Of a stretch of DNA of 64,000 bases, positions 1 to 64,000 are shown piece by piece. The DNA lies in the NCBI RefSeq assembly GCF_000150955.2, contig NC_011675.1, positions 148,827 to 212,826 on the forward strand. Direction: 5' to 3'. Position 1 is the first letter of the stretch, and the number at the start of each line of letters is the position of its first letter. The stretch comes from Phaeodactylum tricornutum CCAP 1055/1. Lineage: Eukaryota > Bacillariophyta > Bacillariophyceae > Surirellales > Neidiaceae. A program made the position numbers and the translations under genes. Below the pieces are notes generated by a model. It was not told the origin of the DNA, ran no database searches, and saw only the letters and a program-made list of their open reading frames with translations.

Positions 1-36
1 GACTATTTACAGCACTCGATCGCTCGCGTACACATC

Positions 37-1974
37 ATGACTGGAATGAGCCTTCTTCCCTCGCCAAGTATTCAGCTTGCGCGGTCTCTTCCTGTCGGTA
101 TTGATGATTTGAAAGATATGTCTGCGTTTGATCTCTTCCAGTCACAACTCGAATCCAACTCGACCGAAGCCGAAATTGACGCCATGAAGCGTTTAGCCGT
201 TGTTGCCATTACTATGGGAAAAGATGACGCCCAAGCTACGCTCATACCCTATCTAACACAGATAGGTACCGCGCAGCCGCTTCCTTCGGACGAACTCTTG
301 CTTATTCTCGGACAGGAACTGCCCGCCGTCGCCAAGTTCATCGGCCCCGCTTGTGTTGTGGACTTTTTGCCCCTTCTCGAACGTCTCGCCGCGGTAGAGG
401 AAACAGTCGTTCGCGATCAAGCCGTCGTGGCGCTGTGCGAACTCCTTGGACAGGCAGGGACCGGGCTGGACGCCATTCCCTGGACGGCACTCGCCAAACG
501 TTTGGGCTCGGCTGACTGGTTCACCGCCAAAGTCTCCGCTTGCGGCGTCGTAGCTTCTATTCTCCAACTCAATAACAGTAATTCGGAAGAGTTACTCGCG
601 CTTTACAAAGATCTCTGTCAGGACGAGACACCCATGGTGCGGCGGGCAGCAGCCAAGCATATTGGCAAAGTTCTCGGTGTCGCTGGGTACGAGCAACGTG
701 ATTTTTGCACCGCCACCTTGCCCGTACTCTGTCGGGACGAACAAGACTCGGTCCGACTCTTGGCGATCGGGTCCTTGGCCGATGCGGGATCCAGCTTTTC
801 TGTGCATCCGTCGTGGACTGCCACAAATTGGTTGCCCTTGGTCAAGGACGGATCCACCGATATGAGTTGGTACGTGTAAAAAAGCAGAGAGAGCTCGCCT
901 TGCAGCGTATGCAGCCCTCCCAATGGTCGCTTTCCCTGTCTCACCGTTTGTGATTTCTTGACTCGTAGGCGTGTGCGAAACAATTTGGCCAAGAATTTCG
1001 CCAACGTTGCCAACAACCTTGGTTTTCAAAACGATCCTGACCAGCAGACCGAGCAAAGTGTCGTTATGGCTTGCTTCGTGGCTCTCTTAATGGACTCGGA
1101 AGCGGAAGTCCGAGCGGCCTCCGTCGGTCACCTTTCCAAAATGGTGTCTTGGGGCGGAGCGACTCACTTTTCGAGCCATCTCCAATCCTTGTTGCCGGCG
1201 TTAGCCGACGATGTGGTCATGGAAGTCCGCAGCAAGTGTGCTCTCGCACTCATGAGCGCCGCGCACAGCGGCGTCCTCGATGATGCGGTCATTCTCCAGA
1301 GCTTCGGTCCCTTGCTCGAAAGCTTTTTACAAGACGAATTCCAAGAAGTCCAGTTACAAGTATTGACCAATCTCGACAAGATTGCACATTTGCTGCCCGC
1401 ACTGTCGGGCGTTGTGACCAGTTTGCTGCAAATGTCCAAGGCCAGCAATTGGCGCGTACGGGAAGCCGTCGCCCGGCTTTTGCCGCATTTGGCCCAAACT
1501 CGTGGGCTCGACTTTTTTGCCAATGTTCTTTTGGAGCCCGCTTGGTTGACTCTCCTACTGGACCCGGTCGCCACTGTCCGCAATGCCATTGTCCGCGGTA
1601 TGCCATTGTTGGTAAGCGCAACCGGGGAAGAATGGTTGACGTCCAAATTGATACCGGAGCACGTACAAATTTTCAACCAAAATTCATCGTCCTACCTCAT
1701 TCGTATGACAATTATACAAGGTCACGTGGAAGCAGCCGTGGCGCTGAAGGATGGCCCCCTGTGGAATGAATTAATGGTGCTGCTACTGCGCGGCCTCAAT
1801 GATCGCGTTCCCAATGTACGCATGGTGGCAGCGCAAGGCCTGGCTCAAGTTATGCGTGAAGGCGATTCAAGTGTGATCGAAGCTAAGCTCCGCCCTGCGT
1901 TGGAGAAGCGGTTGCAAGAAGATAATGATGAGGATTGCCGGCGTTGTATTTCTCTAGCTCTGGAAGTGGAATAA
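37..1974 (+). CDS. PR65: Protein phosphatase 2A 65-kDa scaffold subunit A
   Basis: HEAT-repeat scaffold that holds the PP2A catalytic (C) and regulatory (B) subunits. The translation is a continuous run of about 15 helical HEAT units. Typical PR65 strings are visible, such as PMVRRAAAKHIG, SEAEVRAASVGHL and NWRVREAVARLLPHLA. Two exons: 37-869 and 969-1974. The intron 870-968 (99 nt) starts GTACGT and ends TCGTAG, and splicing restores an SWRVR unit by joining tg and g into one Trp codon. The spliced product is 612 aa, close to the roughly 590 aa of animal and plant A subunits. The ATG at 37 is used; a second in-frame ATG lies at 49. Cytosolic and nuclear housekeeping role is known for the family; exon borders are read from sequence. 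Confidence 0.93.
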
Positions 1975-2267
1975 CGTCGATCATTCTATGTGGCGAAGAC
2001 TCGCCAAGCTGGTATACACAAAAAGAGGAGTCCCATGTCACAATAGCCAGACGCATTTATGGTACACCTACAATTGTGTAATAAGATGAAAGGTGATTAT
2101 TTTACAATAGCGTATTGTTTTGGGTGTTGCGCTGTGCCCCAAATGTTACCTCTAGGTACAAAATGCAGGTTCTGGATTTTCTCTGAATCGATTCGACAGC
2201 AATATTTGTTAATCCTCAAACTGGTGCCAGGAGGCGTTGAAGGATTGTTTCACAGATAAATTGCTTT
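1975..2267. other. Intergenic region, convergent 3' ends
   Basis: AT-rich spacer between the converging PP2A-A gene and the CHI-like gene. Short ORFs here show no recognisable composition. I see no further feature. Confidence 0.5.
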
Positions 2268-5200
2268 TTACAGAAAATAGCTCAGGCTTTTCTTCTTCAA
2301 AGGTGAAGCCTGCTCTTCGCGTACGGGAGGGTCTACGGATAAAGACGGCCGCAAGACACCTCTTGCTCGCGAGAAGTCTATGTTACTTTGGGACGGATAC
2401 TCCGATTCGCGGCGGAGGCGCCTTCTTTCTTCAGAGGCTAACCTTCCTTTACTTGCATCGTTAATCTTTTCTTCTTCTTCGGTGTCGTCCTCTGTAGCGT
2501 CGCTATCCGAATCTGAGAGATCCCGCACAATGCAGTGCTTCCTGACAACCAGTTTGGTACGTGTCGCGTATGAACCAGGGAAGCTGACGATGAAGAGCAG
2601 CAAAAGGTAAAGGTGCACCAGAGCCAAAAAGACTTTGCGCGTCATGTTAGTAGCAGGATGTATTACCATGGGTCCGATTTCGTCAGGCGCGTAGTACACC
2701 TCCCCAAACCATCGGGATAAAGGGTATCCAAATGCGCGACCTTGCGATACTTTCCGTTGAGGTTCAGCTTCCTCTGGAGGCGTCATAATCTTTACCCCAA
2801 CCCAGTCAGAAACGGTCTGGATAGCATCTTTGTCTTGCGTAAAAAGCCTCACAAAGGTTGTCGGAGCAGTTTTCATTAAATATGGTAAGGCTTTGAGTGT
2901 CTCAGGGAGAGCCACTGTGAACTTAATCATAGCATCCTTCCGTCGATCCACCTCCTTAGCAACATTTTGAGCTGCGTCGCTGAATGTCTTGGCTGTGTGC
3001 AATGCATGGCCTGTTGCTTCCGATGCCCCGTGTTGTGCCATACAAACCAGAGCGTGGGATTGGGACGAAATAAATTCGAAAACTCCACCAATGATCTTAA
3101 TGACAGCGTTCGCCGTGTCAGGTGATTTGGCAGTTCCCTGGGGCATAGAGAACCCTTTAACTTGTGACAAAGGAGCCAGCAAAAAAGGGAAGCCCTCTAC
3201 GGCATGGTCAACAAAGTCTGTAGACATTGGATCATCCTGCCGGAAATACTCGTAAAAGATTGCTTGAGCGATGTCGGGTCGCTGGAATGTCTCCATCAAT
3301 CGACGGTTCAATCGTACCTTTTATGAAGAACCAAAGCGTGTGAGCCAAGATGCACAACGATATATATCAACAATCTCGGATTCGCTGATAACTACGTACC
3401 TCCAAGTCTCCATTTTTCCGCCAAGTGAATGCTAGCTCGGTACCGCGCGCACAACAGTCGGCATCTGCCTGATACTCGGGTGGTGCTACTTGAGAACAGC
3501 TGCAGCGTGACGGATTATTTGGACTCTGAATTAAAGCCAATGTTTCTTGGTTGGCCGGTCGAGGCTGAATGCTCGAATTGATAAGAAGATGCTTGGCCTC
3601 TTCAGTCAACATCTTCCAGTCGGCATGTAAACTATTTCGAATCGTTTCTGCTGCAAGCTGCATATTGGTTTTGATCATGAGCGTTCGCTCGAAACTACCA
3701 CGGTCAGGACTTTCAGGGCTCTGCATATGCCGTAAATGCTCGTAAAAATCAGGTCGTTTCCGTAGCTCGGCTGTCGACAAGGCAGCGAAGGGTTCAAAAA
3801 CATGGTTTGATGAGAGGACATCCCGTTTGGAAACATAGTAAGCGATGCCGTAAACCTTGACAACAAACTTTTTGTACTGCCCCACACCCATGAGGGTATG
3901 TCGGCCCTTTTCTTTCCTATCGTGGCCGAGGTAGCCACATAGATCCGTTTGATACTCCAAGCCAGTATGGGGATCTGTCCAGACATCATTTTTTGATGCA
4001 GCAATGTAGGGATGAATCTGAATAGGACGGGTTTTGTAGGACACCGATGCCTCCCTGTCAGTAATTCGTCGCGTCAGCGAGGCCTTTCCGTTCCGTTCAT
4101 TCCTTTTTCTGGATTTGTCATTGAAAGTTGAATAATCATGCTGGCTATTGCCGAGCAAGAGAATAGGATTGGTGTCACGCAAAATGTTTAAGGGCCCTCC
4201 ATATCTCTGCCTACCATTGTTGGTTGATGGGTCTAACCGACGATTTTGAGTAGGAATCACCGGACTGTGTTGTCGTGATACAGGAAAAAATTTCAGCGAT
4301 ACTGACGGATGCTCGTCACCATCCGCTGATGCCCGTGATGTGGGCATAGCTAGCGTTGAAGTCATTGTCGGGCTTGCTGGTGAAGGTGTCGGCGGCGTAT
4401 TCACATCCCCATTCTTGGCATGCACCGCACGGTACCTTACCATTATCATGTTGACCGGACGTCGAGGTTGGACTGGAACATCGACGGAAGTTGACGACAA
4501 CTTTGATTGCAGTTTCTGGTCGATACAGGACGCCAGTACTGTTTCGGCTGTGACAGCGCCGGTTGCATCATGCACTCCTCGGTAGAGGCATGGTGGTGCA
4601 CCAGTTTCCCGGCTAGATAGCGATCGAAGCGTCCCATCGGTGTCCACCGTCCAAGCGGATTGAGAAGCAAATTCACTTTCACAAGGCTTAACATCGACTA
4701 CAGAAGGCTGCTGGAGACCGCTATCACTACCGTCGCTATCTCTAGCCCTGCCCCGAGTATTTACGAGACATTCCAGCGGGGGCATTACTTCCTGACGGCG
4801 ACGTTTCCACCATCTTCGAGAGGACTCCGACTCTCTCTTTGTGAGACCTTGATGCTGGCTATCGCTGGTGAAGCGCTCATTGACCTCCGGGATTTCTGTC
4901 TCTACAACTTGAAAGACAACTACGTTGTCTTCGTCGTTGAGTATAGTTTCTTGAACGCCAAATATCCCCATTCTCAGCTTAGCTTTCCTTCTCTTTCTTC
5001 TAAGCACAAACCAGAGTGTTGCGTCCCCGCATTCAGTAAAATGTCCGGTTGGACCTAGGCATAGCCCATCTTGTTGATCCTGCAACCATACCGGTTCCGT
5101 TTCCGAAACAACATCGTCTAGTCTCAGATGCTCGAGTACGATAGGCCATGGATGAACCCCTACAATTCCTGATTGGGAAGTCTTTCCCCCGCTGTTATAG

Positions 5201-5292
5201 TCTTTGCTATTGGTGTGTAACGGAAAATAGTGCTGCTGACAACCGATCAAGTGCAATAGCACCATGAACAATCGACTCGATCGCGTTCTCAT
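2268..5292 (-). CDS. Large membrane protein with chalcone-isomerase-like domain
   Basis: Two exons on the minus strand: 5292-3400 and 3317-2268. The intron 3399-3318 (82 nt, GTACGT..AAAAG) joins NGDLE to VRLNRRLMETF, giving 980 aa. Residues 1-20 look like a signal peptide. A low-complexity region follows and contains a Cys-rich patch (GLCLGPTGHFTECGDATLW). Residues about 430-735 resemble the CHI-like fold: GVGQYKKFVVKVYGIAYYV, then FERTLMIKTNMQLAAETI, then the ELAFTWRKNG strand and FYEYFRQDDPMS. A hydrophobic helix (VFLALVHLYLLLLFIVSF, about residues 857-877) is followed by an acidic then Arg-rich tail. CHI-like proteins often bind fatty acids rather than making flavonoids; no catalytic claim is made. 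Function unknown, and the CHI assignment is by pattern only. Confidence 0.62.
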
Positions 5293-6324
5293 GCTAGGGT
5301 GTCAGCTTGTGGGAAATATAGATGATAGCAGATAGCAGGTAGTAGCAAATTTGGGAAGAAGTAGCTATCCAGACCAGAATGATGATCCTCGTGCAGAGGT
5401 ATTTGAGAAAAAGGAAATCTCCAGCTTGAACACGAGAAACAGAAGTGCTTGTCTTTCGGATCAAGAAGGGCAGATTTACCTGCCAGCTTCGGCACTTCTC
5501 TTTGCCGAGGGGAAGCTACTTAAGCTGGCAGACGGCTTTGTTCAAGAGACGCAGGGATCAATGGAAACAAATCACCCTTGTTCCTGACAAGATCGAGTCC
5601 TCCAGTGGCGTGTGGCTTAAGCACAGACCTGCTCACTTCTTGAGAGGTAGTTGGTCGCTTGTTTGGAAAGGAGAGAGGTGGGATGCAAGGTGTCTATTTT
5701 TGGTTGTCGTGGGCGTCCGTCGTGTTACTCTGCTAATGTGTATTCGGCAGTTGTTGAAGACGTCTTCTACTTTTACTCGTACTCTGGGATTCGCTTGAAC
5801 AGTACAAGCAACCGATGTTGTAAATATTTACAGCGTACGTACCCGTTATTGATGCAGGACCTCGTGGGTTGGCGTCTCACTCTTAGCCAATCACGACTTC
5901 CCATTTGGAGGTTGACTTTCCGGGTGCGTGCGAAACGCTACGTGGTAATGGGACGCTCCTGCGAAAGTCACCCAATCGAAGCGCTTGGCTTATCGAACGA
6001 CATCGGCGTGTATACGTCAGGGTCGCTCAGCCATCAAGATTCACAGTCAGTTCCATTCCCACACCTAAACCTACGAGCCTCACAGTGAGAAAAGAATCAG
6101 ACTTGTGTCGTTTCCCTGCGCTTTGTCACAGTCAGTCAGTGAGAGATCGCCATTCGCGCCCTCCAGTTATTGCCGGCCCCAGCGTACATATTTCCCTCGT
6201 AGAGTGAAGCAGCTTAGGATCAAAGTTCTTTTTCTCGAGAAGACAAGGGAGTAGTAAAACACCCTTTCTGTTTGGTGCTGCTGGATTTGTTCTTTGTCAG
6301 CTCCTTCTCGGTCGCTGTACCTAA
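5293..6324. other. Intergenic region between divergent genes
   Basis: About 1 kb separating the divergent CHI-like and VOC genes, presumably holding both promoters. One ACGTCA half-site lies at 6014-6019. ORFs on the plus strand (for example 5445-5798) show no protein-like pattern. No gene seen. Confidence 0.45.
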
Positions 6325-7665
6325 ATGATGCCGAAAAAAACGTCGTTGCTGTCTCGATTCACTTTTGCTCTGGTTGAGATCTCTCTCTATTCTTTCCTGC
6401 TAGAATCCACCCTCCTTCCCGTTGCTTCCTTCACAACAACGACAACCCTGCTGTATACTTCTGGTAAAACCGATATAGTTGGATTTCCCGTTGCATCCAC
6501 ACTATCCTTCTCCTACCGACGTTCTCAGACTTGCAGGGCATCTGCGGAGAGCGCCGGGAATCAACAGCAAACAGGCGAAGTGCCTCTGGAAAACTTTCGT
6601 CAGATGGTCTCATCGTCAATCGTAGCACCAACGTCGATGCCCGTCGATCGCTCAACACTGACTTTACTCGAACATGTAAATCTGAACGTTCCATCACAAG
6701 AGTACGTCTTGCCCTTTTACTTTGATTTGCTGGGATGTGGCATGGACCCTCGCAAGGCGGAGAACCTAGCACCCGATGCCCCAAAGAAAACCTTGTGGGC
6801 CAATTGTGGAGCCTCGCAATTCCATTTGCCTTACGGTGCTACCCCGCAACGGATTCCGGGACATATCGGATTGCGATACGATAGTCTGGACGGACTACGT
6901 TCGCGGTTAGTGGAACAAACAGCCTTGCGCGATGCAAACAAGAAAAACGAAGATGAGGACACGAAAGACCCTATCGTTAGGGATGTAGCCATGGGGGTTG
7001 ACTTCCGGACGGGACATGAATACATCAAACTGGTGGATCATTACGATAATGTCTTTTATTGTAGGGCTGGTGGCAGTGTCGTCGATTTTCGTTGGCAGCA
7101 ACCCTTTATTCGAGCATCAGAGACGAATGCTTGGGATAACGTGGCGACCAGATTTGGAATGGACGAGACTGATTGCCGGGGCCTGGATTACATTGAATTC
7201 AAATGCCCACGGGGTACCGCCGAAAAGATTGCCTTGTTTTACGATTCCGTCTTGGACGCCACTACGAGCGTTATAACGGACGACGAAGGTCATAATCCCA
7301 CCCAGGTCGCGATTATTGCATTTGGTCATATCCAGGCCAACGGAAAGGCCGACCAGTCATTGATCTTTCGCGAGACAGACGAGACCTTACCTCCCTACGA
7401 TGGCCATCACGTGGCCATGTATATTGGCGAAAATGCTGCCGACTTTGATCAGGCGTTCAAGAATGCCAAATTGGCCAATGTCGTCTGGGTTAATCCACGC
7501 TTCAGTGATAAAGCCGATACTTTAGAGGGTGCAAGGCATTGGAAACAATTTCGCTTTAAGAATATTGTGGACATGGAGACTGGCGAAACAATTTTTGAGC
7601 TGGAACATGAAATGCGATCCATTGAGCACGAGGCCTGGCCTGGACCACCATTAGCAACCTCATGA
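6325..7665 (+). CDS. VOC/glyoxalase superfamily protein, probably plastid-targeted
   Basis: Single-exon protein of 446 aa. The N-terminus is hydrophobic (about residues 10-34) and ends in a VASF junction before a Thr/Ser-rich stretch, the layout of a diatom bipartite plastid presequence. The mature part carries two vicinal-oxygen-chelate-like modules. The first starts near residue 113 (LLEHVNLNVP, then FYFDLLGCGMDP). The second starts near residue 288 (GLDYIEFKCPRGTAEKIALFYDSVL). VOC folds bind a metal with paired His/Glu residues and act in lactoylglutathione lyase, dioxygenase and related reactions. Which reaction applies here cannot be read. Length and domain order fit other algal VOC proteins of unknown function. 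Confidence 0.7.
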   Translation: MMPKKTSLLSRFTFALVEISLYSFLLESTLLPVASFTTTTTLLYTSGKTDIVGFPVASTLSFSYRRSQTCRASAESAGNQQQTGEVPLENFRQMVSSSIVAPTSMPVDRSTLTLLEHVNLNVPSQEYVLPFYFDLLGCGMDPRKAENLAPDAPKKTLWANCGASQFHLPYGATPQRIPGHIGLRYDSLDGLRSRLVEQTALRDANKKNEDEDTKDPIVRDVAMGVDFRTGHEYIKLVDHYDNVFYCRAGGSVVDFRWQQPFIRASETNAWDNVATRFGMDETDCRGLDYIEFKCPRGTAEKIALFYDSVLDATTSVITDDEGHNPTQVAIIAFGHIQANGKADQSLIFRETDETLPPYDGHHVAMYIGENAADFDQAFKNAKLANVVWVNPRFSDKADTLEGARHWKQFRFKNIVDMETGETIFELEHEMRSIEHEAWPGPPLATS

Positions 7666-8384
7666 GCAACATCACCGCTGCCGTCCAATTTCTAGAGCAA
7701 ATTTTTCAAGAAAGATTACAGCAACCTTTGGAAGCATGCAGCAATGCCAGACGACTGCACGTACATGCCTGCAACTTTCAGATTTTTACACCTTGGTGAC
7801 GAGCGAGGCAAATTTTTCGTCCTCCTTGTGTAGCAAGAAACGAAATCGTTCGTCGTGGCACTATGAAAAACTTGACAAGCACTACAGTAAAGTCTTGTCA
7901 ATAATTTATGCACTCACTTTCGCTTTAGTGGGCGTCCCTTTAATGATCTATTAATCAGCCAATCTTTGGAGCGTTTCCCCGATTTGCAACCATTTCCTGG
8001 GTTTCGGAGACAATGGCCGAAAATCCAAATGATGTAAATAGATAATGTAAACGATGATGTCTTGGGTTTCGGTCACGATCACACCGTCGGTACCCTTCGT
8101 CTTTATTGATGTTCCTCTTTTGTGTCGCTGGTCTTTCATTTATAGCTTAGGTATTCGGTGACATTTTATTTACGACCGAAAGTAGATGGCGATCGAATTC
8201 AAGGTTCCATTTTGGAATTCGCATACCAATCAGCAGCGCGCTGCCAAAATTACGATTCCTCTCCGTTGTCTGTTCAACAGATTCTGTGCTCTCACTGTCC
8301 ATACAATCGAGCTATTGGAATCTATTTTTGTTCTGGAAGGGTTGCATTGCATTCACTGGAATCACTTGGCGATGCACGTTCGCC
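7666..8384. other. Intergenic region
   Basis: Follows the VOC gene and precedes the MLO-like gene on the same strand. It contains short unsupported ORFs (for example 7736-7954) and is fairly AT-rich around 7860-8160. The open frame of the MLO-like gene extends back to 8286, but that extension looks non-homologous. No gene recognised. Confidence 0.45.
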
Positions 8385-11300
8385 ATGTGGCCCAGTGATG
8401 AATCATCGACCATGTTGTCGCCGTCGTACCAACACGGTGAAATCGACGGCCCCGGCAATGCAAGTAAGGAAACCGTTTACAGCTACGATCGGCGCGATCG
8501 ATTTTTAGCCGCGCTTCCTCCGGGATCGCAGTCCCTGAGATCGGATTACAGCATATTATCCGTCTCCGTCATGACCCTCGGGCTTATCATGGCCGTTGAG
8601 GTGTTCCGACACCGATTGGATCACGCAGCCGTGGGTCGACCTTTTTTCAAGGCCGTCTTAGAGGGTGTATACGCGGAATGTAAGTGCCGGGCGACCTTGT
8701 GCATACAGTGTCATAGATGTTCACCTAGCTCACATCCAACCCATGTCCTTTCTCAATCCTCCACTCGCGATGCAGTGTCAACTTTGGGCCTGGTGGAACT
8801 GTTTATTTGGCTGTTACTTTCCTACTGGGACGACATCAACATTGCTAAAGAGAAGGTTTTTGCCAAGGTTCATTTCACCTTGTTCTACACCGCTATTTTC
8901 AATGCGTTTCAAACGGTGATTGTCGCTTTTTTTACGACGCGAATTTCTCAAAGAATGTGGGTGCAGACGGAAACTTTGGAATTGAATCACTATGTGGAAA
9001 TTCGTGAAGAGTTTGACCGTGTACGAACGAAGCTCAACGGTTTGCGAAACCTCAAGGGGCGAAACGAAGAAAGGAACAACAATGAAGACAAGAGCAGCAA
9101 CCTTCCAAAGCTCACAACGGGGGAGTTTGTTTTTGAATTGAGTCGTCGTAGCTTCCATGATCTCTGGCTGAGCATTGTCGATCGTGTTCGGTATCCGCAC
9201 TTGAAAGCGCGGTACAACCAATTACTGGTCCAAGTACGGTTCCATGAGCTGAGAGTACATTTTTTGCAAAGCTACAATTTGCCATTAAAATTCAAGGTTT
9301 CCGACTATCTGGTACGCAGTGAGAAACACGTTTTAATCAAATTAGTTCACGTGTCGACGGTGGCTTGGCTTTTGCTGACCGCATCAATCAATCTGCTTTA
9401 CTTTATCATGGGCATGATCACTTGGAAGACGGAGCAGCCTTCTCTTATTGGCACTTCATTCATTTGGTTGTTTTTCCTGAGCATGGGTCTTTTCATTGTT
9501 ATTTCGTTTGCATTGTACAACAAAATGAAGGCTATTTTTAAAACGATCATGTTTGAGAAGACGCTATGGGATGTACGCGACAGCAATGAGATTGAGGAAG
9601 AACTCGCTGAGCACCAGAGACGCTTATTCTGGGGCGGTGACCCTGCATTTGTGATCGCTTCTATTCAGTTTATGCAATTTGGATATGCTGTTGCTCTGGC
9701 TGTGGTTTTGATTTTTTGGGAAACCATCAACGATGGCGGCCTGAACATGGGATCATACCTTATTTCAATTTTTGCGTGCTATTCCATTTTTGTGGCTGTC
9801 GCAGCAGAGATCCTGCCTCGTTATACTCTTTGTACTAGTCTTGGACAGTTGGTAGATCGTCGACGTCTTGATGAAGCTATTGCCTTGTATCATTTGGAAG
9901 AAGAGAAGCAGAAACAATTGCGCGAGGCATTTGAAATTGATCTTTTGTTCAAAACCGACTCAACGGTTCTAGAGGACTCGAGCACACTGAGTCACGTCTA
10001 TCCCAACAACCAGATCAAATCTGGACCAATCATTGCAAATTTAGTCAAACTAGATACAGAGTCTCTGCGCGAGAAACTTCCTGAAACTGAACGCGAACAG
10101 CTAAGTCGTAGAGAACAGCAAAGGAAAAATAGGAGGTTGAATCGGAGAAAGGCCGTTTCAGATGGTGTTGCCGCGATGGCGGGTATGAAGCGTCCTTCGA
10201 AACGATCTATGGATGACTCGGAGATACCATCTACAACAAAGAGCCAGGGCTTTCTCTTTCGAGAATCAACATCAACAGTATCTGGAGAGTCATCCAAGAA
10301 AGACGGAAAGAGTCTCACCAATAATACACGCGTGGAACGCGCAGCCCAGCGTAGACGAATGCGACACCAACGACGGAAGTCGGTATCGGATGGAGTGGCA
10401 GCCATGGCATGGAATGCATCGACTATTAACGAAGATGAAGCGACACCTGACGAAGGCAACACACGAATTCCGTTCCTGGTCTTTGACGACAACGATGCCG
10501 CAAGTACAAGCTCAGCGCTAAGCGGTGCAGCACCGGATATACCTTTGAATAGTCTCCCTCCGATACACGAAAAGTCTTCAGACATTGATGCAAGAATTGA
10601 CAATAGCTTTAGGACTGAGAAAGACGTGCAGTCTGTAAGTGCAGTCTCTGTAGCTTCGAACCAAGGGCAAACATATGATATTGATTCCACCGCCTCAGAA
10701 GATGGACACAGCGACGTCGATGACGTACCTAAAATTGATCCTCTTGTTCTCAAACGAGTAGCAGCTGGTCTACGCCAGAAACCTCTTCCTACTTTTCACG
10801 AGAGAATTCGTGAATACTTCCTGAGCAAGCGGTATAAAGTTATCAGTAATGTGTTTGGGACGATGATCGCCTTTTTTTTCGTGGGGGAAAGAGTGGAGCG
10901 GTGAGTCTGCGAAGGTGCTTGTGATCAAGATAGGAGCCCCTTGAGATTCTTACACTGATTCTCAATAAATTTGCTGGCAGATTCTTACACACGGACAACG
11001 TTGTTAGCGATGATTTTGTGTCATTCGATTTTGACAACGCGATAAGCTTCTGGGCCCTTACTTTTTGGTTCATAATGTTCCAACTGAAAAATGTCCTTGT
11101 TTTCTATACATTTCGGCCGCGCAAAGGTTTGACTACAAACAAAGAGCGAATGCTAATTACTGCTGCTCTCATTGATTGCGTGCTTACGTCAGTTTGCTTG
11201 GTTGTCCTATTCGTTGCGGAAGCCCAGCGATGCTGCCACCCAATTGTAAGCCCCACACGCATGCTAGCGGAAAAAGATACCACATTCGACAGCGACTATG

Positions 11301-13057
11301 ATAGCCAAATTCCTGCACCATGCTCATGTCCCAAGTTCGGCTCTAGAGTGTACGGGGGACTCGGCACCATTGAGCCCTATATATCCCTGGTGGCTTTGCG
11401 CCTCTTCCGCTTTTGGATCTCAAGCCGAGTTGTCTCGTATTTGGATTCAAAAAACTTTTTTCCTGTGAAAGATAAAGCCAAAGATTCAATACGTCATGCT
11501 CAGATTATAGATCCGTTCGATGTCTTTGATGAGGTTCACCGTCATGCGACTTCGAGCGACGAGCTCGTCGGCACTGCTGTGGAGTTGTGGGAAGCAGCAA
11601 TTGGAAAGTATCCAAAGATTGCTTCTGAATATGGTCAGTTCAGTGGCGAACTTCTCAAACTAATGCTTGGAATTCAGATTCTACGGGGAAACGACGTTGC
11701 CATTGTAGGCGACGAAAAGGCTGAAGTTAATGGGATACCTAAGGACGCAATCAAAGCAAAAAAGAGGCCTCCTACAGGGCGAGTTGACGATCTGAATTCT
11801 TCTCGAAAATATATGGTGGCGGACGAATATTCTAAGTTGTCTGCTCAAGCTCAAGGGATCCTTGTGGCTGGTAAGCTCGGGAAAAATGTCAAATTTTCAA
11901 AAGACTTACAAAAAGCGTTGGTAAATGGCGTCAGCCATATAAAGTCTTTCCCCGAAGAGAAGGTGACCCCTCATGGGAGTCACGGTATTCCAGACCACTC
12001 CCGCTTGACCTTTCAAGTCGATGATCAGAGTATGGACTCGCGTGAGTACGACGGCCCATTCGTGTCCCCAAACGCAAGGCTAGTTCGAAGTATGCGACGT
12101 GCCGACAGAAAGCTACTACCTATCCTGGACAAATGGATGGTTGTTGACGTTATAATGACAAGATTCGAAATGATTTACTTGGATGCAGTAGATGTGGATG
12201 GGCATCACCTTGATGAGAAGGTTGACGGCGCTCGTCAAGCCATTGTCGCAACCAAAGGTGGAAAAGGCCTCCGTCTGTGCGATATCACAACGGGACGCCG
12301 TGTAGTGGGCCATCTACAATTCACAGACATAACATCAATTCACGTTGAGCGACGCATGCCTTCGGAGGCCACTGATGACACGCATGACAATGAGCAGCAA
12401 GTCGCCAAAATGGAGTACTGGCAGCAGCATCATGGTGAAATAAATACTCAAGGTGTATCTCGAGCATGGCACAAAATAAAGCAAGATATTTTGACGATCG
12501 AAACATCCCATGGTCCTACTCTCCGTCTTCGATTTTATTCCGACTTGGACGATTGTTTATGTCACATGAGTCGCATGATGATGGAAAGCGAAGCAGAAGG
12601 TCCAATTTTTAAAAACAATGCATTCCAGTGGGTCCAAACGATTGGCCGCTACTGCGGTCCCGAACAATTGACTCAAAGCTTGCAACATTTTGGCGAAGAC
12701 TCCGCTGACGAGTTGCGTGACTATCTCCTGGTTCATGATAGTGAAGAGAAAGGAAAGGGGCACCGTCGGGTTAAATCGAAAGGGTTCCCAATCAGTGCTG
12801 TACCGAGGCCAAGATCTACACAGAGGTCAGCATCTGCGACGCTTTTGACTCGTCCGACGCTTCTTCACAGATCTTCCTCTGTCGGCGAGGCTAGTAGTGG
12901 AGAGGCAATGCCAAAAATGCGCCTGCTATACCGGCGTTCTGCTTCTATCGGAGAAAACGCAATAGGTACCACAACTAACACGGATAGCTCTCCGCCAGGC
13001 GACGAGGCAAAGCTTTTAAACAATTGCTCCGAATTGGATGATTTTGATGTTGTGTAG
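8385..13057 (+). CDS. MLO-family membrane protein with long C-terminal membrane extension
   Basis: Three exons: 8385-8679, 8776-10900, 10981-13057, giving about 1498 aa. The in-frame intron 8680-8775 (GTAAGT..ATGCAG) was chosen because removal creates VYAELSTLGLVELFIWLL, matching the MLO pattern of an ELxxLGFISLLL helix after a conserved basic/helical segment. Further MLO-like signs are the first membrane helix near residue 50, ALYNKMKAIFKTIM, and LFWGGDPAFVIASIQFMQFG, equivalent to the MLO LFWFxRPxxxLxxIHFxLFQ segment. After the 7TM part comes a charged linker with two copies of a motif around VSDGVAAMA. The second intron 10901-10980 leads to four more hydrophobic segments and a Ser/Arg-rich tail. 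MLO proteins are plasma-membrane proteins linked to calmodulin and Ca2+ signalling in plants. Start uncertain: ATG at 8385 or 8412. Confidence 0.72.
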
Positions 13058-13219
13058 AACCAAACACGAACGTGGAAGAGTAAAGGCTCGTGTGGAATAG
13101 AGGTCTTTTGATTATTTCCTTAAGTTTGGTTGTTTTTATGTATACTTCTGCTTTACCAGCGTTGGTTTCTTTGCAGGACTTTTTCCATTGCTATACTCTG
13201 CTGTCAGTGAGTGCTCTTA

Positions 13220-14320
13220 TCAAACGGCATAGAGCGGAGGCAAACCACGAGAGCGTCGGTTGTACAGCCGTTGTCCCGATTGACAGTACTGAAATTTGTC
13301 GGTAAACTTTGAGGACTCATGTACGTGACTGCCGCGATTGGATCGCACCGAATAGAGCAAGTCTTTCGCGTCCCATACTTTGGGGATGGCTAGTATGGGG
13401 AGGCTGACATCTTCGTTGTTGCAGTTACCATTGTATCGAATTAATGACGCCGCAGCCTGGTTGCCAGCAAAAAGTAGTGGATGGTTAAAATCCATTTGTC
13501 CGGCCATGGTATGGATGAAATGACCGTCCACTTCCAAAAGTGGTAGATCCGGCGCTGCATCGTCGAAAATCTCCAGGGGATCGTATAGTGAATCGACATC
13601 GTCTTCATCATCCGAGAGTTCGATAGAATGGATAGAACCGTTGAGAAGAGAGGCGTTTTCATGCTGCTCGTCGTGAATCACCTCGGTTTGGAATGGCTGC
13701 GTTGTTTCCCATTCCACGACTCGTTGGTGAAAAAGTGATGCCGGAGTCGCTCGAGAAGGTCGAGGCTTCATGTCGCCTGCTTCGATTAGAGCAACAAGAT
13801 GCGCCTGCCCTTCTTTAGTGGCGTACACAGGAATGGGCTTTACAATTTTTTGGAGCTCGGCTTGTTCGTAGTATGGCTGACGGTCCTGCATGTAGAATTC
13901 TTTTTTTTTGGCGTTTTCGGTGGCGAAATCGAATCGACGCTTTGTCGAGCCACGTGCCACCTCCAGATACAACCCGGAGGGCCCTGCATCGTATTGATGC
14001 TTGGATGCCTTGATAGCTTCTTCAATACAATAGTTCATGCTGTCGAAACGGCGCTTGATTGAAACCTTCGCTGTTTCCACATGCACCGCCGTAGGGACTG
14101 GATCCATCGTAGCTCGCACTGGAGTCACTATTGGAGGAACGCTGGAGGCAATACTACAGTCGTCGCCTCGAACCATCGACTCTGTTACCAAAAAGGAAGA
14201 AGACGACAAGCTTGCATCTGAGGAAAAGCTGTTCGACATGGTGCTCGATGGGGTTTCACAAAAGACGATTTGTCGAAATTGTGAGCTTTTGCCTGAAGAA
14301 TGATTTCGTTCGAGACACAC
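13220..14320 (-). CDS. Hypothetical protein, 366 aa
   Basis: Uninterrupted reading frame that I do not recognise. The protein has a Ser-rich N-terminus, two basic segments of similar form (VSIKRRFDSMNY and GSTKRRFDFATE), an acidic patch (ELSDDEDDVDSLYDPLE), and a hydrophobic-aromatic C-terminal half with a basic end. No signal peptide or membrane span is evident, so a nuclear or cytosolic protein is plausible. It converges with the MLO-like gene (162 nt apart). The first ATG may be too early; MSNSFSSD at about residue 28 is another candidate start. Coding status rests on length and composition. Confidence 0.6.
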   Translation of the reverse strand: MCLERNHSSGKSSQFRQIVFCETPSSTMSNSFSSDASLSSSSFLVTESMVRGDDCSIASSVPPIVTPVRATMDPVPTAVHVETAKVSIKRRFDSMNYCIEEAIKASKHQYDAGPSGLYLEVARGSTKRRFDFATENAKKKEFYMQDRQPYYEQAELQKIVKPIPVYATKEGQAHLVALIEAGDMKPRPSRATPASLFHQRVVEWETTQPFQTEVIHDEQHENASLLNGSIHSIELSDDEDDVDSLYDPLEIFDDAAPDLPLLEVDGHFIHTMAGQMDFNHPLLFAGNQAAASLIRYNGNCNNEDVSLPILAIPKVWDAKDLLYSVRSNRGSHVHESSKFTDKFQYCQSGQRLYNRRSRGLPPLYAV

Positions 14321-16723
<2,403 letters not shown>

Positions 16724-17210
16724 AGAATGCGGTTCTACGTCGTTTACATATCTGTAGTAGGTGAACATTATCAGTAGAGCAAATGTAGACTACAAGGACA
16801 AAATCCTGTAATGTAAGTCATCGGAAACGTTGAATTGAAAGCTCGTTGGCCTTGCTCGTAGGCACGGAGGGCATGAGAGGACACGCATAGTTTATCTGAC
16901 TATTCAATTTTAAAAAAGATGTAATACTCTAAAGGCGAAGGACCGTCGCCGTTTACCAAAATTACATCCAAGGGACTCGATTCGTCGCGGACGGTATATG
17001 TCGACTGTGCATACTGCAGCTACAACAGACCAAGCTGTTTTTGTCATTTTTACAAATCACCCAAGTTTTTAGTAAAGTTAAAAGTAGGTCGTAGGCACCC
17101 AAAAGGACGGTCTCCCTTTTGGTGGGCGGAGCACATCCCCACGTCACTTCCGTTGTCGCCAGAAACGTAGCACAAAAACAAAAAATATTTTTGAATTCGA
17201 AATTTTGGAC
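16724..17210. other. Intergenic region, convergent 3' ends
   Basis: Spacer between the converging KRR1 and carbonic anhydrase genes. AT-rich around 16780-17060. No gene or repeat recognised. Confidence 0.5.
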
Positions 17211-18225
17211 CTACATGGGGACCTTGGCGTTTTCCAGATCGTACAAATCGTAAATGCCGTTGATCTCGGCCATGTACTTGTCAAAGTCAACCTTGAGTTT
17301 CTTGACCTCACCCGTTTTAGGGTCAAAGACGACGGGATGCACCTGAGGAATGGCCACACCGCCATCCTTGTAGCTTTCAATGCGCTTAGCCTGGATGACT
17401 CCGGTCTTGAAGAGGTTGACGCATTGTTCAATGACGTTCAAATCGACGAGGCGACGGTGACGTTCTTCGGGGTCCTTAATGGCGTCGAGCTCCTTGGCGT
17501 GCAAACGGTAGACATCCCGGATATTACGGAGCCAGATGGAGAGCGGCGGAGCGTGGTCGACATTGGCGACCGAAGCTCGGACACCGCCGCATTCGTAGTG
17601 TCCACACAGGATTACGTTGGGGATTTTAAGTACGTTGATACCGAATTGAATAGCCGACATGACGGCCAAGTCGTTGTTGACGACCATGTTGGCGATGTTG
17701 CGGACCGTCAACATGGTACCGGCTTCCGTGCCCATGATCATGTTTGGGGGAGCGCGAGCATCGACGCAGCCTAGAGTAGACGAAAGACAACGCAACAACA
17801 AGAAGCAATGCAAGAAGGAGGTAGCGTGTCAGTGCCATACTACGATGTAAATCTGACGAGAAGGGACCAACCTCCCACATCATGAATATCAATAACAGAG
17901 AGAATAGATTCGATTGCCCCTCATCATTGTCCTGGACCTCGTCGTTTCTGAAACAAAACCTACCAATGTACAAGTACTTGGGGGAGTGAACGGTTCCGAG
18001 GGTGTCGAAGTACGCGGGGTCACCGGCGAGCTTGTCCGCAATGAACTTATTGTTGCCGTCAAAGAGTTCCGACACATCCAGATCGTAGCCGCCTTTGGCC
18101 GCCGGCTTGGGAGAGCTGTCTTTGGGAAGGGAAGTTTTTCCGAAACGAAAGAGTTTCTTAACGTTCAAGGCATCTACCGTAGAAAGAGCCAAAAGCGTGA
18201 CAGTAGCAGCAGTAGCAAACTTCAT
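17211..18225 (-). CDS. Beta-type carbonic anhydrase, plastid/pyrenoid type
   Basis: Interconverts CO2 and bicarbonate. Two exons: 18225-17964 and 17770-17211; the intron 17963-17771 (193 nt) starts GTAGGT and ends TCTAG. Splicing rebuilds the zinc motif: ATT G joined to GC TGC gives IGCVDAR. The 273-aa product has the beta-CA ligands Cys89, His145 and Cys148 (GHYECGG) and the Asp91/Arg93 dyad. The N-terminus is a signal peptide (MKFATAATVTLLALSTVDA) followed by a basic segment, as in the known P. tricornutum chloroplast beta-CAs PtCA1 and PtCA2, which localise to the pyrenoid. Which of the two this is was not settled. It is divergent from the SLC4 transporter, over a region with six TGACGT sites. 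Confidence 0.95.
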
Positions 18226-19121
18226 GGTAGAACAGTAAACTAGGTTGGTGTACCACACACTGTGTAAAAGAAACGGAACGAGATTTTGTGTTGTCGACGT
18301 CCTGTCTGCGAGCTGTCTACACGGGAATTTAGCAGTTAGCAATTACGGCTTGCTGCTGATGTGTCGTGCACTTTTGAATGCGCCTGCGAGTCTACTCGCT
18401 ACGCGCGCAGGTGGCGTATTCACACCTTGGTAAAACCTCCCCCGGCATGATGCAACCGAAACGCGTTTTTTGGGTTGGGTCGCTTCGCCTTCAACCACGA
18501 AGTGGTTCGGCGAAGGATCGCGCGGACGAAGCAGGCCTACTCTACATTCAAAAACTCGTGCGTGCGTTTGTTTTCTTTCGCAGTTTCGACCAACGACATC
18601 CACGACGGCTGACGTCAGAACGATGACGTAGTCGAGTCAACCCCGGGTAGAGCTATATTTTTACAAGCGGAACACAATATGAATCGCGACGTCACATACT
18701 GAAATGTCATTAACAGATTCAGTATAATGCGAAACACTGATACCTTTATTTTGGTAAGGCTGTGTCAGAACTGACGAATTCTGTATCAACGCCACGCATG
18801 ATTGCTCGGAAAGTATGCGTTCTGTTTGAGCTATGTCGACGTCATGGCGGCCGTAAACACTGATGTGGTAAAGCAGCTCATTTCCTCTGTGTGACGTAGC
18901 GATCCATCAAGCTTCAATACTAGAATCAATTTCTGCTCTGGCATCTACTGCCGAAGCCCATGCCCTGTACAAAGTCTACGAATACTGACGTATTGAGTTT
19001 TCACAGTACCAGATTTCGGGAAAACCCTTCCGACGAAACCACATATCCCTCACAATTAGTTGACTGTCGGGAAACTGCGAACCCAGATCCTATCAAACAT
19101 TGGTCCTTTCCGTCCAGCAAA
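18226..19121. promoter_or_regulatory. Shared divergent promoter region with six TGACGT half-sites
   Basis: This 896-nt region separates the start codons of the beta-CA and the SLC4 transporter. TGACGT or its complement occurs at 18610-18617 (the full palindrome TGACGTCA), 18624-18629, 18689-18694, 18839-18844, 18892-18897 and 18986-18991. TGACGT-type CO2/cAMP-responsive elements, bound by a bZIP factor, are published regulators of P. tricornutum chloroplast CA genes. That these copies work, and which gene each serves, is inference. A TATA-like AT stretch (ctatatttttac) lies at 18651-18662. Confidence 0.6.
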
Positions 19122-21141
19122 ATGCCACCCAAGCACGAAAGTCAAGAAGACCTCAAGATGTCAACATCTAAACAAGATGAAGACGAAGTCCGCACCATTG
19201 ACTTTCTCGACCACGACGATGGTAACCAAGGCAACGGCTGGGGCCGTGGTATCGTGAAAGACTTCCGCAAGACTGTTGGAACGCACTGGGTCAACGAAAT
19301 GACAAACTTTAACCAGAAGTCGATTGCTGTTTCCTTTTTCATCTTCTTTGCGGCTGTAGCTCCCGCGATTACTTTCGGTGCCGTCTATTCCAAGGTGCGT
19401 TTTCCGACTTGTGTGTGTGTATGGTATTGGTCATCGCCACGTGTTCGTCTCTCGATAGTATCGTGTGTTCTTCGGGGTATCACCGAGTCACCGTCACCTT
19501 GACGCTTCCTCACATCCTCTTGTCTTATCCGCATTTCCATAGACCACCAATGACGCGATTGGTGCCGTCGAGATGCTCATTGCGACTGCTTGGTGCGGAA
19601 TTGTCTACGCACTTATTGGAGGACAGCCCATCATGATCAACGGTGGAACCGGTCCCGTTCTTGCCTTTAGTGCCGTGCTTTTTGATATTGCGGACAACAT
19701 GGACGTCAACTTTTTGACTTTGAATGCCTGGACTGGACTCTGGGTTGCAGGATTCTTGATCATTGCGGCTTTCGTTGATTTGAACCGTCTAATGAAGCAT
19801 GCTACGCGCTTCACCGACGAAATCTTTGCCCTGTTAATTGCGTCCATCTTCGTGATTGATGCACTTGGTAGTCCCTTTTCTGATGTAGGTATTTACTGGT
19901 ACTTCACCCGCAGCCATGATTCGCATGACGAATTCGAAGACCAGGAAGACTACTCATACATGGCCACAGCGTTTCTCAGCGCCGTTCTCTGTCTGGGAAC
20001 AACCTGGTTGGCCTTCTTCCTGAGGGATATTAAGTTTTCGCCCTACTTTCCCAACGATTCTTGGCGCACTCTCATCTCCGATTTTGCCGTGGTTGCCTCC
20101 ATTCTGATCTGGACTTTGATCGCCAACGGACTCTTCGACAATGTTGAAGTGGAGCGCCTCAATGTCCCGGATAGCATCACGCCGACTCAAATCTGCTGCA
20201 CCGCCGATTGCATGACGTCGTTCCCCGATGACTGTCCCGACATTACACCGTACGGACGCCGTTCCTGGATTGTGGACCTTGGTGCCGTCAACGGAAAGTC
20301 CTGGATCCCTTTTTTTGCCGCCATTCCGGCTCTTTTGGCATTTATCCTTGTTTTCTTGGATGATGGTATCACCTGGCATTTGATCAATCACCCGAGCAAT
20401 AAGCTTACTCACGGAGACGCTTACAATTGGGACACGGTTGTTATTGCTGCTATGATCGCCGTCAACTCTATGCTTGGTCTTCCCTGGTTGGTCGCCGCCA
20501 CTGTCCGATCCCTCACCCACGTCAATGCTCTCGCCGAACGTAGTGAGAACGGCAAAATTATCAGTGTGCAAGAAACACGCTTGACGCATTTGGGAATTCA
20601 CTTGCTTGTGCTTGCTGCTCTCTTTGCACTGGATGTGCTCAAGCTCATCCCTGTGCCAGTCTTGTACGGAGTCTTCTTATATATGGGAGTGGCCAGTTTG
20701 GCATCCAATCAATTCTTCCAGCGCTTCCTCATGTTTTTTATGCAGCCCTCCAAGTACCCCCACGAGCCACACACTAAGTACATGGCTCCTAAGCGCATGC
20801 ACTTGTTCACAGGGATCCAGCTTGGACTTTTCGTAATTTTGACAGTATTTCGATCTATTTCTGTCATTGCCATTGCTTTTCCGATTGTCATTAAGGCTTG
20901 TATTCCAGTCCGGATGTACATCTTGCCTCGCTACTTCACCTCCGAAGAACTTCTCATGATCGATACCGATGACAGCATCGTCAACGAATATCTCGAGTAC
21001 AAGGAGTCCAAAGGCGAGAAAGTACCCGTCCGTCATTGTGGCGAACAAGAGCCCGAGGAAGTTCCGATGCTTCAAGTGACTCAGCATCCTATCCGAATCG
21101 ACGATGGCAGCGATGAAGAAGGGTCCGTCGAACAGGTTTAA
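19122..21141 (+). CDS. SLC4: SLC4-family bicarbonate transporter
   Basis: Two exons: 19122-19394 and 19543-21141; the intron 19395-19542 (148 nt) starts GTGCGT and ends CCATAG. Splicing restores FGAVYSK-TTNDAIGAVEML, the conserved SLC4 span. The product of about 623 aa has a short hydrophilic N-terminus (about 60 aa) and then the multi-span HCO3- transporter domain: APAITFGAVY, GGQPIMINGGTGPVLAF, DDGITWHLINHP and PWLVAATVRSLTHVNAL are all typical. The large cytosolic N-domain of animal SLC4 proteins is absent, as in other diatom SLC4s. P. tricornutum SLC4 proteins are known to import bicarbonate at the plasma membrane under low CO2. ATG 19122 is preferred over 18960 because the earlier part has no family similarity and contains a TGACGT element. 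Confidence 0.93.
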
Positions 21142-21555
21142 TGTTTTTCTGTTATGTAACGGAATGGAATTTCTACTAGCTTTCAAAAGAGAAGGCTTAA
21201 AGTTTCAGACCGTAGTATTGATTGCCACGTGTCCACTAGAGCCATCTAAACGCCTTCCTTCGCTGCGAAAAAATGAATTTGAGCATCCTTGTAGCCAGTA
21301 ACCATTAAAGGCGCTTGACCACCAGTTGGGACATCTCAACATGACAGTGGTAGTCTCGGTTTGTTGAAGCCGATGCTTACTAGCTGTAAAGAGACCCTCA
21401 ATGCTCAAAAGGGATGCTCTTTGGTATCAACAGATATGTTTTCGAATGTGCTTATTAATAGACAACATAAACGAAAGTACTTTCAAGATACAATTTGTAT
21501 ACAATGTCTGCAGTTGAAAAAGGTGGACTCACGTCCCATCGTGGCCCAAATCGAT
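21142..21555. other. Intergenic region
   Basis: Spacer of about 400 nt between the SLC4 gene and a small minus-strand gene. No feature seen. Confidence 0.4.
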
Positions 21556-21903
21556 CTACACTGCAACTCCAGATAGGAAACCGTTTTTCTGAGAGTAGTA
21601 TGCGGTGGAGAGCTTTGCTTCTCGCCAATACGATTCTCCAACAACTCTACGCAGACGAGGTACTACCGCTTTATGGAGTGGCGTACATAGAGGATCACCT
21701 TCTCTGTTAAGTTGGATGCAATCAGAGATAACTGCCTTGGCTCGATTCCGAAGAGCCGCGTCGCACGGATCCCTATCAAGAGCAGCGAAGAGTTTTCTTA
21801 CGAAAATTAGAAATCGCTGTCGTTCAGACAAGACTCGTCGGATTGGCATAGGAGATCTACCCGGAAGGTGGGAGGTACGCTCGGAAATATCGTTTGGCAA
21901 CAT
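21556..21903 (-). CDS. Small hypothetical protein, 115 aa
   Basis: Not assignable to a function. The central part (about residues 25-105) is an amphipathic helical module with regularly spaced residues: RQRFLIFVRKLFAALDR, then RNRAKAVISDCIQLNREGDP, then LRRVVGESYWREA. From general familiarity I associate this kind of pattern with short diatom proteins of unknown function, but no family name is certain. Single exon, no signal peptide or membrane helix. The plus-strand ORF on the same bases lacks such a pattern. Base composition matches coding neighbours better than the flanking spacer. Confidence 0.45.
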   Translation of the reverse strand: MLPNDISERTSHLPGRSPMPIRRVLSERQRFLIFVRKLFAALDRDPCDAALRNRAKAVISDCIQLNREGDPLCTPLHKAVVPRLRRVVGESYWREAKLSTAYYSQKNGFLSGVAV

Positions 21904-22515
21904 GTTTTACCGGACTTAAAGAAAAACCTTCGCTTACGCAGTCTTTGGTTGGGGCGAGCTACGTAGAGAATTCTAATGGAGCGTTTGTTGATTATTGAAC
22001 TCGGTCTGCTTTGGTTTTTTTGTGAGCAGACGACACGGCAGGCTTGCAGCTCCAACGCTAGAACGCAAAGATGTCGCTACAGAACGCACAGCCGATTCGC
22101 ATTTTCGCGAAGCTTCGTGACTTCCGCGGGTTCGGATTGCTTCCGTCAGTCGTATGTTTTTCATTGGATAGTAGTTGAAGTTGTGAGAACCGAACGACAC
22201 TTTCAAGTCAACTCTTTGATAAATGAATCAGTGTCATGTAAAAATATACTAACAGAAGGTAAAAAGGGACCGCAGGAATGTGCTTGGAATAAGAAATCAT
22301 TTCAAGATCAAAAAAATGAAATCGCTATCTGTTTTGCTAACTAAACGTAGTCATGTAGGACTTCGCAGTCACAACACGAGAAGCCATTTCAGACATAGGC
22401 TCCATGATATGGACTAATGTCAGCGGAGCCCTCAGGTAGTTCGAAGAAAAAAGGTAGCTAAAGTGCAAAAACATTGACGGCTTCTGGACCTAGACGGGAG
22501 TTTCTAGTCAACTCC
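21904..22515. other. Intergenic region
   Basis: About 600 nt before the 3' end of the TatD-like gene. The ORF 21976-22344 (+) is low quality and is not called. Confidence 0.4.
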
Positions 22516-23718
22516 TTACATATCTAGTCCAAACTTGAAAAAGCCATTGGCATTGCGGTTGAGGTGCAATGCCATTTCGTAGCCCGACAAGCTAGCGCAG
22601 CCTCTCTCTGTTCGTCCCGTGTTCATTTCTTCCAAGACTTTCGTAAAAATCGCTGGCAAAGAACTGGGCACGTTGGGATAAGTTGAATTGAGCAGTCGCT
22701 TGCGCTTTTTCGAGTTCAGGGTTTGTACAAATGCATCGTTTTTGGCAACATAACGATCCCGACAACCCGCAAAACCCATGTACGGGGCGTCAGTTTCAAT
22801 CATGAGCTTGTCCAAAGGAACAACACCATCACGCAAGCATTCACAAATGCCTGCGGCTTCCTCTTTAAAAATGAAACCAGATATTGAAACAGAATAACCA
22901 CGTTTGATGTAAGCTTGTAGCTCACCCGAGCTTCCAGTAAAGCAGTGAATTATGATGGGGACATTGACGTTCTGAAGTAAATCCATGGTCGCATCAAATG
23001 CTAGCCGCTCGTGGACAAAAAGTGGAAGTTGCAACTCTTCTGCAATTTCAATCTGCGCTTGAAACCATGGTATCTGAGAAGCGACGGGAGGAAATCCCTC
23101 TGAGGCATCAAGTCCGCATTCACCAACAGCAGTAAAGAGTACTGGTTTGGAACGCAACAGATCTTTTGCAATCTCCATGTGCTGCTCTAAACTTTTATCT
23201 CGCAAATTAGCATCGTTTATATGATAAGGATGGACACCAACGGTCGATCGGATAACCAAGGTATCTAGCGGAACTTGTTGTAGAACATGAGCGCTTGCCT
23301 TAGCTTCTTCAATGGTACTGCTGGGAGAAAGTATCCCTACAATATTTTGCTCTTGTACGGCGTCCTGGAGCAAAATATCCAAGGGTGTTGCCAGGCTTTT
23401 GTCGTTTGCCAAGCTGTCAATCCGGAACCGTTGTAAATCAATATGCATGAGATTGCAGTCCACGTCAATTAGCGGTGGGGTGTCCAGGCTGGACTGCATG
23501 CTTACAAAGGAGCAATTCCTCCGCGTCGTACTAAGTCCAACGAAAATGACAGCGGAGACTTGAATAGAACCTGGAAATTTGGAAGCCCGTGGAGCCACGA
23601 CTTGAGGAGAAAGCAAACGAAAAGCCAAAGCTGAACGGGAAAGGCCCGAAGCAATTGCCATGTAAGACAAACAATTCCTGAAAGACCTGCTCTTCGTCTT
23701 TCCCTTATATAGTAGCAT
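22516..23718 (-). CDS. TatD-family metal-dependent deoxyribonuclease
   Basis: Amidohydrolase-fold nuclease, 400 aa, single exon. Motifs in order: the N-terminal metal motif in the divergent form DCNLMHID (near residue 80), GVHPYH, GECGLD, VHERLAFDATMDLL, IIHCFTGS and IETDAPYMG, all at the spacing of TatD/TATDN proteins. TatD enzymes act as 3'-5' exonucleases in DNA repair and in DNA degradation during cell death. The N-terminal extension of about 75 residues includes MAIASGLSRSALAFRLLSP, which could be an organelle presequence with a SALAF junction if translation starts at the internal Met. Start therefore uncertain: 23718 or the Met near 23661. Confidence 0.87.
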   Translation of the reverse strand: MLLYKGKTKSRSFRNCLSYMAIASGLSRSALAFRLLSPQVVAPRASKFPGSIQVSAVIFVGLSTTRRNCSFVSMQSSLDTPPLIDVDCNLMHIDLQRFRIDSLANDKSLATPLDILLQDAVQEQNIVGILSPSSTIEEAKASAHVLQQVPLDTLVIRSTVGVHPYHINDANLRDKSLEQHMEIAKDLLRSKPVLFTAVGECGLDASEGFPPVASQIPWFQAQIEIAEELQLPLFVHERLAFDATMDLLQNVNVPIIIHCFTGSSGELQAYIKRGYSVSISGFIFKEEAAGICECLRDGVVPLDKLMIETDAPYMGFAGCRDRYVAKNDAFVQTLNSKKRKRLLNSTYPNVPSSLPAIFTKVLEEMNTGRTERGCASLSGYEMALHLNRNANGFFKFGLDM

Positions 23719-23998
23719 ACTTGTAGAGGCTGACTGTGAAGCTTGCTTATCGCGAGGAGCGGTCTTTGGCTGGTGTCGAATGACAAAATCACATTCACAG
23801 TCACACGTTGGACTAACCCTATGCAGTGAGTTTAAATTTTACCTTCAAAATTTGATGAAAATACTACACTGTCATTCTCTAGCTAGATTCTAAACTCTCT
23901 ATTCTGTATCCACCAAAATTGGGTAGTACGCGCTATAAGCGAAGACTAACTGTAACCCCTTGAATGTGTGCTGCGTGTGAACTATATATACTATACTA

Positions 23999-24634
23999 TT
24001 ATGTTGCGTAGGCATTCTCGGAGTTTCCAAGTTTTCGGAGTGGTAGTGAGAAAAGAAAACATGTGCACGAGCGTGTCTTCACATTAATTTGTACCTGGGA
24101 GCCGCAACTGGAGCGACTGGGCAGTGCGTCCAAAACACCTTTTGATGAGAGGGTCACCAATTTGCTCAGTACAGTTCCCCATAAAGCGAGATTGGATAGA
24201 ACATATGCTCGAAAAACACAGGCCCACAGAAGGGCGTCCACCTTTTTGGAAAGTTTGGCGTCCAAGGCAAGCTCCTCCAGGGGCTGCGAGAAGGCAGTAT
24301 AAAGGGGCCAACAAAAATGGCCCATCACAACAACTGTAGCGGCCATACACATCGGAGGAGTCCGCAAAAATGCAGTCAGAGCCAAGAATCCCATACTGTA
24401 CTGGCCCAATTCACTTGGATTTCCCTTCAAATACCGATTATGACAAGCCCAGAAGAAGTAAAAAATGGAAATTTTGAAAAGGTTCGGAAGCAAATTTTTG
24501 GACCGCTGCGAAATAAGCAACCATGAGACAGCTTGCGATAGCGGCATAAGTATCAACCCGGAAAGAATATTGGTACCAAACATTGCCGATGATTTACGAA
24601 AGAGTAAGAAATCTTTCTTCTCATTCAAAGTCAA
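23999..24634 (-). CDS. Small multi-span membrane protein, unknown
   Basis: Reading frame of 211 aa with about four hydrophobic segments: NILSGLILMPLSQAVSWLLIS, ISIFYFFWACHNRYL, a double-length span around GFLALTAFLRTPPMCMAATVVVMGHFCWP, and KVDALLWACVFRAYVLSNLALWG. The tail is basic and Cys-rich. An alternative start is MFGTNIL, 17 residues in. I do not recognise the family. It lies between the TatD-like gene and the bilin reductase, with no obvious partner. Coding status is supported by length and a clear alternation of spans and polar loops. Confidence 0.5.
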   Translation of the reverse strand: MTLNEKKDFLLFRKSSAMFGTNILSGLILMPLSQAVSWLLISQRSKNLLPNLFKISIFYFFWACHNRYLKGNPSELGQYSMGFLALTAFLRTPPMCMAATVVVMGHFCWPLYTAFSQPLEELALDAKLSKKVDALLWACVFRAYVLSNLALWGTVLSKLVTLSSKGVLDALPSRSSCGSQVQINVKTRSCTCFLFSLPLRKLGNSENAYAT

Positions 24635-25111
24635 TGCCCCTCTCCGAGCGCCGAATCGTTGTTCAGGCTGGTAGGCAAACGACTACAATGGCACCTTGTT
24701 CTCCACTTCTTCCAACTGAAACAAAGATTTTGCGACTATTAGTAATCGCAGTAAATGTAAGGCATGCACGATTGGCCGTTGCGCATCGCTCTACAGCGTG
24801 ACATTTTTGCTACCGACCGATAGTTGCTTTTTAACCGTGCGTGACGAGGAAAACTTGGACCATTTCTAACTGTCAAATCCGTCTACTCTCTTTGGATTCG
24901 CGACACACTTGCCTTGTCGTCATTGGCTAAGTGATAAATATAAAGACGGGTCTAAAAAAGCCCATTTGAATTCAACCCTTAGGAGGTCTTCGCATTTTAA
25001 TAAATAATGTAAGTCATGAGCGAAAGTGACTGGAATGTCACCGGACTCCAGAGGAGCAAAGCAACGTGGTGTAAGGATCCGAAACGCGTCGGTGCATCGT
25101 GTTAACAACTT
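24635..25111. other. Intergenic region between divergent genes
   Basis: Presumed promoter region for the membrane protein on the left and the bilin reductase on the right. No gene recognised. Confidence 0.45.
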
Positions 25112-26140
25112 ATGAAGTTGGTTCCTGCGTGGACCATGATGACACGCAATGCTATATTCTCTGCTCGAAACCCTTCACATTTCTTGGAGGTCACGGCGCT
25201 CTTCTGTATACTACTAGCGAGCGGAAGGGGCGCCCGAACCAACACAGCTTTTGTCAATCCACAGAATCCGCGCAACGGATTGACTTTCACTTCATCGTTC
25301 TCCGGTACCAGCCAACATGCCGGCAGAGTGACGGTTAATGAGGAGAATTTGGCTTTACCCACTGGTTCCGGACTATACCGGGAATTTTCCCGACACGCTT
25401 GGGAAAAATTACAATCATCGGGGCTTTTTGTGCAGGAACCGGTGGAGGAGGAATGTGCGTCGAACACGGCACCTGCCCGTGGCCTTCCGTCCGGCAGTGT
25501 CGTGCAAATGGAGGTCCAGGCATTGCGCGGTTCCCTCCCCCAAGTCGCCTACGCTAGGTACGCCTTACTGGAAACTTTGAAAGCCGGAAATGACGCGAAT
25601 GTCACGCATCACGACGGAATCCAAGTCTTGAATTTGGTGATCTTTCCCTCAACCACCACGGACCTACCAGTGTTCGGCGCCGATTTCGTTTCTTTACCGG
25701 GGGGAAAGCATTTGTTGCTACTGGATGCCCAGCCAATGACAGAAGATGTACACTACGAACACTATTGGAGTGATTGGTACCAGTCGAACCACATTTCCGA
25801 GATTTTCCCCTGGGGTGGGGATATGCCAGAGGCGGTCCAACGCTACGTGTCGAGCAAGGCACTGTGGACACGTATGGCATCCAGCGAAGACAACGCCGGA
25901 GAGAAAAGAAATCCTGTAATCATTATTCAAACTGATTTGATGGCAGCTTTCCAAGCCCACTTGGAGGTGTATATACAGCTGCTGCACGATTACACTGACT
26001 TGGAGTCGAAGGACAACTGGAGTGCGGAATACCTCGACTATCGACTTACCAATGATCCCGCTCGACCTATGCTGAAGTCTTTGTACGGCGAGGAATGGAC
26101 CGAGCGCGTTCTGAAAACCGTGCTATTCCCATCGCCATAG
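25112..26140 (+). CDS. Ferredoxin-dependent bilin reductase, HY2/PebB-like
   Basis: Reduces a biliverdin-type linear tetrapyrrole with electrons from ferredoxin. The 342-aa protein starts with a hydrophobic leader and an NTAFVNP junction, fitting plastid import. Family blocks follow: LNLVIFPS, PVFGADFVSLPGGKHLLLLDAQPM (with the conserved Asp), FPWGGDMPEAVQRYVSSKALWTR and the C-terminal NDPARPMLKSLYGEEWTER. The last two match HY2/PebB-type members more than PcyA. Diatoms have no phycobilisomes, so the likely product is a chromophore for phytochrome or another bilin role (inference). Start at 25112, with MMTRN at 25136 as an alternative. Confidence 0.88.
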   Translation: MKLVPAWTMMTRNAIFSARNPSHFLEVTALFCILLASGRGARTNTAFVNPQNPRNGLTFTSSFSGTSQHAGRVTVNEENLALPTGSGLYREFSRHAWEKLQSSGLFVQEPVEEECASNTAPARGLPSGSVVQMEVQALRGSLPQVAYARYALLETLKAGNDANVTHHDGIQVLNLVIFPSTTTDLPVFGADFVSLPGGKHLLLLDAQPMTEDVHYEHYWSDWYQSNHISEIFPWGGDMPEAVQRYVSSKALWTRMASSEDNAGEKRNPVIIIQTDLMAAFQAHLEVYIQLLHDYTDLESKDNWSAEYLDYRLTNDPARPMLKSLYGEEWTERVLKTVLFPSP

Positions 26141-26249
26141 CTACACATTCGAGACGATAGATACTATACGACTCGTGGCAAATTTCTAAAAAGTAAATAA
26201 GGGTTTGTGTAATTTTGGGCTGGAGGGAACTGCGACACTAACTGTAAGA

Positions 26250-29200
26250 TTACGTTCCCCTACACCCCGGACTGCTGAGCCAGAAACCGGCCGTCTTGCT
26301 CGAAAGAGAATAGACTGTCGTTCCATCCTTACCACACAATGATCGCCAGCGTCCGTGCGTTTCTTGAATGACGCCTACGGCTTCCATCGCGGTGCGCGGC
26401 GTTTCAGACGCCAAATTGTTTTCCGCTTTGCCCTCGCTCGTCTTGTACCGCTTCAACCAATCCCGGAGCTTGTCCAAGTGACCCGGCTTGACACGCTCCA
26501 AATCTTCCAAGGAATGGATTTGGTTGGCGTCTTTGTCGTCCACGGCAATGCACAGAATCTTGTGGTCCGTTTCGCCTTCGTCAATGAGCTCAAACGATCC
26601 CAACACCCGACACGGCGTTAGTCCACCCATTTGCAAGGGCGACGACCCCAATTCGATAACGTCGAGCGGATCGTTGTCCCCACCGTACCCTTGCGCAGAT
26701 TTTAGGTTGGGATCTTCCCATGTTTGTGGAATGAGACCATAGTTGAAAAAGGGCGTACCGTAGCTGTAGTGACGCGGCGAACCGTCGCTGTTGGTGTCCT
26801 GAGCAATGGGACTGTTGGACAGCATCTTTTGAATCTCCATTTTGGCCGTGCAATACATGGGAATTTCCGTCACCATGTTGACTACGGTTTCGGATTGCCC
26901 CGATGGACTCAGGGGAATGTCGTGCCAGAAGGATTCGTATTCTGTACTAGTCAGGTGGAAGGATCGGGAACCAAACTGGCCTTGATACGTGGTGCGCGGT
27001 GCCGTGGGGGGATCTACGCGAGGTTGACTCCACGGCGTCCAGCGTTGCACATCATCAATATTCCGGTAGTAGTCGACCACTTGATTCCAACCGTCCGGTA
27101 CCATGAATCCGCTGGGGACGCAGTTGGCTTCGACCAGATCCGTCGGAATATTGGTGGGACTGCAGGGGGTGGCCCCGTTCCGGGCCAACAGTCGCATTTT
27201 ACTGCCCGAAATACTGATAAAGTCCGCCAGCCGCGCTTCGTCCGGAATCTTCATAATATTGTCGGTGGTGTCGTACATGACTTTGACAAAGCTCAGCATC
27301 TTCATATCTCCGAGGCCCGGCGAGTTCTGCAGAACGTAACGTCCGTGGTTACCGTCGTAGAGGTCATCGTCCGGGTGCGCCACCGCGTTGGGCGATCCTT
27401 TCATTCCGGCGGGATCGCGGCCGACCACAAAGTACGAGGCTCCCGCGGAGCGCCGTGACTTGGCGTGGAACTGGACTTCGGTGGGTCCGGCGTAGACCAT
27501 GGGAGCGGGCCAAATAGCCATGACGGTGGATTCCGGATCGAGGCCACCGGGATGGGTGGTGCCCGCTTGCAGGACTTGTTCGTGCTGTTTGACGCGCACA
27601 TCGAGCGGCACGTCGTCGGCCTTGGTCCAACCGCCCAGGGGACTCAACCACAGGACGGGTTTCTGGTACCCCTGACGACGCAGGTCTTCACCGGCGGAAC
27701 GCATCAGGTACGCGTGACCCGCGTGGGTCGGGTTACGCGTTTGGAAGGCGTACACCGTGTCGGCCCCTTTGCTCTGGAACTCTTGCACGAGCTCCGTCGC
27801 TGTTTTGCGCCACTGGTCGAGGCCGTCATTGTAGCGGATGCGATCCAGCAGTTCGATTTCTCCGCCAATCAAGTAGTCGCCGCCCCGATAAATGTGTTGA
27901 ATGTAGGGATGATCCGGATCCACGACACCGTACATACGCGTCACGATTTCTTCCTTGCGGTTGGCGTAGACTTCGGGATCGCGTAGAATGGCCACGGTGT
28001 GTCCCATTTGTGTCACCAAAGCGACGGCGTTGTGGGACGAGGCGTCAATGAGGTCCTTGGTAAAAGATGTACAGGAGAGGGTGATGGGAATGGGCATGGA
28101 GACGCGTTGGGGGGCCGGATGGGCGGAAAAGTGATCAAAGTTCGTGCGGGTTTCCAGTCGCAGGGCGTTGCCCGTGAGGTTGAAGGGATCCGTGAGGATC
28201 GAATTAAAGTGCAGGGTTTCCAACAGTGTGCCTTCGCGCATGAAACCTCGGAGCGGTGAGGCCCAGCCTTCCCCAATGGTTTGCAACCAGTTGAGATCAA
28301 TGTCGTTGATCAAGACCTTGGGGAGGGTCGCCGCCTCGGCGCGACGGGCTTCTTTGGATTCGTCGGGAACGTGCAAGTCCACCAAGACGTCCCCGTCGGG
28401 GTTGGGCAGACCGGGCGGACTAAGTTTGGGCGCCCCGACCAGAATTCCGTCTCGTTCGAGTCGTCGAAAGAGAATCTGCACCGACTGTTCAATGGTGAGT
28501 TCGTGCGTTTTGAGGGTAATTTCTGGTTGCAAGGGTTCATCATAGGGGTCGTCGATGCAGGTAAAGTGTTTGAGTTCTCCGGACTCGACACGAGCGTACT
28601 GTCCCTTGGGATCGCGTTTTTTGAGTTCATCCACGGGCACGTCGAGGAATACTTCGTAAAAGGGAATGCCTTGGTCGACGTGACGTTTGCGTACGGCGTC
28701 GCGATCCTTGCGGTAGGGCGAGATGAGTCCGACGAGCGTGACGACACCGGCGTCGGCAAAGAGTGTGGCGAGTTCCCCGGTCCGTCGGACCGACTCGGCG
28801 CGATCGGCTTCGGAGAATCCCAAATCACGGTTGAGTCCGGTGCGGAGGTTATCCCCGTCCAGACGGTAGACGTGTTTCCCGTAACTCTTGACGAGTTGAT
28901 CTTCGAGTGCGGTGGCAATGGTGGTTTTGCCGGCACCGGAACATCCCGTCATCCAGAGCGTGGCGCCCTTTTGTCCGACGGCGGCGAACCGCGTGGCCGG
29001 CGGGAGATGACAGGCATCTTGCGAGGCCCCGGCTTCGGCGGCGGCGCACTCGATAATGTGCGGCGGTGAGTGCGCGAGCGCCTGTTCCCGAAGCCGCGCC
29101 AGGACGGCGTTGTCGTCCATAGGACAGTCGCAGGCGGCGTCCGTCGTGGGTGGTGATGGCGGAAAGGGCACGTCGGCGGCGACCGGTACGACGTGGGGAG

Positions 29201-29318
29201 CCGTGGTGACGGGACGGACCGGGGTGCCGCCGGTGACGGTGTAGGCGTCCTGATCGCCGGTGCGGGACAGGACAAAGACAATAGCGAGGAGGACGCAAAA
29301 GCCGACACACAGGGGCAT
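26250..29318 (-). CDS. Trifunctional APS kinase / ATP sulfurylase / inorganic pyrophosphatase
   Basis: Single-exon 1022-aa fusion for sulfate activation. Residues 1-18 are a hydrophobic leader, followed by a Pro-rich linker. The APS kinase domain (about 117-292) has the Walker A GCSGAGKT at 125-132 and DGDNLR at 154-159. The ATP sulfurylase domain (about 310-757) has QTRNP (526-530), HAGH (532-535) and GRDPAG (633-638). The family I pyrophosphatase domain (about 785-1022) carries DNDPLDV at 881-887. Together they make APS from sulfate and ATP, remove pyrophosphate to pull the reaction, and can phosphorylate APS to PAPS. This triple fusion is known from diatoms. All three active-site motifs look intact. 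The start lies just downstream of a GTT/GATA simple-repeat leader. Confidence 0.95.
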   Translation of the reverse strand: MPLCVGFCVLLAIVFVLSRTGDQDAYTVTGGTPVRPVTTAPHVVPVAADVPFPPSPPTTDAACDCPMDDNAVLARLREQALAHSPPHIIECAAAEAGASQDACHLPPATRFAAVGQKGATLWMTGCSGAGKTTIATALEDQLVKSYGKHVYRLDGDNLRTGLNRDLGFSEADRAESVRRTGELATLFADAGVVTLVGLISPYRKDRDAVRKRHVDQGIPFYEVFLDVPVDELKKRDPKGQYARVESGELKHFTCIDDPYDEPLQPEITLKTHELTIEQSVQILFRRLERDGILVGAPKLSPPGLPNPDGDVLVDLHVPDESKEARRAEAATLPKVLINDIDLNWLQTIGEGWASPLRGFMREGTLLETLHFNSILTDPFNLTGNALRLETRTNFDHFSAHPAPQRVSMPIPITLSCTSFTKDLIDASSHNAVALVTQMGHTVAILRDPEVYANRKEEIVTRMYGVVDPDHPYIQHIYRGGDYLIGGEIELLDRIRYNDGLDQWRKTATELVQEFQSKGADTVYAFQTRNPTHAGHAYLMRSAGEDLRRQGYQKPVLWLSPLGGWTKADDVPLDVRVKQHEQVLQAGTTHPGGLDPESTVMAIWPAPMVYAGPTEVQFHAKSRRSAGASYFVVGRDPAGMKGSPNAVAHPDDDLYDGNHGRYVLQNSPGLGDMKMLSFVKVMYDTTDNIMKIPDEARLADFISISGSKMRLLARNGATPCSPTNIPTDLVEANCVPSGFMVPDGWNQVVDYYRNIDDVQRWTPWSQPRVDPPTAPRTTYQGQFGSRSFHLTSTEYESFWHDIPLSPSGQSETVVNMVTEIPMYCTAKMEIQKMLSNSPIAQDTNSDGSPRHYSYGTPFFNYGLIPQTWEDPNLKSAQGYGGDNDPLDVIELGSSPLQMGGLTPCRVLGSFELIDEGETDHKILCIAVDDKDANQIHSLEDLERVKPGHLDKLRDWLKRYKTSEGKAENNLASETPRTAMEAVGVIQETHGRWRSLCGKDGTTVYSLSSKTAGFWLSSPGCRGT

Positions 29319-29350
29319 GCGTTCCTGTACTAAATGGTCGCCGTCTCCAT

Positions 29351-29456
29351 TGTTGTTGTTGTGGTCGTAACCGCTTTGGGTGTTGTTGTTGTTGTTGCGA
29401 CGAGACGTGCCCGAGTCGTCCTGTTATATGTATAGATAGATATAGATAGATAGATG
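29351..29456. repeat. GTT-rich and GATA microsatellites in 5' leader
   Basis: Runs of GTT (29351-29399) followed by TATAGATAGA repeats (29431-29456), immediately upstream of the sulfate-activation fusion gene on the minus strand. Likely 5' UTR or promoter sequence of that gene. Confidence 0.7.
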
Positions 29457-30399
29457 TGCGAGTGGGAAGGAACGGGGAGAGAAAGTTGTGAGACGTTGCA
29501 CGCACCAACACCACACTTCACAACAACAAGCAAAAGTAAAATTAAGAGCAGCAGCATACGTACAATGGACAGTGGCGCGTACGCGTATTTCGCCATGATG
29601 AGACTCGACCCTTCTACTACGAATCCAAAGAGTTACTGACAACGAAGAGAAGGACCAACTCGACCTTGCAGTTCACTGTCAACACACCACAATGAAGCTT
29701 TAGTGAGTGAGAAAGGAAAAGAGTGTGTGGACGTTGGACTGTCAACTGTGCAGTGTGTATGTAGCCTGTAGAGTCGTCCCGCACCCAACAGTGCGGAGAA
29801 GGGTGGAGACGGGGGGTCATTTGTTGGTATGGTGTTTGGGTACGGATGTTTCGAGCGTGTCTGTCGGTGTGTGTATGTAATGTACGTGTGTATGTGAGTG
29901 TCTGTGTGTATTTGTACATTTGTACGTGTGTAGAGCGGGAATGCGAGACAAGAGCGAGAGATCCGTTGGCAATTCCCCCCCTGTCCAAAAGTGGGGTGGA
30001 ACCCAACACAGAGGCTTTCTCTCGAGTCCCCCCCCCCCCAAGCCTCGTCGACCCGTCGACCCGGTGGGGTTGGCAACGCCGGCGTGGTCGGGATTCGAAT
30101 CGCTCCACGGGATCGTTGGCGGTCCGTCCGTCGGTCCACGAGAGAGATGACGTGGCTCGGCAGGCAGTCGAACCGATTGTGCGCCCGCACACACACAGTA
30201 CAGTACGTTACACACAGTCAGTCCGGTACAGTATACTACTTCCCGTTACGGACGGATACAACCGATTCTCGCGAGAATGGAATTCTCCAACCAACGTTCG
30301 TTTCTTCCTTTCGACAACGCCGACTCGTATCTCTCTCCACACCCACACACACCACATCCACACAACAACAACAACATACCACAAATCGTGTCGTGAATT
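29457..30399. other. Simple-sequence intergenic region between divergent genes
   Basis: Contains GT-rich tracts (about 29865-29935), a C12 run at 30028-30039 and CA-rich tracts (30190-30210 and 30340-30375). ORFs on both strands here are low complexity and not supported. Presumed double promoter. Confidence 0.55.
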
Positions 30400-31245
30400 A
30401 TGCGGTGGACGACCACAACCACCACGTTGTGGATTCTTCCGACGCTGGCGTCGGCGTGGGTTTCGGTCGGCCGCGACGCGCCAACGCGTCCCCCGACCAA
30501 CCTCGCCGTCTCACGCCGTGACTTCTGGACGACGACCACCGCCGCCGCGGCGTCGGCGTTCCTATTCCCAAACACACCGGCGTCGGCCGGATTGTTGGAA
30601 GACTACGGGACGGATCCTTCCAAAATACGGGACGTGGCGGGGGAAGAACGGGAACGACAAAAAGTCGCCGCCCGGGCCGTCGCCAAGGCCGAATCCGACG
30701 TCGAACCCAATTTGCGAGCCAATTACTACTATCCCACCAATAAGAAACGGTATTTGCCGCGGATCAAACGCTGTAACGACGCCATTCCCGACGCTGCCGA
30801 CGCCATCGGCACCGGCGACTGGCTAGTCGTCACGGACTTTGCCAACAAAATTGCCGACGATACCATACTCCCCATGCGACTCTACACCAGCTCGCTCGTG
30901 GGTGGAGGGACGAACGTCAAAGTCGCCTTTGCCAAGGAAATGAACAAGGCCGCGGATGATTTCGAAAAGGCGCAGAAGAAACTCGTCAAGGCCACCGCCA
31001 AGCAAGACCGGGAAGCCAGTAGCGTGGCCCTCGAAGACTTGGCCACGGCTTTGCAAACATACCGTGTCGCGGGTAAGCTCCTGGGCCCGGATGGAGGAGG
31101 AGACATTCCCTCGGTCGACGACATTCGACGATCGGCGTGTCGAGTCCAGGGACGAACCTTTGAACAACGTATCAAACAACGCGATTCGCGAGTCTTGCAG
31201 ACCAACGCGACACCCGGGATAGACGCTCCGAACAACGGAATGTAA
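30400..31245 (+). CDS. Predicted thylakoid-lumen protein with Tat-type signal
   Basis: 281 aa, single exon. The N-terminus has a signal peptide (LWILPTLASAW), then a plastid stretch, then a twin-arginine motif (SRRDFW) followed by an Ala-rich hydrophobic stretch and an ASA cleavage site before GLLEDYGTDPSKI. This is the layout of a Tat-exported lumen protein. The mature part (about 220 aa) is helical and charged (KEMNKAADDFEKAQKKLVKATAK, ALEDLATALQTYRVAGKLLG), resembling PsbQ/Psb31-like four-helix photosystem II extrinsic proteins in general form. Psb31 or PsbQ' identity is a guess; the targeting reading is strong. Confidence 0.7.
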   Translation: MRWTTTTTTLWILPTLASAWVSVGRDAPTRPPTNLAVSRRDFWTTTTAAAASAFLFPNTPASAGLLEDYGTDPSKIRDVAGEERERQKVAARAVAKAESDVEPNLRANYYYPTNKKRYLPRIKRCNDAIPDAADAIGTGDWLVVTDFANKIADDTILPMRLYTSSLVGGGTNVKVAFAKEMNKAADDFEKAQKKLVKATAKQDREASSVALEDLATALQTYRVAGKLLGPDGGGDIPSVDDIRRSACRVQGRTFEQRIKQRDSRVLQTNATPGIDAPNNGM

Positions 31246-31903
31246 TTGTTTCGTGCAGTACAGTACAGTAGTGCCTGGTTGCCAATTGATGGCATGATAT
31301 ATCGATCAATCAATCAATCAAACACTTGTGTCGAGTAGGGTTGTCCCGTCTCGAGCTAGCCCTACACTAGTAACTAGCTACAGCTACTGTAAGGAGCACG
31401 TTCCCCCTAGCTTAAACGACAGTGAGTAGGCGAGTAGAAACAGTAGAAGGGAACCGTCAAAACGAAAGAAGGTTTAAGGTGGACCAAGCACCGACGGCGT
31501 TGTGGCATTGACTACGACCACCAGGCACTAGGCTCGCTTGGCCGGCGAGCGACTTGCGAATTTGACCGGGAGTAAAAGCACCGTCCGTCCGTCCGTCGTG
31601 TGGCAGTCAACCCTGCCCCTGATCGTAACCCTCGAGTTCGGTGGGGGGTTTATATTAGTCTCACAACACGAAACAGTACCGGCTCGGGTTTGGGCGGTAA
31701 GGTACCTCGCCCGTCGGTTCGACCATGACGGTGGCGCTCCTTCCGAAACATGGGACAGAAGCGGAAACGACCCCCGCACACGGATTTATCGATACCCATC
31801 AACGCACACTGTAACCTAAGCAAAATTGCTGCCCCACTCTCGTGGCGTATCCTGTCTTTCGGATTGTTTTCACTGTCTTTCATCTATCCATCTCAATTCA
31901 CCA
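31246..31903. other. Intergenic region
   Basis: Contains a short tetranucleotide repeat (TCAA)n at about 31304-31321. ORF 31538-31819 is not protein-like. No gene recognised. Confidence 0.45.
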
Positions 31904-32639
31904 ATGTCGAGTCCGACAGACGATGACTGGAAGCGCATGAGCAAGCTGGTGGACATCTTCTACAATCGTCCCGATGCCGAGCCGTTTCGAGATCCCGTGG
32001 CTTGGAAAGAAATAGGTACGACCGTGGATGCGACGACTCGATTACAAACACACTTTTTTGCGGCTACTCACCAAAGTTATTCTATCGATCACGATAGGTT
32101 TGACGGATTATCCCGTCATTATTAAAGAGCCCATGGATCTCGGCACGATCAAGACCAAACTCAAGGCCAAATCCTATCCGACCCTGTTTGCCGTCGCCGA
32201 AGACGTGCGCAAGGTATGGAACAACTGCATGACCTACAACGCCGACGGTTCGGATTTTTACAAACTCGCCGAAAGTTTGCAGAAAAAATGGGATGATAAG
32301 TACACCAAGGTTCTGGAACAATGCAGCGTCCCGACGGACGCCACCGCCGGCGGTGCCGGTGGCGCTACCGATCCCAAAGTTAGTCTTGCCGACAAGCGAA
32401 ATTTCGCGAAATCGCTCTTTACGATTGAAAAGGAAGAATTGGGCAAGGTACTCGTCGAAGTGGAACAGAAGTGTCCCGCCGCCATTGTGCGCAATTCGAC
32501 CGAAGACGAAATCGAACTCAACGTGGACAAGTTATCCGCACCCTTACTCAAGGAACTTATGGAATTTGTCAATCAAATCAAAAACGGTGGGGCGAAAAAG
32601 AAAGCAACAAGCAACAAAAAGGCCAAACTGAAAGCGTAA
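31904..32639 (+). CDS. Bromodomain-NET (BET-like) chromatin protein
   Basis: Two exons: 31904-32015 and 32098-32639; the intron 32016-32097 (82 nt) starts GTACGA and ends CGATAG. Splicing yields WKEIGLTDYPVIIKEPMDLGTIKTKL, the ZA-loop and core of a bromodomain, with NNCMTYN carrying the acetyl-lysine-binding Asn. The product is 217 aa. The C-terminal part (about 130-205) matches the NET domain pattern (LADKRNFAKSLFTIEKEELGKVLVEVEQKCP, then EIELNVDKLSAPLLKELMEFV). A Lys-rich tail follows. Short single-bromodomain BET proteins read acetylated histones. No AT-hook or second bromodomain is present. Confidence 0.9.
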
Positions 32640-33532
32640 TAGAACCGGTATCACTGGTTATCCGCTGGGTTCGAGTACTCGAAGTACCCGGGACGGTGTA
32701 CAAGAATCATTGCCGCAGAACCAAATATATACTATAGAGATACGCAAGTAGTAAAACATACGTGATCACAACATTATTACTACGCTTCCACTAAGTATTC
32801 TTTTTGATTTTGAGCTCAATTTGGTTGCATCGAATGCAGCTCTATTGGGTGTAGATGCTAACAGTAAGCGAGCATCTGGACACTATTCCACGCCCACCCA
32901 TGTCCCCGACCCTTCACGTTGTACGGGTCGCTCTTCGCCTCATCGGTCGGGTCACCGGTAATACAAGCTTTATCATCCTAAAAAGTGATTCTGCCCTGCC
33001 CGACGAACAACGTGTCGCGTCATGTTACGGTAATTACTGATGAATCTTTTCAGTTGAAGGACTTGCCTGCAGCAAAAAGTTCAACCAAAAGAGTCTCACC
33101 TTTGTGGTTGCGTTGATCTTTGGTAGCATCCTACACTTTTGACCCTCCATTCCCGTGGAATCATGAGAGTCAACAGGACCTTCGAGACCTGGAAATGGTA
33201 CGGTATGTAGAAGCCCTGGTCGAAAGGTTCTCGGAGCCTCATCAAGGTAGGCAATGAAAGAACTTTCTTTTTCACATCAAGATTAATGCTTTCATTTTTT
33301 GATTGTTTTTGTTGAAGCATGGAGCTATTGCTCGCTACAACCAGAATAGCGCACAACAACAGCGTGTCTAAACGGTACGGCGGTTCATGCAAAGATAAAT
33401 TTAATGTTATAACGGTCAATCATAAGAAAAACTGTTTTCTATTTTCCCATCTAAAGGCATGATTGGCTTTCTGGTTTGTCATGTTCGTTTTACTCGCAAG
33501 CACACAGATTTGCAACAGTCAAGGCGACCTAT
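32640..33532. other. Intergenic region, no supported gene
   Basis: About 0.9 kb between convergent genes. The minus-strand ORF 33096-33419 (107 aa) is the longest but has no recognisable pattern, and is not called. Confidence 0.4.
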
Positions 33533-33925
33533 CTATTCGTCGTCGTCGTCGTCATCATCTTCGTCTGTCATCCGCACAGCCTTTTCCGTAAACTTGTCCC
33601 AACTTCCTTCCTGGTTCTTTTCTAAATTTTGATAATGTTTACCAAACTCAAAATCAACCTTGCCTTGCGCTTTCAATTCCAAACGCGCCCGCGCTTCTTG
33701 CTGAGCCCAGGCTCTAATACCGGTTTCGGGCGCCAATCCATGGGCGGCAGCAAACAAAATGACCGAGACGGGGTATAACCACATCACGGTCGTCTCCCAG
33801 CCTTCATTGGTCGGATGTCCTTCCCAGAGCTTGGCATTCCTGGACTGAGGGACAGGCATTTCCGCCATGTTGCGTCGGGTCGAAGTGGCAACGCGTCGCG
33901 CGGCCAAGCGAGAAAAGGTAAACAT
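33533..33925 (-). CDS. Mitochondrial complex I subunit, NDUFB11/ESSS-like
   Basis: 130-aa protein. The Arg-rich N-terminus without acidic residues (FSRLAARRVATSTRRNMAEM) fits a mitochondrial presequence. Next come WEGHPTNEGWETTVMWLYP, a single membrane span (VSVILFAAAHGL), and IRAWAQQEARARL. This order, a Trp-rich lead-in, one span and a WAxxEAxxR helix, is that of the NDUFB11/ESSS accessory subunit of NADH:ubiquinone oxidoreductase. The C-terminus is a run of Asp residues. Single exon; ATG at 33925. Confidence 0.6.
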   Translation of the reverse strand: MFTFSRLAARRVATSTRRNMAEMPVPQSRNAKLWEGHPTNEGWETTVMWLYPVSVILFAAAHGLAPETGIRAWAQQEARARLELKAQGKVDFEFGKHYQNLEKNQEGSWDKFTEKAVRMTDEDDDDDDDE

Positions 33926-34317
33926 GATCTAGCTATGTAATCGAGTCAAATAGCGATTGCCGACCACACTCCAATCTTTCAAGAAGAGAGTTAACTGCCT
34001 GCGTTTCGAGTGGGTCAAGATGATTGCTTACCGCTGTGTAAACTGTCAGGCACCCTGTTTCGGAATTGCTGCTCTCACAGGCACGTAGCGATGATAGCAC
34101 AGTCAATCGCAGCCGAAAAAGCTTCGAGCGGAGGCCATACGGACCCGGATTTCCAAGTTTTTTGCGAGATGACGAGCGTCTGGCCGTAAACCTTCATTCT
34201 AAGGAAGCGTAAACCGACCAACGATTTTCTGGGTTGCTCTCCTTCCGATCCGAGCCAGTGTCGTGTCGGCGTAAGGCTAAAGCTGTTTTCAAAGAAAAGA
34301 CCTGATTCAAGCTTACC
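33926..34317. other. Divergent promoter region
   Basis: 392 nt between the NDUFB11-like gene and the SPB1 gene, presumably holding both promoters. No other feature seen. Confidence 0.5.
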
Positions 34318-37300
34318 ATGGCGGGCGAAAAGCGCAAGAAGTTCCACGATAAGGACAAGTACTATCGCTGTAAGTTGCACAGCTGAAATAAGAACCGAGT
34401 GACCTCTTTCCCGATTGAAACGCTTTCTCACGTCTTGCAAACCGTATTCGTTTCATCTTGCTCTACTCTCAAGTGGCCAAAGAGCAAGGCCTACGATCGC
34501 GTGCGGCTTTCAAGCTAACCCAGATTAACCGAAAGTACCCTGTTTTGGAAAAGGCTCAGAATGCGGTTTTAGATTTGTGTGCAGCACCTGGTGGTTGGAC
34601 GCAGGTTGCGGCGCGTACCTGCAACAAGTCAGTCCCCATCATCGCCGTCGATATCTTGCCCATTCGGAGTTTTGCGAATGCGCAGAATATTACGACCTTG
34701 ATTGGTGACATTACCACGGACAAGTGCAAGTCCGATATCAAACATGCGCTTCAGGGAAGACCAGTGGATGTTGTCTTGCACGATGGAGCTCCCAATATTG
34801 GTGCCGATTACGGAAAGGATGCCTACGAACAGAACGAAATTGCCCTGCACGCATTGCGGTGTGCGACACAGCATTTAGTCAAGGGTGGGACTTTTATTAC
34901 CAAAGTGTATCGCTCGCGTGATTACGCATCGTTTCAATGGTTACTGCAGCAGCTATTTCAAGGTGTACAAGCCTTCAAGCCCAAAGCTAGTCGTGCCCAG
35001 TCGGCCGAAATCTTTTTGGTCTGTGAAAAATACAAGGCACCCAGCAAACTTGACCCACGTTTGTTAGATCCTAAGCATGTCTTTGAAGCCGTGGAGGGAG
35101 AAACTACAGGAGGGAGTATGTCCGCGAATCCGAACATGACAATCTTTCACAAAAATTGGGATAAAGATCGCCGCAAGCGCGGAGGTTACGATCACGAACA
35201 TTTGGATATGACAATGCGGCACGTCGACAACATTTCGTCTTTTGTCAACACGTCTGGACTTAAAGAAGCGATTCAGATTCTCAGTCAGTCAACGGGGCTA
35301 GCTTTTACGTGCCACGAGTGTGGAGGTAAAAATGAGCAGGTGGAGCCCTCCTGTGATTGTGGGTTTTTCCTCAACCATCCCTTGACCTCCGTTGAGATCA
35401 AAGAATGTGTCAGCGACTTGCAAGTCTTAAACAAGTCTGATTTTAAGGGGCTTCTGGCTTGGCGCACCAAGATGCAAGATGCTTTAAAAGCGCGTCAAGA
35501 CCGTCAAGGAGAGGACGAATCGGGCGGTGATGACGACGACTCAAAAGCTGGCAGCAACGACGACGAAGAACACGATTCCGATAAAGAGGAAGAGGAAATT
35601 CAAGCAGAAATCCAGCAAATGCGAGAACGGCGACAGCGAGAAAAGAAGCGCCGAAAGAAGAAGGAGCGTGCTCTCGCTGCCAAGCGCCGTCGAGCTTCGG
35701 CCTTGGGTATGGACCTGAACGCGATAGATGTGCCTGACCATGATAAGTTGTTTTCGTTGGCACAAATCAGCACCAAAGGAGATCTGCAGGCCGCCTCTGA
35801 AGTTAATCTTGATCAATTTACAGACGAACAACTCTTTGGAGACTCAGATGACGATATTGTAGTCGGAGAGGATCAAGAGGACGATACGAACAGCGAAGAC
35901 GACGACCGGCTAAGTCGTAGAGAGAAAGAACTCAATGCGGCGTACGATTCTTACCTGCAAAACACTAAGGATGGCTTAGCCAAAAGTGGTACCAAAATGG
36001 CAAAACGTTCCAAAAAGCTCCAGCGATTAAAGGTAGCAGAAGAAGCCGCCGAAGACCAAGAAATGGCACAGACTTCCACGGCTTACATGAAAGGTGACGC
36101 AAAAACATATGCCAAAATGCTACAAGGCGATGATGACAGCGACGGTCCAGATCAAGATTCTGAGGATGAAGAGGACGACGGTTTCGAGGCAGATCCTATG
36201 ACCCCGGAAGAGCATGCGCAGATGCAACGCAGCAAAAAGCAAAAGGCCGGCATCGATGATGCCAACCCGCTTATTCACAGATTTTCCGACGAACCGTCGT
36301 CGGTAAAGAGTGCGAGGTGGTTTAGCAACCCCTTGTTTCAGACGATTGGGAAAACGGCGCAGTTGACGCAGTCCAACAAATCTTTGGATGTTGAGGACGA
36401 AGCGGGAAGTTCGGATTCAGAGCCCGAAGACTCGAAAGGAAACCGGAGCAATGGCACGAAAAGTTTTAATCTTAGCGCCGAAGATGTAGTGGCGATGATG
36501 CCGAAGACGGACAAGGAAAAGCGGCACGAAAAACGACTGAAGCAAATGGCTCGTGACGAAAGAAAGAAAGCAAAGCGTGCCAAAAAATCTGGCGATCTTG
36601 AGGGGGAGTTTCAGATTGCCCCTGCCGATGAAGAGTCTGTAGACGAAGCCGACGATAGTTTAAAGAATATGACAGATTCCCAAAGAAAGACTGTATTGGA
36701 AGCACGGGAGCTGATTAAGGCCGGGATGGGTAATGCATCTAGGGATGACAACCACGGGACGGGATTCGATATCGTTTCCGAAGCAGAATCAAGAATGATA
36801 GGCAAGCGGCCTTTGGAAGTTGTAGACGATCGGAAATATGATAGCGATCACGAAGAGTACGACAGCGATGACTATGCCCAGACTCTTGCCCTGGGTACAA
36901 TGATGCTTCGTCGCAGTAAAGAGAAAGCCCTTGTGGATGCTTCTTACAATCGCTATGCGTGGAACGATCCCAATGATTTACCTGAATGGTTTGTGGACGA
37001 CGAGAACAAGCACTACCGACCGCAACTTCCAATCCCGCCTGCACTCATAGCCAAAATGAAAGAAAAGATGCTTGCTCTATCTGCAAAGCCGATTGCGAAG
37101 GTTGCAGAGGCCCGCGCAAGAAAGCAGAAACGAGCCAAAACCAAGCTCGCGGCCGCCAAAAAGCAGGCAGAGGCACTGGCAAACAATTCGGACATGTCAG
37201 AGGCAATGAAATTAAAAGCAATCAGCAAGGCTCTTCGGGGTCAGGATGCGAAACGCCCGGGCAAGTCATACGTTGTTGCCAAAAAAGGCCGAGGCGCCAA

Positions 37301-37436
37301 GGGTGCAAAGGGTGTCAAGGTCGTGGATAAGCGCATGAAGTCCGATAAGCGCTCTATGGAAAGAACCGAAAAAAAGCGAAGCAAAGGAAAGCAGAATGGT
37401 CTTGTAGGGTCGAAGAAACGACGCAATCACAAGTAA
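34318..37436 (+). CDS. SPB1: SPB1/FTSJ3 rRNA 2'-O-methyltransferase
   Basis: Nucleolar methyltransferase for 60S subunit rRNA. Exon 1, 34318-34369, is short and encodes MAGEKRKKFHDKDKYYR; the intron 34370-34473 (GTAAGT..TCAAG) is followed by exon 2, 34474-37436. The 1004-aa product starts with an FtsJ/RrmJ domain: YYRLAKEQGLRSRAAFKL, the SAM-binding LDLCAAPGGW, LHDGAPN, TFITKVYRS and SAEIFLV, giving the K-D-K-E catalytic tetrad. A middle domain (LLDPKHVFEAVE), a long acidic/Lys-rich coiled region and an SPB1 C-terminal domain (YNRYAWNDPNDLPEWFVDDENKHYRPQLP) follow. Domain order and length match yeast Spb1 and human FTSJ3. The first exon is too short for an ORF finder, so the start was found by splice continuity. 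Confidence 0.95.
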
Positions 37437-37524
37437 ATACAATCAGAATTATTTTTGTGAATTTAGGGGTACTTAAGCATACATAAACCTACGTGCGAAC
37501 TATCAATCAACTGAGCAGGAATGC

Positions 37525-38016
37525 CTAGGCTTTCTTTTCTTCTTCCTGGGGTCCCTCGGTGATCGCAATCTTTTTGAGAGGTTTCTCCTCTTTCGCCTTT
37601 TTGGGCGCCGTCAAAGTTAACACTCCGTCCACAAGGTTAGCCGTCATTTTCTCCATATCAATGTTGTCACCGATCGTAAAGCGTTTATCGAAACGCGTCT
37701 CCGAAACTTCGCCTTTTTTCTCGACCTTTCGTCCTCCGGATATGCGAAGAACCTTGCCCTCGTTCTCAAGTTCGACATTCATGTCGGCGGCTTTGACGCC
37801 AGGAACGTCCACGTGGATCTGATACTTTCCTTCGTTCTCGCTGATCTCGTAGCCGGGAGAGGTTCGGAGAAGAGACATGTCCTCGTTGCGCTCCAAGTTT
37901 GTGAGAACCGGCATCAAGTCAAAGATCGGGTCTCGCGAAAAGAACGGCGAGGGAGCGAAGAACTCGTCAACACCATGTCCGAAGAAGGGATTGTGGTTGT
38001 ATCGGTTGAGCGCCAT
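37525..38016 (-). CDS. HSP20: Small heat-shock protein, Hsp20/alpha-crystallin family
   Basis: ATP-independent chaperone, 163 aa. The N-terminal arm (MALNRYNHNPFFGHGVDEFF) leads to an alpha-crystallin domain: YEISENEGKYQIHVDVPGVKAADMNVELENEGKVLRISGGRK, then RFTIGDNIDMEKMTANLVDGVLTLTAPK. The C-terminal IxI motif is IAI, followed by an acidic tail. The Met at 38016 is preferred over the upstream frame start at 38199, because homology begins there and the upstream part is unrelated. A heat-shock-element-like cluster (TTCTTCGAAATTC, 38164-38176) lies about 150 nt upstream but its spacing is imperfect. No targeting signal is seen, so probably cytosolic. Confidence 0.93.
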   Translation of the reverse strand: MALNRYNHNPFFGHGVDEFFAPSPFFSRDPIFDLMPVLTNLERNEDMSLLRTSPGYEISENEGKYQIHVDVPGVKAADMNVELENEGKVLRISGGRKVEKKGEVSETRFDKRFTIGDNIDMEKMTANLVDGVLTLTAPKKAKEEKPLKKIAITEGPQEEEKKA

Positions 38017-39258
38017 TGTTAAAGCTTTTGGAAGTGGCTGTATTTTGCAAGGTAAATGTGAATAATCTCTGGGGTTTGTAAATTGTGAGAATAGTTGAAG
38101 GGATCTGAAATGGAGAAAAAATGAGATGCGAACACTTTTTGGTGTGGGACTGAAACTTTTGTGTTCTTCGAAATTCGGTGACAGGTGGAACGCATACATT
38201 CCTCTTTAGATTCGTAATCTTTAAGTGTTTTTGGTCTTTAGAATGGAACCAGGAATTACGCATAGAATAATGGTGCGACACAAGATGTCAAGGAAGATAT
38301 CGTCCGTGACCCAGCCAAGGCCACTTTTGCTGACTGAAACAAAAGTCAAGGATGGAGAGGAATTTTATGGCAACTGAGCGCAAGCAGCCGAGGCCCACCC
38401 CAATCCCAGCTCGTCTGCAGTGGGATCTTGGAGTATCGAAACGATTCAACCGCAAAAGCATGATCTGATACCATCAATGATGGCTCACCCTATTCTCTAG
38501 AGTAGATTCTCTGCGGAACAAGCTTCCGAAATGGATGCGAATCCTCACGCTTCGCAAGTTTGATTCACAGTCGAAGGGACCAATTGCCCGGGAGCACAGC
38601 AGTTCCAAATTTTGGCTAACTGTGTGACAAAGAGAACCCACGTTACTCTTAGCTGACCTGAACTACCGCGTAGTATACTTTGAATAACACAAATCTTGTT
38701 TGAAACTTTGGAACTTGTAGCGGATGGTGTGACATTCGTTGTCTCACGATTGCGTTTTTCAGTCACGTTCGAGACTTGCGTTCGTGAGAACACGTCAGAA
38801 CTTCTCGCCAGCGAGGGACGGGTGAGATCTGCTCGCAGAACAAGGAACAGATTTAGCGTCGTTTGGAACCGCGACGGTGACGACTTTGCCACCAAAGGCA
38901 ACCTAACTACACGACTCCCACCTCGTGGCGTGAGTGACCTACGTCACTCTGGGACCCAAAACTACGCATGTGGACACTTAGAAGATATTACAGGCCAATT
39001 AAAAACTCTCCTACCTCCCGACCTTCTGGAGTTGCGAGACAATCATACCAGCATTCATTTGGGCCGTCAGCAGAAGCCGAGATCGGAACGAAAAGAACAA
39101 CGTACAAATACAGGCTTTGTTACGCAAGTCTTTCGTCTCCGAAAAAGGACAACGCAAGGGGTAGCTTATATAAATGTACCTGGCTGTGAGCTCACTCGGA
39201 TAGTTACAGCTCTGGTCCATTGGAGCAGACAGTGCATACTCCCTCTAGAATCAACACC
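38017..39258. other. Divergent promoter region
   Basis: About 1.2 kb between HSP20 and the HCF164-like gene. The plus-strand ORF 38696-39262 and the minus-strand ORF 38545-38901 have no protein-like pattern, and the former overlaps the next start codon. No gene called. Confidence 0.45.
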
Positions 39259-40326
39259 ATGACACTCACTGACGGCCGTTTCCAGTTTCGAGCCTGGCGG
39301 TTCTTCCAGCCATCCAACGCTGGGCTTCTACTAACAATACTTCATTTTATCACGCTGATATCTCATTCTACCGATTCTTTTGCTGCCACTGCTCATCCTA
39401 CCGAGTGCCGACGTCTTTCGTGTGCCGCAATATTACGGCTCCAGAGTACCAGCGGCAATCCCAGGCCCACTTCGTCTTCATCATCCGCCGACACAGCTCC
39501 TGGAGACCAGCATCAGAGTTCCGTTCAGAACGACGACAGCAACGAAGCCCTTTTTATAACAAACGGAAGTGTGAAACTGAATGATCCGTCAAAGACTCCT
39601 CCTTCATCGCAGTTTGGCGACAGTGTTCAGTTTGGGCAAGTTGTCCGCCCAAAATACCTCGACAAAGACGCCGATCCCCCAGTCGGTTTGACAATGAATG
39701 CTGATTCAACGAACAGAGATGATTCCACGACAGCATCGAAAGCGACACCTTCCGATGAGGATCTGGCGGCATCGCTGCGACGTCGAAATCTTAACGTAGC
39801 CGTGGGATCTATTGCTCTCGCTCTCGCCAATTTCGCCTGGCAGTTCTTCCACCCGATTGAACCTGTACAACTGTTAATGTCCATGCAAGCCGAATCTCCA
39901 CCGCTTTCCGTGATTGGCAAAAACGGCAAGCCCACAGTGGTGGACTTCTGGGCACCATGGTGTGAAAATTGCAAGCTCATTGCCCCAACTCTGCTGCAAA
40001 TTGAACAAGAGTACGGGGACAAGGTAAACTTCGTCATGGTCAATGCTGACAAGCGCGAGGCGTGGTCTTTCATTGATGCCTTTGGCGTGGACGCCATCCC
40101 ACACTTGGCCCTCGTTTCCGCCAACGGCGACGTGGAGACGGCATTGATTGGACCGATTCCAAAACGTGTCCTGCGTGCCGATTTAGATGTGTTGCTAGAA
40201 AACGCCGCCCGAGCGTCTCCGGCTGATGGAAACAGTCGTACCAGTGCACCCCCAACGAAATTGCCGTATACAATGCTCGATGTTTTTGCTGACGCGCCGG
40301 AGAAGCGCCGGGTGCAGTTTGATTGA
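39259..40326 (+). CDS. HCF164-like thylakoid thioredoxin
   Basis: Membrane-anchored thioredoxin-fold protein that passes reducing power for cytochrome b6f assembly in plants. 355 aa from the ATG at 39259. Signal-peptide-like helix (LLLTILHFITLISH) then SFAATAHP, fitting plastid import; a low-complexity Ser/Thr region; a membrane anchor (VAVGSIALALANFAWQFF, about 180-197); then the thioredoxin domain with the WCENC active site (Cys235, Cys238), KVNFVMVNADK, AIPHLALV and the cis-Pro in the IPH block. HCF164 proteins normally have WCEVC. Length is longer than plant HCF164 because of the presequence. Confidence 0.85.
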   Translation: MTLTDGRFQFRAWRFFQPSNAGLLLTILHFITLISHSTDSFAATAHPTECRRLSCAAILRLQSTSGNPRPTSSSSSADTAPGDQHQSSVQNDDSNEALFITNGSVKLNDPSKTPPSSQFGDSVQFGQVVRPKYLDKDADPPVGLTMNADSTNRDDSTTASKATPSDEDLAASLRRRNLNVAVGSIALALANFAWQFFHPIEPVQLLMSMQAESPPLSVIGKNGKPTVVDFWAPWCENCKLIAPTLLQIEQEYGDKVNFVMVNADKREAWSFIDAFGVDAIPHLALVSANGDVETALIGPIPKRVLRADLDVLLENAARASPADGNSRTSAPPTKLPYTMLDVFADAPEKRRVQFD

Positions 40327-41153
40327 GTAAGAGGCAACAACGCTAAGAGCTCTGTATCATTATTACTTTATAGATTGGAGCATTGCTCGAGTAAAATAAA
40401 ATCGGCTCTGGACTGCACCAAAAGGAATCTAGTCCCGGCCCTCCAGGTTGTAGAGACACGTAACATCACAGAAAAATACCCCTGTGTTTGATAAAGTTGT
40501 TGCGGTGTATAGACACGCCACTTTTGCAACTCTGGGGCGTGGCCTTGCCCCTCAAACCAGGGTGCACAGTCGTTCTCCTCGACGAGGCCTCTAAAGAAAG
40601 GCGTGGGCGATTGCTAACTGTTTCAAAGAACTTCGAAAGCGTTGGCGATCACGTCACTTCCAATATGTGAATTACCCCGTTCTTGCTTTGGCCTTTTCGA
40701 TCCAAAGTTTCCAGCATAGCACACATCACGTATGAATGGGTACGGCATCCGAAAGAAAGCTAGTCCGAAAGCAACAATTGATTGCCCAACGGAGGATACT
40801 AGAGTGAAAGTGTATGGAAAAATTAACCGAGATTAGTAAAGATGAACGGCATGGCTTACAGCATTACGAGGCGTAGACGTGTCTGGAAAAGCGGTATCGG
40901 ATTTATTCATGCGATTCAAGGCTGTTGCTCGTTCGCTTTTGAAGAGACGGAATCCCGATCAGCGACTGCACTACCGCTAACAATCAATATAACCAGTGCA
41001 ATGTGGTCAGTCCAGTTTGATAAAGATTGCTGTACTTTGTGCTTGGCCAAATGACTCTCCTTTTCGCACCTATCACCATTGGGCATCAACCATACAAACC
41101 CCATCAGTGGAAAAGCATGGATAGACGTTTTAGTGCACCTTGGTATCCATTTT
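40327..41153. other. Intergenic region, convergent 3' ends
   Basis: About 0.8 kb between converging genes. ORFs 40488-40670 and 40842-41054 are short and unsupported. Nothing recognised. Confidence 0.45.
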
Positions 41154-42182
41154 TTACAACTTGCGTACATCTGGTGACACCTCCTCGCCTTTGTATTCTC
41201 TTTCTGGGAAAGGGAATCCGTATAAGCTACCATCCTTGTGCACAATCTCGGACTCCCAAGGCAAGGCATAAGATCCGTGTACCATATCCTTCATATACGT
41301 ATATGGACAGTCACGAGCACCACCCTTGACCGCAACGTAGCCACGGTGACCAAATTGGTAGGGATTGTTCTCCACACCCCATCCGACCCGAGCCTCACGC
41401 ACCAAGTCCGGCCGCACCTCGGCCGTAATGATTTCATCAGCACGCCCGCTGCCCTCCACGAGTGGAACACCGTCGAAATTGCAAATCATGCCCTGGCCCA
41501 TGGAATCGAAACTCCCGTCACTTCCGCACATGCAAACTGAGGCTGTTACCATGAGATTACAAAAGGCATTGGCTTGATTGGTTACGCACCAAGAATGCTT
41601 GATTGGTGCCGTATACCCAGCGGTACGGATCATGATTTCGGCTCCCTTGTAGGCGCACTCGCGTGCCATCTCGGGAAACATTCCGTCATGGCAAATAATC
41701 AAAGCCAGCTTGCAACCATTTGGTCCATCGCATACGGGAATTCCGATGTTACCTGGTTCCCATGGCTCTATTGGTACCCAAGGGTGCAGTTTACGATAGT
41801 ATAGCTTGACCTCACCTTTATCGTCAATGATAATGCCAGTATTGTACGGGTTGCCGTCTGGGTTTTTTTCCATGATGGAAAAACATCCCCAAATAAAATG
41901 TTTCTTGCATGCCTCTTTAAAGGCGGCAACCTCTGGCCCTTCCATATGACACATGAACTTCGCCCTGGTATCCATGGACAATCCTTGTAGCGAATATTCT
42001 GGAAAGACGACGAGATCCATCGTCCTCATATTTCGACGCGCTTTGCCGACTATCTCGCAGATTCTTGTCGTTTGCTCGGCGAGATCTCCTGGAGTGACGA
42101 TGACGGGAAGTTGAAGCTGTACCATTCCCAGAACAACGCCACTGGCGCTCTTGTTCAATCCTCCTAATCCACAGCCGCTCAT
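41154..42182 (-). CDS. amiF-like: Formamidase (AmiF-like, nitrilase superfamily)
   Basis: Hydrolyses formamide or a short aliphatic amide to ammonia and acid. 342 aa, single exon. The nitrilase triad is visible as Glu62 (VVFPEYS), Lys131 (YYRKLHPW) and Cys164 (ICHDGMFPE). Long stretches follow bacterial formamidase closely: NPYNTGIIID, IEPWEPGNIGIPVCDGPNG, MICNFDGVPLVEG and GVENNPYQFGHRGYVA. The length equals the bacterial enzyme (about 334-345 aa). No targeting signal, so cytosolic. An origin from bacteria by transfer is plausible from the closeness, but needs a tree. A role in nitrogen scavenging is inference. It is followed by the divergently unrelated NOX gene on the same strand. Confidence 0.9.
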   Translation of the reverse strand: MSGCGLGGLNKSASGVVLGMVQLQLPVIVTPGDLAEQTTRICEIVGKARRNMRTMDLVVFPEYSLQGLSMDTRAKFMCHMEGPEVAAFKEACKKHFIWGCFSIMEKNPDGNPYNTGIIIDDKGEVKLYYRKLHPWVPIEPWEPGNIGIPVCDGPNGCKLALIICHDGMFPEMARECAYKGAEIMIRTAGYTAPIKHSWCVTNQANAFCNLMVTASVCMCGSDGSFDSMGQGMICNFDGVPLVEGSGRADEIITAEVRPDLVREARVGWGVENNPYQFGHRGYVAVKGGARDCPYTYMKDMVHGSYALPWESEIVHKDGSLYGFPFPEREYKGEEVSPDVRKL

Positions 42183-42422
42183 ATTGATACAATGATGGTA
42201 TAGGTGAACAAAATCTTCTCATAAAATTGTGAAGATTAAAAAAATACATCCCGTGTTTTCGTTTCATTTCCCGTATGTCCGTCAAATGACACGTCATCCT
42301 GTTTTTACTATCTATACGCAATATACAAACGATGGTGGAGAGCATGTCCCGCAAACGGTTCATGGAACTTTTTTAAAATACATTATATCCAAATTATCGA
42401 CAGCCTTAAGTGCCGACAGCGT

Positions 42423-44663
42423 TCAAAAATTCTCCTTGTGGACCAGCACTCGACAACGACAAGCTGTTCCGGTGGCACGGCGCACCGTGTAGTGATGCTG
42501 GGCCGTAACTTTATGAGCAGTTCGCTGCAGCGTTCGGGCAATGGCGGGAGCCCCGCAAAAGAAGACTCCCACCGCGTCACCCTCTGGATGCGACGTGTGG
42601 GCCTTTTCGAGAGCTTCGGCCAACAGAGCATCCCAATCGGGTCTCCCGGCAGTCAAAATGTGATCAGGTCCATGATCGGCGAGAGGATTGCGGTGCACCA
42701 GATCCTCTTCTTTGTCGCGCGTCGCAAAGAGACGCAACGAGAATACTTTGGACAGTCCCGGAAGCGTGCGGACAAGACTCGGTGCTGCAAAGGACATATC
42801 CTCGTACTTCTTGGCGACCCAGATTCCTGTTACAGAGTGAATCGCATCCACGCCCCGAGTAGGTTCTTCCGTATGTGGTGGACGCGCCGTCGCATAGAAA
42901 ATATGGAAGATTCGAACCGAATGTAGCGCAATAAATGCACCGTAGAACACAAAGTAAGAAATGGCTTCAGGCTTACTTGGAGAGTGGCGAGTAGAGACCG
43001 CCGTGGCCAACGCAGCCCCGTCCAGCAGCACGATCCCCATTTCCAGAGCGAAGACAAGTGAGCGGACATATCGACCGCCATAGACCACAAGCGACAAAGC
43101 GACCTTGCTCCCAAAGATAATTAACGCGATCGTTGAGGCTATGATTTGAATCAAGGCTGCTTCTTTGCCGAACCCAAACAGCCAGACACTAAACACAGTG
43201 ACCTCCACGAAAAGTGAGAACAAGAAAAGACAGATGTTGACTGTCATCGTTTCAAGAGTACTGGCGTAGTATGCAAGTTTACCACGCAGTGTCTTGAATG
43301 GACGATCCATCTCAATCACATCAACCGCATTCACGTCAACACATGCCAGTAACCTGTCTTCAGCAACTTCATCAAAGGGCAAGTCCATATCCTCGGATAT
43401 AAAGGAAGAGCTGGGGGCCGTAAACTCAGAAGTCGAGGGAGGTGGAACTTTTTTGACCAGACCCTTGGTCGCCCTCACCAAGTAGGCCCATACCGATAAA
43501 AGCGGGGTCACACCGATTCCTGATCCAATCACTACCAAGTGTCTGTAGTTCAGATAGTTCTGAGCCGGTGCTCCAAATGGACCGCGGAGATTCACAGTCA
43601 TGCTCAACGGCGCTTTCGGTTCTTCCACGTCGCCGCCCTGAAATGTATCCGCGAGGTCGAACAGTCCATTAGTCCATCGGCCCAGAGCTTTGATGCAAAA
43701 GGAAACAGTATTATCACTGTTTGGGGCGCTTGCAATGGTAAACGGATGCCATTCATATCGCGACAACTCGGGAATTTGGATCTCGGCATACTGACCCGGA
43801 CGATACTTGTACGCACTGCTGCGAAGAATCAGCTCAACGACCTTTTCGCCACCACCTTGCCCTTCGCCACCGAACGCTTGGAATCGCACTACCCCCGCCT
43901 GCACCGTCTTGTACATCATACGGCGCATAAAGCTATCCACAATGTAAATGGCAATGGGCAAAGATGCCGTATACATCAATATGGGCTTACCGCGGATCGT
44001 TCCGTGGATGATCAGCAATGGCAATACGCAGGTAATGCTAATCATGTGCGCCACCCAGAATAGTCGAAAGCCCCATGTCGTGCGCCGGACGCGCTCCAAG
44101 GTCGTCATGAAGAACCCAGCAAAGATCCAAAAGAGGAAAATTCCCGTCACCAAGAGCTGCTTGGTCGCCAGACCGTCCCCCCACAACCAAATCGGACCGC
44201 CCTCGATGCGTAGCTCTTTGGTGGCGTAGTTGATGACCTGGGGAATGGTGTGCACGACACATCCCATAAAGATGATCGTCCAAGCGATCATTTTGTGATA
44301 ATAGGGCATGACGTTGTCGATGGGAAAGCCCAAATGCAACGGCGACTGCCGAAGCCAGGTCCAGAGGTACTTGGATCCGCTCAGGAATATGAGGGCAGCA
44401 TTCCAGGTTACCACTCTTCCACCGGCTCGAGCGATGGGCAGAGTGACACGCAATATGTCACTGTCCGTGACGAACCGCGTACCGGTGAACTCGTACGTAC
44501 CCCACACCAGCATGAGTATATTGAGCGCGAGCATGAGACCGAGAAAGGCGAGATTGGCACCTTGGTTGAAGAAAAAGGCTTCGGACTTGGCCCATCGAGA
44601 CACATGATGATGATCTGCTGGAGATGATGTCGTAGGGCGTGAGGAAGCTTTTACCGTTACCAT
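42423..44663 (-). CDS. NADPH oxidase / ferric reductase family flavocytochrome
   Basis: 746-aa multi-span protein moving electrons from NAD(P)H through FAD and two hemes across a membrane. The heme-bearing ferric-reductase domain (about 60-230) has paired His in NVMPYYHKMIAWTIIFMGCVVHTIP and in LFWVAHMISITCVLPLLIIHG. The FAD-binding motif is YEWHPFTIASAP, the NAD(P)H site is GSGIGVTPLLSVWAYL, and the end is VFFCGAPAIA..VHKENF, with the KENF terminus typical of NOX enzymes. Unusually, about four hydrophobic helices (residues about 450-600) interrupt the nucleotide-binding domain, a layout nearer to plant FRO-type reductases. No EF-hands. Substrate (oxygen or ferric iron) is not decidable. Confidence 0.86.
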   Translation of the reverse strand: MVTVKASSRPTTSSPADHHHVSRWAKSEAFFFNQGANLAFLGLMLALNILMLVWGTYEFTGTRFVTDSDILRVTLPIARAGGRVVTWNAALIFLSGSKYLWTWLRQSPLHLGFPIDNVMPYYHKMIAWTIIFMGCVVHTIPQVINYATKELRIEGGPIWLWGDGLATKQLLVTGIFLFWIFAGFFMTTLERVRRTTWGFRLFWVAHMISITCVLPLLIIHGTIRGKPILMYTASLPIAIYIVDSFMRRMMYKTVQAGVVRFQAFGGEGQGGGEKVVELILRSSAYKYRPGQYAEIQIPELSRYEWHPFTIASAPNSDNTVSFCIKALGRWTNGLFDLADTFQGGDVEEPKAPLSMTVNLRGPFGAPAQNYLNYRHLVVIGSGIGVTPLLSVWAYLVRATKGLVKKVPPPSTSEFTAPSSSFISEDMDLPFDEVAEDRLLACVDVNAVDVIEMDRPFKTLRGKLAYYASTLETMTVNICLFLFSLFVEVTVFSVWLFGFGKEAALIQIIASTIALIIFGSKVALSLVVYGGRYVRSLVFALEMGIVLLDGAALATAVSTRHSPSKPEAISYFVFYGAFIALHSVRIFHIFYATARPPHTEEPTRGVDAIHSVTGIWVAKKYEDMSFAAPSLVRTLPGLSKVFSLRLFATRDKEEDLVHRNPLADHGPDHILTAGRPDWDALLAEALEKAHTSHPEGDAVGVFFCGAPAIARTLQRTAHKVTAQHHYTVRRATGTACRCRVLVHKENF

Positions 44664-45581
44664 GGTGGATAGACAAAAAGCGACTTCCGGTATTTTAGAT
44701 GAGTTTCAGAGGGCGGATCAAAAAAAAGCTTCGCTTCTGCAGGCCAATTCTTTTATGCGATGGGGGTCAGCGCTCCCCACTTGGGTTGGTTGCGGTAGTC
44801 AAGTGTCTACAAAAACGGAACTACGCACACGCGGTCTAATTTTTTTAGAAGATTGTATGCTGTTTTGTAGATCGCTTTTTCGAAATGTCAAGAAGACTCT
44901 CTGGAAATATCAAAGACTTTGGTTAATTATTATAGTTTTTTTTGACAAAATCTATATCTACAACTTCAAGATTGTTTTTCTCTTCTTAGGATCGAACCGA
45001 TATTTCTATCATGTGGAGAATCCCCCGTCAGCAGCAAGAAACTTATTATGTTTCTATAGTTCCGAATTACCTATCAGGATTGATGGCTTCGTATTTATGA
45101 CCAGCCCTCCTGAATGCTTTATAGGGTGTTTTTCAGTATAACAATTTACAATGAAATGATGTTAAACTTAATGAACCCGACGAGGACAGTCATCTGGCGC
45201 CTGCGTCTGTCCTATGACGTGATCCGGAAAAGGGACGTGGCAACGAGACCAAGATCTTACATTAACAGTAAGCTAGCTTGAGTAGCAAGAGTAGCTAGAG
45301 AGTTGTAAGCTATCGAATTTTTATTGAGGGTAGGGTTACTAGGGCTATTCAGACGAAGCGAAAGTTGAGTTTTGCTTGGATGAGTTCGACCGGCATGGCC
45401 GCGTGTTTCCTTTCATCGACGGAAGAGTAGGCAAGAAATCTTATGGCCGATCGTTTTCCCGGAACATTCGGCTTGCATCGGCAGCAGCCTATTTCAATTC
45501 CACTGCCGTAGTCAGGTATTTATAGCAGTACGACTGGCTAGTACTCAAAGAGATTAGAAACTGTTGAGTCTGTCGTACAAA
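44664..45581. other. Divergent promoter region, partly AT-rich
   Basis: About 0.9 kb between the NOX-like and ABCF genes. Strongly AT-rich at 44920-45170. The ORF 44662-45141 (+) begins antisense inside the NOX start and is not protein-like. No gene recognised. Confidence 0.5.
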
Positions 45582-48289
45582 ATGCCCAGCAAATGGCAGG
45601 AGAAAAAGGCCAAGCAAGAGCGTGAGGCGTTCGAACGCGACTTGCGGAATCAGGCCGATGATACGGCTCAGGAAATTCTGACGGGTGAAAGCATTCTCGA
45701 TTCTACGGCCATGGGTGGTGGCGAGCAGGAACTTTTCGAAAAAAAGCTGTCCAAAGACGAAAAGAAAGCTCGTGCCAAGGCCGCACGAGAAGCCAAAAAG
45801 CAGGCCAAACAGAAATCCAAAGGAGAAGATGACGATGAGGATGACGACGACCAAGATAAGCGGTCCGCCACAGAACTAGTTCAACAAGCCAAAGAAACTA
45901 TGCAGGCTAGCGCTGGCGGTATCTCGACGGATGATGACGGCATCGATCACGTACAGGCGGACGCTCTCGCCTCCGCCGGTACCATTTGTACCTTTTCAGC
46001 CTCGCGCAAAGGCGTCGACGCTCGGTCCCGAGATATTAATGTTCAAAACTTCACCCTTCAACACATGGGAGCCGTGCTGCTGGATGAAACCGAGATTGTT
46101 CTTAATCACGGCAATCGCTACGGTTTGGTAGGACGCAACGGATGTGGCAAGTCAACGCTTTTGCGAGCGCTGGGAGCCCGAGCCATTCCGATTCCGCGCG
46201 GTATTGATATCTTCTTTTTGTCTGAAGAAGTGGAGCCATCTGATACTATGACGGCACTCGACGCGGTCATGGCAGTTGACGAAGAACGATTGCGGCTCGA
46301 ACAACAGGCCGACGAACTCAATCACTTGCTCGCGGCACTGGCTGACGCCAGTGTGAACGACAGCGGTAACAACGGTGTGAGTAGAGAGGATAGCGAGGAC
46401 GATAAGACTCCGGAAGAGCAACAAGAAGATGTCATGGAAGTGCTGAATGCGGTATATGAGCGTTTGGACGCGCTGGACGCGAGTACTGCGGAGGTCCGTG
46501 CGCGTTCTATTCTAAAGGGCTTGGGCTTTACACACGAAATGCAGTCCAAGTTGACCAAGGACTTTTCCGGAGGATGGCGTATGCGTGTTTCCTTAGCGCG
46601 GGCCTTGTTCATTCAACCGGTATGCCTGCTACTCGACGAGCCCACGAATCACTTGGATATGGAGGCTGTTATTTGGTTGGAGGATTATCTTTCGAAATGG
46701 AACCGTATTCTGTTGCTGGTTTCACATTCGCAAGATTTTCTCAACAACGTTTGTTCGCACATGATTCACTTTACGAATAGAAAGCGATTGCAATACTACG
46801 ATGGCAACTACGACCAGTTCATCAAAACGAAGTCGGAAAAGGAAGAGAATCAGCTCAAACAGTTCAAATGGGAACAGGAACAGATGAAGTCCATGAAAGA
46901 GTACATTGCGCGATTTGGCCACGGAACGTCCAAAAACGCTAAACAGGCGCAGTCGAAAGAAAAAGTTTTGCAAAAGATGATCCGTGGGGGTTTGACCGAC
47001 AAACCAGAAGAAGAGAAACCGCTTAATTTCAAATTCACTGATCCGGGACATTTACCACCACCTGTTTTGGCCTTTCACAACGTTTCTTTCGGTTATCCAA
47101 ATTGTGAAAAGCTCTACACCAACGTTAATTTTGGTGTGGATTTGGATTCTCGAGTGGCCTTAGTCGGTCCGAACGGAGCTGGAAAAGTGCGTCTGGGTGG
47201 AAGCTGGTCCTGAGCATCGCTCGCTGATATATTACGCCTACTAATACGATTGTGCTTCTTCCTTTCACAGACTACGCTAATGAAACTCATGTCCAGCGAA
47301 TTGCAGCCATCCATGGGTGACATTCGACCCCACGGACATTTGAAGCTCGGTCGATTTACGCAGCATTTTGTGGACGTTTTGGATTTAGACATGACGCCGC
47401 TCGAGTTTTTCGAGAGCAAGTATCCCAACGACCCGCGGGAAGAACAGCGCAAATATTTGGGTCGTTTTGGAGTGTCGGGGCCGATGCAGGTGCAGAAAAT
47501 GAGGGAACTGTCCGACGGACAAAAGTCTCGCGTCGTCTTTGCCAAGGTAGGATCGGATACGGCATGAGCGGGACGCCGAGCAGTTCGACGAATTCGGGAT
47601 GACGCATATCTCTCACCTTTACTTATTTATTTGGCTCAGCTTGGTCGCGACGTTCCGCACATTTTGCTGCTCGATGAGCCGACGAACCACTTGGATATGG
47701 TACGCTGTGGGAGCTTGGAATTGGGCAAAGGCGATTCCAAACGCATTCCAGCAACACTCACGGTCGGTCTATCGTTCTCGACATTTTACAGGAAAGCATT
47801 GACGCGTTGGCTAAGGCAGTGAATGAATTCCAGGGTGGTTTGGTATTGGTGTCGCACGATATGCGTTTGATTGGTCAGGTGGCCAAGGAGATTTGGATAT
47901 GCGACAACAAAACGATAGCGATTCACCGGGGAGACATTCAGTCGTTCAAAATGGACATGCGCGCTGCCATGGGCATTGATCAGGAATCCTCTACAAGCAA
48001 CAAGCTGCGGGGAGACGCGAGCGTGTCCCAAAAGAAAATTGAGGAAACTTCGACCGCAGCTCCTTCCAAGGCGGTTCCATCGAAACGGAACATCCCGAAA
48101 GTCGAGCGTCCACCTGACCACTACCACGACGACGTCACCGTAGCCACGGTGTCGTCCGTCACGACGTCAGCGACCAATCTGTCTCTAGAGTCGTCCCTAA
48201 ACGGGACGGATACGGGTGGGGCTGCACCCAAACGCTACATTCCTCCTCATTTGCGCAAGAAAATGGCCGAAGCGGAGGCCAATACGTAA
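45582..48289 (+). CDS. ABCF-type ATPase (GCN20/ABCF family translation factor)
   Basis: Soluble protein with two ABC cassettes, 812 aa. Four exons, all phase 0: 45582-47186, 47271-47546, 47640-47699 (60 nt), 47792-48289. Introns 47187-47270, 47547-47639 and 47700-47791 begin GTGCGT, GTAGGA and GTACGC. Cassette 1: Walker A GRNGCGKS (184-191), FSGGWRMRVSLARAL and LLLDEPTNHLD. Then the ABC-linker region. Cassette 2: GPNGAGK-TTL across intron 1, LSDGQKSRVVFAK-LG across intron 2, LDEPTNHLDM-ES across intron 3, and VSHDMRLI. The N-terminus is Lys-rich and acidic, as in GCN20/ABCF1. The C-terminal extension ends in YIPPHLRKKMAEAE. ABCF proteins act on the ribosome; no membrane helices. The third exon, with Walker B, is only 20 codons. 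Confidence 0.93.
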
Positions 48290-48409
48290 GATATTCGTAA
48301 GTGGCAACGTTGTAGAGGCAAAGGGAACTAGAACTTTATTGGAGTATGTAGGTATAGGCATAGAGATACGGGTGCCGCAGTGGTGCGTAGACACTGATTG
48401 TCTACGACA

Positions 48410-48862
48410 TTATTGTGGCTGTTGCGGTGGGGGAACGTACCGGACGCGTTCGTAGGTGGAACCTAGGGCTACCCCGGCTCCCGCTGCCAGTGACGCCGCT
48501 CTCCAGCCACCACCGGATCGAAAAAGGATCATTCCGGCTACACCGCCGATTGCCAAACCCATGGCGGTGTGGATCAAACCTGAGAAACGAATGCGGGGAA
48601 GATATTGTTAGTCAAATCAGTCTGTCCGTTCCTTTGATTCGATTCTAGGGCTACGGTACAACATAACACCAACAACAATCGACACGTAGGCTTCTGTCGA
48701 CTACGCACCCGTTTCAATGTGCTCTTCAATGCCCGTCGGCAACTGCCACTTGAAGTTCGTGTCGCTCGTCGTCGTCTGCGTGGGCAAGGCCGTGGTAGAA
48801 ACCGGATTCGGGATACCGTTATCGTGGTTTCCCTTTGATTCGGTGCTTTCCGGATCCGTCAT
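48410..48862 (-). CDS. Mic10-like MICOS subunit, small two-exon gene
   Basis: Found by splice continuity; each exon is below usual ORF cut-offs. Exon 1, 48862-48709, starts MTDPESTESKG and ends GIEEHIET. The intron 48708-48580 (129 nt) starts GTGCGT and ends TCTCAG. Exon 2, 48579-48410, gives 107 aa in total, ending QQPQ. The second exon has two Gly-rich membrane segments, TAMGLAIGGVAGMILF and ASLAAGAGVALGSTYE, separated by a short charged loop (RSGGGWR). This is the layout of Mic10, the cristae-junction protein of the inner mitochondrial membrane, whose hairpin uses GxxxG and GxGxGxG motifs. Phase and both splice sites agree. Mic10 is known to be broadly conserved, but identity here is by pattern. 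Confidence 0.72.
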
Positions 48863-49453
48863 GTTGCTGTGCCCTCTCGATTCGTCTCGTGTCGTATCGT
48901 ATGTTAGTATCGAATGCCCATCCGGCAGGGGAATGATGAATTTTGGCTTGATCTCTATAAGAGAGAGTGGGATTGTTTTGATGGTTTCTCCATGGTCTGT
49001 CTGTCTCAGCCATTGGTACGGCGGGAGATCTAAGACAGACCCGGAACTTGGAAGATGTCCGGGTTCTCCGTCTGGAGTCGTCGCACGCGTCGCTGCTCGT
49101 CGGAATCGGACCGTTGGTTATATATTTGGTACGGAACGACAGTCGACATTCAAAACTACCTAGAGCTGGAGGTCTACCTCTACGTACAGCTAGCTAGCTA
49201 CCTATATAGATAGGTAGGTAATGGTAACTTTCCTACGTAGGATTCCCACGCGTGGCGGGCGAGGGTAGGTGTCAACGCTGCGAACCGCTGGAGGGCACGA
49301 ACTGTAAATTTCCGTTCGTTCGTGTTCCGCACGCGAAAGCCTCTTAGTAGAGAGTGCCTGGTCCGGTTCACTCACTCTCACTCACCCCATCCTTCGAGTC
49401 CGGCGTCGATCAAGCGCGTTCACGCGTGTACACAATAAAACACACATATACAC
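48863..49453. other. Divergent promoter region
   Basis: About 0.6 kb between the Mic10-like gene and the DGK1-like gene. Includes AGCT repeats and a near-palindrome (TACCTATATAGATAGGTA, 49199-49216). The ORF 48717-49163 (+) runs antisense through the Mic10-like exon and is not called. Confidence 0.5.
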
Positions 49454-50947
49454 TTGAACACTCATTCCCGTGACCCCCTTGTGTACACAAACATCTTTTT
49501 TTCGACTCTTTCACAAAACAAACCAGTAACCACTCTTGGGTATCTCCTTGGTTTCCTCATTTGGGCATTCATGACGACCCGTAGCATGGGACGTCGACCA
49601 TTGTGGTACGGTTACTTACTGTTGGTGTTGACGATTCCGGAACCGAGTTGTGCGCGCGTACCGTGGGGGCACGCCACACCGTTGGTCTACTTCAAGGACG
49701 CGTCGTCGTCGTCCTTCTCTCGCTCCCTGTCGGCAGCATCGACGTCCTTTCCGGCGCCGTTACCGGGCAGTAGCAGCAGTAGCAGCAACGGCGGTAGTTC
49801 CGCGTCGCTGTCTCGGGGTGGATCGACCAAGACGATCGTTAGCGTCGACGATGGCGTGGATACTCTCGATCCGGAAGCCGCAACACTGTCACCATCGGCA
49901 CCGTTACTGCCGGAGGAATCGACAACAGCGTCGTCATCCTCAATAAAATCCTCGGAAGAGACCACGTCGACGGCACGATCCGTCACGGGAGGCGCCTTCA
50001 ACAGCAGTGTGGTGACTAACAACAGTCAGAGTGCCGCCGAAACGACACCGCCTGGTACGAAAGCGAGCACGTCGGCAGCCGTTGGTCCCAAGAAGGTGAC
50101 AACCGAATACGAACAATTGCCTCGGCGCGGCTTGTGGAAACTCATTCCACGATCCAACAAGAACGATCACAAACGGATTGCCAAAACACTCAAGAATCGC
50201 AACCACACCAACAAGCGGCGTAAATTTATGCACGCGTCCTTTGGTCTCTTGTTCGCCACGCTTAATCACGTCATTCCCCGGTCCAAGTTTGTCCCCGGCA
50301 TGGCTGCTTTATCCAGTGCCACGTTACTTATGGAACTGCTCCGTTATCGCAACGAGTTTGGCTGGATGAACGACGTCCTACATTTCGTGCTCGGAAAGTC
50401 ACTCCGCAAACACGAAATGGAAGGGAAATTCACCGGTTCCTTTTATTTCTTTACCGGTGTCACCCTCACGGCCTACCTCTTCCCTCCCACCGCCGCTACG
50501 CTCGGAATTTGCCAACTGGCCATTGCCGATCCTACCGCGTCCTACTTTGGAAGGCAAACCCGACACGTCTACTGGAGTCGGATTGAAAACGGTCTGGGTG
50601 GATTCGGTCGTAACAAGGGTATACTGGGATTTCTCGGCGGCGCCGCCTGCTGCGTACCCTTCAATTACCGAGTTTTGAAACTAGCTAAATTCGGCGCCGT
50701 CCCCGTATCCAACACGGCCGTGTTGGCGGCGTCCGTGGCCCTGGGTCTGGCTGGCGCCTTGGCCGATTTGGCCGTCCCCACTCCCGCCCTCGTTCTACCG
50801 AAAAAGGTCCTCGGCGTACGGGTACCACCCTTTCACTTGGACGACAACTTCGTCGTCCCCGTAATGTCGGGATGGGCCTGCGTCCGCATTTTTGACGCCC
50901 TGGGTTGGTCGCACACCCTCGCGCTCGCACCCTTGCTCGTACTGTAA
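49454..50947 (+). CDS. DGK1/dolichol-kinase-like CTP-dependent lipid kinase
   Basis: 497-aa membrane protein, single exon. A hydrophobic N-terminus (about 27-66), a long Ser/Thr-rich segment (about 80-215), then a multi-span domain: RRKFMHASFGLLFATL, LLMELLRYR, LGKSLRKHEMEGKFTGSFYFFTGVTLTAYLFPP, and LAIADPTASYFGRQ. The last two match the yeast Dgk1 / phytol- and dolichol-kinase group, with D-[PT]-x-A-S-x-x-G-R as a signature. Yeast Dgk1 phosphorylates diacylglycerol with CTP at the ER. The exact lipid here is undetermined. An internal Met (MTTRSMG, residue 40) is an alternative start and would also leave a signal-like helix. Confidence 0.72.
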   Translation: MNTHSRDPLVYTNIFFSTLSQNKPVTTLGYLLGFLIWAFMTTRSMGRRPLWYGYLLLVLTIPEPSCARVPWGHATPLVYFKDASSSSFSRSLSAASTSFPAPLPGSSSSSSNGGSSASLSRGGSTKTIVSVDDGVDTLDPEAATLSPSAPLLPEESTTASSSSIKSSEETTSTARSVTGGAFNSSVVTNNSQSAAETTPPGTKASTSAAVGPKKVTTEYEQLPRRGLWKLIPRSNKNDHKRIAKTLKNRNHTNKRRKFMHASFGLLFATLNHVIPRSKFVPGMAALSSATLLMELLRYRNEFGWMNDVLHFVLGKSLRKHEMEGKFTGSFYFFTGVTLTAYLFPPTAATLGICQLAIADPTASYFGRQTRHVYWSRIENGLGGFGRNKGILGFLGGAACCVPFNYRVLKLAKFGAVPVSNTAVLAASVALGLAGALADLAVPTPALVLPKKVLGVRVPPFHLDDNFVVPVMSGWACVRIFDALGWSHTLALAPLLVL

Positions 50948-51294
50948 AATACGTACCATCGCGTTTTCGTGTTTTGGCAAATGAAATGGGAAACACCCCT
51001 CTAGCTTGCTGTTTTTATACTCTCATGCGTTGCCCTAGTGTAGTCGAGTCCTCTTCCTGTACTAGCTAGTAGAGGAGTACTGCTTTTCCGGTGGTAGTCC
51101 ACACAATCTCCCTGCTGGCGAGAGCGATTCGGAACAATGTGTTTTGCGACAATAGAACTCTGTCAATTGTTCGATAGAACGGCCCGAGTCGTTGTTGATG
51201 TTTCCATGTCCCATCGGTACTGAAAACCATCGGAATTTCAGGCTCTTGGACGAAGCACCGATTCCGTTCTCGGCACTTTTTTCTGTCGCCGACC
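50948..51294. other. Short intergenic region
   Basis: Between the DGK1-like gene and the PGAM gene on the same strand. A minus-strand ORF here (51066-51380) overlaps the PGAM start and is not supported. Confidence 0.5.
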
Positions 51295-52368
51295 ATGAGG
51301 GTACCGTGTCGGCGTCTACATCCACAACTTTCTGCAAAAGGCACTCGGCGACCGTTCCAATACAGCTCCTCCAATTCCATCGACGACCAACACCGTTCCA
51401 GTCATTTGGATGCTTTGCCGGGTCGACTCATTGTCGTCCGACATGGCCAATCCGTCTGGAACAAGGGGTCGAATCAGTTGGAACGCTTCACGGGCTGGAC
51501 CAACGTCGGTCTTTCGGAAAACGGTCAACGACAAGCGGTACAAGCCGCTCGGAAGTTGCACGGGTACTCGATCGATTGTGCCTACGTGAGTCTCCTCCAG
51601 CGGTCCCAAACCACGTTGCGACTTATGCTAGAGGAACTGAATGATCAAGGGCGTCGGAGTGAAGGCTACGACGATTTGACAACCGACATTCCCGTAATAT
51701 CTTCTTGGAGATTGAACGAGCGCCACTACGGAGCGTTGACGGGACAATCGAAACTCCAAGCCGAACAGCTGTTCGGCAAGGCCCAGCTAGACCTTTGGCG
51801 TTATTCGTACAAAATTCCTCCGCCACCCATGGATCCGGACACGTTTTCGTCGTGGAAGCATCAAGCCCATTGCCAAATGGCAACTTACATACATCATCGG
51901 CACAATCGTAGTCGCGTGATAGAAAAGGGCAATTCTGTCTGGGATTCGTCGCGTGCCGTCATGCCCCGCTCGGAAGCCTTTTTTGACGTCCTCCAACGCA
52001 TCGTACCGTTGTGGAAATACGGCATAGCACCGCGTTTGGCGCGTGGAGAAACGGTACTGCTGGTGGGGCACGCCAACTCCGTCAAGGCGCTACTGTGTCT
52101 TTTGGATCCCCACACGGTCACGCCAACGTCCATTGGCGCGTTGAAAATTCCGAACACCACTCCACTCGTCTACCAATTGATCCGGGACTACCCCGGAGCA
52201 TCGACCTCCGTGCCGGCATCCTTCCCAGTCCTTGGCGACCTCCGCGTAGTAATACCTCCGTCAAATTCAACGCGGTATCCACTCAGCGGGACATGGCTCG
52301 AAGACCCGCCGGTTGCTCGCGACGCTGGGACGGCCGTGGAGGAGCCCAATGCCAGTGTTCTCGGGTAA
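51295..52368 (+). CDS. PGAM: Phosphoglycerate mutase (cofactor-dependent, histidine phosphatase)
   Basis: Interconverts 3- and 2-phosphoglycerate in glycolysis. 357 aa, single exon. Catalytic RHGQSVWN (phospho-His50), FTGWTNVGLSENGQRQA, LNERHYGALTG and GHANSVKALLCLLD are all in place and correctly spaced. The first 40 residues (basic, Ser/Gln-rich, no acidic residue before Asp30) fit a mitochondrial presequence, in line with the known mitochondrial lower half of glycolysis in diatoms (inference). A C-terminal extension of about 50 residues follows the domain. A decayed copy of this 3' end lies at 53440-53630. Confidence 0.92.
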   Translation: MRVPCRRLHPQLSAKGTRRPFQYSSSNSIDDQHRSSHLDALPGRLIVVRHGQSVWNKGSNQLERFTGWTNVGLSENGQRQAVQAARKLHGYSIDCAYVSLLQRSQTTLRLMLEELNDQGRRSEGYDDLTTDIPVISSWRLNERHYGALTGQSKLQAEQLFGKAQLDLWRYSYKIPPPPMDPDTFSSWKHQAHCQMATYIHHRHNRSRVIEKGNSVWDSSRAVMPRSEAFFDVLQRIVPLWKYGIAPRLARGETVLLVGHANSVKALLCLLDPHTVTPTSIGALKIPNTTPLVYQLIRDYPGASTSVPASFPVLGDLRVVIPPSNSTRYPLSGTWLEDPPVARDAGTAVEEPNASVLG

Positions 52369-53439
52369 TACAGTTCATGCACAAACCGTGTTTTGAGCTC
52401 GTTGTAACATTACTTGTTTTCAACAAGACATTTGCATGGCTGTCGTAGATAATCGTAGAGAAGTACAAGATTCGTACGAAGCAATGACTGAGCTTGTATC
52501 GCTCTTCTTACCTTCCACCTACATCACGAATGGAACAGGCATTTTCAAGTATCAAAAGCAAAGACGTACGCCAATCTGTGAATCTAGACAAGCTGCACTG
52601 CTCTTGGTACCTTACACATGTAAAATATTGACTGGTTCAGGCACTGGTTTTCGACATGATGATATTTGTAAAGCACAAGCAAGAAGGCTAGGAACGACCC
52701 GGAGTGCAACACGAAATGGGTCCGTTTGCAAGAGAATGTTTTCACTGTCGAAAAGATGTGAGATGCATCCACGGTTTCGAAATTTGAGGAGGTTTTGACA
52801 TCGGAGTCGAGGTTGGCATGAATTATTGCAGTAGTAGTGGGCATGTTCAATCTACCTGGGGTTGTATGTCCGGCGTAGCTTTATCATATAACATGCTATC
52901 GTATAGGAGCGCCCAGCACTGTGAAGAAGCCTCGCGAGTGCTGCCGTTCAATAACTCTGTGAGCAAAGCAAGTAGACGTATAGAATGGAAGCACACGCTA
53001 ACTATGATGTCACGTAAAGATAGTTTTAGCACCATATTATAGGGTGCAATTGGGTAAGAAGAAGTTATTGTCCTCGGCCAATTTTCTTGGTGAAATGGAT
53101 TGTGTAGTGCGGAACAACCCTTGAGCACAACTCTTCTTCTACATTGTCTTTACATCTGAAGCAATACTTTCTGCGTATTTAGAAACCAGTTGGATCCTCT
53201 TTTTCACGTTAGTGACCTATCGCTTGACATTCTTTACCGGACTCAACTGCTGTCATATATCCATCTCAAAACAACCATGATACGACTCCAACTGCAGCAC
53301 ACGGATTGGTTCTACAAGAACTGATTCTGACAGGTGCTCACTTGCAAAGTTGTCTCAGGTAGGACACTCTCCAAAATAGCATGCATGCATATATTCATCA
53401 ATATGTTTACCGTTAACAACACAGTGCTATCTATTTGCG
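52369..53439. other. Intergenic region, no supported gene
   Basis: About 1.1 kb between the PGAM gene and its decayed 3' copy. ORFs here are short and lack protein-like patterns. Confidence 0.45.
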
Positions 53440-53630
53440 AAACACGTGGTCCGTCTACCAATTGATCCGGGACTAACCCGGAGCATCCACCAAACCGGTA
53501 TCCTCCCCATTTTCCATTTCCCACTTGTAGTGACACCTCCACCAACGTGGTCGCCGCCCGACGATCCAACACGGTGCCGACTTCGCGGGACACGCCTCGA
53601 AGGCCCTCCGGTTGCTCCGAATTTCTAGCA
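53440..53630 (+). pseudogene. Decayed duplicate of PGAM 3' end
   Basis: Bases 53452-53475 are identical to 52167-52190 in the PGAM gene (24 nt). The following roughly 150 nt can still be aligned with substitutions and small gaps, up to the CCGGTTGCTC shared near both ends. In the PGAM frame the tyrosine codon TAC at 52189-52191 is TAA at 53474-53476. Only the last fifth of the gene is present, with no upstream part, so this is a fragment without function. An origin by local duplication is inferred. Confidence 0.8.
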
Positions 53631-53681
53631 GGAACAATCAATTCCTGTCATCAAACACAAAAGCCGAGAAATCTGGTGAAT

Positions 53682-54413
53682 CTATAAATACCTCCTGACG
53701 TCCGTACCGTGCTGTTCGGCGTAGGGGGTAGACCACGAAGCTTGCCTGTACCGATCCATGAATCGCTTCTTGGGAGCAATGCCCCCTTTTTGATTGGGAA
53801 CGCTCGATTGTGCTGTACTGGTTGGTGACGGTAGTAGCAGCGGTGGAGGAGACTTGTTGCCGTTACGAAGCGCCTGGGTGTGAGCGAGCGGTGTGTCCCC
53901 AAACGAAAAGAATGACACTGTATACTCTTGATTGCTAGTTCCGGAACTCGTCTTCGTTGCATGGACGTTGGATATTCCGTCTTCGCTGAAGTCATCCTCG
54001 GAGGCTTCATTAAAAGAAGAAGACGCGGTAAGGTCGCTCGCACTGTCTTGGTCCTTTTCCACGGTACATTGTGTGGGAGTGTGTATCCAGCGGAGTCGCT
54101 TGGGTAGAGGTTCTTGGCCGTACCCATCCTCGCCATCATCGGGCGCATCTTCGACCGCGTCACGCCCGTCTCGGAAAAAGTCCTGGAACATGTAGTACCG
54201 CGGTGGCGCTCCGAGTTGGATCGACGGATCGGCGAGGGTATCGCTCGACCCGCCGTGGTTCATTGCGGAACGCGGACGCACGCGACGGAGCCGCGGAACT
54301 CGTAGGGGCAGCTCGGATTCCTCAGGCCGCGTCGCTGGAACGGAGTACGCGGTGAACCATCCAGGACCTGGACTTTCGTCTCGCCTACTGGATGGCGTCG
54401 ACGACTCCGTCAT
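53682..54413 (-). CDS. Hypothetical Ser/Pro-rich protein, 243 aa
   Basis: Not recognised. Low-complexity protein with a basic Arg/Pro segment (PRLRRVRPRSAMN), YYMFQDFFRDGRDAVEDAPDDGEDG, a polar acidic middle, a PPPLLLPSPTS segment, and a basic C-terminus (KKRFMDRYRQASW). No signal or membrane span. An overlapping frame at 54410-54664 encodes 84 more residues with plausible composition (VIPLPFPNYDRVPEYDPKSP) and ends a few bases past this start. A single gene with an unseen splice is possible, but no in-frame GT..AG pair was found. Coding status moderate. Confidence 0.45.
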   Translation of the reverse strand: MTESSTPSSRRDESPGPGWFTAYSVPATRPEESELPLRVPRLRRVRPRSAMNHGGSSDTLADPSIQLGAPPRYYMFQDFFRDGRDAVEDAPDDGEDGYGQEPLPKRLRWIHTPTQCTVEKDQDSASDLTASSSFNEASEDDFSEDGISNVHATKTSSGTSNQEYTVSFFSFGDTPLAHTQALRNGNKSPPPLLLPSPTSTAQSSVPNQKGGIAPKKRFMDRYRQASWSTPYAEQHGTDVRRYL

Positions 54414-54987
54414 GACGGTATTGACGATTCGGGGACGGGGTTTTGGTCAGCCACAGCGACCGAAAGAGGTCCATCCAAGTGAATATCGTCACCAGTGTGG
54501 GAAACGATGTTGTCGCGACTGGCGCGAGTTCCGATAGGTCGCGGAAACGTTTGATTCGGTATCAAAGTCACGCATAAATCTACGACGGATGGACTTTTTG
54601 GATCGTACTCTGGAACACGATCGTAGTTTGGAAAGGGCAATGGTATAACCCGGATGTCTTCCATTCGTGATCATACAGGGATCAATGTTCTTCCTCTAAC
54701 TGTAAATGACGATTCGCTTTTCACGTCCAATACGAGTAACATTTACAGGTACGAAGAGCACCCGTGGCACTCGCCCAACAGTAAATTCGTTCACGGGAAT
54801 GACGGCTATGTCAACCAACAGCGGAGCGGAACATACTAGTGGCGTGGCATCTTCTTCCAGCGCAAGCTAGCTAGTTGAGCTCCGCCATTTACAGTTAGTT
54901 TCGTTCTGTATATGTAAATCCAACCTATAAGTTCTTAATAGTTAGAAATGTATCGGGCCGAAATAGGAAGTGTAACGCCGGAGGAGT
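54414..54987. other. Region between two minus-strand genes
   Basis: Contains the 84-codon open frame 54410-54664 (-) discussed with the preceding gene. The remainder up to the SEC63 stop shows nothing. Confidence 0.4.
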
Positions 54988-57004
54988 CTACTTATCGGCG
55001 TACACCTCTTCCGCTTCGTCATCCGAATCATCGTCGTCGTCATCTTTGTCAGCTTGCCGTGCCTTTCGCAATTGCTCCTTTTTCTTGGCGGCTTCTGTTT
55101 GTGGCTGATCTTCGTCATCGGAATCTTCCTCGTCCGAATCATCATCATCCGAATCCTGCTCAATGTGGGCGTTCAGCATCTCCTCGAACAGTGTCGGCTC
55201 ATCGTCCAGCTCGGCATCATCCGGATGCACCTTGTATTCCGGTAAGGCCGAGTTGTCCAATGTGGTCATGTCTACTTTCAATTTTTGGTCGACACCCACG
55301 TATCCGTTCGATTTGATAAGTAGATCGAATTCGTACGTACCCTGCGGCGGTGCCAAGAACTTGATGGCGTGTTGCACCTTCTTGTTGGAATTACCAACCT
55401 TATCAATCGAAATGATCTTGCCCTCCTTAAGTTGCCCCAAAATAATCCACCAAGCTTCCTTCTTGGGAAAGGGAAATCGGGGTGCGTGCACGAGACCCGC
55501 CTTTTCACCGTCTGCCAGATTGTTCCGAGTTATTGTAACCATAATGGTTACCAAATCCCCTTCGTACACGTTGTCATCTTCGTCGTCGTCCACAAAAACT
55601 TTGGATTCAACCGTGATATCCGGGAAAATGTGGAGATAGTTGGCGATATCCTTCTTCTGCAAGTCGGAAAATGTGGCCATGCCTTTGCGCTGGTCTTCCG
55701 CCTGCGCGCGATATTCTTGGACCGTTCCAATCTTGACCTTGCCTTTATCCACGTGTGCTACTTCTGCCGGCGTAAAGTGCGGTAGCTGCAACAACGGCGA
55801 ATCCTTGGTCCACATGGCCTGGGTCACGTACTGTCCGAATTCAATACAATTAGCCGCCGTCTGAATTGAGTCTTGATGCTTACAGACGGAAATCATGGCA
55901 TCAATCAGTGCAGTGGAGTAGCGCAGCATGTACTTTAAATCTTCTTCGTGCACTTTGGCGACGTCTTGGCGCAAAAGATGGGAATGCATGAGTACGTTGC
56001 CCTTGACGCAGACGGGATGATTGTACTTGGGTTTAGGCATGAGCGATTTGACGTTGGTCACGGCGGCGGAAACGGCCTTTTTATCGTCCGCGTCACGGGG
56101 AATGTTGCGTTTGCGGAATTCGGCGGAACCCGCGAGGACTTCCGGGAGGGCTCGGACGACCGTGTGTTCGTTGAGAGTGTGATGGAACCACGAATAGGTA
56201 TCGTACATGACATCCTTTTCTCCGTACTTGGAGGAATCACTGTAGTAGGTCCAAACGCAAAAGGGAATGACCCCCACCATGATGACAAGGTACACCATAA
56301 GGACTAGATTACGGTTGTTGGTGTCGAGCAAGAACGACGGCAATCCAATGGACACTTCCAAACTCTGTTTGCCGTCCGGGTTGCCGTACTTTTCGTAATT
56401 TTCCTTGGCCGTTTCGTCCGTCAATGTTTCGTAGGCCTTACTGACCATCATGAATTTGGCTTCCGCCGCGCGGTTACCGGGATTCTTATCGGGATGGTAT
56501 TTGAGCGAGAGGTTGCGGTACGCCTTTTTGATCGATTTCGAGTCCGAGCCGTGATCAATTTCGAGAATGGAGAAGGGATCGAACGAGTTGACTTCGCCGT
56601 CCTGCGATACCATAAACAAGAGCCACACGAAGAGCATACTGAGCGCGAGGGTAATACCGACGTTGATGAGGAAGCCTTGGGAATGCAGGACGCTCATGCC
56701 CTTTTGCGACTTTTTGAGCTGATCGGCCTTTTTCTGTTCGGCGGAAGTCCGCGCGACGGCACCAATCTTTTCATCGTTGACCCAAAAGGCGTTGAACACT
56801 TTTTGTAGAATGGAATACCAGGCTGTGGGAGAGCGAGAAAGAGAGAGAGAGAAAAGACAAGGAACGGGTGACCTACGTGAGTGACGAATGGCGGACATCG
56901 ACCGCGACCAACCGATGTACCCATTCGAACGTACAAGGTACCAAGTAAAAGCTGAGCGTACTCAGCGCGAAGAAATAAAATCCGTTATCGTCGTACTGTA
57001 ACAT
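54988..57004 (-). CDS. SEC63: SEC63-type J-domain translocon protein
   Basis: ER membrane J-protein that recruits BiP to the Sec61 channel. Exon 1, 57004-56935, encodes the family's N-terminus MLQYDDNGFYFFALSTLSFY; the intron 56934-56823 (112 nt, GTACGT..CCACAG) joins VP to SWYSILQKVF; exon 2 is 56822-54988. The 634-aa product has the first membrane span at about 9-23, a second at about 74-95, a J domain with HPD at 133-135 (KYHPDKNPGN), a third span (NLVLMVYLVIMVGVIPFCVW), the Brl domain, and an acidic tail (EQDSDDDDSDEEDSDDED), as in yeast and animal Sec63. The longer open frame beginning at 56898 reads through the intron. Confidence 0.93.
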
Positions 57005-57636
57005 CTTGCCACAGTAGCAGGTCTCGCTCAAGTAGGACACTTATTCGATTCAGGATGGATTATGGCGGGGGAGAACGGATGTTACGCACTGCCCACCGTC
57101 GCTCGTGCTCGGGACCGGAATGCCTTTTCCTCGTTCCTACTAACTGGAACTGTAACACTGGAACTTGGCCCTGTATGATGTATGTTCCTGTCCCTCACGT
57201 ACTATGTAGCGACAACTCGCCGGCCAAACGTTTCGGAGCCATCGCCCAATTCGGACGACAACAGACATTGACGTCGTGAGTATGCGTTGGGTTGTCCTCC
57301 GCAACGCACTTCCACGTGTTACCAGTAACAGGGAAACTCTAACACTATTGGATCCGCAGTCAGGAGGTTTTCCTAGCTTTCGCGCTGGAAACGAGTTGAC
57401 GCGCCATGTGAACGAACAACTTGCGGGAGGAGACCGATTAGATGCGCGCACGCGTTGCCAAAAGTAGGTACGAATGTGTGACACCAACAACGTTTGACAT
57501 TACAATATACGAGACGCCACCGATCTCCCAGGGAAGCAACGAGAACAAGCCACAATCGTGTGACGAAAGCACTCCACTAAATGTGACACTGCGACAGATA
57601 CCTCCTATCTACGTAGGTCGATCTCCCACCGTCGTC
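57005..57636. other. Divergent promoter region
   Basis: About 0.6 kb between the SEC63 start and the CPOX start. The CPOX frame stays open upstream to 57442, but this part looks non-homologous. No other gene seen. Confidence 0.45.
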
Positions 57637-58797
57637 ATGACGAGAATAGATCCAAGGTTCTTTTACATGCTCTCAATATTAGCCACCGCGGCTGCCTGGA
57701 TTCCAACCAATGGGGCGTCGTCGAACGCCCCAGGCCGACAGTGTCTTTCGGCCTCCTCATCATCAACAGCCGTTTCCTCGGAAACATCCTTGTCCAGCAA
57801 CGAAATTTTTACCGACTTTGTGGAGTTTTTAAAGGAAAAGCAAAACCGTATCATCGTACAGTTGGAAGCGATAGAGCAGTCCTCGGGTGCCCACTTTACG
57901 CGAGATGCTTGGGGTATGATGGATGAAACGAACGAGGACGCACAAGCCGGCAAGCTTTCCAGTGGCGGTTTGACGCGAGTACTTCAAGGAGGTTCCGTCA
58001 TAGAAAAGGGCGCCTGTTCACTGACTTTGATTGAACAGGGTATCTTGACGCCCGAACGCGCCGCCACGATACGCTCCCGACAACCCGAAAACGGTATGAA
58101 TATCCAAGCCGGTGACGTTTACAGTGCTGCGGCGCTCAGTATGGTGTTGCACACGGCCAGTCCCATGGTACCTACCTTTCGTTCTGATATTCGTGTCTTT
58201 CAAGTGCGATCCTCCTCATCGACGGATGACGGCAACGACCCGACAAGTATGGCGTGGTTTGGCGGAGGCGCCGATTTGACGCCCTACTATTTGTTCGACG
58301 CCGACATCCGAGACTTTCACCAAATTTACAAGGACTTGTGTGAAGCGCACACGGATGGCATTCCCGGCTACTCGTACACCAACATGAAAGCAGCTTGTGA
58401 CGAGTACTTTTATTTACCCGCACGTAACGAACACCGCGGCACGGGGGGTATCTTTTTCGACGACATGACGGCAACTCGTGCCTCGCAAGCATTTGTAGAG
58501 GGTGTGGCCGATGCTTGGATGCCTTCCTGGTTGCCCATTGTAGAGCGACGTTCGGGAGCGTCGTATACAACGGAGCAAAAGGAATGGCAACTACTACGGC
58601 GCGGCCGTTACCTAGAATTTAACCTACTGTACGACCGTGGCGTCAAATTTGGTCTCGCTAACACAAATCCGCGTGTCGAGGGTGTCATGGTTTCGGCGCC
58701 TCCACGAATCGCATACGAGTACAATCATCGAATCGAGTCGGGGTCGGCAGAAGATGACTTGTTGAAAGTACTGAAGAAGCCCAAAACATGGGTGTAG
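57637..58797 (+). CDS. hemF/CPOX: Coproporphyrinogen III oxidase, oxygen-dependent
   Basis: Oxidative decarboxylation of coproporphyrinogen III to protoporphyrinogen IX in heme and chlorophyll synthesis. 386 aa from the ATG at 57637. The N-terminus (FYMLSILATAAAWIPTNGAS) is signal-like, fitting plastid import. Family blocks: WFGGGADLTPYYLFDADIRDFH, ACDEYFYLPARNEHRGTGGIFFDDM, RRGRYLEFNLLYDRG and VSAPPRIAYEYN. All expected blocks are intact. An upstream in-frame ATG at 57442 would add 65 residues without similarity and is rejected. Single exon. Confidence 0.95.
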   Translation: MTRIDPRFFYMLSILATAAAWIPTNGASSNAPGRQCLSASSSSTAVSSETSLSSNEIFTDFVEFLKEKQNRIIVQLEAIEQSSGAHFTRDAWGMMDETNEDAQAGKLSSGGLTRVLQGGSVIEKGACSLTLIEQGILTPERAATIRSRQPENGMNIQAGDVYSAAALSMVLHTASPMVPTFRSDIRVFQVRSSSSTDDGNDPTSMAWFGGGADLTPYYLFDADIRDFHQIYKDLCEAHTDGIPGYSYTNMKAACDEYFYLPARNEHRGTGGIFFDDMTATRASQAFVEGVADAWMPSWLPIVERRSGASYTTEQKEWQLLRRGRYLEFNLLYDRGVKFGLANTNPRVEGVMVSAPPRIAYEYNHRIESGSAEDDLLKVLKKPKTWV

Positions 58798-59690
58798 AGT
58801 AGAACAAAGCATTTTCCTCTACATTTTATATATCTGAAAGCCCGTTGTATTGCAAGAATGAGCAAGTGAGATCTTATAGGGAGGGACCCAAGCTTCCTCA
58901 TCCATACGCTTCTTTCCACATGAATTTGGCTCTAACCAGTGTCATAACATACTTAAACGCTCATCCATTCTACTAGTGCCCTTTTGATTGTATATAAGGC
59001 CTTTGATAATCCTATTTTCAAAAGAGTTAGATGCTTAGCCGCGCAAATTTCATAAGATTTTCATCTTCGATGAAGTATGTATGTTTCCACCATAAATAGG
59101 AGCACACCCCTTCTTCACACTTATAGGTTAAAAATCATCAACTGAATACGGCAACACTAGGAAACCAGAATAGTTAGGTCGGAAGTTTCCAACCAAAAAT
59201 CATACCATGGGTGCCAAAGAGTTAGCCTGATCCTGAGGCTCTCATTTGTCATGTTAAGTCCTTCCCGGTCATTGTTGGGTATTTTGACCAAAATCTTATT
59301 TGCTTTCGCCAATTAGAGCTATATCACAAGAATTGCAATTCTGGGAACACCATAATGTTTGACTCTGAGATCGAAATTGTATGCAAAATATGTTAAAATA
59401 TCTCTAAGTAATATTGTCAGTCGTGGTAAAATCTATTCACTTTTCCAAAGGGGCTGCGCTCCTGCTAGGTAGGGAAAAAATTGTTTTATATTAACAGTAA
59501 AACGCGCTTTTTTTGGTCGCCCTCCACTCGTACACTGGGAGACTGACAGTTACCATGAATTTACATTACTTTTAAGCAAGGTCCTTCCTCCACGAACACT
59601 ACCCGTTCGTATTCCTGTACCATTAGCGTATGCTTTTAACCCCCCCCCCCCCCCCTCGCAACGCGACAATATAACTTGCGACACGCTACC
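58798..59690. other. AT-rich intergenic region with a C16 run
   Basis: About 0.9 kb, AT-rich. A run of 16 C lies at 59640-59655, 35 nt before the next start codon. No gene recognised. Confidence 0.5.
59640..59655. repeat. Poly-C tract, 16 nt
   Basis: Homopolymer in the presumed 5' leader or promoter of the receptor gene. May vary in length between strains. Confidence 0.9.
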
Positions 59691-61736
59691 ATGAACACTC
59701 TAGAAGCATTGGTCGTGCTTCTTTGTCTGGTCTTCTTTGCGCCTTCACAACCATGCGTCAGCGCTGTTAATGAGACTTTTCGATTCGGCATTCTGCCGAA
59801 GAGCCTAGATAATCCTTTCTTCGACCCCGTCCGGACAGGTTGTGAAGCTCGAGCGGATGTTTACGGAAACGTAGTATGCGTATGGATTGGGCCAGAGCAG
59901 GAAGAGCCGACGGGTGCCGCCCAAGTAGAATGGATTGACCGAATGATAGATCAAAGGCTCGCCGGCGACCCTGAGGCGCTCGACGGACTTGCCATTTCGG
60001 TTGTAAACGAGGAGTCCGTGAAGGAGCCAATTCGAAGAGCGCTTGACTCGGGAATGTCGGTTATTTGTTTTGACAGCGATGCGGCTAACTCGGATCGTCA
60101 AGCATACGTTGGAACCGATAACGTCGCGTTTGGTGAGCAGCTCGGAAAGGTTTTGTTGCAACTCCAACCCACCGGTGGGATGTTCGCACTGGTTTCCATC
60201 CAAACGCCAAATTTGGAGCTGCGAGTTCGCGGTATACGATCCGCACTATTAGGCTCTACCTGGACAGAACCTCCCGACTCCATTTTGTACGAAGAAGCGG
60301 GCAACATAACGCTAACACTTCAGAATATGAGGGATTTGAAGGTGGCAAATCCGGACCTTGGAGCAATCATTCCGCTCTACGGAACTGTTATGCAGTACGA
60401 AGACCTTTGGATAAAATACGTTGATAGTCACCGAGACCTCACGCACGTTATAGCCGACGCTGGATCGAACCAAATATCCCTATTGGAACGCGGCTTCGCT
60501 GATGGTTTAGTAGGACAACTACCGTACCAATCTGGGGAGGTGTGCATCGACACCCTCTTAAATCTACGTCGGGAATCGGGTGGAAAACCTTCTGCGCACA
60601 GAAATAGCTCAGACCTGGTTTTCGGGACCAATTTGTCTTTGCTGCTGCGAATACCATTGATTCTACCCACACTGACTGTCGACCAGAACTTTGTTGGAAA
60701 TTATCGCATCCTCGGCTACGTCTTATTCTGCATCCTTGCTTCGCTTTCGATTGTCGTCATGGCATGGGTGTTGATGAAACGGAAGACATACATAGTTCGG
60801 GCTTCTCAGCCCATTTTTCTCATTGTGGTTGCTGTTGGTGCACTAATTATGAGTTCCTCGATAATTCCAATTGGCTTCGACAACGAGAATTACAGTGTTG
60901 GTGCCTGTTCGGCAGCTTGTATCGCCACCCCTTGGTTGCTCTCTATAGGCTTTTCCACCGTTTTCTCGGCGCTCTTTAGCAAGCTGTGGCGAATCAATCG
61001 GGTGGTGGAGTCAGCTCAGAGGTTCAACAAGCAAGTTGTGACGGTGCGGGACGTCATTTTACCGTTCTGTCTTCTGATGGTAGCCAATTTGATCATACTG
61101 ATTTGCTGGACGGTTGTTGCGCCGTTGGAATACGTACGACGAGACGATCTCGGAACTGATCCTTGGAACCGCGTCATATCAAGCTATGGGACCTGCATGA
61201 CTAGGGAAGGCCAGCGCTCTGTACCGTTTGTGTCAGCGCTGGTTGCTGTCAACCTGGGAGCTCTCTTGTTTGCGAACATTCAAGCTTACAAGGCCCGGAG
61301 TATTCAGAGCGAATTTAGTGAGTCGAAGTACATTGCTTTAGTGGTAGCGGGAATGATGCAAGTGAGTCTTGTTGGCTTGCCAGTGTTGCTTCTGACAGTC
61401 GACAATCCTCCCGTGTACTACCTACTTCGAATTCTGTTGGTCTTTGTGATTACTCTGGCGATAATCGGACTTATCTTTGTTCCAAAAATGCTTCATAAAC
61501 CGAAAGAGAACGGACGGCAGGTCGTTGTCTCGCATGGTACACCTTCGACTGAAGAGATTGCTATGAGCTCAATGTCAATGGTATCAAACCGTGGCGACGA
61601 TGGTATAATGGACTCTCATTATTCACAGTCAGATTGGAAAGCATTGCCTAAAGGCAGTGTAGAGGAATCTTCCGGGGTGACCAGTATTGCGTCAATAAGG
61701 GCAGCGGCTGCCCAAGCTCAGGAGCAGCCCTCCTAG
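59691..61736 (+). CDS. Receptor: sugar-binding periplasmic-type domain fused to class C 7TM
   Basis: 681 aa from the ATG at 59691 (an alternative ATG at 59676 adds five residues). Signal peptide MNTLEALVVLLCLVFFAPSQPCVSA, then an extracellular domain (about 25-335) of bacterial type I periplasmic binding protein, RbsB-like: FGILPKSLDNPFFDPV, DGLAISVVNEE, GMSVICFDSDA, YVGTDNVAFGEQLGK, and DGLVGQLPYQSGEVCIDTLL. Seven hydrophobic helices follow (from about 340 to 625), as in class C (GABA-B type) receptors: YVLFCILASLSIVVMAWV, PIFLIVVAVGALIMSSSI, LLSIGFSTVFSALFSKLWRI, and so on to LIFVPKML. The cytosolic tail is Ser-rich. GABA-B-like receptors exist in diatoms; this ligand domain suggests a sugar or small-molecule ligand (inference). 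No intron. Confidence 0.82.
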   Translation: MNTLEALVVLLCLVFFAPSQPCVSAVNETFRFGILPKSLDNPFFDPVRTGCEARADVYGNVVCVWIGPEQEEPTGAAQVEWIDRMIDQRLAGDPEALDGLAISVVNEESVKEPIRRALDSGMSVICFDSDAANSDRQAYVGTDNVAFGEQLGKVLLQLQPTGGMFALVSIQTPNLELRVRGIRSALLGSTWTEPPDSILYEEAGNITLTLQNMRDLKVANPDLGAIIPLYGTVMQYEDLWIKYVDSHRDLTHVIADAGSNQISLLERGFADGLVGQLPYQSGEVCIDTLLNLRRESGGKPSAHRNSSDLVFGTNLSLLLRIPLILPTLTVDQNFVGNYRILGYVLFCILASLSIVVMAWVLMKRKTYIVRASQPIFLIVVAVGALIMSSSIIPIGFDNENYSVGACSAACIATPWLLSIGFSTVFSALFSKLWRINRVVESAQRFNKQVVTVRDVILPFCLLMVANLIILICWTVVAPLEYVRRDDLGTDPWNRVISSYGTCMTREGQRSVPFVSALVAVNLGALLFANIQAYKARSIQSEFSESKYIALVVAGMMQVSLVGLPVLLLTVDNPPVYYLLRILLVFVITLAIIGLIFVPKMLHKPKENGRQVVVSHGTPSTEEIAMSSMSMVSNRGDDGIMDSHYSQSDWKALPKGSVEESSGVTSIASIRAAAAQAQEQPS

Positions 61737-62234
61737 AATTTAGACAAATGTATTTTTGGAAACCTGGATGATGCAATGTAAATTGATTGTACAGCATTGG
61801 CACTACAATATTCGGACTATGATTCCATTCATTGTTGTCCTGTTGCTTGACCGATGATTCCGCTGCGGCGGAAACCATCTAATGCATGGCCATGGCAAAG
61901 TCTAACAAAGCACACAAGAGGACTAGTAGTACAGCTTGCAAAGTGCTTTAGAATAAACCTAAGACTAGACTAATGTGATGACCCTAGCATCTCATCCTGA
62001 GATGTCCTCTAAGGTCATTTGTCCTCAACCTTACTTCCCCATATCCAGGTCAGTATGGCTCTATCAAATCAGTCCCCTCGAGCTAGAACCGCAATATCTC
62101 CGCACACAGCAAAAGCTCTTGCGCATCTAGCCCAATAAAGCACACTCTTCCAGAGGCTGGCTTCAGAATCCGTTTTGGAAACTTCCACAGGGGTTTGGAA
62201 TACCTTAGTACACCCGTTGTTGGCCTTTGGTCTT
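61737..62234. other. Intergenic region, possible 3' end of retroelement
   Basis: About 0.5 kb. On the minus strand, past the polyprotein stop, a purine-rich CTCGAGGGGAC at about 62075-62085 could be a polypurine tract, with the 3' LTR beyond it; no LTR boundary or target duplication could be set. Confidence 0.3.
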
Positions 62235-64000
62235 TTACCAAAGAACTGTACCACTCAGCATTCTCAATCGCGGACCAGGAACACTCTTTGTCAGAAAATC
62301 ACTCAGATTTGTCTCTGTTGGTTCCTTAGCAATTGAGACAATTCCTGCTGCCTGCGCCTCGTGCGTTCTGTGATAATTTATCGCATTGTGCTTCCGCTTC
62401 AATGCTGTCTCTGGCGCAGTCGAACTGATAACAACCGACTGGTTGTCACACAACACATGGGTTGGTCCGTCCAGTCCAACTCCAAGCATCCTCAACTTAT
62501 ACCGCAATCCTTCAATCATGTCAATTGCCGTCCGCATCGCACAAAACTCTGCCGAGTACGTTGCTGATTCCAGCGTGTTCTGCTGCTACCACAAAATCGG
62601 CGCACGGTTTGCGTAAATCAATACTCCTGTATGTGACCGGCAAGTCAACCGACACCCGGCATGATCCACATCAACAAAACACGTCATTGACACTGATCTA
62701 CCTCGTTGTTCCGGTACGTTAGGCGGAATCGGCTCCGCTGCACCCGGGTAAAATTCCGACCAATCTTTCTGAACAAACCGTTCAGCATCAAATGTAGGAA
62801 CTGAATCGTCAAAAACCAAGGTTGACCTTTTGTGAGCCTTTAGATATGCGAAAATATGAAATAGCTGCTGCAATTGCCCCTTTGCGTGGTAGCACCAAAA
62901 AGCGAGACATCATTGCAACATCCACCAGAATATCGATCCGGCCCAATTCACACATCCACCTTAGGACCCCCACTAGACCCTGATAATACGTGACCCTCCT
63001 TGCGTCCAATTCCGGACTCTGGTCTAGGTCTGGCCTATAGCCAGCACTGAGAGGCGTTGATACCCTCGTAGGAAGGCATTTATCAACTTTTGCCAACTCT
63101 GTTTCAACATCAGCAATAGCCGACTTGATGTAGGTCTCCAAAGACATTGCCCAGCGAATCTTCGCTGGATCGTCGGAACCCTCAATGCGCCACTTCTTGA
63201 TCTCAGCTCCAAGATAAGTCGTTGGCTCCGCAACGGTACCGTTCTTGAGAGTGTACTTGGACTCTAGATAGTCCATCATACTTTTCGGGTCATGGCTAAT
63301 GGCAAGAATATTGTCAGAATACACGAGAACGTACTCCCAGTACTTGAAACCATCTGGTTTTGTTGCGGGACGCATTTAAACATCAGGATCAGCCTTACTG
63401 CTGATATAATCCGCCTCGCGTAGGGTCGCAGCCATATGGTCTCTCCATCTAGCTCCACTCAACTTTAATCCATATAGTGCACAAACAATCAACACTGGTC
63501 GTCCGGCGTTTGATCCGAACTCCTTTCCAGCGCGCGTCCAGACTTTCTCTTTTGTTTTGGCGTTCAAATATGCGTTCTGTACGTCAGCCGCGAGAATGTC
63601 CAAGTCATTTAACGCCGCCAATAGGAACGCGATTCGCACACTGTCCCAAGAAACGACACTTGCGAATGTCGTGTCTTTTGGTGGATCCGTCGTGTGACCT
63701 CCTGCTACTAGGCGTGCTTTTCTTTGTAGTGAAAAAGCCTTGATATCGAAAATCATGTGACATTTGATTTCCTTGTAGCCGACCGGCATCCGGTCATTGT
63801 CGCGAAATTCAAACGCAGGCATCACATTTTTCATTTCTTTCGCAATTCCATTGCGCCAAAATGTGGTCCCCGTTTCCTTATTGATACGAAGTGCTTCTCT
63901 GACAGAATGAGGTAACTCAATGCTGTACTTGTGCGACCGCTTCCAGTATTTTGACTTGACCTTTTTAATTGCCCTGTCTCTAACACGAAGTGCATGCCGT
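62235..64000 (-). mobile_element. Ty1/copia (CoDi-like) retrotransposon, decayed, 3' part, running off edge
   Basis: Reverse transcriptase and RNase H part of a copia-type polyprotein on the minus strand, open to the right edge (the reading continues upstream from the Met at 63834 as KETGTTFWRNGIAKEMKN). RT blocks: PAFEF, ARLVAGGHTTDPPKDTTFASVVSWDSVRIAFLLAALNDLDILAADVQNAYLNA, LYGLKLSGARW, YVLVYSDNILA. The RNase H part includes CDNQSVV and a HNAINYHRTHEAQAAGIV segment. Breaks: TAA at 63378-63376, a frameshift near 62850, and TAG after the NRAPILW block. The usual YVDD is YSDN. CoDi elements are known in diatom genomes. Confidence 0.9.

Follow-up and report, generated by a model that had tools for sequence, protein, structure and literature searches.

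Diatoms carry out much of the carbon fixation in the ocean. In Phaeodactylum tricornutum two beta-type carbonic anhydrases (CAs), PtCA1 and PtCA2, are described, and CO2-responsive elements have already been published for both promoters, those of PtCA2 responding to CO2, cAMP and light. The PtCA1 promoter (Ohno et al. 2012) has TGACGT and ACGTCA before the gene of a pyrenoidal beta-CA; the published element set comprises TGACGT, ACGTCA and TGACGC (CCRE1-3), and its CO2/cAMP elements are bound by PtbZIP11. The combination of CCRE1 with CCRE2, or of CCRE2 with CCRE3, is said to suffice for ptca1, so that CCRE3 is no requirement, and two CCRE2s are reported to govern the response of ptca2. Transcripts of both genes fall at high CO2 (PMC6340190), and the activation of PtCA2 at low CO2 is described as strongly light-dependent; an early paper called the second P. 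tricornutum beta-CA constitutive, contrary to later reports. The PtCA2 promoter has apparently been studied with regard to the CA only (Tanaka et al. 2016), the SLC4 gene on its opposite side going unmentioned in the passages on that work.

Two further systems are close in kind. Upstream of PtBST1 (PMC11142338), a low-CO2-induced anion-transport gene, there are likewise six TGACGT/C motifs on both strands; unlike in the locus described here, they lie within about 300 bp before one gene, and the passages of that account describe no divergent pair. In Thalassiosira pseudonana, carbon-concentrating and photorespiration genes of a CO2-responsive cluster share a cAMP-type upstream element (Hennon et al. 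2015), but these are separate genes of another diatom, grouped by expression, rather than a shared divergent promoter. A search of titles, openings of abstracts and text passages recovered no description of the CA/SLC4 arrangement presented below; this search missed the main promoter papers, and we do not claim that the arrangement is absent from print.

A beta-carbonic anhydrase gene and an SLC4 gene head to head

The window, by which we mean the whole 64,000-nucleotide stretch C7:148827-212826 of the P. tricornutum assembly (27,450,724 bases in 88 contigs), contains a beta-CA gene and an SLC4-type bicarbonate transporter gene in divergent orientation. Their start codons, at 18225 on the minus strand and 19122 on the plus strand, are separated by 896 nt (18226-19121), which is within the limit of less than 1 kb between head-to-head genes used for bidirectional promoters. 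An earlier note on this DNA had proposed the pair and the distance; its coordinates are right, and both genes contain the expected Pfam domains. The beta-CA gene (17211-18225, minus strand) consists of exon 1 (17964-18225), a GT-AG intron of 193 nt (17771-17963) and exon 2 (17211-17770), giving a spliced frame of 273 aa. Exon 2 matches Pro_CA (PF00484) with an E-value of 1.4e-38 and 133 bits against a cut-off of 25.7, and the spliced protein contains CVDAR and HYEC, which fit the CxDxR and HxxC motifs of beta-carbonic anhydrases. The SLC4 gene (19122-21141, plus strand; exon 1 19122-19394, exon 2 19543-21141) has a spliced frame of 623 aa. Its exon 2 matches HCO3_cotransp (PF00955; 1.6e-120, 403.9 bits against a cut-off of 27), and the match to the NCBIfam anion exchange protein family TIGR00834 has an E-value of 8.7e-106 yet stays under the cut-off (354.9 versus 599.45 bits).

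A profile search of the genome with Pro_CA returned two matches, one per gene, corresponding to two beta-CA genes. The protein of the other gene, on contig C1 (locus L027), is 70% identical to the window CA. Within 45 bp (L027 3235-3279), at 103-147 nt before its start codon, this gene has TGACGT, ACGTCA and TGACGC. The set published for PtCA1 consists of the same elements, and the genome has two beta-CA genes; the window gene is therefore, by elimination, PtCA2 (Phatr3_J45443). By the same elimination, the intergenic region is on its CA side the DNA of the published PtCA2 promoter. The CA part of the observation had thus been known before; the SLC4 side is less explored. PtCA1 differs from the window pair in the position of its elements, in the inclusion of TGACGC and in its neighbour: the nearest divergent frame found matches SNO, so that PtCA1 has no SLC4 gene as its partner.

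The SLC4 frame is open 5' of its start codon back to 18924 (18924-19121, plus strand), with an in-frame ATG at 18960. A longer N-terminus starting there, which would make the TGACGT site at 18986 coding, was rejected because an 89%-identical SLC4 paralogue on contig C61 has no such extension. On the same comparison we judge the open frame to be probably due to chance, and transcript data could still show otherwise. Rfam gave no match at gathering score within 16700-21500. Elsewhere in the window, a single minus-strand frame (26250-29318) joins APS kinase, ATP sulfurylase and inorganic pyrophosphatase domains, and is adjoined by a frame for a ferredoxin-dependent bilin reductase (25112-26140).

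TGACGT places between the two start codons

The 896 nt contain TGACGT or its complement ACGTCA at six places, corresponding to seven strand hits: 18610, 18624, 18689, 18839, 18892 and 18986. All six had been listed in the earlier note, which divided them evenly between the two genes. This division does not hold: with the midpoint at 18673.5, the place at 18689 falls in the SLC4 half, leaving two places in the CA half and four in the SLC4 half. The first two form a central block, TGACGTCA-N6-TGACGT (18610-18629), located 385-404 nt before the CA start, in which the palindrome TGACGTCA at 18610 accounts for hits on both strands. This block contains the TGACGT nearest to the CA gene, whose first 384 nt upstream are free of sites. 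The remaining places are at 18689-18694 and 18839-18844 on the minus strand and at 18892-18897 and 18986-18991 on the plus strand. The last three are promoter-proximal, at 283, 230 and 136 nt upstream of the SLC4 start codon.

Read on the CA strand (18629-18610), the central block presents a CCRE2 followed by a CCRE1 that overlaps a CCRE2. The critical stretch of the PtCA2 promoter, said to have one CCRE1 and two CCRE2s at -367 to -333, fits this block; if so, by arithmetic, the CA transcription start would sit at 18262-18277. The region as a whole combines CCRE1 (TGACGT) and CCRE2 (ACGTCA) upstream of the genes, with the six places occurring on both strands. CCRE3 (TGACGC), which is part of the PtCA1 set, is absent from 18226-19121.

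Two of the six places, 18689 and 18892, are enclosed in the arms of an inverted repeat. The arms, of 18 bp each (18679-18696, plus strand; 18890-18907, minus strand), match at 16 of 18 positions, and two of the three genome-wide occurrences of the repeat core ATCGCNACGTCACA are in this intergenic region. Allowing for up to three mismatches, the 18-bp repeat has 69 matches in the whole genome against 40 for a reversed control, and the only mismatch-free copies are the two found here. The repeat therefore seems to be local, and we rejected it as a genome-wide element. By joining one site on the central side with one SLC4-proximal site, it argues for a promoter serving both genes.

The number of sites exceeds the expectation under every background used. 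TGACGT was counted over the whole genome, located along the initial 372 kb of contig C1, and compared with a 122-kb set made up of the rest of the window and seven other loci of the genome. Genome-wide, TGACGT has 7019 and 7093 strand hits which, after subtraction of 569 double-counted palindromes, amount to 13543 places in 27.45 Mb, a frequency matched by the reversed word (6992 and 7215 strand hits). At this rate 0.44 places are expected in 896 nt (P = 6.9e-6 for six or more), in agreement with the note's estimate of less than one, and 0.21 non-overlapping stretches of this size with at least six places are expected across the whole genome. The approximate rate outside open reading frames (13 hits in 19.4 kb) gives P = 3.8e-5. 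Among the 687 hexamer classes present in the region, TGACGT ranks first against the 122-kb set, with 7 occurrences versus 0.58 expected (P = 2.7e-6). Both the excess over 0.44 and the first rank support the bidirectional promoter.

Similar density elsewhere had been named in the note as the check to make. On the 372-kb stretch of C1 (190 places) the counts per 896 nt fit a Poisson distribution closely, with a maximum of 4, so general clustering of TGACGT does not account for the intergenic cluster. The 12 other ATG-initiated frames of at least 300 aa in the window have zero or one place each in the upstream 1 kb, 7 in total, and the whole 64 kb is not enriched (42 hits versus 39.65 ± 5.82 in shuffles).

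TGACGT before other SLC4 genes and in composite blocks

The 26 HCO3_cotransp matches in the genome fall, by our own grouping, into nine SLC4 genes. The nearest group has five members: the window gene, its C61 paralogue and three genes on contig C60 that are 45-56% identical to it, depending on the aligned piece; the four distant genes are 25-32% identical. With 1-kb upstream stretches counted from inferred start codons for the paralogues, there are 6 TGACGT places before the window gene, 2 before the C61 gene and 1, 2 and 6 before the C60 genes, amounting to 17 places versus 2.5 expected (P = 1.3e-9). The excess persists when the window gene is left out (11 places in 4 kb versus 2.0 expected, P = 7.3e-6), and in the pooled upstream stretches of these four paralogues TGACGT ranks first of 1592 hexamer classes (12 versus 2.19, P = 3.5e-6). 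Before the four distant genes the counts are 0, 0, 1 and 1, or 2 places in 4 kb versus 2.0 expected.

Independence among the near paralogues is incomplete: the three on C60 are neighbours, and two of these (C60b and C60c) have places in common at about -8 and -270. A further caution is that one of the four paralogues has a single place. When the upstream stretches were compared by BLAST, those of the C60 genes aligned with one another twice, over 72 nt (72%) and over 29 nt (86%), and no paralogue stretch aligned with the window region. Comparison of the C61 locus (L028) with window positions 19182-21069 gave coding DNA 87-93% identical, with no alignment of the flanks or the intron; in exon 2 of this pair dS is 0.37 and dN 0.03. 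The protein of SLC4 exon 2, searched against viral contigs, had no relative there. The third C60 gene (C60c, L033 7745-9074) is itself arranged head to head with an ABC1-kinase gene, and the interval between the two inferred starts contains seven TGACGT places.

The excess before the near paralogues, together with its lack before the distant ones, lends new, indirect support to the SLC4 side of the CO2 link. In published work, SLC4-5 (Phatr3_J54405) falls at high CO2 (PMC6340190), and three of seven P. tricornutum SLC4 genes are reported as low-CO2 induced; we neither equate the former with the window SLC4 gene nor match the latter to it.

Two composite patterns were searched genome-wide. TGACGTN{0,30}ACGTCAN{0,30}TGACG has 8 matches versus 6 for the reversed control, and TGACGTCAN{0,30}TGACGT has 25 strand hits at 20 places versus 11; the patterns are thus not, or only about twofold, above their controls. 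Together they mark 26 distinct places, of which 23 were examined, including the PtCA1 and window blocks that had suggested the patterns. Three of the other 21 precede recognisable carbon genes. The first (L041, C18:687869 region) is an iota-CA-like gene, whose best PDB match is 3h51 (CaMKII-association domain, 1.6e-31), followed by 7c5x (iota-CA, 7e-12), and whose protein contains HHHSS twice; a CCRE1-CCRE2-like block (1501-1545) lies between it and a zinc-type dehydrogenase gene on the other side, with sites 500-514 nt upstream of the former but also 288-302 nt before the latter. The second (L039) encodes a pyruvate phosphate dikinase (PDB, 3e-32), with sites 242-375 nt upstream. The third (L065, C23:165004 region) is a serine-pyruvate aminotransferase-like gene (PDB 3ke3, 1.2e-41; no Pfam match at 0.01), where six TGACGT places (1336-2035), 53-699 nt before the inferred first exon, reach the density of the window region.

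At a further place (L064, C21:216870 region, about 1501-2340), genes for a ferredoxin-NADP reductase (FNR) and a bZIP factor (3.4e-12) are transcribed away from each other. Three TGACGT places fall between their inferred starts, and the bZIP frame itself contains another two; the reductase has a PDB match at 2.8e-40, but falls under the NCBIfam cut-off and has no Pfam match. The remaining 17 places have no such link among the frames scanned, which were part of those at these loci and none of those at L036: some lie inside open reading frames, and others before DUF1995, DUF6816, redoxin/methyltransferase, cation-efflux, glycosyltransferase and unnamed genes. An LCIB-type CA (L049, C1:2402619 region) was considered as a target and rejected: four TGACGT places (1501-2108) are 3' of the gene, upstream of an unnamed frame, and a fifth is inside it. 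Bestrophins gave four Pfam matches in three genes. Having no matched control, the list of genes at composite places is a lead and not a result.

A putative bidirectional CO2/cAMP-responsive promoter

We consider it probable, at roughly 0.65, that the 896 nt are a bidirectional diatom CO2/cAMP-responsive promoter read by bZIP factors, with the central block for PtCA2 and the proximal sites, perhaps together with the central block, for SLC4. The gene identities, their arrangement, the enrichment and the TGACGT excess before related SLC4 genes are shown here, and the CO2 response of PtCA2 with the role of its elements is published. A CO2 response of the window SLC4 gene, its dependence on these sites and the action of the region as a single block are our inference. 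CREB/ATF-like bZIP factors, of which PtbZIP11 is the one published for PtCA1, would bind the TGACGT places. High CO2 would raise cAMP and lower transcription, and low CO2 in the light would release it. The block at 18610-18629 would drive PtCA2, and the sites at 18839, 18892 and 18986, perhaps with the central block, would give SLC4 the same control; bicarbonate import would then increase in step with the release of CO2 at the pyrenoid. The absence of CCRE3 from the region, the early report of a constitutive CA and the closeness of the composite patterns to their controls count against this promoter.

The same 896 nt might instead hold two independent CO2-responsive promoters back to back, the central block acting on PtCA2 and the three proximal sites on SLC4, with none shared. 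The grouping of the sites into a central and an SLC4-proximal set is consistent with this arrangement, as is the occurrence of sites before related SLC4 genes that adjoin no CA. A CO2 response needs no CA/SLC4 pairing, because PtCA1 has its elements with no SLC4 partner and no beta-CA lies near the C61 SLC4 paralogue. Yet the inverted repeat ties together one site from each group, and the adjacency of a CA and an SLC4 gene has a chance of about 1 in 1000 by a rough, post hoc arithmetic (2 beta-CA genes, 9 SLC4 genes and about 12,000 genes in all). We regard separate promoters as unlikely.

TGACGT is also an aureochrome (blue-light) site. The places could accordingly serve mainly for light, being bound by aureochromes (bZIP-LOV blue-light receptors) or other bZIP factors, with the SLC4 link to CO2 incidental. 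P. tricornutum is reported to have four aureochromes, and the lower level of SLC4 transcripts in the dark, like the light dependence of PtCA2, would fit such a role. In PtCA1, however, the same elements are published as CO2/cAMP elements bound by PtbZIP11. The earlier note had linked TGACGT to the published CO2/cAMP-responsive sites of diatom CA promoters, and this link holds for PtCA1 and PtCA2. A role mainly in light seems improbable, and since light and CO2 inputs may both act on the same sites, it is partly compatible with a CO2/cAMP-responsive promoter. That the cluster arose by chance and has no function on the SLC4 side is very improbable: about 0.2 such stretches are expected genome-wide and there is at least one more cluster of six sites (L065), but the word had been fixed beforehand by publications, still ranks first when the motif is not chosen, and is over-represented upstream of the four nearest SLC4 paralogues.

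A wider reading goes beyond the bidirectional promoter, and we hold it tentatively, as possible but doubtful. Composite TGACGT blocks might mark a CO2 regulon readable from DNA alone, including the beta-CAs, one SLC4 clade, the iota-CA, pyruvate phosphate dikinase, the serine-pyruvate aminotransferase-like gene (photorespiration) and the FNR/bZIP pair. In such a regulon a single shared switch would be wired to both PtCA2 and SLC4, and the bZIP gene would perhaps be under its own kind of control.

A physically shared promoter, if true, would couple bicarbonate import and CO2 release at one DNA element, and one switch may then set both the CA and the SLC4 transporter to the CO2 supply. The result upstream of the SLC4 genes would extend the same prediction to four more transporter genes.
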